A DNA stretch of 41,728 nt, taken from contig JAISTC010000154.1 of NCBI GenBank assembly GCA_031272805.1, positions 1 through 41,728 on the forward strand. Direction: 5' to 3'. The number at the start of each line of letters is the position of its first letter. The first letter of the stretch is position 1. Of this stretch, positions 1 through 41,728 are shown piece after piece. Below the pieces are notes generated by a model. It saw only the letters and a list, made by a program, of their open reading frames with translations. It had not been told where the DNA came from and searched no databases. The position numbers and the translations under genes are program-made. The stretch comes from Propionibacteriaceae bacterium (GTDB lineage Bacteria; Actinomycetota; Actinomycetes; Propionibacteriales; Propionibacteriaceae).

Positions 1-582
1 GCGGCGCGGCTCGGGCTGATCGAGGAGGGTACGTGGAGCCTCCTGTGGGTCGTCGACGCGCCCCTGTTCAAGCCGGTGGCCGAGGCCCAGGCGGAGGGCG
101 ACGTGGCCGTCGGCGGCGGTGCCTGGACGGCCGTCCATCACGCCTTCACGAGCCCCAAGCCCGAACACCTGGCCACGTTCGACACGGACCCCGGCGGCGC
201 GCTGGCCTACGCCTACGACATCGTCTGCAACGGCAACGAGATCGGCGGCGGCTCGATCAGGATCCACCGCCGCGACATCCAGGAGCGCGTCTTCAAGGTC
301 ATGGGGCTTTCCGAGGAGGAGGCGCAGGAGAAGTTCGGCTTCCTCCTCGACGCCTTCCAGTTCGGCGCCCCGCCCCACGGCGGCATCGCCTTCGGCTGGG
401 ACCGCATCGTGGCCCTGCTGGCGGGCGCCGAGTCGATCCGCGAGGTCATCGCGTTCCCCAAGACCGGCAACGGCTTCGACCCGCTGACGGCCGCCCCGGC
501 GCCGATCACGCCGCAGCAGCGCAAGGAGGCCGGCGTCGACTACAAGCCGCCGGCCCCGAAACCGGCCCGCGCGGACGCGTGA
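1..582 (+). CDS. aspS: Aspartate--tRNA ligase, C-terminal part (5' end outside window)
   Basis: This is the C-terminal portion of a class II aminoacyl-tRNA synthetase that charges tRNA-Asp in the cytoplasm. The reading frame is open from base 1 and ends at TGA 580-582, so about 193 residues are visible. Class II motif 3 is clear as [15 protein letters not shown], and the tail [12 protein letters not shown] matches the bacterial AspRS C terminus. The stretch [18 protein letters not shown] is the typical bacterial AspRS active-site strand region. The last residues are Pro/Ala-rich, as in actinobacterial homologues. The ORF-track start at base 76 is only the first in-frame ATG or GTG, not a true start. 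Whether the enzyme is discriminating or also charges tRNA-Asn cannot be decided from this fragment. It lies 57 bp upstream of the next plus-strand gene. Confidence 0.96.
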
Positions 583-639
583 CAACGGCGGGCTGACCCG
601 CGAGACTGGGCCCGACCCCACCGCTCAGGAGGCCCGCCC

Positions 640-2841
640 ATGTCCCAACTCGCCATCGCCGGACACGCCTGGTGGCGCCGCTTCGCCTATTCGCGCGAGA
701 CCGGCCCGGCCGCGGACTACATCGAGTACGCCGTCCCCGCCGGGGCCGCCATGGTCGCGACCCTGCTCGGCGAGGCCGCGCTCCCCGTGACCCGGCCGTC
801 ACGCCCGCGCGGCGAGCGGCTCCGGCTTGAGGCCCATGTGGTCGACGGCCGCGAGGGCTGGTTCGCCGGGCCCCACTTCGGCTGGACCCAGGGGACCGCG
901 CTGGCGCCGGTCCCGGACGCGGCCGACCTCGCCGGCGTCGTCGTGTACGACGAGGGGCTGGGCGGGCTCGACCTGCCGCCCGACGGCGTGCCCGTCCTCT
1001 GGGCGTCCAACCGGGCCCTGCCCGACCCGGCGGCCGTAGCCGCCATCCAGGACCGCGGCCTCCTCATGCTCGACGCCGACGTGCTCCGCGCCGCCGGGGT
1101 CCTCATCAGCCGGGCCGTGTCGTGGGAGCGGACGGCGACCGACCTGGTCTGGCAGCTCGCCAACAACCCGCTGGTCTCGTACTTGACCGGCTTCCGCCAC
1201 GTCTTCGTCACGTTCGCCGAGGACGGCGCCGTCTACGTCCAGCGGGACGGGGACCAGACGATCGCCTGGCTGGCGCTCGCCCACGGCGGCGCGGAGGGCA
1301 GCCTGCGGGAGCGGGCGGGGCTCGTGCCGGACGCCTGGTCGGTCATGGTCGCCCAGGCCGCGACCCAGTTCGTCCCCGTCCTGGCGGGCGACGAGGGTTT
1401 CGCGCCGACGCAGGTGCTCCAGCCGGCGGAGATCGTGGCGCGCGCGGGCTACGACCTGGCCACGCTGGCGTCGGGCCGGTTCGCGCCGTGGCTCGACGTC
1501 GACAAGGACGCCGACCACGGCAGCCTCCACGAGGTGCCCGTGGCCGAGCCGAGCCGCGGCCCCGACCCCGACTACTGGCAGATCACGGCGAGCTGGGCGG
1601 GCGTGCCGGTCTTCACGACGGCGTTCAACTACGTCAAGTTCGGCCCCGAGGCCATCCGCGGCCTGCCGCAGTTCGCCGTCGGGGACTTCCGGACGGCCGA
1701 CCGGCGCGAGATCGAGGGCCTGCAGGCGCTGCGCCGCCTGTTCGCGGCGTACGTGGCGGGGTCACGCGCGACGCCGCTCCGCGTGGCCGTCACCGGTCCG
1801 CGGGGGGCGGACACGACCCACGCCGTGGCCGAGCTGGCCGCGGCGGTCCTGCCGAACGTGACGGTGCTGCGGACCGGCGCCCTGGCCGGCGTCGACCCGG
1901 CGGCGGTCTTCCGGCGCGCCGCCGACACCGCCCTGGCCGGGGGCCTCCCCGTCGTCTTCTGGGAGACCGGCCCCATGGCCGCCGGGGAGCCGGAGTGGGC
2001 CGACCTGCGGGTGCTGGCCGCCTTCCGGACCGGCGAGTACTTCGACCACGGCGAGGACAACCGGCCGCTCGGCCGGGGCGTCCTCGTGCTCGCGGCGGAG
2101 GGGCCGCTGGCTGACGGGCCGGGCCTGGGCGGCGTGACGCCGTACCTCGACGCCACGCTCGACCTGCTCGGCCTCAACCCGGGGGAGGGCGACGCCCACT
2201 TCTGTCTCCGGCGCGCGTTCGCGCTGCGGGCCCTCCTGGAACGGGAGAGGCCCTTCGCCGGGCCGGAGGCGCCCATCGACGACGACCTCCTGCGGGCGCT
2301 GCTGCTCGTGCCCGAGTACAAGCACGGGACGCGGTCGCTGGCCGCCCTGCTCGACCTCAGCTCCGTGACGGGGCCGCAATGGACGGCGGCCGACCTGCCG
2401 CCGGACGGCCAACTCGACCTCCACCTCGACGCGGCGGCCTTCCGGCGGCTGCTGCTGCACCCGGCGGTCGTGGCCTCGTACACGGACCGCCTGGCCGCCG
2501 CCCTGGCCGACGGGGAGGGCGAAGCCTGGGAGGAATCGGCGGCGCCGATCCGGGCGGCGCGGCGGGCAGAGGCGCTGCAGCTCGTGGTCAGCCTCCGCGC
2601 CATCGGCTGCGACTGCGACGCGGGGGACGCGCCGTTCCCGACCGTCGAGGAACTGACCCACGACGAGGCCACGCTGTTGGCCGCCCTCGCCTACGACCGC
2701 CGCCTGACGCTGGCCGCGGCGCCCGACGCGCTGCCGTGGGACGACCTGCCGGAGGACCGGCGCCAGACAGAGCGCGACGCCGTGGCGCAGCGTCTGGCGC
2801 TGCTCCACGGCGTCGGCCTCCGGGTGTACCGGATCACATGA
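640..2841 (+). CDS. Large hypothetical protein with degenerate AAA-like ATPase region and C-terminal RyR-like domain
   Basis: This is a 733-residue cytoplasmic protein of unknown function. Its ATG follows a good AGGAGG Shine-Dalgarno sequence. I align it from memory to a bacterial family with an N-terminal kinase-like region, a P-loop ATPase and a terminal RyR domain. In the middle, TGPRGADTT (about residues 387-395) sits where relatives have GPPGSGKS, so the P-loop lysine is missing. VVFWETGP (about residues 437-444) replaces the acidic Walker B, which is normally like LVFFDEF. The end, LPWDDLPEDRRQTERDAV then HGVGLRVYRI, matches the last helices of an RyR domain. The first 330 residues vaguely resemble a ribokinase-like fold (region LISRAVSWERTATDLVWQLA), but I cannot prove that. 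There are no membrane segments. The family call is inference. Loss of both nucleotide-binding motifs suggests a non-hydrolysing, possibly ligand-sensing protein. Confidence 0.55.
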   Translation: MSQLAIAGHAWWRRFAYSRETGPAADYIEYAVPAGAAMVATLLGEAALPVTRPSRPRGERLRLEAHVVDGREGWFAGPHFGWTQGTALAPVPDAADLAGVVVYDEGLGGLDLPPDGVPVLWASNRALPDPAAVAAIQDRGLLMLDADVLRAAGVLISRAVSWERTATDLVWQLANNPLVSYLTGFRHVFVTFAEDGAVYVQRDGDQTIAWLALAHGGAEGSLRERAGLVPDAWSVMVAQAATQFVPVLAGDEGFAPTQVLQPAEIVARAGYDLATLASGRFAPWLDVDKDADHGSLHEVPVAEPSRGPDPDYWQITASWAGVPVFTTAFNYVKFGPEAIRGLPQFAVGDFRTADRREIEGLQALRRLFAAYVAGSRATPLRVAVTGPRGADTTHAVAELAAAVLPNVTVLRTGALAGVDPAAVFRRAADTALAGGLPVVFWETGPMAAGEPEWADLRVLAAFRTGEYFDHGEDNRPLGRGVLVLAAEGPLADGPGLGGVTPYLDATLDLLGLNPGEGDAHFCLRRAFALRALLERERPFAGPEAPIDDDLLRALLLVPEYKHGTRSLAALLDLSSVTGPQWTAADLPPDGQLDLHLDAAAFRRLLLHPAVVASYTDRLAAALADGEGEAWEESAAPIRAARRAEALQLVVSLRAIGCDCDAGDAPFPTVEELTHDEATLLAALAYDRRLTLAAAPDALPWDDLPEDRRQTERDAVAQRLALLHGVGLRVYRIT

Positions 2842-2857
2842 CGGCGGGGCCAGGGGC

Positions 2858-3526
2858 TCAGTCCTCGTCGTCGGGCTCTTGCGCCAACGTGGCGTAGATC
2901 TTCCGCTTGAGGGCGGCGATGTCGTCGGAAATGGTCTTGAGCTGCTCGGGGGTGGCGTCCGTCGCCATGACCCGGAGGGCCTTGGCGAGCGACTTCAGCT
3001 CCTCGAACAGGCCGCGAATCTCGACGACCGGCCACTCGCCGGCGCGGAACTCCGGCTGCTCGGAGCCCCAGGGCTCCTTGGGGGCGTCCTCGGCGGCCTT
3101 CTCGCCCGCCTCGGTCAGCTTGAAGACCTTCTGGCCTTCGACCTCGGTCGGCTCGATCAGGCCCTCATCGGTCAACTGCTGGAGGCAGGGGTAGACGGCG
3201 CCGGGGCTCGGCGACCAGAGGCCGAGGGTGCGCTCGTTGAGCGTCGTGATGATCTGGTAGCCGTTGCGCGGCTGTTCCTTCAGCAACACGAGGATCGACT
3301 CGCGGAGCAGGCCGCGGCGGGCGCGCTGGCGGCCGCCGGGGTGGCCGGGGCCGAAGCCCCAGGGGTTGAACTGGGTGAAATCGGGGACGGGGGGCGGCCC
3401 GGGGAAGGCGCCCCGGCGGCCTCGGCCGCCGCGGCCCATCTCATCGGGGGGGCCGGGGAAAGTAAACTCGCAGCGAGCGCGGCGATGGCCACGGTGCCGG
3501 GAATCGAAACGGTCAGATGCAGACAT
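2858..3526 (-). CDS. PadR-family transcriptional regulator
   Basis: This is a 222-residue DNA-binding regulator. An unusual N-terminal segment of about 68 residues is rich in Gly, Pro and Arg. It is followed by a PadR winged helix: RGLLRESILVLLKEQPRNGY, then LWSPSPGAVYPCLQQLTDEG, then EGQKVFKLTEAGE. The C-terminal helices (residues about 150-215) are amphipathic and would form the dimerisation region. The ATG has a strong AAAGGAG Shine-Dalgarno. The gene converges with the upstream RyR-domain gene, with 16 bp between the stop codons. PadR proteins of this type often repress an adjacent transporter or their own gene. No transporter is adjacent here, and a nested inverted repeat sits directly upstream, so autoregulation is the simplest reading. 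The effector is unknown. Confidence 0.9.
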   Translation of the reverse strand: MSASDRFDSRHRGHRRARCEFTFPGPPDEMGRGGRGRRGAFPGPPPVPDFTQFNPWGFGPGHPGGRQRARRGLLRESILVLLKEQPRNGYQIITTLNERTLGLWSPSPGAVYPCLQQLTDEGLIEPTEVEGQKVFKLTEAGEKAAEDAPKEPWGSEQPEFRAGEWPVVEIRGLFEELKSLAKALRVMATDATPEQLKTISDDIAALKRKIYATLAQEPDDED

Positions 3527-3547
3527 CGTGTTCTCCTTTCGTTACAT

Positions 3548-3577
3548 CTAACGATATTACGTTAGCACTATCGTTAG
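3548..3577. promoter_or_regulatory. Nested inverted-repeat operator candidate upstream of padR
   Basis: A perfect 9-bp inverted repeat, CTAACGATA (3548-3556) and TATCGTTAG (3569-3577), is separated by 12 bp. An overlapping inner pair, TAACG (3549-3553) and CGTTA (3560-3564), shares the left arm. The element is AT-rich against a very GC-rich background and starts 22 bp upstream of the padR ATG, where the promoter should be. This fits an autoregulatory PadR operator, which is inference from position. Confidence 0.55.
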
Positions 3578-3607
3578 CGCCTGTGCAAGTGTGTCGTCCA
3601 CCCCACT

Positions 3608-3696
3608 CTGTCATCCTGAGCGCAGCGAAGGATCTCGGTGGCGGAGAGATCCTTCGCTGCGCTCAGGATGACAGGATGCTCCGCTCAGGATGACAG
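3608..3696. repeat. Dispersed palindromic repeat, full copy with tail repeat
   Basis: A perfect 29-bp inverted repeat (3608-3636 and 3646-3674, 9-nt loop) is built on CTGAGCGCAGCGAAGGATCT. It is followed by one extra partial arm, CCGCTCAGGATGACAG (3681-3696). Transcribed from either strand it would fold into a very stable hairpin. It lies between divergent padR and rarA. It reads through in frame with rarA, which explains the artificially long ORF starting at 3638. Related copies occur at 5194, 6583 and 15810. Confidence 0.9.
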
Positions 3697-3718
3697 GGTT
3701 GGGCATAGGCTGAACCGC

Positions 3719-5089
3719 GTGACGGAGGATCTGTTCGGCAACGTGACGCCCGACCCGGCGGCCGGTGTGGGGTCGTTGGGCCAGGTCACGGAGCGGGCGC
3801 CGCTGGCGGTCCGGCTGCGGCCCACGGCGCTGGAGGAGATCGTCGGCCAGAAGCACCTCCTCGGCCCCGGTTCGCCGCTGCGCCGCCTGGCCTCCGGCCA
3901 GCCGATGTCCGTGTTCCTCTGGGGCCCGCCGGGGGTCGGCAAGACCACGATCGCCTCGGTCGTGTCGCATACGACCGGCGCCCGCTTCGTGGAGCTGTCC
4001 GCCGTGACGTCCGGGGTGAAGGAGCTGCGCGCCGAGCTGGCGCAGGCCAAGGCCGAACTGGCGCGGGGCCGCCCGACGGTTCTGTTCATCGACGAGGTCC
4101 ACCGCTTCTCCAAGACCCAGCAGGACGTGCTGCTGCCCGCGGTCGAGAACCGGCTGGTCACGCTGATCGCGGCCACGACGGAAAACCCGAGTTTCTCCGT
4201 CATCTCGCCCCTGCTGTCCCGCTCCCTCCTCCTGACGCTCGAATCCCTGACGCCGGAGGACCTGTCCGAACTGGTGGACCGCGGGCTGACGGACCCGCGG
4301 GGCCTCGTGACGGCGGCGGGGGAGCGGTTCACGATCGACGACGTGGCCCGCGCCCACCTCATCCAACTGGCCAACGGCGACGCGCGGCGCGTCCTGACGT
4401 ACCTGGAGGAGGCGGCGGCCGGGGCGGCGGCGGTCGGGACCACGGCGATCACGACGGACATCGTCGAGCGGGCCGTCGACCGGGCGGCCGTCCGCTACGA
4501 CGCCGGCGGCGACGAGCACTACGACGTCATCTCGGCCTTCATCAAGTCGCTGCGCGGCTCGGACGTCAACGCCGCCCTCCACTACCTGGCCCGCATGATC
4601 GCGGCGGGCGAGGACCCGCGCTTCATCGCCCGCCGCCTCGTCATCCTCGCCTCGGAGGACATCGGGATGGCGGCGCCGAACGTGCTGCCGCTGTGCGTGG
4701 CGGCGGCGCAGGCGGTCCAGCTCATCGGCCTGCCGGAGGCCCGCCTCAACCTGGCCCACGCCGTGGTCGCCTGCGCCACGGCGCCGAAGTCGAACGCGGT
4801 CATCAAGGCGATCGACGGGGCGCTGGCGGACGTGGCGGCGGGCAAGGGCGGCCGCGTCCCAGCCCACCTGCGCGACGCCCACTACGCCGGGGCGGCCAAG
4901 CTGGGCCACGGCGAGGGCTACCGCTACGCCCACGACTACCCCCACGGCGTGGCCGCGCAACAGTACCTGCCCGACGACCTGGTCGGTACGCGCTACTACG
5001 ACCCCACCGACCACGGCCACGAAGCGGCCATCAGAGACCGCGTGACAGTACTGGAAGACCTATTGGGCCACACCAGCGTGACCGAGTAG
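3719..5089 (+). CDS. rarA: Replication-associated recombination protein A (RarA/MgsA AAA+ ATPase)
   Basis: RarA is a AAA+ ATPase of the clamp-loader clade that acts at stalled replication forks. The protein from the GTG at 3719 has 456 residues, the normal family length. Walker A is GPPGVGKTT (about residues 69-77) and Walker B is LFIDEVHRF (about 121-129). They are followed by the family signature [18 protein letters not shown] with the arginine finger. The C-terminal half carries the MgsA tetramerisation region ([38 protein letters not shown]). I chose GTG 3719 because VTEDLFGN matches the usual N terminus. The longer ORF from 3638 merely translates the palindromic repeat. No strong Shine-Dalgarno precedes 3719, so the exact start is uncertain. 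The position between aspS and alaS is typical for actinobacteria. Confidence 0.95.
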
Positions 5090-5118
5090 CGGGGCGCTGC
5101 CCTGAGCGGCCGCCCGGA

Positions 5119-5191
5119 GATGTCAACATCCCGGCCAAGAATGTCAACATCTCCCGAAAGATGTTGACATCTCCCGCGAGATGTCAACATC
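5119..5191. repeat. Array of four near-palindromic 12-mers (GATGTCAACATC) at about 20-bp spacing
   Basis: Four copies of a 12-bp near-palindrome start at 5119, 5140, 5160 and 5180. Copies 1, 2 and 4 read RATGTCAACATC and copy 3 is the reverse complement, GATGTTGACATC. Only the central CA/TG breaks the symmetry. The copies are spaced 21, 20 and 20 bp apart, about two helical turns, and are followed by CCC-type spacers. The array is directly downstream of rarA and abuts a copy of the dispersed palindromic repeat. It could be a multi-site protein-binding array or a decayed repetitive element; no function is established. Confidence 0.85.
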
Positions 5192-5193
5192 CC

Positions 5194-5222
5194 CTGTCAT
5201 CCTGAGCGCAGCGAAGGATCTT
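5194..5222. repeat. Dispersed palindromic repeat, single arm
   Basis: A single arm (CTGTCATCCTGAGCGCAGCG followed by AAGGATCTT) of the repeat seen complete at 3608-3674. The bases that follow (GGCGGGGGATCGTTGGT) resemble those after the copy at 6583 (GGCAGGGGACCGTGGTG), so the repeated unit is longer than the hairpin arm. The rest of the gap to 5403 holds no convincing gene. On the minus strand a short open tail ends near 5257 (VIEDEAGFESWPAED), possibly a gene remnant. An exact 16-mer, CTTGACGTGGTTGACA (5368-5383), recurs inside the next gene at 5506-5521. Confidence 0.85.
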
Positions 5223-5403
5223 GGCGGGGGATCGTTGGTCGTCCCCGCTGGCTGCCTTAGGATCGGGGCGCGGCGTCCTCCGCGGGCCAGCTCTCGAACC
5301 CCGCCTCATCTTCGATCACGCCGACCGCCGTGCGGGGAAGGCGACGCGCGGTGGGTGTAAGCTGGGACTTGACGTGGTTGACACTTGACGAGAGGTGGGT
5401 GTC

Positions 5404-5931
5404 ATGGCTGTGGATGTGGCCTTTCAGGTTGATCGGGCGGCGGAGTTGTCGCCGCGTGAGTTGGAGTTGCTCAAGGTCTTGGCCCGTGGTCTGGAGGGTT
5501 GCCGGCTTGACGTGGTTGACAGCCCTGCGGTTCTCGTGGACCGGTGGCTGGCCAGCATTCCGGACGCCGCCAGCCCGTGGACGGATCTCGTGGGGCCGTG
5601 CTTTACGACCAAGGCGCTGGTTCGGCGGTTGGGAATCTCGCGCCAAGCCATCAGCCAGGCTGTGGCCAAGCACACTCTGCTGCGGGTCGTGACGGCGGAC
5701 AAGGTGGCGTTGTTTCCGGCGTTCCAGTTCGACGGCCACTTCGGGCGGATGCCCGGGATGAAGGCGGTGCTCGACATCTTGGCCGAAGCCGTGGACGACC
5801 CGTGGACGTGGGTGTGGTGGCTGAACACGCCGCTGGACGGCCGGACCCTGGTCGAGGCGTTGTGGGCGGGCGAGGTCGACGCCGTGCTGGAGGAAGCCCG
5901 TGACGCCGTGAACTCCTGGAGGCAGCCATGA
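5404..5931 (+). CDS. Xre/MbcA/ParS-type antitoxin of a RES toxin-antitoxin pair
   Basis: This is a 175-residue antitoxin that should bind both its own promoter and the RES toxin encoded next. The middle contains a helix-turn-helix, TTKALVRRLGISRQAISQAV (about residues 66-85). The C terminus, WVWWLNTPLDGRTLVEALWA followed by GEVDAVLEEARD, matches the MbcA/ParS (DUF2384) toxin-binding domain. ATG 5404 is preferred over the ORF-track GTG at 5395, because GAGAGG (5389-5394) is correctly spaced only for the ATG. The stop overlaps the toxin ATG by 4 bp, giving translational coupling. A truncated second copy of this gene follows the toxin at 6615. Antitoxin identity is well supported by domain and partner. 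The exact DNA target is unknown. Confidence 0.88.
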   Translation: MAVDVAFQVDRAAELSPRELELLKVLARGLEGCRLDVVDSPAVLVDRWLASIPDAASPWTDLVGPCFTTKALVRRLGISRQAISQAVAKHTLLRVVTADKVALFPAFQFDGHFGRMPGMKAVLDILAEAVDDPWTWVWWLNTPLDGRTLVEALWAGEVDAVLEEARDAVNSWRQP

Positions 5932-6578
5932 GCGCGCCGACTGGGGCCCCGGCCCTGCCATCTCCGGGCGAGGGGCTCAGCCTCGCCGGGTTCCCCCGAG
6001 CTACCCTGGCCAAGGGCACCCGCGTGTACCGGTGCCACCGGTCCGGCCGTGCTCATTGGTGGTTCGCCAGCCGTGACCCAGCGGGGCCTGGCGGCCGCTT
6101 CGATCTGGCCTCACCGCGGGGAACGCACTACGTGGCGAGCGACCTGGAGACCGCCGTGCGAGAGCGGTTGCGCGACCGGGCGAGCGGAGCGGGCCACGTG
6201 CCTCAGCCGTTCGCTGCGAGCTTTGCGGTGACCGTGACGACGGTGGCCAAGGACTGGTCCTGCGCCCACGTCGACGCCAGAGGCGCGGCCCGTTTCGGCG
6301 TGACCCGCGAAATGGCCACGTTGCCGCCCGCCCAGTACGGCGTCACGCAGGCGTGGGCGGAGCGGTTCGCCGCCACGGGGCATGACGGCATCCGCTATGG
6401 CGCGCGGTTCACCCCGGGCCGGTCCAACGCCTGGGCGCTGTTCGGCCAGGCGGGCGACGCCGAGCGGCCCGTGCCCGCGGTGGTCGAGACGGTCAGCGGC
6501 CCCGACGCCTGCCGCCGGATCGGACTCGCCGTGTTGACGACCCCCTATCGCGAGTCCGTGCGCGTGATCCCCGGCTGA
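5928..6578 (+). CDS. RES-domain toxin
   Basis: This is a 216-residue RES-domain protein. RES toxins deplete cellular NAD+ through an ADP-ribosyltransferase-like fold. The conserved positions are visible: an early Arg in RVYRCHRSGRAHWWF (about residues 32-46), Tyr and Glu in GTHYVASDLETAVRERL (about 65-81), and a Ser in YGARFTPGRSNAWALFG (about 158-174). The ATG overlaps the antitoxin stop (ATGA). Gene order, with the antitoxin first, is standard for this class. The first 25 residues (PTGAPALPSPGEGLSL) are low complexity and may be a flexible leader. No key residue appears lost, so the toxin is probably intact. NAD+ degradation is taken from the family, not shown here. Confidence 0.88.
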   Translation: MSAPTGAPALPSPGEGLSLAGFPRATLAKGTRVYRCHRSGRAHWWFASRDPAGPGGRFDLASPRGTHYVASDLETAVRERLRDRASGAGHVPQPFAASFAVTVTTVAKDWSCAHVDARGAARFGVTREMATLPPAQYGVTQAWAERFAATGHDGIRYGARFTPGRSNAWALFGQAGDAERPVPAVVETVSGPDACRRIGLAVLTTPYRESVRVIPG

Positions 6579-6582
6579 ACCA

Positions 6583-6603
6583 CTGAGCGCAGCGAAGGAT
6601 CTC
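6583..6603. repeat. Dispersed palindromic repeat, truncated arm
   Basis: CTGAGCGCAGCGAAGGATCT plus C, the right two-thirds of one arm of the repeat, lies immediately after the RES toxin stop. It has the same orientation as the copy at 5194, so the RES/Xre pair is bracketed by two direct copies about 1.39 kb apart. Confidence 0.85.
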
Positions 6604-6614
6604 GGCAGGGGACC

Positions 6615-6809
6615 GTGGTGGGTATGGTTCTTGACATGGTTGATGCGCCCAAGGTTCTTGAGGAGCGTTGTGTGGACAGCAGGTCGGACGCCGCCGGTCG
6701 ATGGATGGACCGGGTGGGGCCATGCCTGACGACCGAGGCGGTCGTCCGGGGACTGGGGATTTGGCGCCAAGCCATCGGCTGGCCTGGGCGCCGATTCATC
6801 GGAACATAA
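6615..6809 (+). pseudogene. Truncated second copy of the Xre/MbcA-type antitoxin
   Basis: This 64-codon open frame matches the middle of the upstream antitoxin. LDMVDAPKVLEERCVDSRSD parallels LDVVDSPAVLVDRWLASIPD, and VGPCLTTEAVVRGLGIWRQA parallels VGPCFTTKALVRRLGISRQA. The similarity stops in the recognition helix, where the frame runs into unrelated sequence (IGWPGRRFIGT). The N-terminal part and the toxin-binding domain are missing, and no toxin follows. It is best read as a decayed duplication. A short DNA-binding-only product is possible but less likely. It directly precedes the palindromes of the ATPase gene. Confidence 0.7.
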
Positions 6810-6860
6810 TCCGATGATGCGGCTGAACTCGTGTATCATCGGATCGTAGTCCGATGAATC
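6793..6860. promoter_or_regulatory. Twin large palindromes (operator candidate) before the DUF4143-type ATPase
   Basis: Two palindromic sites share the core ATCGGA-N6-TCCGAT. Site 1 spans 6793-6818 (GATTCATCGGA, ACATAA, TCCGATGAT) and site 2 spans 6835-6860 (ATCATCGGA, TCGTAG, TCCGATGAATC). The outer arms (6793-6803 with 6850-6860) and the inner arms (6809-6818 with 6835-6844) also pair with each other, so the whole region is one nested inverted repeat. Centres are 42 bp apart, about four helical turns. The element ends 9 bp before the GTG of the next gene and includes its Shine-Dalgarno flank. It is a strong candidate for a cooperative repressor operator or phase-variation site. Confidence 0.75.
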
Positions 6861-6869
6861 GAGGACATC

Positions 6870-8084
6870 GTGGACATCATCAGACGTGAGCACGAACTGG
6901 ACCGAGTGCGTCCGTTCATCGGAGCGCCCATCGTGAAGGTCTTGACCGGGATCCGGCGCGGCGGCAAGTCGACCCTACTGCGGCTCTTGGCCGATGAGTT
7001 GACGGCCGCGGGAAAACAGTGTCTGCTACTGAACTTCGAGGAGATGGCCTTGAGCCCTCTCTTGGAGGCGGCCTCGCTCAAGGCCCACCTGGACGAGCGG
7101 ATGTCACAGAGGGGTGACTATTGCGTCCTGCTCGACGAGGTTCAGGAGGTCGCGGGCTGGGAGAAGGTGGTCAACTCACTCCTGGCCGAAGGGCGGGCGG
7201 ACCTCTACATCACGGGTTCCAACTCGCGGTTGCTGTCGGCAGAACTGTCCACCTACATCGCCGGTCGGTACGTGGAAGTCGAGGTGCGCACCTTGTCCTG
7301 GGCCGAATACCTGGAGTTCCAAACCCGCCTGACCGGGACTGCGCCGGACCTGGCCAGCGCCTTCGAGTCGTATCTCGTCCGAGGTGGCTTTCCTGTCCTC
7401 AACACCGTGGAGTTGACGGACGAGCAGGCCCGCCGGGCGGTGTCCGACATCTACGCGTCGGCCCTGATCCGGGACGTGCTGGCCCGCAAGGCGATTCGCC
7501 AGACCGACGCGCTGGAGTGGGTGGCGCTATTTGCGCTCGACAACGTCGGCCGCGTGTTCTCGGCCAACTCGATCGCCAAGTACTTCAAGTCCCAACGGCG
7601 CCGGGTCGACCCGGACACCGTCCTCGCCTACCTGTCCGCCCTATCGGCAGCATTCATCGTCAACAAGGTGCCGCGCTTTGACCTCCAGGGCAAGCAACTG
7701 CTGACGGTCAATGAGAAGTACTACGCGGGCGACCACGGCCTGGTCACGGCATTGCTCGGCCCGAGCGCCGGCCGCACGCCCGGGGTCCTGGAGAACATCG
7801 TGTGGGCCGAGTTGCGCCGTCGCGGCTACCAGACCTACGTCGGCAAGCTGGGCGAGGCCGAGATCGATTTCGTGGCCGAGCGCGAGGGCCAGAGGGCGTA
7901 CTTCCAGGTGACGACCACATTCCTGAACAACCCGGACACGCTGACGCGCGAAGTGACGCCGCTGCTGTCGCTCAAGGACGCGTACCCGAAGTACATCCTG
8001 TCCCTGGAACCCCTGGCCCTCCCGCTGGACCAAGGCCTGATCCACCAGCGGATACCAGACTTCCTCGCGGGTATTCAAACCTAG
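6870..8084 (+). CDS. AAA-family ATPase with DUF4143 and nuclease-like C terminus
   Basis: This is a 404-residue ATPase of the archaeal-type/DUF4143 group, which is common on accessory DNA and of unknown function. Walker A is LTGIRRGGKSTLL (about residues 25-37). Walker B is YCVLLDEVQEV (about 84-94), followed by the sensor-like ITGSNSRLLS. The middle (WAEYLEFQ and onward) is the usual lid region. The C-terminal domain has GEAEIDFVAEREG and AYFQVT, which look like the D-(D/E)xK spacing of a restriction-endonuclease-like fold, as is usual in this family. The GTG start at 6870 follows GAGGA with 5-nt spacing. The gene stands alone behind the twin palindromes, which suggests tight autonomous control. 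Substrate and biological role are not known. Confidence 0.88.
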   Translation: MDIIRREHELDRVRPFIGAPIVKVLTGIRRGGKSTLLRLLADELTAAGKQCLLLNFEEMALSPLLEAASLKAHLDERMSQRGDYCVLLDEVQEVAGWEKVVNSLLAEGRADLYITGSNSRLLSAELSTYIAGRYVEVEVRTLSWAEYLEFQTRLTGTAPDLASAFESYLVRGGFPVLNTVELTDEQARRAVSDIYASALIRDVLARKAIRQTDALEWVALFALDNVGRVFSANSIAKYFKSQRRRVDPDTVLAYLSALSAAFIVNKVPRFDLQGKQLLTVNEKYYAGDHGLVTALLGPSAGRTPGVLENIVWAELRRRGYQTYVGKLGEAEIDFVAEREGQRAYFQVTTTFLNNPDTLTREVTPLLSLKDAYPKYILSLEPLALPLDQGLIHQRIPDFLAGIQT

Positions 8085-8308
8085 GCTGCCCGTCTGCTCT
8101 ACCGATGTCATCTGGGATGACGTCCATGGCGTAGACGATCCCGGCGACGTAGAACGCGCGACTCTAGAGATCAGGCGGCTGGCCCTGGACCGCTGCACTC
8201 GCGGCCCTGCGTCCCAGCACGGCAGTGTCGGTGGCGGTATCACCGTTCGTCTGCCCGGCCATCGCTACATTCGGGCGTGTCGCGGGGTTGCGGCCGAGTC
8301 GGAGGGCG

Positions 8309-8398
8309 GTGCCTGTCGTCAAGGTCCGCTGCCGCCAGTGCGGCGCTCTGAGTGACGAGACGGCCAAGTTCTGCCAGCAGTGCGGCCAACCGCTGTGA
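8309..8398 (+). CDS. Mini zinc-ribbon protein
   Basis: A 29-codon frame from GTG 8309 to TGA 8398 encodes two knuckles, CRQCG and CQQCG, separated by 11 residues. This is a classic double-CxxC zinc ribbon of the kind found at the ends of larger bacterial proteins. GGAGG lies just upstream (8301-8305), although its spacing is short. It is absent from the ORF track because of its length. It could be a free small protein or the surviving end of a lost gene. The remainder of the 8085-8423 gap holds a small hairpin (8107-8121, GTCATC-TGG-GATGAC) and minus-strand open fragments split by a stop near 8164 that I do not recognise. Confidence 0.45.
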   Translation: MPVVKVRCRQCGALSDETAKFCQQCGQPL

Positions 8399-8423
8399 CT
8401 CTCCGGGCGGAACGTCCAGGGGG

Positions 8424-8693
8424 TCACGGGGTGCGGTAGGCGTCACGCCGGTGCTGGATCTTCAGGACGAGGACCCGGATGACGGCGTCGTCGATCTCGT
8501 AGATGACGCGGAATTCGCCTCGGCGGGCCGAGTAGAGCGGCTCCAGGGGCGGGCGGAGGGGCTGGCCGACGCGCCTCGGGTGCTCCGCCAGGGGGCCGAA
8601 GACGAAAGCGAAACAGGCGGCCGCCACGGGTTCAGGCAGATCGTCGGCCAGCGCCCGCTTGGCCGCCCGTGACAAGATCACTTCATAGGTCAC
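8424..8693 (-). CDS. RelE/ParE-family toxin
   Basis: This is an 89-residue toxin-like protein. RelE family members cleave mRNA at the ribosome, while ParE members act on gyrase. VTYEVILSRAAKRAL at the N terminus, PLRPPLEPLYSARRGEFRVI and a terminal VLVLKIQHRRDAY are the typical RelE/ParE strand pattern. The C-terminal HRRDAY favours the RelE side. The ORF-track start at 8744 is too early. GTG 8691-8693 overlaps the antitoxin TGA as GTGA and gives the normal family length. It is the downstream member of a two-gene operon transcribed leftward. Toxicity is inferred from family and pairing. Confidence 0.88.
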   Translation of the reverse strand: MTYEVILSRAAKRALADDLPEPVAAACFAFVFGPLAEHPRRVGQPLRPPLEPLYSARRGEFRVIYEIDDAVIRVLVLKIQHRRDAYRTP

Positions 8694-8971
8694 GGGCGCT
8701 CGGCCCCGCGCATGGACGCGGCGACGTCGGCCTGCCCGAACCACTGGCCCGCGGCCATCTCCGCCCGAGCCTCCGCGAGTTCTCGCACGACTGCGGCGTC
8801 CGCCAGGATGTCCAGTGTTTCGATCAGCGAGTCGTAGTCGTCGGCGCTCATCAGGATGGCCTCGCGCCGCCCGCGCCGCGTCACCTCAACCCGCTCGTGG
8901 GTGCGCACGGCGGCGTCAACCAGCCTGGACAAGTCGGCTCGGACCTCAGCCAGTGGCAATGTGGTCGTCAT
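8690..8971 (-). CDS. Phd/YefM-family antitoxin
   Basis: This is a 93-residue antitoxin starting at ATG 8969-8971. The N-terminal half, TLPLAEVRADLSRLVDAAV and RREAILMSADDYDSLIETL, is the Phd/YefM DNA-binding fold. The C-terminal helix (ELAEARAEMAAGQWFGQADV) would wrap the toxin. The ORF-track start at 9034 adds 21 unlikely residues. An AT-rich patch just upstream on the transcribed strand (TAGAATTCTG) contains the palindrome AGAATTCT and could hold the -10 element plus operator. The gene overlaps its toxin by 4 bp. The pair lies head to tail after alanine dehydrogenase, with 63 bp between them. Confidence 0.88.
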   Translation of the reverse strand: MTTTLPLAEVRADLSRLVDAAVRTHERVEVTRRGRREAILMSADDYDSLIETLDILADAAVVRELAEARAEMAAGQWFGQADVAASMRGAERP

Positions 8972-9034
8972 GTACAGAATTCTAGTCACATGGTGGTGGT
9001 CCTGGGCGTCCGCGGGAGCCCTGGAACCGCGCAC

Positions 9035-10150
9035 CTACGCCAGGGCTTCTGCCGTGGGGAGCAGCGGCAGGTTGAACGCCTCGGCTACTCCTGGGTACGT
9101 CACCTGGCCGGCGTACGTGTTCAGGCCCTTGGCCAGGGAGCCGTTGTCGCGCAGGGCTTGGCGCCAGCCCTTGGCGGCCAACTGGAGCGTGAACGGCAGG
9201 GTGGCGTTCGTCAGGGCCCAGGTCGACGTGTGGGGGACCGCGCCCGGCATGTTGGCCACGCAGTAGAAGATGGAATTGTGGACCGGGAAGACCGGGTCGT
9301 CGTGGGTCGTCGGGTGGGAGTCCTCGAAGCAGCCGCCCTGGTCGATGGCCACGTCGACCAGGACCGAGCCCGGCCGCATCGTGGCGACCATGTCGTTCGT
9401 GACCAGCTTCGGCGTCTTGGCGCCGGGCACGAGGACGGTCCCGATGACGAGGTCGGCATCCGCCACGCGCTCCGCCACGGCCAGCCGGCTCGACGCGATC
9501 TGGCGGACCCGGTTGTCGAAGCGCCAGAAGCTCATGCGCAGTTTGTCGAGGTCCGTGTCGAGCATCGTCACGTCCGCGCCCATGCCGAGCGCGATGTTGG
9601 CGGCGTTCTGGCCGACGGTCCCGGCCCCGAGGATGACGACCTTGGCGTTGTCGACGCCGCCGATGCCGCCCAGGAGGACGCCGCGGCCGCCGCCCCCGCG
9701 CATCAGCGCGTGGGCGCCGACCTGCGGCGCCAGGCAGCCCGCGACCTCGGACATCGGGTACAGCAGGGGCAGCAGGCCGGAGGGGAGCTGGACGGTCTCG
9801 TAGGCGATCCCGGTCGTCCGGGCGGCCAGCAGGGCGTCGAGGCCGGGCCGGTCGGCGGCCAGGTGGAGGTATGTGAACAGGACGAGGTCGTCGCGGAGGA
9901 ACGGGAACTCCTCCTCGATGGGCTCCTTGACCTTGACGACGAGGTCGCCGGCCGCCCACGTGTCGGCGGCCGTCGGCACGATGGTCGCCCCCTGGGCGAC
10001 ATAGTCGGAGTCGGCGATGGCGGAGCCCTCGCCGGCGCCGGCCTGGATGAAGACCTCGTGGCCGCGGTGGACGAGCTCGGCGACGCCGACAGGGGTGATG
10101 GCGACCCGGTACTCGCGGTTTTTCACTTCGGTGGGAATGGCGATGCGCAT
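9035..10150 (-). CDS. ald: Alanine dehydrogenase
   Basis: The enzyme reversibly converts L-alanine plus NAD+ to pyruvate, ammonium and NADH in the cytoplasm. The protein has 371 residues, the family norm. The N terminus is [20 protein letters not shown]. Substrate-site residues appear in VVKVKEP (Lys) and [10 protein letters not shown] (His). The Rossmann motif [14 protein letters not shown] lies near residue 170. ATG 10148-10150 is chosen because AGGAGGT precedes it; the ORF-track start at 10201 is upstream of that site. The fold is shared with the transhydrogenase alpha subunit, but the C-terminal region ([15 protein letters not shown]) fits alanine dehydrogenase. Pyruvate links it to the PFOR at the other end of the window, and it could assimilate or release ammonium. 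It is monocistronic. Confidence 0.95.
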
Positions 10151-10257
10151 TGGGGGACCTCCTGGTGGGGGTTTAGTGGCTGTGGTACCCAAGCATGTCA
10201 TGGCAGTCGCGGCGGCGTCCTCCGGTAGGCTGGGGCGGACTTGGGAAGGGGGCCGGA

Positions 10258-10803
10258 ATGGCCGAGGACTTGCGGCGCGCGGCGTTTGGCGACGCCACGC
10301 CCGCCAAGGCTGATGGGGTTGTTGTCACGCGGCTCAAGGAGCTCGGGCGCGTGCTCCTGTATGTGGTCGGCGGGCTCGTCGCGCTCAGCCCCGCCATCGC
10401 CGCCGGCTACCTGCTGTGGCGCTGGACGGGGGACGGGCTCAAGTACATCGCCGGGTTCCTGGCGGCGCTGGCCGTCCTCCTGGGCGCCGCCTTCATCGGC
10501 TACCCCCTCGTCAAGCTGGCCCGCGTCTTCGGCGGCCTCCAGGACTCCGTCCGCGAACTGACCGACCAGACCCTGCCCGTCATCGACGAACTGGGCGGCA
10601 CCGTCCAGGGCGCCAACGCCGAACTCGGCAAACTCGCCGTCGTCACGGACGACGTGGCCGCCATGTCCGGCCACCTCCGCGACACCACGGGCTCCGTCGC
10701 CCGCACGACCCGCCTCGTCGGCGACACGGTCGTCGTCCCCTTCATCAAGCTCAAGGCCCTCGGCATCGCCACGCGGAAGGCCCTCGCCGGGCGGAAGGAC
10801 TAG
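10258..10803 (+). CDS. DUF948-type membrane protein
   Basis: This is a 181-residue protein with two membrane segments near the N terminus (VLLYVVGGLVALSPAIAAGY and YIAGFLAALAVLLGAAFIGY, about residues 35-95). A helical region follows with regularly spaced small and polar residues (SVRELTDQTLPVIDELGGTV), likely a coiled coil. Proteins of this type are regularly found immediately before alaS in actinobacteria; their role is unknown. ATG 10258 follows GGGAAGGGGG; the ORF-track start at 10195 is unsupported. The stop is followed 2 bp later by the next small membrane protein, so they are co-translated. Confidence 0.8.
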   Translation: MAEDLRRAAFGDATPAKADGVVVTRLKELGRVLLYVVGGLVALSPAIAAGYLLWRWTGDGLKYIAGFLAALAVLLGAAFIGYPLVKLARVFGGLQDSVRELTDQTLPVIDELGGTVQGANAELGKLAVVTDDVAAMSGHLRDTTGSVARTTRLVGDTVVVPFIKLKALGIATRKALAGRKD

Positions 10804-10805
10804 CC

Positions 10806-11048
10806 ATGCGCCGCGTCTTCTGGTTCGGCCTCGGCATCGCCGTGACCGCGTTCGTCGTCGTCAAGGGGCGGCAGATGCTCGACAGGGCGACGCCTGCGGG
10901 TATCCTCGACCAGGCGACTCACAAGGGGTCCGAACTCCTCGGCCGGGCCAAGGTCTTCGCCGAGGACTTCGGCCGGGCGCGACGCGAGGCCGAGCAGGCC
11001 CTCCGCGCCGAGGCCGGGCTCCCCGTGACCGCCGCCAGCGCGGAGTGA
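10806..11048 (+). CDS. Small single-pass membrane protein (DUF6167-like)
   Basis: This is an 80-residue protein beginning MRRVFWFGLGIAVTAFVVVK, a single N-terminal membrane segment. A charged, mostly helical tail follows (EDFGRARREAEQALRAEAGL). It starts 2 bp after the DUF948-type gene, and alaS comes after it, which is the conserved actinobacterial arrangement. The function is unknown. The ORF track hides it inside a longer shadow frame that starts at 10416. The 126-bp gap to alaS holds decayed repeats. Confidence 0.75.
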   Translation: MRRVFWFGLGIAVTAFVVVKGRQMLDRATPAGILDQATHKGSELLGRAKVFAEDFGRARREAEQALRAEAGLPVTAASAE

Positions 11049-11076
11049 CGACCAGCCCGGCCAAACCCCGGCAAAG

Positions 11077-11164
11077 ATCCCGGCTGACGCCGGGATGACA
11101 GGGGAGCGGGGCTGACAGAGGAAGCGCTCAGGACGACAGAACACGCGCCCAGGACGACAGACAT
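11077..11164. repeat. Hairpin plus decayed tail repeats upstream of alaS
   Basis: A perfect hairpin, ATCCCGGC-TGAC-GCCGGGAT (11077-11096), is followed by degenerate copies of the tail motif CGCTCAGGATGACAG: GCTGACAGAGG, CGCTCAGGACGACAG and CGCCCAGGACGACAG. The same tail motif follows the full palindromic repeats near rarA and inside aroE, so this is probably an older member of the family. It lies in the alaS leader, where it could also act as an attenuator hairpin. No T-box signature was recognised. Confidence 0.65.
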
Positions 11165-11174
11165 AAGGAAGATG

Positions 11175-13823
11175 ATGAAGACCGCTGAAATCCGCCAACG
11201 ATTCTTGGATTTCTTCGCCCGGAACGGCCATGAGGTCGTGCCGTCGGCGTCCCTGTTGTACAACGACCCGACGCTGCTCTTCGTCAACGCCGGCATGGTG
11301 CCGTTCAAGCCCTACTTCATCGGCACGGAGCCCGCGCCCTTCCGGCGGGCCACGTCCGTCCAGAAGTGCGTCCGCACCCTCGACATCGAGGAGGTCGGCA
11401 AGACCACGCGCCACGGCACGTTCTTCCAGATGAACGGCAACTTCTCCTTCGGCGACTACTTCAAGGAGGGCGCCATCGGCTTCGCCTGGGAGTTCGTCAC
11501 GGGCGACGTCGACAAGGGCAACCTGGGCTTCGATCCGGCGACGGTCTGGGTGACGTGCCTGGACGGGGACGACGAGGCCATCGACCTCTGGCAGCAGATC
11601 GGCCTGCCGCGCCAGCGCATCCAGACCCGCGGGCTGAAGGACAACTACTGGAACATGGGCGTGCCCGGCCCCGGCGGCCCCTGTTCCGAGATCTACATCG
11701 ACCGCGGCCCGCAGTACGGCCCCGAGGGCGGCCCGGAGGCCGACGAGGACCGCTTCCTGGAAATCTGGAACCTCGTCTTCATGCAGGAGGAGCTCTCCAA
11801 AGTCCGGGCCAAGGACGACTTCGACGTGCTCCGCCCGCTGCCGCGCAAGAACATCGACACGGGCATGGGCCTGGAGCGCGTCGCGTTCTTGAAGCAGGGC
11901 GTCGACAACATGTACGAGATCGACGAGGTCTGGCCCTGCATCGCCAAGGCGATGGAGCTGTCGGGCCGCGACTACCGCGCCGGCGGCCAGGACGCCGTCC
12001 GGATGCGCGTCGTCGCCGACCACGTCCGCAGCTCGCTCATGCTCCTGACGGACGGCGTGACCCCCGGTAACGAGGGCCGCGGCTACGTCCTGCGCCGCCT
12101 GCTCCGCCGCGTCATCCGGTCGATGCGGATGCTCGGCGTGACCGACCCCGTCATGCCGGAGCTGCTGACCACGTCGCGCGACGTCATGTGCGCGTCCTAC
12201 CCCGAGATCTTCACGCAGTGGGAGCGCGTCTCCAACCTGGCCTACAACGAGGAGACCAGCTTCCGCCGGACCCTGGCCGACGGCACGAAGCTGTTCGACC
12301 TGTCCGTCGCCCGCGTCCGGGAGAACCACCAGACCGTCCTGCCGGGCGACGAGGCCTTCCAACTCCACGACACGTACGGCTTCCCCATCGACCTGACGCT
12401 CGAGATGGCCGAGGAACAGGGGATCACGGTCGACCGCGCCGGCTTCACCAAGCTGATGGCCGAGCAGAAGGCCCGGGCCAAGGCCGACGCCAAGCTCAAG
12501 AAGGGCCGGATGGCGTCGACCGAGGCCTACGGCGAGCTGCGCCGCGCCGGCGAGACGAAGTTCCTGGGCTACACGGACCTCGTCGGGTCCTCGACCATCC
12601 TCGGCCTGATCAAGGACGGGCAGCTGGTCCAGTCGGCGGAGGTCGGCGACGAGGTCGAGTTCGTCCTGGCCGAAACCCCGTTCTACGCCGAGTCCGGCGG
12701 CCAGGACGCCGATTCCGGCCAGGTCACGTCGGACGGGCTCTCCATCGACATCGTCGACGTCCAGAAGCCGGTCCCGGGCCTCATCGTCCACCGGGGCGTC
12801 GTCGCCGACGGCACGGCGGCGGTCGGTCAGAAGGTCGTGGCCACGGTCGACGCGGCCGCCCGCTTCGGCTCCTGCCAGGCCCACTCCGCGACCCACATCG
12901 TCCACGCGGTCCTGCGCCAACTCCTCGGCCCGACCGCGACCCAGGCCGGCTCGTACAACAAGCCGGGCTACCTGCGCTTCGACTTCTCCAGCACCGAGGG
13001 GCTGTCGCCCGACCTCCAGGCCGAGGTCGAGGGCCTCTCCAACGACGCGATCCACCGGGAATACGAGGTCACGACGCGCGAGCTGCCGCTGGCCGAGGCC
13101 AAGGCGCTCGGCGCGATGGCGATGTTCGGCGAGAAGTACGGCTCGGTCGTGCGCATGGTCGAGATGGGCGGGCCCTGGTCGCGCGAGCTGTGCGGCGGGA
13201 CGCACGTCGCCCAGACCGGCCAGATCGGGCTCTTGACGCTGCTGGGCGAGGGCTCCGTCGGCTCCGGCGTCCGCCGCGTCGAGGCGCTGGTCTCGTCCGA
13301 CGCGTTCGACCACCTGGCCGCCGAGCGGGCCATCGTCGCTCACCTGACCGACCTGCTGCGCGTCCAGCCCGACCAGTTGACCGACCGCATCGGCAAGCTC
13401 TTGGCCCAGTTGAAGCAGGCCGAGAAGACCATCGCCGACCTGAACGCCCAGAAGGCGGCCGGCCAGGCCGACAGCCTCCTCCAGGCGGCGGCCGCGGTCG
13501 GGCCGACGACCTACGTCGGCGCCATCGTCCCGCTGGGCGGCAACGACCTCCGCACGCTGGCCAACGAGTTGCGCGGCCGCCTGGCGGACCAGGACGCCGT
13601 CGTCACGCTCGTCGGCGTGGCCGGCGACAAGCCGACCGTCGTCATCGCCACGACCGAGGCCGCGCGGGCGCGCGGCGTCGCCGCCGGCAGCCTCGTCGGC
13701 GTGGCCGCCGGGGTCCTCGGGGGCCGGGGCGGCGGCAAGGCCGACCTGGCCCAGGGCGGCGGCACGGACGCCACCCAGGCCCAAGCCGCGCTCGACGCCG
13801 TGGCCGCGGCGCTGGCGGCGTAG
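11175..13823 (+). CDS. alaS: Alanine--tRNA ligase
   Basis: The enzyme charges tRNA-Ala and edits mischarged Ser and Gly. The protein has 882 residues and is full length. The catalytic domain begins MKTAEIRQRFLDFFARNGHE. The class II motif region is CVRTLDIEEVGKTTRHGTFF, followed by NFSFGDYFKEGAI. The editing domain has the zinc ligands HSATH (about residue 575) and CGGTH (about residue 674). The C-terminal oligomerisation/C-Ala domain ends with a Gly-rich stretch, GGRGGGKADLAQGGGTD. Tandem ATGs occur at 11172 and 11175; I prefer 11175 because the AAGGA spacing is better and MKTAEI is the canonical start. ruvX starts 6 bp after the stop, opening a long, compact plus-strand block. Confidence 0.98.
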   Translation: MKTAEIRQRFLDFFARNGHEVVPSASLLYNDPTLLFVNAGMVPFKPYFIGTEPAPFRRATSVQKCVRTLDIEEVGKTTRHGTFFQMNGNFSFGDYFKEGAIGFAWEFVTGDVDKGNLGFDPATVWVTCLDGDDEAIDLWQQIGLPRQRIQTRGLKDNYWNMGVPGPGGPCSEIYIDRGPQYGPEGGPEADEDRFLEIWNLVFMQEELSKVRAKDDFDVLRPLPRKNIDTGMGLERVAFLKQGVDNMYEIDEVWPCIAKAMELSGRDYRAGGQDAVRMRVVADHVRSSLMLLTDGVTPGNEGRGYVLRRLLRRVIRSMRMLGVTDPVMPELLTTSRDVMCASYPEIFTQWERVSNLAYNEETSFRRTLADGTKLFDLSVARVRENHQTVLPGDEAFQLHDTYGFPIDLTLEMAEEQGITVDRAGFTKLMAEQKARAKADAKLKKGRMASTEAYGELRRAGETKFLGYTDLVGSSTILGLIKDGQLVQSAEVGDEVEFVLAETPFYAESGGQDADSGQVTSDGLSIDIVDVQKPVPGLIVHRGVVADGTAAVGQKVVATVDAAARFGSCQAHSATHIVHAVLRQLLGPTATQAGSYNKPGYLRFDFSSTEGLSPDLQAEVEGLSNDAIHREYEVTTRELPLAEAKALGAMAMFGEKYGSVVRMVEMGGPWSRELCGGTHVAQTGQIGLLTLLGEGSVGSGVRRVEALVSSDAFDHLAAERAIVAHLTDLLRVQPDQLTDRIGKLLAQLKQAEKTIADLNAQKAAGQADSLLQAAAAVGPTTYVGAIVPLGGNDLRTLANELRGRLADQDAVVTLVGVAGDKPTVVIATTEAARARGVAAGSLVGVAAGVLGGRGGGKADLAQGGGTDATQAQAALDAVAAALAA

Positions 13824-13829
13824 GGCGCC

Positions 13830-14318
13830 GTGGCCGAGGCGCTGCCGCGTGGGGTCCGGCTGGCCGTCGACTGGGGGTCACGCCGGATCGGCGTGGCCGC
13901 GTGCGACCGGGACGGCGCGCTGGCGTACCCCGTGGCGACCGTCGACGCCCTGGACCCGTGGGACCGGCTGGCGGACCTCGTGACGGAGTACGAGCCCACG
14001 GCCGTCGTCGTCGGCTACCCCGTGACGCTCGCCGGGACGCCGGGCCTGGCCGCCGACCGCATCGCCGGGCTGGCCGCCGAACTAGCAGACCGGCTGGCCG
14101 CGCGGACGGGGCCGGGCGTCTGGCTCGTGGATGAGAGAATGACGACGGCCGCGGCCGCCCGGCAACTCCACGCCGCGGGCCGCACGAGCAAGCAACAGCG
14201 CGGCATTGTCGACCAGCAGGCGGCGGTCGCTATCTTGGACACCGTGCTGGCGGCGGAACGCGCCGGCCAGACGATCGGCAGCCGCGTCGAGGGGCGCGGA
14301 GAGGAGGAGCGTTCATGA
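13830..14318 (+). CDS. ruvX: Putative pre-16S rRNA nuclease / Holliday junction resolvase-like YqgF
   Basis: This is a 162-residue RNase H-fold protein. The family is implicated in 16S rRNA 5' processing and is annotated as a Holliday junction resolvase homologue. The first acidic strand is LAVDWGSRRIGVAACD (about residues 11-26). The middle AVVVGYPVTLAG corresponds to the family GxP strand, and VWLVDERMTT with a later QAAVAIL supplies the remaining acidic positions. The GTG start lies 6 bp after alaS, and the stop overlaps mltG as ATGA. The C-terminal 15 residues are charged (EGRGEEERS). The alaS-ruvX-mltG order supports the call. Confidence 0.93.
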   Translation: MAEALPRGVRLAVDWGSRRIGVAACDRDGALAYPVATVDALDPWDRLADLVTEYEPTAVVVGYPVTLAGTPGLAADRIAGLAAELADRLAARTGPGVWLVDERMTTAAAARQLHAAGRTSKQQRGIVDQQAAVAILDTVLAAERAGQTIGSRVEGRGEEERS

Positions 14319-15475
14319 GGTCGGGCAACCCCACCCCCTCCCAGCGCATCAAGAGCGGCATCGCCGTCCTCGTCAGCCTCGCCATCCTCATCGGCGGCGG
14401 CACCCTCGTCGGCCTCAAGGTCTACGAGAAGTACCAGGACTGGAGCCAGCGCGACGACTACGTCGGCGCTGGCGAGGCCAACATCACGATCACGATCCCC
14501 GAGGGCGCGACCTGGACCCGGGCGGCCGACATCCTGGAGCGCAGCGACGTCATCGCCGACGCGGAAACGTTCCTCGAGGTCTACGCCAAGAAGCAGAAGG
14601 CCGATCAGAGCGTCGACTTGAGCGCCGCCCTCCAAGCCGGCCGCTACAAGATGAAGACCCACTGGCCCGCCGAGACCGCCCTCGACTACCTGCTCGACCC
14701 GGCCAACCGGGAGAAGATTACGGTCCAAATTCCCGAGGGCTGGCGCTGGGCCGACCAGATCGAGCCCAAGCTGATCGAGGAGTCCGACTTCTCCGCCGCC
14801 GACTTCGACGCCGCCTACGCGTCGGCCGCCGACGCCGACAACCCGCTGGGCTTGCCCGCGTACGCCAACGGCCAGGTCGAGGGCTACCTGTTCCCCGACA
14901 CCTACGAACTGCCCGAGTCGGCCAAGGCGACCCTGGCGCTGATGGTCTCGACCTTCAACGCGAAGGCCACGGCGCTCGACCTGGAGGCCCAGGCGGCGGC
15001 GATCAGCGCAGAGGAGGGCATCCCGATCACGGCCCACGACGTCGTCGTCGTCGCCAGCATCATCGAGCAGGAGGTCAACATCGCGGCGGACCGGCCCAAG
15101 GTGGCGCGGGTCATCTACAACCGCCTGGCCCAGGGCATCCCGCTCGGCGTCGAGTCGGCGTTCCGCTACGGCCGCCTGATGACGGATGGGACCCCCTATA
15201 CCGACCCGATCACGGCCGAGTCCCAGCAGGATGTCAGCCTGCCGTACAACTACTACCAGAACCCCGGTTTGCCGGGGTCGGCCATCAGCAACCCGGGCGA
15301 GGCCGCCCTGCAGGCCGCGGTCAACCCGGCCGAGGGCGACTGGCTCTACTGGGTCACGGTCGACCTCAAGAACGGCACGACCAAGTTCACCTCCGACCCG
15401 GCCGAGTTCGAGGAGTTCGTGGCCGAGTTCAACCAGTGGTGCGCGGACAACGGCAACCCGGAGGGCTGCCAGTGA
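14315..15475 (+). CDS. mltG: Endolytic murein transglycosylase MltG
   Basis: This is a 386-residue inner-membrane enzyme that cleaves nascent glycan strands and so sets their length. One N-terminal membrane segment, SGIAVLVSLAILIGGGTLVG (about residues 10-30), precedes an extracytoplasmic domain. Family motifs are IPEGWRWADQI, EGYLFPDTYEL, the catalytic region VVASIIEQEVN (Glu near residue 250), RVIYNRLAQGIPLGV and LPYNYYQNPGLPGSAISNPG. It overlaps ruvX by 4 bp and aroE by 4 bp, so translation of all three is coupled. Nothing looks degraded. Confidence 0.95.
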   Translation: MRSGNPTPSQRIKSGIAVLVSLAILIGGGTLVGLKVYEKYQDWSQRDDYVGAGEANITITIPEGATWTRAADILERSDVIADAETFLEVYAKKQKADQSVDLSAALQAGRYKMKTHWPAETALDYLLDPANREKITVQIPEGWRWADQIEPKLIEESDFSAADFDAAYASAADADNPLGLPAYANGQVEGYLFPDTYELPESAKATLALMVSTFNAKATALDLEAQAAAISAEEGIPITAHDVVVVASIIEQEVNIAADRPKVARVIYNRLAQGIPLGVESAFRYGRLMTDGTPYTDPITAESQQDVSLPYNYYQNPGLPGSAISNPGEAALQAAVNPAEGDWLYWVTVDLKNGTTKFTSDPAEFEEFVAEFNQWCADNGNPEGCQ

Positions 15476-16380
15476 CCGAGGGGGCCCGCCGCTGCGCGGT
15501 CATCGGCTCGCCCATCGCCCACTCGCTGTCGCCCGTCCTCCACCGCGCCGCCTACCAGTGGCTCGGCCTGGACTGGCAGTACGACCGCCACGAGGTCACG
15601 GTGGCGGCCCTGCCGGCGTTCGTCGCCGGATTGGACGCCTCGTGGCGCGGGCTCTCCTGCACGATGCCGTTGAAAGAGGCGATCGTGGAGTTGGGCGTCC
15701 CGGACGCGACAGTCGAGGACCTGGGCGTGGCCAACACCGTGATCTTCGACGGCGCGCCCGGCGACCGGGTCAGCACCAGGATCAGAAACACCGACGTAGA
15801 GGGCCTGCTTGTCATCCTGAGCGCAGCGAAGGATCTCTCCTCTGATCAGGCAATCGGCCCGACCGGTCGACCATCAGGGCAAGAGATCCTTCGCTGCGCT
15901 CAGGATGACAGAGAAGGCGCTCAGGATGGCAGAGGCGGTGCCCTGGTCCTGGGCACGGGCGCGACCGCCACGTCCGCTGTGTATGCGCTCTCGCGCGTGG
16001 GCGTGACGGACGTGCAGGTCGCGGGCAGAAACCGGACCGCGCTGGCCCGCCTGGCCGAGAAGGCCGAACGCTGGGGCATGACCGTGACGGCGCAGACGCT
16101 CGACGGGCCCTGGGCGCCCGCCGGCCTCGCCATCTCCACGGTCCCGGCCGCCGTGGCCGCCGGGCTGGCGGACCGCGTGACGACGGCCGCCGCCGCGGTC
16201 GTCGACGTCCTCTACGACCCCTGGCCCACCCCCCTGACCGCCGCCGCCCAGGCCGCCGGCCGCCCGACGTTCACGGGCCGCGACCTCCTCGCCCACCAGG
16301 CCGTCGGCCAACTCCAGCTCATGACCGGCCGGACGGTCCCGGCCGACGTCCTGCTCGCCGCCCTGGCGGCCGAGCGCTAG
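15472..16380 (+). CDS. aroE: Shikimate dehydrogenase carrying an in-frame palindromic-repeat insertion
   Basis: The enzyme reduces 3-dehydroshikimate to shikimate with NADPH. The protein has 302 residues, about 25-30 longer than usual. The substrate domain starts [20 protein letters not shown]. The catalytic Lys lies in [10 protein letters not shown] (about residues 62-71), and NTDVEGLL closes the first domain. The NADP fold has [15 protein letters not shown] and the clamp [10 protein letters not shown]. Between NTDVEGLL and VLGTGAT lies an insert, [11 protein letters not shown] through EILRCAQDD, that is the translation of the dispersed palindromic repeat. It adds no stop and no frameshift. 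The start is GTG 15472, overlapping the mltG stop; the ORF track lists a longer shadow start. The other shikimate genes follow. The insert sits in an interdomain linker, so activity is probably kept (inference). Confidence 0.93.
15810..15932. repeat. Dispersed palindromic repeat inside aroE
   Basis: A perfect 29-bp inverted repeat (15810-15838 and 15882-15910) surrounds 43 bp of unique sequence. It is followed by the tail motif GCGCTCAGGATGGCAG (15917-15932). The arms are the same as in the copy near rarA. The element is wholly translated as part of aroE, comparable in principle to the in-gene palindromic elements known from Rickettsia. Confidence 0.9.
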
Positions 16381-16397
16381 CCCTAGACTGGGGGATC

Positions 16398-17633
16398 ATG
16401 CTGCGCTATCTCACCGCCGGGGAGTCCCACGGCCCGGCCCTCGTCGCCACGCTCGACGGCCTCCCCGCCCACGTCCGGATCTCGACCGCCGACGTCCAGG
16501 CCGCCCTGGCCCGGCGGCGGCTCGGCTACGGGCGCGGCGCGCGGATGGCGTTCGAGGCGGACGCCGTCACGCTGCTCGCCGGGGTCCGCCACGGAGAGAC
16601 CCTCGGGTCGCCGGTCGCCGTCGAGATCGCCAACACGGAGTGGCCGAAGTGGCAGGAGGCCATGGCGGCCGACCCGGTTGACGCCGCCCGGCTGGCCGGG
16701 CTGGCCCGCCACCAACCCCTGACCAAGCCCCGCCCCGGCCACGCGGACCTGGCCGGGATGCAGAAGTACGACTGGGCCGAGGCCCGGCCCATCCTCGAGC
16801 GGGCCTCCGCCCGCGAGACGGCCGCGCGGGTCGCCCTCGGCGCGTTCGCCCAGGCGTTCCTCGACCAGGCCCTCGGCGTCCACATCCTCTCCCACGTCCT
16901 CGCCATCGGCCCCGTCGTCAACCCCGGCCCCCGGCCGGCCTGGGCCGACCGGGACCGCATCGACGCCGACCCCTGCCGCTGCGCCGACCCCGCCACCAGC
17001 GAGGCGATGCAGGGCCTGATCGACGCGGCGACCAAGGACGGCGACACGCTCGGCGGCATCTGCCAGGTCCTCGTCTTCGGCTGCCCGCCCGGCCTCGGCT
17101 CCCACGTCCAGGCCGACCGGCGGCTGGACGCCCGGCTGGCGGCCGCCGTCATGGGCATCCCGGCGATCAAGGGCGTCGAGATCGGCGCCGGCTTCGAACT
17201 GGCCACGTTGCCCGGTTCCGCCGCCCACGACCCGATGGCGCCCGCGCCGGGACCAGGGCCAGGCGCCATCGCCCGCCTCAGCGACCGGGCCGGCGGCATC
17301 GAGGGCGGCATGTCGACCGGCCAGGTCATTACCGTGACCGCCGCCATGAAGCCCATCGCCACCGTGCCCCACGCCCTCCAGACCGTCGACCTCGCCACCG
17401 GCCAGGCCGCGCCCGCCCACCACCAGCGCTCGGACATCTGCGCCGTCCCGGCGGCCGGCGTCATCGCGGAGGCCGTGACGGCGCTGGTCCTGGCGGAGGC
17501 CGCGCTGGACAAGTTCGGCGGCGACACGGTGGCCGAGGTCCGCGCGGCCGCGCGGCGCTACCGCGGCCGGCTGGCCGAGCGGGGCGTGCTGCCCGCCGAG
17601 TGGACGGCGCTGGGCGAGGGGGCGGGGGAGTGA
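16398..17633 (+). CDS. aroC: Chorismate synthase
   Basis: The enzyme makes chorismate from EPSP using reduced FMN. The protein has 411 residues. Signatures include [20 protein letters not shown] at the start, [26 protein letters not shown] (about residues 114-128), [15 protein letters not shown] and [14 protein letters not shown] (about residues 295-308). All match the actinobacterial type. It starts 17 bp after aroE, and its stop overlaps the aroK GTG by 4 bp. The C-terminal region ([16 protein letters not shown]) is conserved. Reduced flavin would have to come from a general reductase, since no dedicated one is visible here. Confidence 0.97.
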
Positions 17634-18148
17634 GCCTCGTCCTGGTCGGGCTGCCGGCGTCGGGCAAGTCGTCGGTCGGCGCGCTCGTGGCCCGCCGCCT
17701 GGGCCTGCCCCACGTCGACACGGACGAGTTCATCGAGCAACAGGCCGGGAGGGCCATCGCCGACATCTTCGCCGAGGACGGCGAGGCGGCGTTCCGGGCC
17801 CTCGAGACGGCCGCCCTGCGGGCCACCCTGGCCGTCCCGGACACGGTCGTGTCGGTCGGCGGGGGAGCGGTCATCGCGCCGGAGAACCGGGCGTTGCTGG
17901 CCGGTCACGAGGTCGTCTGGCTCGACGTCACGGTCGCGACGGCGACGCGCCGGGCGGGTCTGGCCAAGCTCCGGCCCCTGCTGTTGGGCGACGTCCGGCG
18001 GCAATTGGAGGTCCTCAACGCCGAGCGGCGGCCGCTGTACGAGGCCGTCGCCACCCACCGGATCGACGCCAACCGCCTCAACCAGCGCCAGGCCGCCACG
18101 GCCGTCCTCTGCGTCACCGGCCGCCTGGAAGGGGACGACCATGACTGA
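17630..18148 (+). CDS. aroK: Shikimate kinase
   Basis: The enzyme phosphorylates shikimate at O3 with ATP. The protein has 172 residues from the GTG at 17630, the usual length. Walker A is [11 protein letters not shown] (about residues 6-16). The shikimate-binding Asp is in HVDTDEFIE, the Arg in [10 protein letters not shown] and the Gly loop in [10 protein letters not shown]. The lid region carries RPLL. The ORF-track start at 17600 is inside aroC and lacks support. It overlaps aroC by 4 bp and aroB by 8 bp, consistent with strict stoichiometric expression of the pathway. Confidence 0.95.
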
Positions 18149-19256
18149 ACGGACCGTCCGCGTGGCCGCCGAGCGGCCCTACGACGTGGCCGTCGGCGTC
18201 GGCGTCAGCTCCCGCCTCGCGGAGTGGACGGCCGGGCGCCGCGCCGCCGTCATCTACCCGGAGACCCGGCCGGAACTGGCCGCGCTCGCCACGGGCGGGA
18301 CCGGCGGCCCGCTCCGCCCCACCCTCATCCCCGTCCCCGACGCGGAGGCCGCCAAGACCCCCGCCGTCCTCGCCGCCTGCTGGGAGGCCCTGGCCGATGC
18401 CGGGCTGACCAGGGATGATGTCGTCGTCGGCGTCGGTGGCGGGGCCACCACCGACCTGGCCGGCTTCGTGGCCGCCACGTACCTCCGGGGCGTGGCGTAC
18501 GTCGCCTTGCCGACGACCGTCCTGGCGATGGCCGACGCGGCGGTCGGCGGCAAGACCGGCGTCAACCTGCCCCAGGGCAAGAACCTGGCCGGCGCGTTCT
18601 ACGAGCCGGTCGCCGTCCTCTGCGACCTCGGCCTGCTCCGGGGCCTCCCGGCCCGCGAGGTCTCGTCCGGCCTGGCGGAAATCCTCAAGGCCGGCTTCAT
18701 CGCCGACCGGGCCATCGCCGACCTGGCGGCGGCCGACCCGGCCGCGCTCCGCGACGTCACCTCCGACACGTTCGCCGACGCGCTGACCCGGGCCATCGCC
18801 GTCAAGGCGGCGGTGGTGACCAAGGACTTCCGCGAGGCCACCTCGGCCGGCGACGCGGTCGGCCGCGAGGCCCTCAACTACGGCCACACCCTGGCCCATG
18901 CCATCGAGCGGCGCGAGGGCTACGCCTGGCGCCACGGCGAGGCCGTCGCCGTCGGCATCGTCTGGGCCGCCCACGTCGCCCGGCGCCTCGGCCTGCTGGC
19001 GGCGGACGGCGTGACCTGGCAACGGGACCGCCTGGCCGCCGCCGGCCTCCCGGTGACGTACCGGGCCGACTGGGCCGACCTGCGGCCCGCCATGGCGCTC
19101 GACAAGAAGGCCCGCGGGACGACCCTGCGCCTGGTCCTGCTCGACGGCCTCGGCCACCCCGTCATCCGCGCCGGCGTCGACGAGGCCGTCCTGGCCGCCG
19201 CCCTGGCCGACCTCAGCCCCGACCGCCGTCCCCAACCCAGCCCCGAGGAGCCCTGA
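18141..19256 (+). CDS. aroB: 3-Dehydroquinate synthase
   Basis: The enzyme cyclises DAHP to 3-dehydroquinate using NAD+ and a divalent metal. The protein has 371 residues. NAD-binding motifs are VVVGVGGGATTDLAGFVA and LPTTVLAMADAAVGGKTGVN (about residues 92-143). The metal ligands are in SSGLAEILKAG (Glu), NYGHTLAHAIE (His) and YAWRHGEAVAVGI (His). The catalytic KN is in LPQGKNLAGAFYEP. It overlaps aroK by 8 bp, and its TGA shares a base with the next ATG (TGATG). No aroQ or aroD was seen in the window, so the dehydratase must be encoded elsewhere. Confidence 0.96.
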   Translation: MTERTVRVAAERPYDVAVGVGVSSRLAEWTAGRRAAVIYPETRPELAALATGGTGGPLRPTLIPVPDAEAAKTPAVLAACWEALADAGLTRDDVVVGVGGGATTDLAGFVAATYLRGVAYVALPTTVLAMADAAVGGKTGVNLPQGKNLAGAFYEPVAVLCDLGLLRGLPAREVSSGLAEILKAGFIADRAIADLAAADPAALRDVTSDTFADALTRAIAVKAAVVTKDFREATSAGDAVGREALNYGHTLAHAIERREGYAWRHGEAVAVGIVWAAHVARRLGLLAADGVTWQRDRLAAAGLPVTYRADWADLRPAMALDKKARGTTLRLVLLDGLGHPVIRAGVDEAVLAAALADLSPDRRPQPSPEEP

Positions 19257-19933
19257 TGTACGTCGCCGAACAATTCCAGATGCCCGGCGCGGACGCCCGG
19301 AACATGGTCCAGACCTCCCGCTACGGCAACCTCGTTACGGTCGCGCCGGACGGGCGGCCGGTGGCCACGTTCCTGCCCTGGGCGTTCGCGCCCGACCCCG
19401 ACCGGCTCCTGACCCACGTGGCCCGCGTCAACACCCAGTGGACCCATGTCAACGGCCCCGCCCTCGTCGTCTTCGACGGCCTCCACGGCCCGGTCGAGGC
19501 CGACTGGAAGGCCGGCTTCGACATCGGCCAGAGCTCGCCCGGCCTCGACTACGAGGCCGTCCACGTCTGGGGCGAACTGGTGGCCTCCGACGACCCAGCC
19601 GCGATCTTCGACTCGTGGGACCGCCTCATCGTCGCCCACGAGACCAAGCCCCGGACCGCCGAGATGGACCAGGACTGGCTGGCCCGCCTGGCCAAGGCCA
19701 CCATCGCCGTGGAGGTCCGGATCACGGAGGTCCAGGCCAAGTCCAAGCTGTCGCAGGCCCAGTGCCCGGCGGACATCCGCCACATCGCCGACCAGACCGA
19801 GCTGACCTGCCCGGCCCTGGCGGCCCGCATCCGGGAGGTGGCGTTGCCGTACGCCGAGCGGCGCGAGGCGCTCGTCGCCGGGGCGCGTCAGAGCGGGGGG
19901 TACACTATGCGCGGCACAAAGACGAATGATTAA
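19256..19933 (+). CDS. PaiB-like FMN-binding protein
   Basis: This is a 225-residue split-barrel flavin-binding protein of the PaiB/FMN-binding negative regulator group. MYVAEQFQMPGADARNMVQT, then YGNLVTVAPDGRPVATFLPW, ALVVFDGLHGPVEADWKAG, YEAVHVWGELVA and QAKSKLSQAQ follow the family pattern. The usual PSWY motif is replaced by ADWKAG. PaiB in Bacillus affects protease and sporulation genes, but many homologues are probably flavin enzymes or flavin sensors. It sits in translational overlap with aroB and 12 bp before efp. In many actinobacteria this slot holds an aminopeptidase gene, so this is a local substitution. Its role in this operon is unknown. Confidence 0.78.
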   Translation: MYVAEQFQMPGADARNMVQTSRYGNLVTVAPDGRPVATFLPWAFAPDPDRLLTHVARVNTQWTHVNGPALVVFDGLHGPVEADWKAGFDIGQSSPGLDYEAVHVWGELVASDDPAAIFDSWDRLIVAHETKPRTAEMDQDWLARLAKATIAVEVRITEVQAKSKLSQAQCPADIRHIADQTELTCPALAARIREVALPYAERREALVAGARQSGGYTMRGTKTND

Positions 19934-19945
19934 AGGAGACTTGTC

Positions 19946-20503
19946 GTGGCTTCGACGAACGACCTGAAGAATGGGATGGTGCTGGACCTGGACGGCCAGC
20001 TCTGGAGCGTGGTGTGGTTCCAGCACCACAAGCCGGGCAAGGGCAACACGGTAGTCCGGACCAAGCTCAAGCACGTCCTCACGGGGAAGGTCGTCGACCG
20101 GACGTTCAACTCCGACACGAAGGTTGACACGGCCCAGGTCGACCGCCGCGAGATGCAGTACCTCTACCACGACGGCGACGGCTACGTCTTCATGGACACG
20201 GAGGACTTCACTCAGATGCTGATCCCCGACGACACGGTCGGCGACGCCAAGAACTACCTCCTGGAGAACCAGACGGCGACGGTCGCGCTCCACGACGGCA
20301 ACCCCCTCTTCCTGGAGCTCCCGGCGTCGGTCGAGCTCGAGGTGACGTACACGGAGCCCGGCCTCCAGGGCGACCGGTCCTCGGCCGGGACGAAGCCCGC
20401 CACGCTGGAAACCGGCGTCACGATCCAGGTCCCGCTGTTCCTCACGACCGGCGAGCGCATCAAGGTCGACACCCGCACGGGCGAATACATCTCGCGTGTC
20501 TGA
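19946..20503 (+). CDS. efp: Elongation factor P
   Basis: EF-P relieves ribosome stalling at polyproline stretches. The protein has 185 residues in three beta-barrel domains: an N-terminal KOW-like domain ([20 protein letters not shown]), a central OB domain ([17 protein letters not shown]) and a C-terminal domain ([16 protein letters not shown]). The tip loop reads [14 protein letters not shown]. The lysine is present, but the following Asn departs from the proline I recall as common in actinobacterial PGKGP loops. The GTG start is preceded by a strong AAAGGAGA. Its end overlaps nusB by 8 bp. No epmA or deoxyhypusine-type modification gene was seen here. Confidence 0.96.
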
Positions 20504-20924
20504 GCCCCAGCCCAGCCACCGCTCCGCGCGCCGCAAGGCCCGGAAGTACGCCCTGGACGTGCTGTTCGCGGCCGACCTGCAGGAGGTCGACCCGACGGCC
20601 ATCGTGGCCCAGGGCCTCGTCACGACCCAGACGGCCCTCCCGGCCTACACGCGCGAGCTGGTCGAAGGGGTCTGGGACAACCGGTTCGAGGTCGACGGCC
20701 TCATCGCGGCCCACCTGAAACAGGGCTGGACGGTCGAGCGCATGCCCGCGGTCGACCGGGCGCTGGCCCGGATCGCGGTCTACGAGATCACGCACACGGC
20801 CACCCCGCCGGAAGTGGCGATCAGCGAAGCGGTCGCCTTGGCGGCCGAGCTGTCGACCGACACGTCCCCCGCCTTCCTGACAGGCGTCCTGGGCGCGGTG
20901 GCGCGGGCCCAGACCGCGGCGTAG
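20496..20924 (+). CDS. nusB: Transcription antitermination factor NusB
   Basis: NusB is a small all-helical RNA-binding protein that joins NusE (S10) at boxA in rRNA operons. The protein has 142 residues. Typical motifs are [56 protein letters not shown] and [13 protein letters not shown]. The GTG start lies inside the end of efp. It closes the plus-strand block that began at alaS. Its stop is only 5 bp from the stop of the convergent marR gene, leaving no room for an intergenic terminator hairpin. Confidence 0.95.
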
Positions 20925-20929
20925 CTGCC

Positions 20930-21388
20930 CTACCCGGCCAACTTCTGGCACAACTGCCGCAGGGTCTCCTGCTCCGCCAAACTGAGCTGGCCCGTGACCG
21001 CCGCCGCCACGTGCGTGCCGTGCGCCAGCCCCAACCGCCGTTGAGCGGCCTGCCCGGCGTCCGTCAACGTCACGAGGACCGAGCGCCCGTCCGCCGGGTT
21101 GCGCTGTTTTTCGACCAGGCCGCGGGCGGCCAGCCGGTCGACCAGCCGCGACAGGCCCGGCTGCGACAGCAGCACGGCCTGCTCGAGTGAGCCGACCGGG
21201 ACCGGCCCGCCCGCCTTGGCCAACGTGTAGAGCACGTCGTAGTCGCGCAACGTCACGTCGCCCCATTCGGGCGCCGCCGCGAACTGGCGCAACAGGCGCG
21301 TGTGGGCGGTCAACAGGGCCTCCCACGCCGCGTTGGCCAAGGCCAGGCCGGAGCCCTCAGAACCGCGGGTAGCTGATGGGCGTGACAT
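20930..21388 (-). CDS. MarR-family transcriptional regulator
   Basis: This is a 152-residue winged-helix regulator. The DNA-binding part is VTLRDYDVLYTLAKAGGPVP, then QAVLLSQPGLSRLVDRLAAR and EKQRNPADGRSVLVTLTDAG. The flanking helices form the dimer. ATG 21386-21388 overlaps the end of the flavin oxidoreductase gene by 32 bp but has GAGGA at good spacing, so the overlap is probably real and the two genes form one operon. MarR proteins of this kind usually sense phenolic or oxidising compounds. A near-palindromic candidate operator lies upstream of the operon at 22563. Repression of its own operon is the likely role. Confidence 0.9.
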   Translation of the reverse strand: MSRPSATRGSEGSGLALANAAWEALLTAHTRLLRQFAAAPEWGDVTLRDYDVLYTLAKAGGPVPVGSLEQAVLLSQPGLSRLVDRLAARGLVEKQRNPADGRSVLVTLTDAGQAAQRRLGLAHGTHVAAAVTGQLSLAEQETLRQLCQKLAG

Positions 21389-22544
21389 CGTCGGAATCCT
21401 CGTACGGGCTCGTCCCCGTCACGTTGTCGCCGCGGTTGGCGCGCGGGCGCGGCTGGCGCGGCGCGGCGTCGCCGTACTTCGCCCGGACCAGCGCCGCGTG
21501 GGTCGGCCCCGCCGGCACGTCCGCCCCGCGCCCGGCCGCCAGCTCCTGACGCAACACGGGCACGACCTCGCCGCCCAGCAATTCGAGCTGGTCGAGGACG
21601 GTCCCGAGCGGCAGCCCGCCGTGGTCGGCCAGGAACAGGAGGCGTTGGAAGTCGCCGAAGTGCTCGCGGAAGGTCAGGGTCTTGTCGATGACCTCCTGGA
21701 CCGAGCCGACGACCAGCGGCGTCGTGGCCTCGACCTCCTCCAGGGACGGGCCGCCGCCGTAGACCGGGGCGGCGTCGAAGTAGGGCCGGAACTCCTGCTT
21801 GGCCTGCTGCGACGTCTGACCGATGTACGCCTGGGCGCCCACGCCGACGATCGCCTGGCGGGCGCTGCCGTGGCCGTGGAACTCGAAGCGCTCGCGGTAG
21901 AACTCGACCAGGCGGATGAAGTGGTCCTTCGGCCAGAAGATGTTGTTGGCGAAGAAGCCGTCGCCGTAGAAGGCCGCCTGCTCGGCGATCTCGGGCGTCC
22001 GGATCGAGCCGTGCCAGACGAACGGCGGCACGTCGTCCAGCGGTCGCGGGATCGACGTGAAACCCTGGAGCGGCGTCCGGAACTCGCCGGACCAATCGAC
22101 CACGTCGTGACGCCACAACCCGTGCAGCAGCGCGTAGTTCTCCAGCGCCAGCGCCAGCGACTGGCGGATGTCCTGGCCGAACCAGGGGTAGACCGGGGCC
22201 GTGTTGCCGCGGCCGAGCATCAGGTCGACGCGGCCGTCGGCCAGGTGCTGGAGGAGTGCGTACTCCTCGGCGATCCGGACCGGGTCGTTGGTCGTGATGA
22301 GCGTCGTGGCGGTCGACAGGAGGATCCGGTCGGTCCGGGCGGCGATGGCCGCCAGCAGCGTCGTGGGCGAGGACGAGAAGAAGGGCGGGTTGTGGTGCTC
22401 GCCGATGGCGAACACGTCCAGCCCGACCTCCTCCGCCTTCTCCGCGATGGCGACGGCGGCCTGGATCCGCTCGTGCTCGCTCGGCGTCACGCCGGAAACC
22501 GGGTCACGCGTGACGTCGCTGACCGAAAAGATGCCAATCTGCAT
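21357..22544 (-). CDS. LLM-class (luciferase-like) flavin-dependent oxidoreductase
   Basis: This is a 395-residue TIM-barrel monooxygenase of the bacterial luciferase superfamily, which uses reduced FMN or F420. MQIGIFSVSDVTRDP opens the barrel. DVFAIGEHHNPPFFSSSP (about residues 43-60), RILLSTATTLITTNDPVRIA, LMLGRGNTAPVYPWFGQD and PPFVWHGSIRTPEIAEQAAF are the superfamily patterns. The last 50 residues (RQPRPRANRGDNVTGTSP) look disordered. ATG 22542-22544 follows GAGGGAG; the ORF-track start at 22586 lies in the promoter. The first gene of a two-gene operon with marR. The neighbouring thiol-related genes hint at oxidation of an S-containing or aromatic substrate, but nothing in the sequence fixes it. 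Cofactor preference cannot be read. Confidence 0.88.
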   Translation of the reverse strand: MQIGIFSVSDVTRDPVSGVTPSEHERIQAAVAIAEKAEEVGLDVFAIGEHHNPPFFSSSPTTLLAAIAARTDRILLSTATTLITTNDPVRIAEEYALLQHLADGRVDLMLGRGNTAPVYPWFGQDIRQSLALALENYALLHGLWRHDVVDWSGEFRTPLQGFTSIPRPLDDVPPFVWHGSIRTPEIAEQAAFYGDGFFANNIFWPKDHFIRLVEFYRERFEFHGHGSARQAIVGVGAQAYIGQTSQQAKQEFRPYFDAAPVYGGGPSLEEVEATTPLVVGSVQEVIDKTLTFREHFGDFQRLLFLADHGGLPLGTVLDQLELLGGEVVPVLRQELAAGRGADVPAGPTHAALVRAKYGDAAPRQPRPRANRGDNVTGTSPYEDSDDVTPISYPRF

Positions 22545-22562
22545 GAAGTGCTCCCTCGTAGA

Positions 22563-22582
22563 TATATGCGGATGCATGTATA
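22563..22582. promoter_or_regulatory. AT-rich imperfect palindrome, candidate MarR operator
   Basis: TATATGC-GGAT-GCATGTATA is an interrupted palindrome in an otherwise GC-rich region, about 18 bp upstream of the oxidoreductase ATG. Read leftward it contains TATACAT, a plausible -10 element. Its size and position fit a MarR dimer site that blocks the promoter of the oxidoreductase-marR operon. Confidence 0.4.
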
Positions 22583-22600
22583 CCACGGAGCGCGGCGTTT

Positions 22601-22619
22601 GTCATCCCGGCAGGATGAC
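22601..22619. terminator. Short hairpin downstream of the glutathionyl-hydroquinone reductase gene
   Basis: GTCATCC-CGGCA-GGATGAC forms a 7-bp stem 5 bp beyond the stop of the leftward gene. It is followed on the transcribed strand by AAACG, a weak A/T tract at best. GTCATCC/GGATGAC also resembles the ends of the dispersed palindromic element, so it may be a minimal remnant acting as a terminator. Confidence 0.4.
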
Positions 22620-22623
22620 GCGG

Positions 22624-23694
22624 TCAGCGCTGGGTCGGCGCGGTCCAGTCGACCGCGAAGCCGATCGGCACGAGGCGCCGCGGGTTCAGGTGGGGGTGGG
22701 TGATGAAGTAGTGGCGCTTGATGTGGTCGAACTTCGTCGTCGTGCGGAACGCCGGCTGCTGGTAGAGGAAGCGGGCGTAGTCCCACAGGTTGGAGTAGTC
22801 GACCAGGCGCCGGAGGTTGGCCTTGAAGTGCGTCACGTACACGGCGTCGAAGCGCGCCAGCGTCACCCAGAGCCGGATGTCCGCCTCCGTCAGCCGGTCG
22901 CCGAACAGGTAGGTCCGGTCCGCCAGCCGCCGCTCCAGGTCGTCCAGGGTCTCGAACAGTGCCGTCACCGCCCGGTCGTAGGCCGCCTGAGTCAGCGCCC
23001 CGCCGGCCTGGTACACCCCGTTGTTGACCGTCCGGTAGACCCGGTCGTTGAGCGCGTCGATCGCCTCCCGCAGGTCGGCCGGGTAGAGGTCGACCTCCGG
23101 GTGGGCCGCCCACTCGTTGAACTCGGCGCCCAGGTCGAGGGAGATGTCGGGGAAGTTGTTCGACACGATCTGGCCGGTCACGCTGTCCCACAGGACCGGC
23201 ACGGAGACGTGGCCCGGGAACCCGGGGACGGTCTGTTCGTACGCCTCGCGCAACAGCGTGAAGTGGTTGTACGGGTCGCCCGTCAGGTCCGGGCCCGGCC
23301 GGAACGCCCAGCCGCGCGCGTCGCGGATCGGGTCGACGACCGCCACCCCGACCACATCCTGCAGCCCCTTCAACTCGCGCACGATCAACTGCCGCTGCGC
23401 CCACGGGCAGGCGTAGGAGACGTACAGGACGTAGCGGTCGGGGGCGGCCGGGAAGTCCCCCGTCACGAGCGCCCCCGTCACGTTGTCCGGCGCCGGCCGG
23501 CGGTCGGCCGGGGGTTCTGGGGCCCCGGCTTTGACCCGGCCCTGGAGCGGGTAGGGCGGGCGGACGACGTCGCCGCCGGGCGTGTGGCTGAACAGGCCCT
23601 TGGCCGGGGTGGCGGGGTCGCCGTAGGCGGCGTAGACGTCGAAGTCGACGGGCGAGGCCCAGGGCGGCGGGCCGGGTAGGGTGCGGACGGGCAT
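22624..23694 (-). CDS. Glutathionyl-hydroquinone reductase-like protein (Xi-class GST)
   Basis: This is a 356-residue Xi-class glutathione transferase. These enzymes reduce glutathionyl-hydroquinones (YqjG/Ecm4 type). The thioredoxin domain has the active site YVSYACPWAQRQLIVRELKG with the catalytic Cys in CPWA (about residue 98). VPVLWDSVTGQIVSNNFPDI binds the thiol. The helical domain has LNDRVYRTVNNGVYQAG, then RTYLFGDRLTEADIRLWVTL and the terminal FDHIKRHYFITHPHLNPRRL. ATG 23692-23694 follows GGAAAGGA, placed directly after tRNA-Cys. The ORF-track start at 23775 reads through the tRNA and is wrong. Actinobacteria usually use mycothiol rather than glutathione, so the true thiol partner is uncertain. 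A paralogue lies at 28127. Confidence 0.92.
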   Translation of the reverse strand: MPVRTLPGPPPWASPVDFDVYAAYGDPATPAKGLFSHTPGGDVVRPPYPLQGRVKAGAPEPPADRRPAPDNVTGALVTGDFPAAPDRYVLYVSYACPWAQRQLIVRELKGLQDVVGVAVVDPIRDARGWAFRPGPDLTGDPYNHFTLLREAYEQTVPGFPGHVSVPVLWDSVTGQIVSNNFPDISLDLGAEFNEWAAHPEVDLYPADLREAIDALNDRVYRTVNNGVYQAGGALTQAAYDRAVTALFETLDDLERRLADRTYLFGDRLTEADIRLWVTLARFDAVYVTHFKANLRRLVDYSNLWDYARFLYQQPAFRTTTKFDHIKRHYFITHPHLNPRRLVPIGFAVDWTAPTQR

Positions 23695-23711
23695 GACGGG
23701 TTCCTTTCCGA

Positions 23712-23781
23712 GGCGGAGACCGGAATCGAACCGACCTAAACGGATTTGCAGTCCGCTGCCTAACCACTCGGCCACTCCGCC
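23712..23781 (-). tRNA. tRNA-Cys (anticodon GCA)
   Basis: The reverse complement folds as a cloverleaf. The acceptor arms GGCGGAG and CTCCGCC pair perfectly. The D arm is GCCGAGTGGTTAGGC and the anticodon loop is CTGCAAA with GCA at 23747-23749 (complement). The T arm is GTCGGTTCGATTCCGGT. The CCA end is not encoded. The 3' end is only 17 bp from the ATG of the leftward Xi-GST gene, and the intervening bases include that gene's Shine-Dalgarno, so the two are almost certainly cotranscribed and separated by RNase processing. Confidence 0.96.
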
Positions 23782-23989
23782 CGGCGGCCGGCCCGGTCCC
23801 GAGCCCGGGCCAGTCGCGTATACGGGCGTATACGAACGTGGACGTTAGCACTGGGACACGGCCCTGGCAAGTCCATTCCAGACTCGCCCCGGGCCGCGCG
23901 TATACGCTTGCATACAGACGGATACGTGTGCTAGCTTCCCTGCCACCGTGGCGCCACCCGCCACTCAGGGAACTCGACAAGGGAACACC
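23782..23989. promoter_or_regulatory. Divergent promoter region with repeated GTATACG motifs
   Basis: This 208-bp gap separates leftward tRNA-Cys from the rightward ABC importer. It has four related AT-containing motifs: GCGTATACGGGCGTATACG (23816-23834) on the tRNA side, and GCGTATACG then GGATACG on the importer side. CGTATACG is itself palindromic. They could be -10 elements for the two directions or sites for a shared regulator. There is no gene inside. A GC-rich inverted repeat (CCCGGGC-type) flanks the tRNA. Confidence 0.5.
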
Positions 23990-24886
23990 ATGAAGAAATA
24001 TCCATTGCCACTGGCCGGATTGCTCCTCGCCTTCTCGGGGCTGCTGGCCGGCTGCGCCGGGGAGACCCAGGCCTCGGACCCCGTGACCGGTGCGGCCGCG
24101 GACGGCGGCAACAGCGTGACGGCCGACTCCGCGGCCGGCGTCCAGCAGGTCCTGGTCGGCACGTCCGGCGCCCCCAAGCCCTACATCTACTTCGACGACG
24201 ACAACAACCTGACCGGCTACGACCACGACGTCGTCGTCGCCATCGACGCCTACCTGCCGGACTACGAGTTCACGTACGAGGTGACGGAGTTCGCCAGCAT
24301 CTTCGGCGGCCTCGACGCGGGCCGCTACCAGATGGGCGACAACAACTTCACGCGCAAGCCGGAGCGCGAGGAGAAGTACCTGTTCGGCTCGGAGCCCTAC
24401 GTCTACAACTGGACGGTCGTGGTCGTGGCGGCCGGCAATCCGGACCACATCCAGACCCTGGCCGACCTCGGCGGCAAGAAGGTCTACACCGATGATTCCG
24501 GCGGCTTCGCCCAGATCTTCTTCGACAGCTACAACGCCGCCCACCCGGACAACCCGATTGAGACCATCTACTCCGGGGCCGACGGCGCCAAGCAGCTCCT
24601 CGACCTCTCCCAAGGCGTGGTCGACTTCTCCCTGCTGGAAATCCCGATGTTCGACAACTACGTGGCGACGTATTCGGAGCTCAAGGACAAGATCGACTAC
24701 GTCCAGTTGAGCCAGGAGGAGACCCAGCAGATCCAGGACCCCTACGGCTGGTTCATCTTCCCCAAGACCGACGCCGGCCAGAAGCTGGCCGACCGGGTGG
24801 ACGAGGCGATCCGGGCGCTCGACGCCGACGGCACGCTCGTGGCCCTGTCGGACAAGTACTTCGGCTTCGACATGACCGGGCGCTGA
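23990..24886 (+). CDS. Amino acid (cystine-type) ABC transporter substrate-binding lipoprotein
   Basis: This is a 298-residue exported binding protein. The signal peptide MKKYPLPLAGLLLAFSGLLA ends in the lipobox LLAGC (lipidated Cys near residue 22), anchoring it outside the membrane. The binding domain follows the polar-amino-acid/cystine family: GTSGAPKPYIYFDDDNNLTG, then YDHDVVVAIDAYLPDYEF, FGGLDAGRYQMGDNNFTR and DPYGWFIFPKTDAG. The final VALSDKYFGFDMT is typical. ATG 23990 is chosen because it begins the signal peptide and follows AAGGGAA. It is the first gene of the importer operon (SBP, permease, ATPase). Cystine or S-substituted cysteine as ligand is inferred from family and context only. 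Confidence 0.93.
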   Translation: MKKYPLPLAGLLLAFSGLLAGCAGETQASDPVTGAAADGGNSVTADSAAGVQQVLVGTSGAPKPYIYFDDDNNLTGYDHDVVVAIDAYLPDYEFTYEVTEFASIFGGLDAGRYQMGDNNFTRKPEREEKYLFGSEPYVYNWTVVVVAAGNPDHIQTLADLGGKKVYTDDSGGFAQIFFDSYNAAHPDNPIETIYSGADGAKQLLDLSQGVVDFSLLEIPMFDNYVATYSELKDKIDYVQLSQEETQQIQDPYGWFIFPKTDAGQKLADRVDEAIRALDADGTLVALSDKYFGFDMTGR

Positions 24887-24912
24887 CCCGGGATGCGGCC
24901 AGGAGGCCAGCG

Positions 24913-25692
24913 ATGCTATTCGATTTCGGGCTGGTATTCCGCCAGATCCCCAAGATCCTGAAGTACCTGCCGGTGACGCTGGAGATCGCCGTCGCGGCGA
25001 TGGCCTTCAGCCTCATCCTCGGTTTCCTCGTCGCGCTCATCAAGATCAAGCGGGTCCGCGTCCTGACCCCCCTGGCCGGCTTCTACGTCTCGTTCACGCG
25101 CGGCACGCCGATCCTGGTCCAGCTCTACGCCACCTACTACGGCATCCCGTTCTTCCTCCAGTTCTGCAACGCCAAGCTGGGGACGGACTGGAACGTCAAC
25201 GGCGTGCCGCCGATCGTGTTCGCCCTGGTGGCGCTGGCGCTGAACGACGCGGCCTACTCCTCCGAGGCCATCCGCGCGGCGATCGTGGCGGTCGACCGGG
25301 GTCAGGTCGAGGCGGCCCACTCGATCGGGATGACGACGTGGCAAACCCTCCGCCGCGTCGTCATCCCGGAGGCCCTCGTGATCGCGCTGCCGAGCCTCGG
25401 CAACGCGTTCATCGGCATGATCAAGGGGACCAGCCTCGTCTTCGTCTGCGCCGTCGTCGACATGACGGCCGCCGGCCGGATGCTGGCGGCCCGCAACTTC
25501 CGCTACTTCGAGATGTACGTCTCGCTGGCCATCATCTACTGGGTCATCACGCTCGTCGTGGCGCGCCTGCTGGTCGTGTGGGAGCGGCGGCTGCGGCGGG
25601 ACGCGCGCGGCGTCAAGGGCCTCGCCCCGACGGAAGGAGGCACGCGCGATGAACTCGATGATTCGACTGCGCGGCTTACGCAAAAGGTTTGA
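24913..25692 (+). CDS. Amino acid ABC transporter permease
   Basis: This is a 259-residue inner-membrane permease with about five membrane helices, for example YLPVTLEIAVAAMAFSLILG and YVSLAIIYWVITLVVARLLV. The cytoplasmic loop YSSEAIRAAIVAVDRGQVEA, followed by AHSIGMTTWQTLRRVVIPEA, is the EAA motif that contacts the ATPase (about residues 117-156). The HisM/TcyL type is clear. AGGAGG precedes the ATG. The end overlaps the ATPase gene by 44 bp, and the charged tail (TEGGTRDELDDSTARLTQKV) is encoded in that overlap. Confidence 0.94.
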   Translation: MLFDFGLVFRQIPKILKYLPVTLEIAVAAMAFSLILGFLVALIKIKRVRVLTPLAGFYVSFTRGTPILVQLYATYYGIPFFLQFCNAKLGTDWNVNGVPPIVFALVALALNDAAYSSEAIRAAIVAVDRGQVEAAHSIGMTTWQTLRRVVIPEALVIALPSLGNAFIGMIKGTSLVFVCAVVDMTAAGRMLAARNFRYFEMYVSLAIIYWVITLVVARLLVVWERRLRRDARGVKGLAPTEGGTRDELDDSTARLTQKV

Positions 25693-26410
25693 CCACATCG
25701 AGGTCCTGAAGGGCATCGACCTGGACGTGGCCGAGGGCGAGGTCCTCGGCGTCATCGGGGCGAGCGGCTCCGGCAAGTCGACGCTGCTGCGCTGCCTCGA
25801 CTTCCTGGAGGTCCCCGACGCCGGGGAGATCACGCTCGACGGCCGGGCCGTCGACGCGGCCCACGCCACGAAGGCCGACGTCCGCTACCTCCGCCGCCAC
25901 ACGGCCATGGTCTTCCAGCTCTTCCACCTGTTCACGTACAAGACGGCCCTGGAGAACGTCATGGAGGGCCTCGTGACCGTCCAGAAACTGGACAAGGTCA
26001 CGGCCGAGGCGGTCTCGCGCGACCTGCTCGACCGCGTCGGGCTGGGCGACCGCGTCGACCACTTCCCCAGCCAGTTGAGCGGCGGCCAGCAGCAGCGCGT
26101 CGCCATCGCCCGGTCCCTCGCCCTCAACCCCAAGGTGATGCTCCTCGACGAGCCGACCTCCGCCCTCGACCCGGAGTCGATCGCGGGCGTGCTAGCGGTC
26201 ATCCGGGACGTCGCGGCGGAGGGCCGGACGATGGTCATCGTCTCCCACGAGATGAACTTCATCTCCGACATCGCCGACCAGGTCGTGTTCCTCAACGACG
26301 GCGAGATCCTCGAGCGGGGCACCCCGGCCCAGGTCCTCGGCGCCCCCGCCACCGAGCGCGCCCGCCAGTTCCTGGCCCGCGCCAACCTGACCTTGAGCCG
26401 CGCCGCCTGA
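25649..26410 (+). CDS. Amino acid ABC transporter ATP-binding protein
   Basis: This is a 253-residue ATPase of the GlnQ/TcyN type. Walker A is GASGSGKSTLLRCLDFLE (about residues 37-54), the Q-loop is in TAMVFQLFHLFTYKTALENV, the signature is QLSGGQQQRVAIARSLAL, and Walker B is VMLLDEPTSALDPE. The switch His is in MVIVSHEMNF. There are two possible ATGs (25649 and 25658). GGAGG favours the first. It overlaps the permease by 44 bp and is followed 23 bp later by the GNAT-GST fusion gene with its own strong Shine-Dalgarno, so the operon continues. Confidence 0.95.
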   Translation: MNSMIRLRGLRKRFDHIEVLKGIDLDVAEGEVLGVIGASGSGKSTLLRCLDFLEVPDAGEITLDGRAVDAAHATKADVRYLRRHTAMVFQLFHLFTYKTALENVMEGLVTVQKLDKVTAEAVSRDLLDRVGLGDRVDHFPSQLSGGQQQRVAIARSLALNPKVMLLDEPTSALDPESIAGVLAVIRDVAAEGRTMVIVSHEMNFISDIADQVVFLNDGEILERGTPAQVLGAPATERARQFLARANLTLSRAA

Positions 26411-26433
26411 GCCATCCCGGAAGGAGCCCACCC

Positions 26434-28095
26434 ATGACCACCCTCGTCACGCCGGCCGCCGGCCCCGCCGTCGGCCCGGCGCCCCTGCCCGGCTCGGCCG
26501 GCGACACGTCGCCCGCCTGGCTGCGGCGCCGCGACCTGGGCGGGGGAGTGCAGCTCCGCCAGGCCTGGCCGGAGGAGTATCCGGAGGCCGAGGACCTGCT
26601 GGTGGCGGCCTTCACCACCGGCTGCTGGGTGTCGCCCGGCTACGAGGCCGGGCTGCGCACCCTGGCCGAGCGGTCCGTCCGCCACCACGTCTGGGTGGCC
26701 GCCGAGACGCTGCCGCGCGACGACCGGCTCCTGGCCGTCGTCCTGACGCCCCGGGCCGAACACCTGGGGGACGGGCCCTTCACGTTCTCGATCCTGGCCG
26801 TCCACCCCGCCGCCCGCGGCCGCCGCCTCGGCGAGGCCCTCGTCCGCCACGCCCTGGACCTGGCCCGCGCCCACGGCCACGCCACGGTCGAAATCCACTC
26901 GAGCCCCCAGATGAGCGAGGCCCACCGGCTCTACTACCGGCTCGGCTTCCGCCGCCGGATCGACGACGAGATCGTCATCGTGTCCGAATTCGCCGAGCGG
27001 CTGCTGACGCTGACCTACCGGCTGCCCGACCCGCTGCCGCCGGGCCAGGCGGTCGCCGTCGCGGCGGCGCCGCCCGGGGCCGTCCCGCCGGCCGCCGACC
27101 CGTTCGACCGGACACCGCCGGACCGGACGGCGTGGCCCGACCCGCCCGCCGGCCGGATCGACGCCGCCGGGGCGTTCAGCGTGACCGGCCGCCGCCACGA
27201 CGCGGTGGCCCGCCGCGCCGCCCAACTGGGCCACGGGCTGGGCGGGCGACCCGGCCACCCGGCGGGGCTGGTGGCGCAGATCACGGCCGACCTCTGGGAC
27301 GGCGCGTACGCCGTCCTCTGGTCGCCCGACGCGGCGGCCCGGCGGGCGGCCGCGCGCGTGTTCTTCGCCCGCCTCGACCGGCTCGACGCCCGCCTGGCGC
27401 AGGGCGGGCCGTTCCTCCACGGCGCGGAGCCGCGGGCCGACGACGTGCTCCTGGCGGCCGTCTTGCTGACCTACGACGCCGGCTGGCGGGCGGGTTTCCC
27501 GCCCGCGGCCGGGGCGGTCGCCCACTTCCCGCACCTGTGGGACTCGGCCCGCCGCCTGGTGGCCCGGGCCGGGGCGGCCGTGGTCGTGCCGGACGACTTC
27601 GGGCGTGGTCCCTGGGGTGCCCTCCCGCCGATCCCGGGGCTGGACGACCCGGGGGCCGCCTGGCTGGACCCGGCCCACGCCGGATTGCCCGCCCGCGCGC
27701 GGTCGGGCGACGCCCGGCCGACGCCCTACTCGGGCGACTGGCCGGCCTCGTCCCGGGCCGACCGGGACACGCTCTGGCGGGTCGTCACGCGGCTGGCCGC
27801 CGGGCCCGACGGCGGGCTGGGGCGGCGGCTCCGCGAGGACCTGGGCGAGGGAGCGTGGCGCCTGGCCCAGGGCGCGCCCGCGCTCACCCAGACGGCGCTG
27901 CGCCGGACCTTCTGGGCCCGGCTGGCCTGGCTCGACCACCGCGTCACGCCGCTGGGCCCGGCCGCGCGCGGCCACGTCGTCCGCACGCTCGTGACCGGCT
28001 TCCCGGCCCTGCGCCGCGTCTTCCCGCCGATCGACCCCGACCTGGCCGACTTCCCACATCTGGCCGCCCTCGCGGCGGACCTGGACCCCGCGTGA
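26434..28095 (+). CDS. GNAT acetyltransferase fused to two degenerate GST helical domains
   Basis: This is a 553-residue multidomain protein. Residues about 40-195 are a GNAT fold: LRQAWPEEYPEAEDLLVAAF, then SILAVHPAARGRRLGEALVR (acetyl-CoA loop) and EAHRLYYRLGFRRR. A Pro/Ala-rich linker follows. Residues about 270-380 resemble the helical domain of the neighbouring Xi-GSTs: ADLWDGAYAVLW, then VFFARLDRLDARLAQGGPFL and HGAEPRADDVLLAAVLLTYD. Residues about 445-550 look like a second, more worn copy: RRLREDLGEGAWRLAQGAPA, then FWARLAWLDHRVTPLG. Neither copy has a thioredoxin domain or catalytic Cys. The ATG follows AAGGAG. The GNAT assignment is firm; the GST-domain repeats are my alignment by eye. 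Acetylation of a cysteine-type amine delivered by the importer is a working guess. Confidence 0.68.
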   Translation: MTTLVTPAAGPAVGPAPLPGSAGDTSPAWLRRRDLGGGVQLRQAWPEEYPEAEDLLVAAFTTGCWVSPGYEAGLRTLAERSVRHHVWVAAETLPRDDRLLAVVLTPRAEHLGDGPFTFSILAVHPAARGRRLGEALVRHALDLARAHGHATVEIHSSPQMSEAHRLYYRLGFRRRIDDEIVIVSEFAERLLTLTYRLPDPLPPGQAVAVAAAPPGAVPPAADPFDRTPPDRTAWPDPPAGRIDAAGAFSVTGRRHDAVARRAAQLGHGLGGRPGHPAGLVAQITADLWDGAYAVLWSPDAAARRAAARVFFARLDRLDARLAQGGPFLHGAEPRADDVLLAAVLLTYDAGWRAGFPPAAGAVAHFPHLWDSARRLVARAGAAVVVPDDFGRGPWGALPPIPGLDDPGAAWLDPAHAGLPARARSGDARPTPYSGDWPASSRADRDTLWRVVTRLAAGPDGGLGRRLREDLGEGAWRLAQGAPALTQTALRRTFWARLAWLDHRVTPLGPAARGHVVRTLVTGFPALRRVFPPIDPDLADFPHLAALAADLDPA

Positions 28096-28126
28096 CCCCT
28101 GACAGACCTGACAGAAAGGACATCCC

Positions 28127-29179
28127 ATGACCCTCAGCCCCACCCTGGAGACCACCCTCCCCGAGTTGACGGCCGAACAGACCCCCGACGGCGCGTTCCG
28201 CCGCCAGCGCAACTGGTTCTCCGGCCGCTTCGGCCCGGCGCCGGGCCAGTTCCCGGTCGAACCGGGCCGCTACGCCGTCTTCGGCTCCCTCGGCTGCGGC
28301 TGGGCCCGCCGCCAGCGCATCATCCTCCGGCTCCTCGGCCTGGAGCAGGCCGTCCGGTTCGTCCAATTGTCCGACCGCGACGAGGACGGCTGGCTGATCG
28401 CGCCGGACGGCGCCGACCTCGTGGCCCGCTTCGGGACGCGCCGGCTCAACGACTTCTACCGGGGGACCGACCCCAACTACCAGGGCCGGGGGACGTCGCC
28501 GACCGTGGTCGACCTGGAGACCGGCCGCGTCGTGTCGAACAACTACCACCTCCTGCCCCAGGACTGGGAGACCGCCTGGGCGCCCTACCACCGGGACGGC
28601 GCCCCGGACCTCTACCCGGAACACCTGCGCCGCGAGATCGACCTGCTCAACCAGCAGTTGTTCGACGACGTCAACAACGGGACGTACAAGGTCCTGTTCG
28701 CGACCAACCCGGCGGCCGCCCGCGTCGCCCACACGGTCTTCGCCGCCCGCCTGGCCGACCTCGAGTTCCGGCTGACGAGCCGCCGCTACCTGTTCGGCGA
28801 CGCCGTCACGGACTCCGACGTCCGGCTGTTCCAGACCCTGTCGAGCTACGAGCGGGCGTACCGGCCCGGGCTGGCCGCCGTCCTCGGGGAGGGCGTGGTC
28901 CACGTCACGGACTACCCGGCGCTCTGGGGCTACGCGCGCGACCTGTTCGCCCAGGGCTTCGCCGACCCGTTGGAGCAATACTTCCTCGGGCTCCTGCCCG
29001 GCCCCGACGGCGGGTACCTGGCGGGCAAGGGCTTCGCCCCGCCCGGCTACCTCCTGCCGCCGCCGGCCGAGGCGCTGGCGGCGTGGCGCCAGCCGAGCGG
29101 CCGGGAGGCGCTGACCGGGTCGCCGTACTACTCCGGCCCCGGTGGCGGCGGCTCGGCCGAGCGCTGGACGTTCGCCTGA
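28127..29179 (+). CDS. Xi-class GST paralogue with CGWA active site
   Basis: This is a 350-residue protein homologous along its length to the reductase at 22624. The active-site segment reads FGSLGCGWARRQRIILRLLG, so the CPWA motif is CGWA: the Cys is kept and the Pro is lost. SPTVVDLETGRVVSNNYHLL and DLLNQQLFDDVNNGTYKVLF are conserved, as is RRYLFGDAVTDSDVRLFQTL. The usual C-terminal FDHIKRHY segment is absent and replaced by a Pro/Gly-rich tail (GKGFAPPGYLLPPPAEALAA). AAAGGA precedes the ATG, and the gene starts 31 bp after the GNAT-GST fusion. It is probably the last gene of the importer operon. The changed site suggests altered chemistry or substrate (inference). Confidence 0.85.
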   Translation: MTLSPTLETTLPELTAEQTPDGAFRRQRNWFSGRFGPAPGQFPVEPGRYAVFGSLGCGWARRQRIILRLLGLEQAVRFVQLSDRDEDGWLIAPDGADLVARFGTRRLNDFYRGTDPNYQGRGTSPTVVDLETGRVVSNNYHLLPQDWETAWAPYHRDGAPDLYPEHLRREIDLLNQQLFDDVNNGTYKVLFATNPAAARVAHTVFAARLADLEFRLTSRRYLFGDAVTDSDVRLFQTLSSYERAYRPGLAAVLGEGVVHVTDYPALWGYARDLFAQGFADPLEQYFLGLLPGPDGGYLAGKGFAPPGYLLPPPAEALAAWRQPSGREALTGSPYYSGPGGGGSAERWTFA

Positions 29180-29192
29180 GGCGGCGCTCGCG

Positions 29193-30149
29193 TCACGCCA
29201 GGAACTGGCGGCACTCCTGCCAGAGTTGCTCCGACTCGGGGATGTCCGGGAAGAAGACCTCGAAGTCGTGCCACAGGTAGTGGCAGACGTGGACCTTGAC
29301 CTTGGCCCCAGCCTGCGCCAACCGGCGGCCGAACTGGAGCGTGTCGGACAGCAGGACCTCCGTGTCGTCGGCCACGAGGAACGTCGGCGGGAACTCGGCC
29401 AGCCGGTCGAATGTGATCGGGGCGATCTCCGGGTCGTCGTCCAGGTCCGTCCCCGTCACGAGCAGGTCGTGGTAGCCCGCGGACAGGCCGCCCAGGAAGA
29501 TCTGGTCGGTGTCGATGTTGTCGCGGTGGGAGACCAGGCCGTGGCGGATGTGGTCCGCGTCGTAGTAGATGTCGACCGGCGGGTGGAGCGCGATGATCGC
29601 CCCTGGCGTCGGCTGGCCGCGCCGGATCAGCCGGACGGCCAACTCGAGCGCCAGCGCCGCGCCCGCCGAGTCACCGACCACGGTGATGTCTTCGGGCGCG
29701 TAGCCGCACCCGTCGCGCAGGTACTCGAACGCCGCCGTGACGTCGTCCAGGGCGGCCGGGAGCTTGTGCTGGGGCGCCAGCCGGTAGTCGGGCGCGAGCA
29801 CGGGCAGGCTGAGCTTCTGGGCCAGGTGGAGGCCGACGAACCGGGCGTAGTAGCCGTTGCCGCAGATGAAGCCGCCGCCGTGGAGGTAGAGGACAACCCG
29901 CTTCTGCCCGGCGTCGCGGGCCGGGTCGCGGTAGAACGCGGCGGCCTGGCCGTCGATGGCGATGTCGTCACGTTCGTAGCCGGGCGGCGTCGAATCGTCC
30001 AGGTAGTCGTAGGTCGCCCCCGGCACAAGAGGGCATTTGACCTTGTCCTGAAGTTTTTGTCCGAGCGCCGCGGTGGCCGCGTCACTGCGCATCTTCGTCT
30101 CTCTGAAAAACCAGGGCTCCCCATCGAACCCCTCGAAATGGCCCGCCAT
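29193..30149 (-). CDS. Alpha/beta hydrolase, HSL-family esterase
   Basis: This is a 318-residue carboxylesterase-type hydrolase. The oxyanion motif is YLHGGGFICGN (about residues 87-97). The nucleophile elbow is VVGDSAGAALAL (about 157-168). The acid is probably in FLVADDTEVLLSD, and the His in HYLWHDFEVFF near residue 295. No signal peptide is present. The ATG follows AAGGAG. It converges with the CGWA-GST gene, with 13 bp between stops. The N-terminal segment (FEGFDGEPWFFRETKMRSDA) fits a cap domain. The substrate is unknown; a role in hydrolysing an ester side chain of the neighbours' substrate is possible but unsupported. Confidence 0.9.
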   Translation of the reverse strand: MAGHFEGFDGEPWFFRETKMRSDAATAALGQKLQDKVKCPLVPGATYDYLDDSTPPGYERDDIAIDGQAAAFYRDPARDAGQKRVVLYLHGGGFICGNGYYARFVGLHLAQKLSLPVLAPDYRLAPQHKLPAALDDVTAAFEYLRDGCGYAPEDITVVGDSAGAALALELAVRLIRRGQPTPGAIIALHPPVDIYYDADHIRHGLVSHRDNIDTDQIFLGGLSAGYHDLLVTGTDLDDDPEIAPITFDRLAEFPPTFLVADDTEVLLSDTLQFGRRLAQAGAKVKVHVCHYLWHDFEVFFPDIPESEQLWQECRQFLA

Positions 30150-30177
30150 GCCATCTCCTTCCGCTAGGCCCCACTAT

Positions 30178-30246
30178 GCCACGGGGTCGGGCACGCTGGC
30201 TACGGAGCGAGGAACGAGCGACAGCCAGCGGGCCCGACCCCGTGGC
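30178..30246. repeat. Long hairpin between the ABC-2 permease and esterase genes
   Basis: A perfect 15-bp stem, GCCACGGGGTCGGGC (30178-30192) with its complement (30232-30246), is followed by a 2-nt internal loop and a 7-bp inner stem, GCTGGCT/AGCCAGC (30195-30201 and 30223-30229). The loop is 21 nt and carries GAGCGAGGAACGAGCGA. It lies downstream of the leftward ABC-2 operon and 29 bp from the esterase start, so it probably stops or insulates transcription. Its complexity suggests a second palindromic repeat family. Confidence 0.75.
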
Positions 30247-30270
30247 CCTGTCCGACACCGCGGCCGTGGC

Positions 30271-31017
30271 TTACTGGCGCTGGGTGTCTCTGGCGAAGGC
30301 CCAGATGGCGGCGGCCAGGCCCAGCACGATCCAGCCGATCGTGTTGGCCCAGTCCCAGCCGTCCGCCACGAGGGCGTCCGGGCCGAACCGGGCCATGATC
30401 AGCCGGACCGGGCCGCCCATCGGCACGATCCGCTGGGCCGTGTCGAAGAACGCCCCGGACAAGGGCAGTTGGAAGCAGCCGGACAGGACGGCGCAGATCA
30501 TGAGGACCGGCACGGCGACCGCCGTGGCCGTGTCGCCGCGGCAGAGCATGGCGATGAACAGGCCGATCCCGGAGAAGGTCAGCCCGCCGAGCCAGGCCAG
30601 GACGAAGGTCAAGGCCCAGACCGCGCCGGGCATCTCGGCGGCGTGGCGGATGACGCCGACCACGTAGAGCACGAGGACGGCGCAGAAGGCCGCCACGAGC
30701 CCGGCCACGAGCTTCGTCGCCACATACGCCCACGGCCGCAGCGGCGTCAACCGGAGTTGCCGGTTCCAGCCCAGCGGCCGCTCCATGGCCACGCCGATCG
30801 CCGCCGTCGTGGTCGTCATGCAACTGCCGTACAGCCCCATGAGCGCGAGGATGACGGCGTCGACGTTGCCGGTCCCGGCCGGCTGGTCGCCGAACGCCGC
30901 GCCGAACGCCAGGTAGAAGCCGATCGGCATCGCGAAGCAGAAGAACAGCGTGACGGCCTTCTTGAGGGTGCGCCGGACTTCGAGGCCGGTGTACGCCAGG
31001 TTGAGTCCGTGACTCAT
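30271..31017 (-). CDS. ABC-2 type transporter permease
   Basis: This is a 248-residue integral membrane protein with six predicted helices, for example TLFFCFAMPIGFYLAFGAAF, YVATKLVAGLVAAFCAVLVL, ALTFVLAWLGGLTFSGIGLF and WANTIGWIVLGLAAAIWAFA. It has the ABC-2 (DrrB-like) pattern with a conserved AMERPLGWNRQLRLTPL cytoplasmic loop. The ATG overlaps the ATPase stop (ATGA), so the pair is co-translated. Such exporters handle drugs, lipids or antimicrobial peptides. The substrate is not readable. Confidence 0.9.
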   Translation of the reverse strand: MSHGLNLAYTGLEVRRTLKKAVTLFFCFAMPIGFYLAFGAAFGDQPAGTGNVDAVILALMGLYGSCMTTTTAAIGVAMERPLGWNRQLRLTPLRPWAYVATKLVAGLVAAFCAVLVLYVVGVIRHAAEMPGAVWALTFVLAWLGGLTFSGIGLFIAMLCRGDTATAVAVPVLMICAVLSGCFQLPLSGAFFDTAQRIVPMGGPVRLIMARFGPDALVADGWDWANTIGWIVLGLAAAIWAFARDTQRQ

Positions 31018-31940
31018 GGCTTCACCTCGCTGCCATCCGCCGCCGCCCCGGTCAGGGCGAGGAACGCCTCCTCCAGCCCCTGGGCCGTCACGAGCACGTC
31101 GTGGGCGGCGGTCGTGGCGAAGAGCTGTTTGACGACCGCGTCCGAGTCGCGGCACTGGACCGAGATCTGCGGGCCCTGGACCGTCGCCCGGCCCAACGCC
31201 CCCAGGGCCGTCGCGGCGGCCTGCGCGGCCTCGGCCGAGTCGAGGTCCGCCGTCACGACACGGCCCGCCACGAGGGAGCGGATCTCGGCGGTCGTGCCAT
31301 CCGCGATGACCTGGCCGTGGTCGATCAACACGACGCGGTCGGCGAACTCGTCGGCCTCCTCCAGGTAGTGGGTGGCGAAGACGACGGTTCGGCCCTCGGC
31401 CGCTTGGGCGTGGATGTCACGCCAGAAGTCGCGCCGCGCGCCCACGTCCATGCCCGTGGTGGGCTCGTCGAGGATGAGGAGGCTGGGGTCGGACACGAGG
31501 GCCATGGCGAACTTCACCCGCTGCTTCTCGCCGCCGGAGAGGCTCTGGACCCGGCGCTTCCCGAAGTCGCCCAGACCTGTGACCTGGATGACCGCGTCGG
31601 CCCGGGCCCGGCCGACGCCGAACAGGGCGGCGATGAGGCGGACGTGGTCGGCGGCCGTAATGTCGTTGAGGAGCCCGCCGGTCTGGGTGATGGCGGCGAC
31701 GTGGCCGGCGTCGACGGCGGCGCGCGGGCTGGCGCCGGCGATCGTGACGGTGCCCGCAGTGGGTTGGCTCAACCCGAGGACCATGTCCAGCGTGGTCGTC
31801 TTCCCGGCCCCATTCGGACCGAGGACGGCGACGACCTCGCCGACGTTGATCGTGAGATCGACGCCGCGGACGGCGTGAACAGACCCGAAGGTCTTGGTGA
31901 CGTGTTCAAGCTGGATGGCAGGAGGCGTGACGGCGGCCAT
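31014..31940 (-). CDS. ABC transporter ATP-binding protein (exporter)
   Basis: This is a 308-residue ATPase of the DrrA/CcmA type. Walker A is LGPNGAGKTTTLDMVLGL (about residues 39-56), the signature is QSLSGGEKQRVKFAMALV, Walker B is LLILDEPTTGMDVGAR and the switch His is in VVFATHYLEEADEFADRV. A C-terminal extension of about 90 residues (ALGRATVQGPQISVQCRDSD) is typical of drug exporters. ATG 31938-31940 has only a weak upstream purine tract (CTCTGCTC complement). It forms an operon with the ABC-2 permease. No regulator gene is adjacent. Confidence 0.92.
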   Translation of the reverse strand: MAAVTPPAIQLEHVTKTFGSVHAVRGVDLTINVGEVVAVLGPNGAGKTTTLDMVLGLSQPTAGTVTIAGASPRAAVDAGHVAAITQTGGLLNDITAADHVRLIAALFGVGRARADAVIQVTGLGDFGKRRVQSLSGGEKQRVKFAMALVSDPSLLILDEPTTGMDVGARRDFWRDIHAQAAEGRTVVFATHYLEEADEFADRVVLIDHGQVIADGTTAEIRSLVAGRVVTADLDSAEAAQAAATALGALGRATVQGPQISVQCRDSDAVVKQLFATTAAHDVLVTAQGLEEAFLALTGAAADGSEVKP

Positions 31941-32003
31941 GAGCAGAGGCTATGCCCACAGCACCCCCCCCGCAAGGGGTCCTTTGGGGTCCTCCTAGGA
32001 GGC

Positions 32004-32072
32004 CGATTGAGCGTCGCTGACCCGACACGCCGAGTGTTTGGGCCCGTTCGCGGCGAGGATCGCTCAATCGGT
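32004..32072. terminator. Inverted repeat downstream of the membrane pyrophosphatase gene
   Basis: CCGATTGAGCG (32004-32014) pairs with CGCTCAATCGG (32062-32072) across a 47-bp loop. A separate 12-bp palindrome, CCTCCTAGGAGG (31992-32003), abuts it. Both are 30-110 bp past the leftward hppA stop and before the ABC ATPase start, where a terminator or barrier is expected. No T-run is present, so the terminator reading is uncertain. Confidence 0.4.
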
Positions 32073-32101
32073 TCCTGATGGGCCTGATGGTCCTGGTGGT
32101 C

Positions 32102-34741
<2,640 letters not shown>

Positions 34742-35024
34742 GACTTCTCCTCGGGCGTCGGTGTCGAATGGGCCTAGGTAGACCTGTGGTGGGGGTATTC
34801 GGTTGTGGGTTCGGTTTCCGGCGGCCGGGCGGACCAGTCGGGGTCCGTCGGGCCACTGAGCGACATTACCGGAAAATCCGGGGGTCGGGCGAGAGGTTCA
34901 AGCGATGTCACGCGGACCGCCCGGCCCCGCGCGGCGGCCCCGCCGTCGTGGCGCAGCGGAGGTTGTGGGGCCCAGGAGTAGACTGGCGGCCTCACCGGAG
35001 TTTGGAGCGGTCCGAAGGAATGCG
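34742..35024. promoter_or_regulatory. Divergent intergenic region between hppA and the L,D-transpeptidase gene
   Basis: This 283-bp region has no convincing gene. It must hold both promoters. A small hairpin, CCGGA-AAA-TCCGG (34869-34881), lies in the middle, and GAAGGA precedes the rightward start. I looked for a cyclic-di-AMP (ydaO-type) riboswitch, sometimes found before actinobacterial wall enzymes, and did not recognise one. Confidence 0.4.
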
Positions 35025-36512
35025 ATGGCCAAGAAGTCTCGGGCGGCGGCGCCGCAGCGGGCGGATGGCCGCAACCGCCTGACCCGCCGCCAGCGCATCG
35101 GCCTCATCGCCGGGCTGTCGTCCGGCCTCCTCGTCGTCCTGCTGGCCGGGGCCGTCTTCGGTATCAAGATCTATTTCTCCGACCGGGTCCACCCGGGCGT
35201 CGAGCTGGCGGGGGAGAGCCTCGACGGGCTGACGCTGACCGAGGTCCAGGCCAAGGTCGCCCAAATGACCGCCGGCCGGACCATGACCGTAACGGTCGAG
35301 TCCGGCGACGACTCGGTCAAGACACTCTCCGCCGACCCGGCCGACCTCGGCCTGACCGTCGACATCGAGGCCACGGCGCAGGCCGCCCTGGCCGCCGCCG
35401 ACGGCCACTCCATCATCGACGCCTACGCGCCCTGGGTGCAGAAGCCCGTCCAGTTCGTCACCCGGCTCGACGCGGACCAGGCCGCCGCGTGGGTCAAGGC
35501 CCAGCTGACGAAGTACGGCCAGCCGGCGACCGACGCCAGCGTGACCTTCGACGCGGCGGCCGACGCGTTCGTGACGACGCCGGCCGCGTCCGGGACCGCC
35601 GTCGACCCGGCGCCCCTCGACGCCGCCCTGGCCCAATGGGCGGCCGACCCGCTGTCCGAGCCGGCGGTCTCGCTGACCATCGTGGAGAAGGCGCCGGACA
35701 TCGACGCCGCCGCGGCGGCCCAGGTGGCGGCCGCGGCCAACGACCGGCTGACGCTGGACGTCACTGTCACGACGGACGTCGGCTCGTACTCGCCCAGCCG
35801 CGAGGCGCGGATCCGCTGGACGACGTTCCAGGCCGACACGGCGGCCGGCTCGATCAAGATCGTCTACGACCGCGCGGCCATGCGCGCCGAGCTCCCCGAG
35901 GTCCTGGAGGAGGAGCTGACCCAGGCGCGCGTCGACAAGGCGATCGTGACCAACGCGGCCGGGACGACCCTCGGCGTCCTGACCGACGGCGCCGACGGGA
36001 TCAAGCTCAAGGACGAGGCCGCCCTCATCAACCAGATCGCCGACGCCTTGGACCAGGGCAAGGCCCTCGATGCGGTGGCGCCGACCGTGACCGACGAGTT
36101 CGAGACCAAGACCGAGAAGATCACCGACGTCCACGGCGGCAAGTGGTTCGACGTCAACCTCTCGACCTACCGCGTCGTGGCGTACCAGGGCGACTCGGCG
36201 GTCAACAGCTTCCTCGTCTCCTACGGCATGTCCGGCCACGAGACGCCGCCCGGGCTCTGGACCGTCGTCCGGCAGGTCCAGAACGACCGCATGATCGGCG
36301 AGATCGACCCCAAGACCGGCAAGCCGGAATACGACACTCCGGTCCAGTACTCGACCTACTTCACGTGGGGCGGCGTGGCCTTCCACGCGGCGCCGTGGGT
36401 GACGACGTTCGGGACCAACGTGTCCCACGGCTGCGTCAACATGACGACATCCGACGCGCAATGGGTGTTCAACTGGGCGGAAGTCGGCGTGCCGGTCTAC
36501 GTCCACTGGTGA
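35025..36512 (+). CDS. L,D-transpeptidase (YkuD) with peptidoglycan-binding-like domains
   Basis: This is a 495-residue cell-wall cross-linking enzyme acting outside the membrane. A basic N terminus (QRADGRNRLTRRQR) and one membrane segment, IGLIAGLSSGLLVVLLAGAV (about residues 25-45), anchor it. Two VanW/PG_binding_4-like domains follow (SADPADLGLTVDIEATAQAA and a related second half). The catalytic YkuD domain is at the end: WFDVNLSTYRVVAYQGDSAV, then VAFHAAPW and the active-site THVSHGCVN-like segment NVSHGCVNMTTSDAQW (Cys near residue 470). ATG 35025 follows GAAGGA; the ORF-track start at 34905 is in the leader. It stands alone. Confidence 0.93.
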   Translation: MAKKSRAAAPQRADGRNRLTRRQRIGLIAGLSSGLLVVLLAGAVFGIKIYFSDRVHPGVELAGESLDGLTLTEVQAKVAQMTAGRTMTVTVESGDDSVKTLSADPADLGLTVDIEATAQAALAAADGHSIIDAYAPWVQKPVQFVTRLDADQAAAWVKAQLTKYGQPATDASVTFDAAADAFVTTPAASGTAVDPAPLDAALAQWAADPLSEPAVSLTIVEKAPDIDAAAAAQVAAAANDRLTLDVTVTTDVGSYSPSREARIRWTTFQADTAAGSIKIVYDRAAMRAELPEVLEEELTQARVDKAIVTNAAGTTLGVLTDGADGIKLKDEAALINQIADALDQGKALDAVAPTVTDEFETKTEKITDVHGGKWFDVNLSTYRVVAYQGDSAVNSFLVSYGMSGHETPPGLWTVVRQVQNDRMIGEIDPKTGKPEYDTPVQYSTYFTWGGVAFHAAPWVTTFGTNVSHGCVNMTTSDAQWVFNWAEVGVPVYVHW

Positions 36513-36519
36513 GGCGCCC

Positions 36520-36543
36520 TGCACACTCGTGCACTATCGTGCA
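36520..36543. promoter_or_regulatory. GTGCA/TGCAC repeats upstream of nifJ
   Basis: TGCAC-ACTC-GTGCA (36520-36533) is a palindrome, and a further GTGCA follows at 36539, exactly 10 bp after the previous one. They lie 85-108 bp before nifJ, directly after the L,D-transpeptidase stop. Helical phasing suggests a regulator site, possibly for nifJ. The regulator is unknown. Confidence 0.35.
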
Positions 36544-36627
36544 AGCCTGTTCAGTCATGGCGGACGGGCGTGCAGGCCCGGCGGTTCCGCTCTAGGCTGG
36601 CGGGCGACCGACCGGAAGGACCTGATG

Positions 36628-40173
<3,546 letters not shown>

Positions 40174-40193
40174 GGCCGTTCCGGGTTGCGTTG

Positions 40194-40568
40194 TCAGCGG
40201 TCGAGCATGGTCACGCCGTAAGCGGCGAACGCGCCGTCGGTGGTCGCCACGGGCAGGCCTTCCGCCAGGGCCTGGGCGATGATCATGCGGTCGAAGGGGT
40301 CACGGTGATGCCAGGGGAGGTCGCGGACGAGGCCGGCGTGGGCGGCCGTGAACGGTAGTTCGGCGAAGCCCTGGTCGGTCACGGCGGCGAGGTAGTCGGC
40401 GGGCACGGCGAGTTTGCCAAGGGAGGCTTTGATCGAGATTTCCACGCCGGAGACGGCAGAGAAGAAGACATCGTTGGCGGGGTCTTCGAGGGCGTCCCGG
40501 AACGGGGCCAGGCGGGGGTCGTCCGACAGGCTGAACAGGAGCACGTTCGTGTCGAGCAGGAGCCTCAT
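40194..40568 (-). CDS. vapC: PIN-domain toxin VapC
   Basis: This is a 124-residue PIN ribonuclease. Acidic residues of the active site are visible: Asp in MRLLLDTNVLLF (residue 6), Glu in SAVSGVEISIKASLG, and Asp residues in WHHRDPFDRMIIAQAL and PVATTDGAF. The ATG 40566-40568 overlaps the antitoxin stop (ATGA). The ORF-track start at 40808 runs through the antitoxin in another frame and is wrong. The pair is transcribed opposite to nifJ and nifH and sits between them. RNA target unknown. Confidence 0.92.
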   Translation of the reverse strand: MRLLLDTNVLLFSLSDDPRLAPFRDALEDPANDVFFSAVSGVEISIKASLGKLAVPADYLAAVTDQGFAELPFTAAHAGLVRDLPWHHRDPFDRMIIAQALAEGLPVATTDGAFAAYGVTMLDR

Positions 40569-40798
40569 GCGCCGTACCAGTCCTGGTCGTCGGCGGCTGT
40601 GAAATCCTCCCAGTCCGGGGACAGGCTGATCTGGCCCTTGAGCCGTCCCAAGATCCGCCGCTCGCGCCGGATCGGGAAGGGGATGATCTGGGCGACCGGC
40701 TTGGCGTGGCGTGTGATCGTGATCCCCTGGCCGGTCTCCTGGACCTGCGCGATGAGCTGGGACAGATGGGTCTTGGCGTCGTAAATCGACACGGTCAT
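40565..40798 (-). CDS. vapB: Phd/VapB-family antitoxin
   Basis: This is a 77-residue antitoxin. The N-terminal MTVSIYDAKTHLSQLIAQVQ, then GITITRHAKPVAQIIPF, is the Phd-type DNA-binding fold. The C-terminal DWEDFTAADDQDWYGA is an acidic toxin-binding tail. It precedes vapC with a 4-bp overlap. Just upstream (40819-40834) two direct TGACCAG copies, followed by ACCAGA, probably form its operator. Confidence 0.92.
   Translation of the reverse strand: MTVSIYDAKTHLSQLIAQVQETGQGITITRHAKPVAQIIPFPIRRERRILGRLKGQISLSPDWEDFTAADDQDWYGA

Positions 40799-41728
<930 letters not shown>

Follow-up and report, generated by a model that had tools for sequence, protein, structure and literature searches.

The aroE gene of this member of the Propionibacteriaceae, which encodes shikimate dehydrogenase, contains a pair of inverted REP arms that is read through in frame, and sequence comparison gives good support to the view that this is a real and recent in-frame insertion of a REP dimer into a single-copy core enzyme gene. 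Taken as a whole, the explanation that the pair recently entered a loop of AroE, that the gene was kept open and that the insert is carried as a tolerated passenger appears to us very probable. The element was studied within the window, a stretch of 41,728 nucleotides from a draft genome of 239 contigs, and its parts are listed in Table 1.

Table 1. Parts of the element in aroE and other genes that carry the REP in frame
Feature	Position in the window	Strand	Remark
aroE, shikimate dehydrogenase, 302 aa	15472..16380	+	only aroE copy detected in the genome
Left REP arm, TGTC tag outward	15810..15836	+	encodes VILSAAKDL, end of the preceding helix
Spacer between the arms, 47 nt	15837..15883	.	not common to other copies listed
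Right REP arm, reverse orientation, tag outward	15884..15910	-	encodes ILRCAQDD
Tag-side partial copy (half-unit), "tail motif"	15911..15934	-	encodes about REGAQDGR
Net inserted coding stretch, AroE residues 120-153	15829..15930	+	relative to M. tuberculosis AroE
Loci of in-frame REP			L094 uvrC; L124 recD; L103 trpG/pabA; L116 cydD-cydC; L057 helicase; L090 NRPS

The repeat within the aroE reading frame

The gene starts at a GTG that overlaps the stop codon of mltG and is followed by aroC, and its frame stays open, without a stop, across the whole repeat element. The inverted arms (29 nt, 15810-15838 versus 15882-15910) are 100% complementary, with 15810-15836 and 15884-15910 being perfect inverted copies of TGTCATCCTGAGCGCAGCGAAGGATCT, and a partial extra copy of the arm lies at 15917-15934, 21 nt from the right arm. 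An earlier note on this DNA had described a 29-bp inverted repeat in aroE, translated as ILSAAKDL...EILRCAQDD without stop or frameshift and followed by a tail motif; it had the coordinates and the frame right, and its tail motif is the partial arm copy. The arm occurs five times in the window compared with none in 100 shuffles. Elsewhere in the window the repeat occurs as a dimer (3609-3673), as a single arm (5195-5221) and as a degenerate arm (6575-6612).

AroE was aligned with its counterparts in 29 relatives, and the linker was measured between the motif NTDVxG and the strand ALVLGxGATA. It comprises 44 residues here versus 11-15 in 27 of the 29 relatives and 19 in another, which is a net gain of about 29-33 residues over the usual length, close to the 25-30 residues that had been proposed to be added between the two domains. 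The alignment with the solved AroE of M. tuberculosis breaks at one point, where 34 extra residues (120-153) fall between residues 116 and 117 of the mycobacterial enzyme. None of the relatives has a linker of the same length that lacks the repeat, the case named in the earlier note as speaking against an insertion: 28 of 29 linkers are shorter, and the longer one, at the same site in the nearest relative (G010; L003, G010:C124), has 85 residues of unrelated sequence. The idea that this linker represents a second repeat insertion was rejected, as it is present in a single copy in the G010 genome and is unrelated to the REP. When the whole element and the partial copy are removed from AroE, about three linker residues are left, fewer than in the relatives, so the event was probably a replacement of some native codons combined with an insertion rather than a clean insertion. 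The first arm supplies the native helix end, with Val-Ile-Leu at the hydrophobic-Leu position of the relatives, and in the structural model helix 107-121 contains the repeat-coded residues 114-121.

The modelling that had been suggested as a check yielded an AlphaFold model (30 sequences) with a mean pLDDT of 91 and values of mostly 94-98 in the core, for which the top structural matches in the PDB are mycobacterial shikimate dehydrogenases. In the middle of the insert the pLDDT falls to about 48-55, and the insert is predicted to be mostly disordered. This confident core bears on the possibility that aroE is a decaying pseudogene, inactivated by an insertion too recent for stops to have appeared. 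The unmutated arms do point to a recent insertion, and AroE scores under the cut-offs of the NCBIfam aroE models, but the alignment with relatives shows no variation at S18, S20, K68, N88, T107, D108 or the G161/G163/A164 motif, the gene order with mltG and aroC is intact, and the insert preserves the open frame and sits in a loop that is variable in the nearest relative too. Moreover, a search of the draft genome (88.8% complete) found no second aroE, such as the functional copy that the earlier note envisaged beside a pseudogene. Decay is thus very unlikely, and the sequence and the model suggest that AroE is translated and enzymatically active.

Form and spread of the REP family

The repeat is dispersed, as had been claimed: about 170 arms (≤3 mismatches) were found in the genome versus none for the reversed control. 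We examined 102 elements with 153 arms (loci L036-L124 and the window), of which 50 are dimers with the tags out and the tails in, one has the opposite arrangement and 51 are single arms. The TGTC tag is present in 152 of 153 arms and the pattern TGTC-AT...AT-CT in nearly all of them, the arm tail being CT followed by C and variable bases. The arms are almost invariant except at position 15 (C in 98, A in 38, G in 17), which is the N of a GNA triloop; as a single strand, the arm folds into 5 bp, a GA/GA 2x2 loop, 2 bp and a GCA or GAA triloop, with a folding energy no better than that of dinucleotide shuffles. Dimer spacers are mostly 11-20 nt long, and some are common to several copies.

One to three added half-units, mostly 20-22 nt apart, stand on the tag side of 59 of the 153 arms (e.g., L081, L047, L103), and similar half-units adjoin 21 of 137 arms in other organisms. 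They form tandem arrays that repeat about every 21 nt, which beside intragenic elements are read as arrays of GAQDDRE-type heptapeptides. Their spacing is a multiple of three in 20 of 20 cases beside intragenic elements versus 34 of 62 elsewhere (Fisher p = 7e-5), a bias rejected as independent evidence since it is largely circular, the intragenic set having been picked by its open frame. Across the REP itself, four of the six reading frames are stop-free.

This genome contains 152 REP cores versus a single one in 57 relatives (in G011), and the same dimer with short spacers occurs in records named Chloroflexi/Sphaerobacter, Alpha- and Gammaproteobacteria, Burkholderiales, Pirellulales, other Planctomycetes and Omnitrophota. 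From these counts and this distribution, the repeat is best described as a cross-phylum REP that has recently multiplied in this lineage. A search for the arm sequence or its peptide in the main text of papers returned nothing relevant.

Among the 88 elements at a sufficient distance from a contig end, nine are intragenic, as judged by gene-like codon use and the same open frame on both sides. Wider screens and family matches located in-frame copies in uvrC, recD, a DEAD/DSHCT helicase, trpG/pabA and genes for FHA proteins, at two sites each in a fused cydD-cydC and in an aBig_2 surface protein, and in an NRPS condensation region and a DUF975/CmpB protein; in purF, a lutB-like gene and a nuoJ-like gene the copies lie close to the C-terminus. 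Several of the conserved genes among these are DNA repair genes. UvrC of most relatives aligns in two pieces around the REP site, and the relatives' TrpG/PabA matches start only past the element, which is preceded by the first ~22 TrpG/PabA residues. The insertion into aroE described in the earlier note stands with two corrections, namely that REP dimers of this kind had been reported within genes before and that aroE is nothing special in this genome, where about a dozen further genes harbour the repeat. A second REP-like family (ATCCCGGC...GCCGGGATGAC, with VIPAQAGI/VIPAEAGI peptides) coexists with the first (window 11070-11165, L116, L090, L040), and its copies are also found within the same genes as the first REP and upstream of alaS.

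The recurrence of the same peptides in the linkers of several unrelated proteins of this genome, together with the completion of the native helix by the first arm, could be taken to mean that the insert confers a selected new property on AroE (regulation or an interaction surface) or that REP peptides are kept as useful linkers. However, a single DNA repeat yields these peptides, its frame differing from gene to gene (VILSAAKDL versus HPERSEGS), the AroE insert is predicted to be disordered and its sequence showed no sign of selection. Neutral tolerance accounts for it, and we give selection even less credence than decay. Least probable of all is an assembly or binning artefact that joined two REP copies inside aroE, as might be feared in a draft of many contigs where repeats favour misassembly, because the two halves of aroE share one contig and one reading frame, with the usual distances to mltG and aroC, a chance join would not restore one gene, and the same pattern returns in uvrC, recD and trpG/pabA.

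Probable mobility and the proposed course of the insertion

Copy number and distribution suggest that the REP is mobile. The genome has four Y1 transposase genes (L032-L035), and this REP (core, ≤4 mismatches) was not found in the fetched flanks of any of them; that it flanks a Y1 transposase was accordingly rejected, the Y1 flanks carrying other inverted repeats. Three of the four genes are flanked by long inverted repeats of their own, e.g., GATCGGGGACTGTCCCCACGG. In a scan of 49 dimers, target-site duplications were no more frequent than in shuffled flanks, which is what HUH transposition would lead one to expect. Each single-stranded arm could form a hairpin of the kind recognised by Y1/HUH (RAYT-like) transposases, and movement by such an enzyme, probably in trans, would be the likeliest route.

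In the tolerated insertion that we favour, the REP family would have multiplied recently in this genome, and a head-to-head pair of TGTC-tagged REP hairpins would have entered the AroE loop that joins helix 107-121 to the first NADP-domain strand after the species split from the sampled relatives of its genus. Since the length was in frame, the frame used has no stop and the site is a flexible surface loop, aroE would have remained open and AroE would have acquired ~30 mostly disordered residues, which may persist as a passenger with no useful function of their own. A broader scenario, which we offer as speculative and rather doubtful, is that a cross-phylum REP newly invaded one species of the genus and is spreading together with tag-side ~21-bp (seven-codon) half-unit arrays, and that its stop-free frames and this period make it unusually tolerable in genes, so that it continually supplies core genes with in-frame peptide inserts.

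The aroE element is an unusually clean case: the core gene is single-copy, the insertion is apparently recent and carries no mutations, and it can be set against many insert-free orthologues. The case adds an apparent actinobacterium, which has more than a dozen candidate genes, to the hosts of in-frame REP insertion; the cost of such inserts would be directly measurable there, and the burst in one species, together with the same REP in other phyla, would make the mobiliser a tractable question.

Relation to known palindromic elements

The frame is open through the repeat and the repeat is absent from orthologues, as in an intragenic in-frame palindromic insertion. The closest described system is the superfamily of CGTC-tagged REPs, which, according to Di Nocera et al. 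2013 (PMC3733652), often carry TGTC tags, form mostly head-to-head dimers and have no dedicated transposase. Some of these dimers lie inside open frames and lengthen the protein by 20-30 residues, and the genes hit in this way are frequently ones for DNA repair (UvrABC, RecBCD). Four features described there are shared by our repeat: an unpaired tag at one end (CGTC or TGTC/CCTC; here TGTC), a stem that starts with complementary AT, a predominance of head-to-head over rare tail-to-tail pairs (50 versus 1 here) and the lack of a flanking transposase gene, in our case within the sequence fetched around the four Y1 genes. In contrast, CGTC-tagged REPs are described with a stem of 8-9 bp and a loop of 4-5 nt, where ours has 5 bp, GA/GA and 2 bp with a loop of 3 nt, and their three-base tail is mostly CCA, which ours is not. 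As stem and loop length differ, we do not file this REP in the families CGTC-1 to CGTC-4 of that paper; judged by sequence, it seems to work like CGTC REPs without fitting their four families. The host differs from those of the intragenic CGTC/GTAG REP dimers in apparently being an actinobacterium, as gene content and the nearest structures suggest, the word Actinobacteria being absent from the main text of PMC3733652; the available part of that paper neither names aroE as an affected gene nor mentions tag-side ~21-bp half-unit arrays.

The parallel with Rickettsia palindromic elements drawn in the earlier note is apt, as RPE-4 and RPE-6 are classed with the CGTC-tagged REPs in PMC3733652 and the arm here is TGTC-tagged. 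Like the RPEs, the aroE element is a palindromic repeat tolerated in frame in a conserved gene. One such Rickettsia enzyme, Gmk, is translated and active with its RPE, according to a review (PMC2229807); the RPEs covered by that review are longer (105-146 bp) and belong to another host, and the likeness is drawn from published descriptions. With REPINs, the REP doublets mobilised by RAYTs, the element shares an inverted pair with the tags outside, a short spacer, a high copy number and no target duplication, but it differs from the RAYT-associated REPIN of the GTAG type in its TGTC tag and in the absence of this REP from the flanks of all four Y1 genes. The insertion in aroE is a new and clear example of a known phenomenon, with an atypical stem and half-unit arrays, and not a new class.

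Follow-up and report, generated by a model that had tools for sequence, protein, structure and literature searches.

The window (the whole stretch of DNA that was analysed, 41,728 nucleotides of a Propionibacteriaceae genome) contains an open reading frame that spans exactly positions 26434-28095 of the forward strand, starts with ATG, has no internal stop codon and encodes an acetyltransferase joined to two domains derived from glutathione transferases (GSTs) of the Xi class. The genes and features considered at this locus are the following:

21357-22586, reverse strand: luciferase-like FMN monooxygenase, CE1758 family TIGR04036 (E 3e-193)
22624-23694, reverse strand: Xi-GST1 with the canonical C-P-W-A motif (Pfam, alignment)
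23948-24886, forward strand: solute-binding protein of an amino-acid (cystine-type) ABC importer (Pfam, NCBIfam)
24913-25692, forward strand: permease, nearest profile a cystine ABC permease (profile search)
25649-26410, forward strand: ATPase, nearest profiles TcyN/GlnQ (profile search)
26434-28095, forward strand: whole fusion gene, GNAT and two GST_C-like helical domains, 553 amino acids (open reading frame)
26539-27042, forward strand: GNAT acetyltransferase domain, about residues 36-203 (Pfam Acetyltransf_1 1.1e-9, alignments)
27043-27258, forward strand: Ala/Pro/Gly-rich linker, residues 204-275 (alignment, composition)
27259-27579, forward strand: first GST_C-like helical domain, residues 276-382 (hhalign 99.0%, PDB 4pts 3e-21)
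27580-27798, forward strand: connector, residues 383-455 (alignments)
27799-28092, forward strand: second GST_C-like helical domain, residues 456-553 (hhalign 98.2% and 98.5%, PDB 4fqu 2.7e-7, tree)
28127-29179, forward strand: Xi-GST2, a complete two-domain Xi-type GST with C-G-W-A instead of C-P-W-A (Pfam, alignment)

The importer ATPase stops 23 bp before the fusion gene and Xi-GST2 starts 31 bp downstream of it, and because of these gaps the segment 23948-29179 reads as one five-gene run consisting of the importer trio, the fusion and Xi-GST2. The likely start of Xi-GST1 is at 23694; a longer open reading frame to 23775 runs into a tRNA-Cys (GCA) gene that lies directly upstream (23710-23781, reverse strand). 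An Rfam search of the window revealed no riboswitch and only a tRNA. Between Xi-GST1 and the importer operon (23817-23927) there are two to three CGTATACGnnCGTATACG-like palindromes, one of them exact, which represent a candidate operator; three copies were reached in none of 100 shuffles. GTATACG is also present at positions 3115 and 3516 of L035, near the divergent start of the fusion gene in that locus. GST2-type Xi-GSTs with C-G-W instead of C-P-W-A occur in several genomes and make up a subclass whose active site is altered. The reverse strand of the fusion gene is also open; nothing supports it as a gene, and it was dismissed as a shadow frame of high-GC DNA.

The fusion gene lies within one contig of its host genome. 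That genome is a draft assembly of 239 contigs, which would be the argument for an assembly or frameshift artefact that joins separate genes, but the architecture recurs in frame in independent genomes, for the form with a pseudo-Xi-GST including finished single-contig ones, and a chimera or frameshift was therefore rejected as exceedingly improbable.

The first-pass annotation had described an N-terminal GNAT domain followed by two segments that resemble the helical half of the neighbouring Xi-GSTs, with no thioredoxin half, and each of these elements was recovered. The GNAT domain of the window protein (P0001) is intact, with a match to Pfam Acetyltransf_1 over residues 82-175 (E 1.1e-9, 39 bits vs a cut-off of 20.7). 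Alignments place the acetyl-CoA loop at R128-G-R-R-L-G133 and a conserved tyrosine pair at Y167-Y168. The loop is a slightly degenerate form of acetyl-CoA motif A (R/Q-x-x-G-x-G/A), since the relatives L033 and L037-L041 carry R-G-L-G-L-G or a close variant. No NCBIfam equivalog was matched above its cut-off by the GNAT domain. The mycothiol synthase MshD, a GNAT acting on a cysteine amine, gave a weak local match to the fusion (20 bits) that is far below the family cut-off, and the real MshD is encoded elsewhere in the host genome.

No Pfam domain was found after residue 203 of the window protein. Pfam GST_C_2 is matched in six of the seven family members tested and is absent from the window protein, where the match is lost by divergence; Pfam and NCBIfam alone, with no GST domain in the window protein, would wrongly have led to a rejection of GST homology. 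In profile–profile comparisons (hhalign), with tandem members only as the query and Xi-GST C-terminal halves gathered from the host and related genomes, residues 230-428 matched the Xi-GST C-terminal halves with a probability of 99.0 and a score of 118 (maximum of 21 in 100 column shuffles) and residues 429-553 with a probability of 98.2 and a score of 93 (at most 16 after shuffling). Aligned with each other, the segments reach 98.5%, and for both of them the comparison with the Xi-GST thioredoxin half gave no match (about 0.1%). Profile searches of the PDB, with pseudo-Xi-GST relatives included beside the tandem members for the first domain, returned Xi-GSTs first for both domains (E 3e-21 and, rounded, 3e-7). 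The top matches of the first domain are all Xi-class (4pts 3e-21 and 3m1g 4.5e-19, then 4fqu, 6gzf and YqjG) and those of the second domain are 4fqu (2.7e-7), 3m1g (6.4e-5) and 4pts (1.3e-4).

Structure prediction, proposed in the first-pass annotation as a check, agreed in part. AlphaFold predicts only helices for residues 230-553, arranged in two groups of four to five, at low confidence (pLDDT 63.6; 53.6 for the full-length protein), and the input of only four usable sequences makes the model too weak to judge domain packing, Xi-type dimer or not. Foldseek matches to the model were mostly GSTs (probability up to 0.91; 0.69 for the E. coli Xi-GST YqjG) and none had an E-value below 1e-3, so that the conclusion on homology rests on sequence profiles. 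At that level, the homology of both C-terminal helical domains to the C-terminal half of Xi-class GSTs is well supported.

The window protein itself is not a Xi-GST, because no match to the N-terminal half was found and its sole cysteine (C64) lies in the GNAT domain. It carries no thioredoxin half with C-P-W-A, contains the Xi-type helical C-terminal domain twice and keeps, by alignment, at most one of the three positions of the Xi tyrosine triad (Y224/Y301/Y346). The candidate is the tyrosine of WDGAYAV (residues 288-294) in the first helical domain, which aligns with the alpha-4 position of the triad; the pseudo-GST relatives have a glutamate at this position. The second helical domain is a further diverged duplicate of the first. 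The connector between them contains the motifs AAWLDP and PTPYSGD, which resemble the C-terminal tail of Xi-GST2 in alignments, and the linker (residues 204-275) aligns with the site of a thioredoxin remnant in relatives.

A search for the architecture in other genomes revealed 12 fusions in total, the one in the window included. In 11 of 198 Propionibacteriaceae genomes, again counting the window's own, a GNAT is joined in frame to Xi-GST-derived sequence, and the twelfth fusion (L033) is on a contig of a Bifidobacteriaceae MAG. Within an order-wide sample the fusion is confined to the Propionibacteriaceae and other families contain GNAT homologues that stand alone; no further fusion was found at E 1e-45 in a class-wide sample of 395 genomes. 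Seven fusions consist of a GNAT and one pseudo-Xi-GST (G003, G028, G062, G183, G064, G096 and G164) in which the thioredoxin region has become shorter and no longer contains the catalytic cysteine. One of these proteins (L039) can be aligned with a real Xi-GST from the start of the thioredoxin half onward, with YRLVTAPDALRGRAALIARRLAG paired with YRLALSPGCGWGRRQLIALRLLG of the Xi-GST and ALRG in place of CGWG. The thioredoxin remnant scores 25.4 against Xi-GST N-terminal halves (hhalign, shuffle maximum 15.2) with a probability of only 30%, and the match is centred mainly on an SPxLxDxxGxxVSDDW element. The other five fusions (window, G187/L031, G116/L032, G109 and L033) have two helical halves and no remnant. 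As the first-pass annotation had supposed, a GNAT joined to two GST-like helical halves appears to be an unusual architecture, and no description of it was found in the literature, within an incomplete coverage of journals.

In a tree of the GNAT domains all 12 fusions form one clade (100/99), within which the tandem form is a clade (99/98), and the nearest outgroup genomes (G068 and G034) have separate GNAT genes directly upstream of a Xi-GST gene. In a tree of the helical domains the second copies form one clade (100/99), indicating a single duplication. Judged from sequence comparison, the analysis shows that the C-terminus of the fusion descends from a Xi-class GST that was captured once in the Propionibacteriaceae. 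The sister lineage with its separate GNAT directly upstream of a Xi-GST makes it the most economical history that a GNAT and an adjacent Xi-GST copy fused and the thioredoxin half then decayed, and one branch likely went on to lose this half and to duplicate the helical one. The branch order within the fusion clade is in conflict between the two trees, and a strict stepwise order of thioredoxin loss is therefore not claimed. The single-domain relatives with their dead thioredoxin remnant suggest that an entire Xi-GST, rather than a dedicated scaffold, was the starting point of the module. The family holds intermediates between an enzyme and a structural module: separate genes, a fusion to a whole pseudo-GST that lacks the cysteine, and loss of the thioredoxin half with duplication of the helical half. 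The dN/dS of the helical domain is 0.21, 0.23 and 0.38 in pseudo-GST pairs and, between the window protein and L032, 0.43 for the first and 0.61 for the second helical domain, which indicates that purifying selection acts on the helical domains as it does on the GNAT and is weakest on the second of them.

The architecture and the origin of the fusion are well supported, and its function we infer as follows. The preferred reading, which is tentative and falls a little short of an even chance, is that the GNAT is a working enzyme and the Xi-derived helical domains are a self-assembly module within a cluster of the S-substituted-cysteine type. The GNAT would N-acetylate a small amine. An S-substituted cysteine or a similar compound derived from a thiol is the most likely acceptor; it would be brought in by the co-transcribed amino-acid importer and acetylated before the adjacent flavin monooxygenase and Xi-GSTs attack it. 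No GST chemistry would be carried out by the helical domains. With one pseudo-GST, the acetyltransferase would be paired between chains, tandem copies would form a Xi-type pair within one chain, and a hydrophobic groove that is kept may additionally accommodate the side chain of the substrate. Self-assembly is favoured because Xi-GSTs have their own mode of dimerisation through this same helical C-terminal domain (PMC5063366). A possible model for the pathway is the yxe locus of Bacillus subtilis with its importer, GNAT and monooxygenase, whose products take up S-(2-succino)cysteine, N-acetylate it and then oxidise it (PMC9706529). An importer, a GNAT and an LLM monooxygenase were all found at the window locus; no deacetylase was identified, in particular no N-acetylcysteine deacetylase beside the fusion gene. 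The importer type differs between the window locus and the loci of relatives, which encode a Dpp-type peptide importer, an M19 dipeptidase, an amidohydrolase and a CysK-like gene, and the inference on the substrate is accordingly loose.

The roles proposed for the helical domains would rank with self-assembly first, recruitment of Xi-GSTs second and substrate binding third. Recruitment, in which the helical domains heterodimerise with Xi-GST1 or Xi-GST2 and bring thiol-transferase and acetyltransferase into one complex, is possible although on balance unlikely. It would use the dimerisation surface of the Xi-GSTs, which is the helical half (PMC5063366), it fits the gene order of the fusion followed after 31 bp by Xi-GST2, and aminoacyl-tRNA synthetase complexes are known to assemble with the help of GST-like domains (PMC3930741). 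A Xi-GST is also present in all fusion genomes but one. That exception (G064, about 100% complete) has an intact fusion, which is its sole Xi-GST-like match, so the fusion does not require a GST partner in every case. At its locus (L041, about 9700-10130) a shortened second Dpp-type ATPase continues in frame into the GNAT-pseudo-GST, and both Xi-GSTs are missing, which looks like a single deletion that removed the GST genes and reduces the counter-example to a modest argument. Recruitment has also to account for the lack of a Xi-GST near the fusion in L031 and for the helical domains having diverged far from both Xi-GST paralogues in the tree.

It is doubtful that the helical domains are instead a substrate-binding module with no role in assembly, in which the hydrophobic pocket of the GST presents an S-substituent to the GNAT active site. 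The tyrosine kept by alignment at the alpha-4 triad position would fit such a role, but the window protein retains by alignment none of the remaining triad positions, the pseudo-GST relatives have the glutamate at alpha-4, the G-site belonged to the lost thioredoxin half and binding does not require a duplicated domain. That the GST part is a functionless passenger of a neutral read-through fusion and is being lost is more improbable still: the fusion is kept in frame in 12 genomes, the helical-domain dN/dS (0.21-0.43) is close to the GNAT value and the second copy was conserved after the duplication in five genomes. Such decay would explain the graded loss of the thioredoxin half, the weaker constraint on the second helical domain (dN/dS 0.61), the truncation of GNAT genes of the fusion clade in G017 and G078 and the repeat insertions within the L032 domains.

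A further reading that we regard as rather unlikely is that a dead Xi-GST, made into a purely structural and then duplicated dimerisation or docking domain, brings the acetylation of S-conjugates together with the mycothiol-dependent Xi-GSTs within a single complex. If true, it would be a bacterial assembly for thiol-conjugate processing built from a dead GST. The Xi-GST of Corynebacterium glutamicum is a mycothiol-dependent enzyme (PMC6815410) and the host genome has both MshC and MshD above the cut-off. Among the fusion carriers, G003 has neither MshC nor MshD over the cut-off and G064 has no MshD over it, which weakens a mycothiol-specific function, and because of G003 the fusion is not tied to mycothiol. 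These two genomes (genus g4) differ in MshC/MshD from the other complete genomes of the family that were tested.

The closest known systems each share a part of this arrangement. The C-terminal half of the Xi-GSTs, including the mycothiol S-transferase MstX of C. glutamicum (3m1g), YqjG (4g0l), 4pts and 4fqu, is homologous to both helical domains; unlike these enzymes, the fusion has no thioredoxin half or catalytic cysteine motif and carries the helical half doubled behind a GNAT, with two real Xi-GSTs flanking its gene. The yxe system (acetyltransferase YxeL, monooxygenase YxeK, importer YxeMNO and deacetylase YxeP) has the importer, GNAT and flavin monooxygenase in common with the window locus, whereas the window has GST-derived domains on the GNAT, a TIGR04036 monooxygenase and Xi-GSTs. 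Aminoacyl-tRNA synthetase complexes and eEF1B-gamma use non-catalytic GST-fold domains in assembly, as proposed here, and domains of EPRS and EF1-gamma were weak matches in the PDB list of the first domain. These domains belong to other GST classes and are mostly eukaryotic, in contrast to the Xi helical half on a GNAT in the window. By the logic of gene fusion, Xi-GSTs become linked to an acetyltransferase and an amino-acid importer. Little is known of the natural substrates of actinobacterial Xi-GSTs, and this link is a lead on thiol-conjugate salvage or detoxification.

Further alterations were observed among the relatives. L032 (5899-8256) contains low-complexity repeat insertions, of the SGQQ type inside the GNAT and of the LSDGAL type between the helical domains. 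An extra GST2-like copy in G028 (L038, 8000-8988) is apparently split across two frames and is likely a pseudogene. In L046 (7028-7918) a Xi-GST paralogue has its catalytic cysteine motif replaced (DLAQAPARR) and represents an independent pseudo-Xi-GST.
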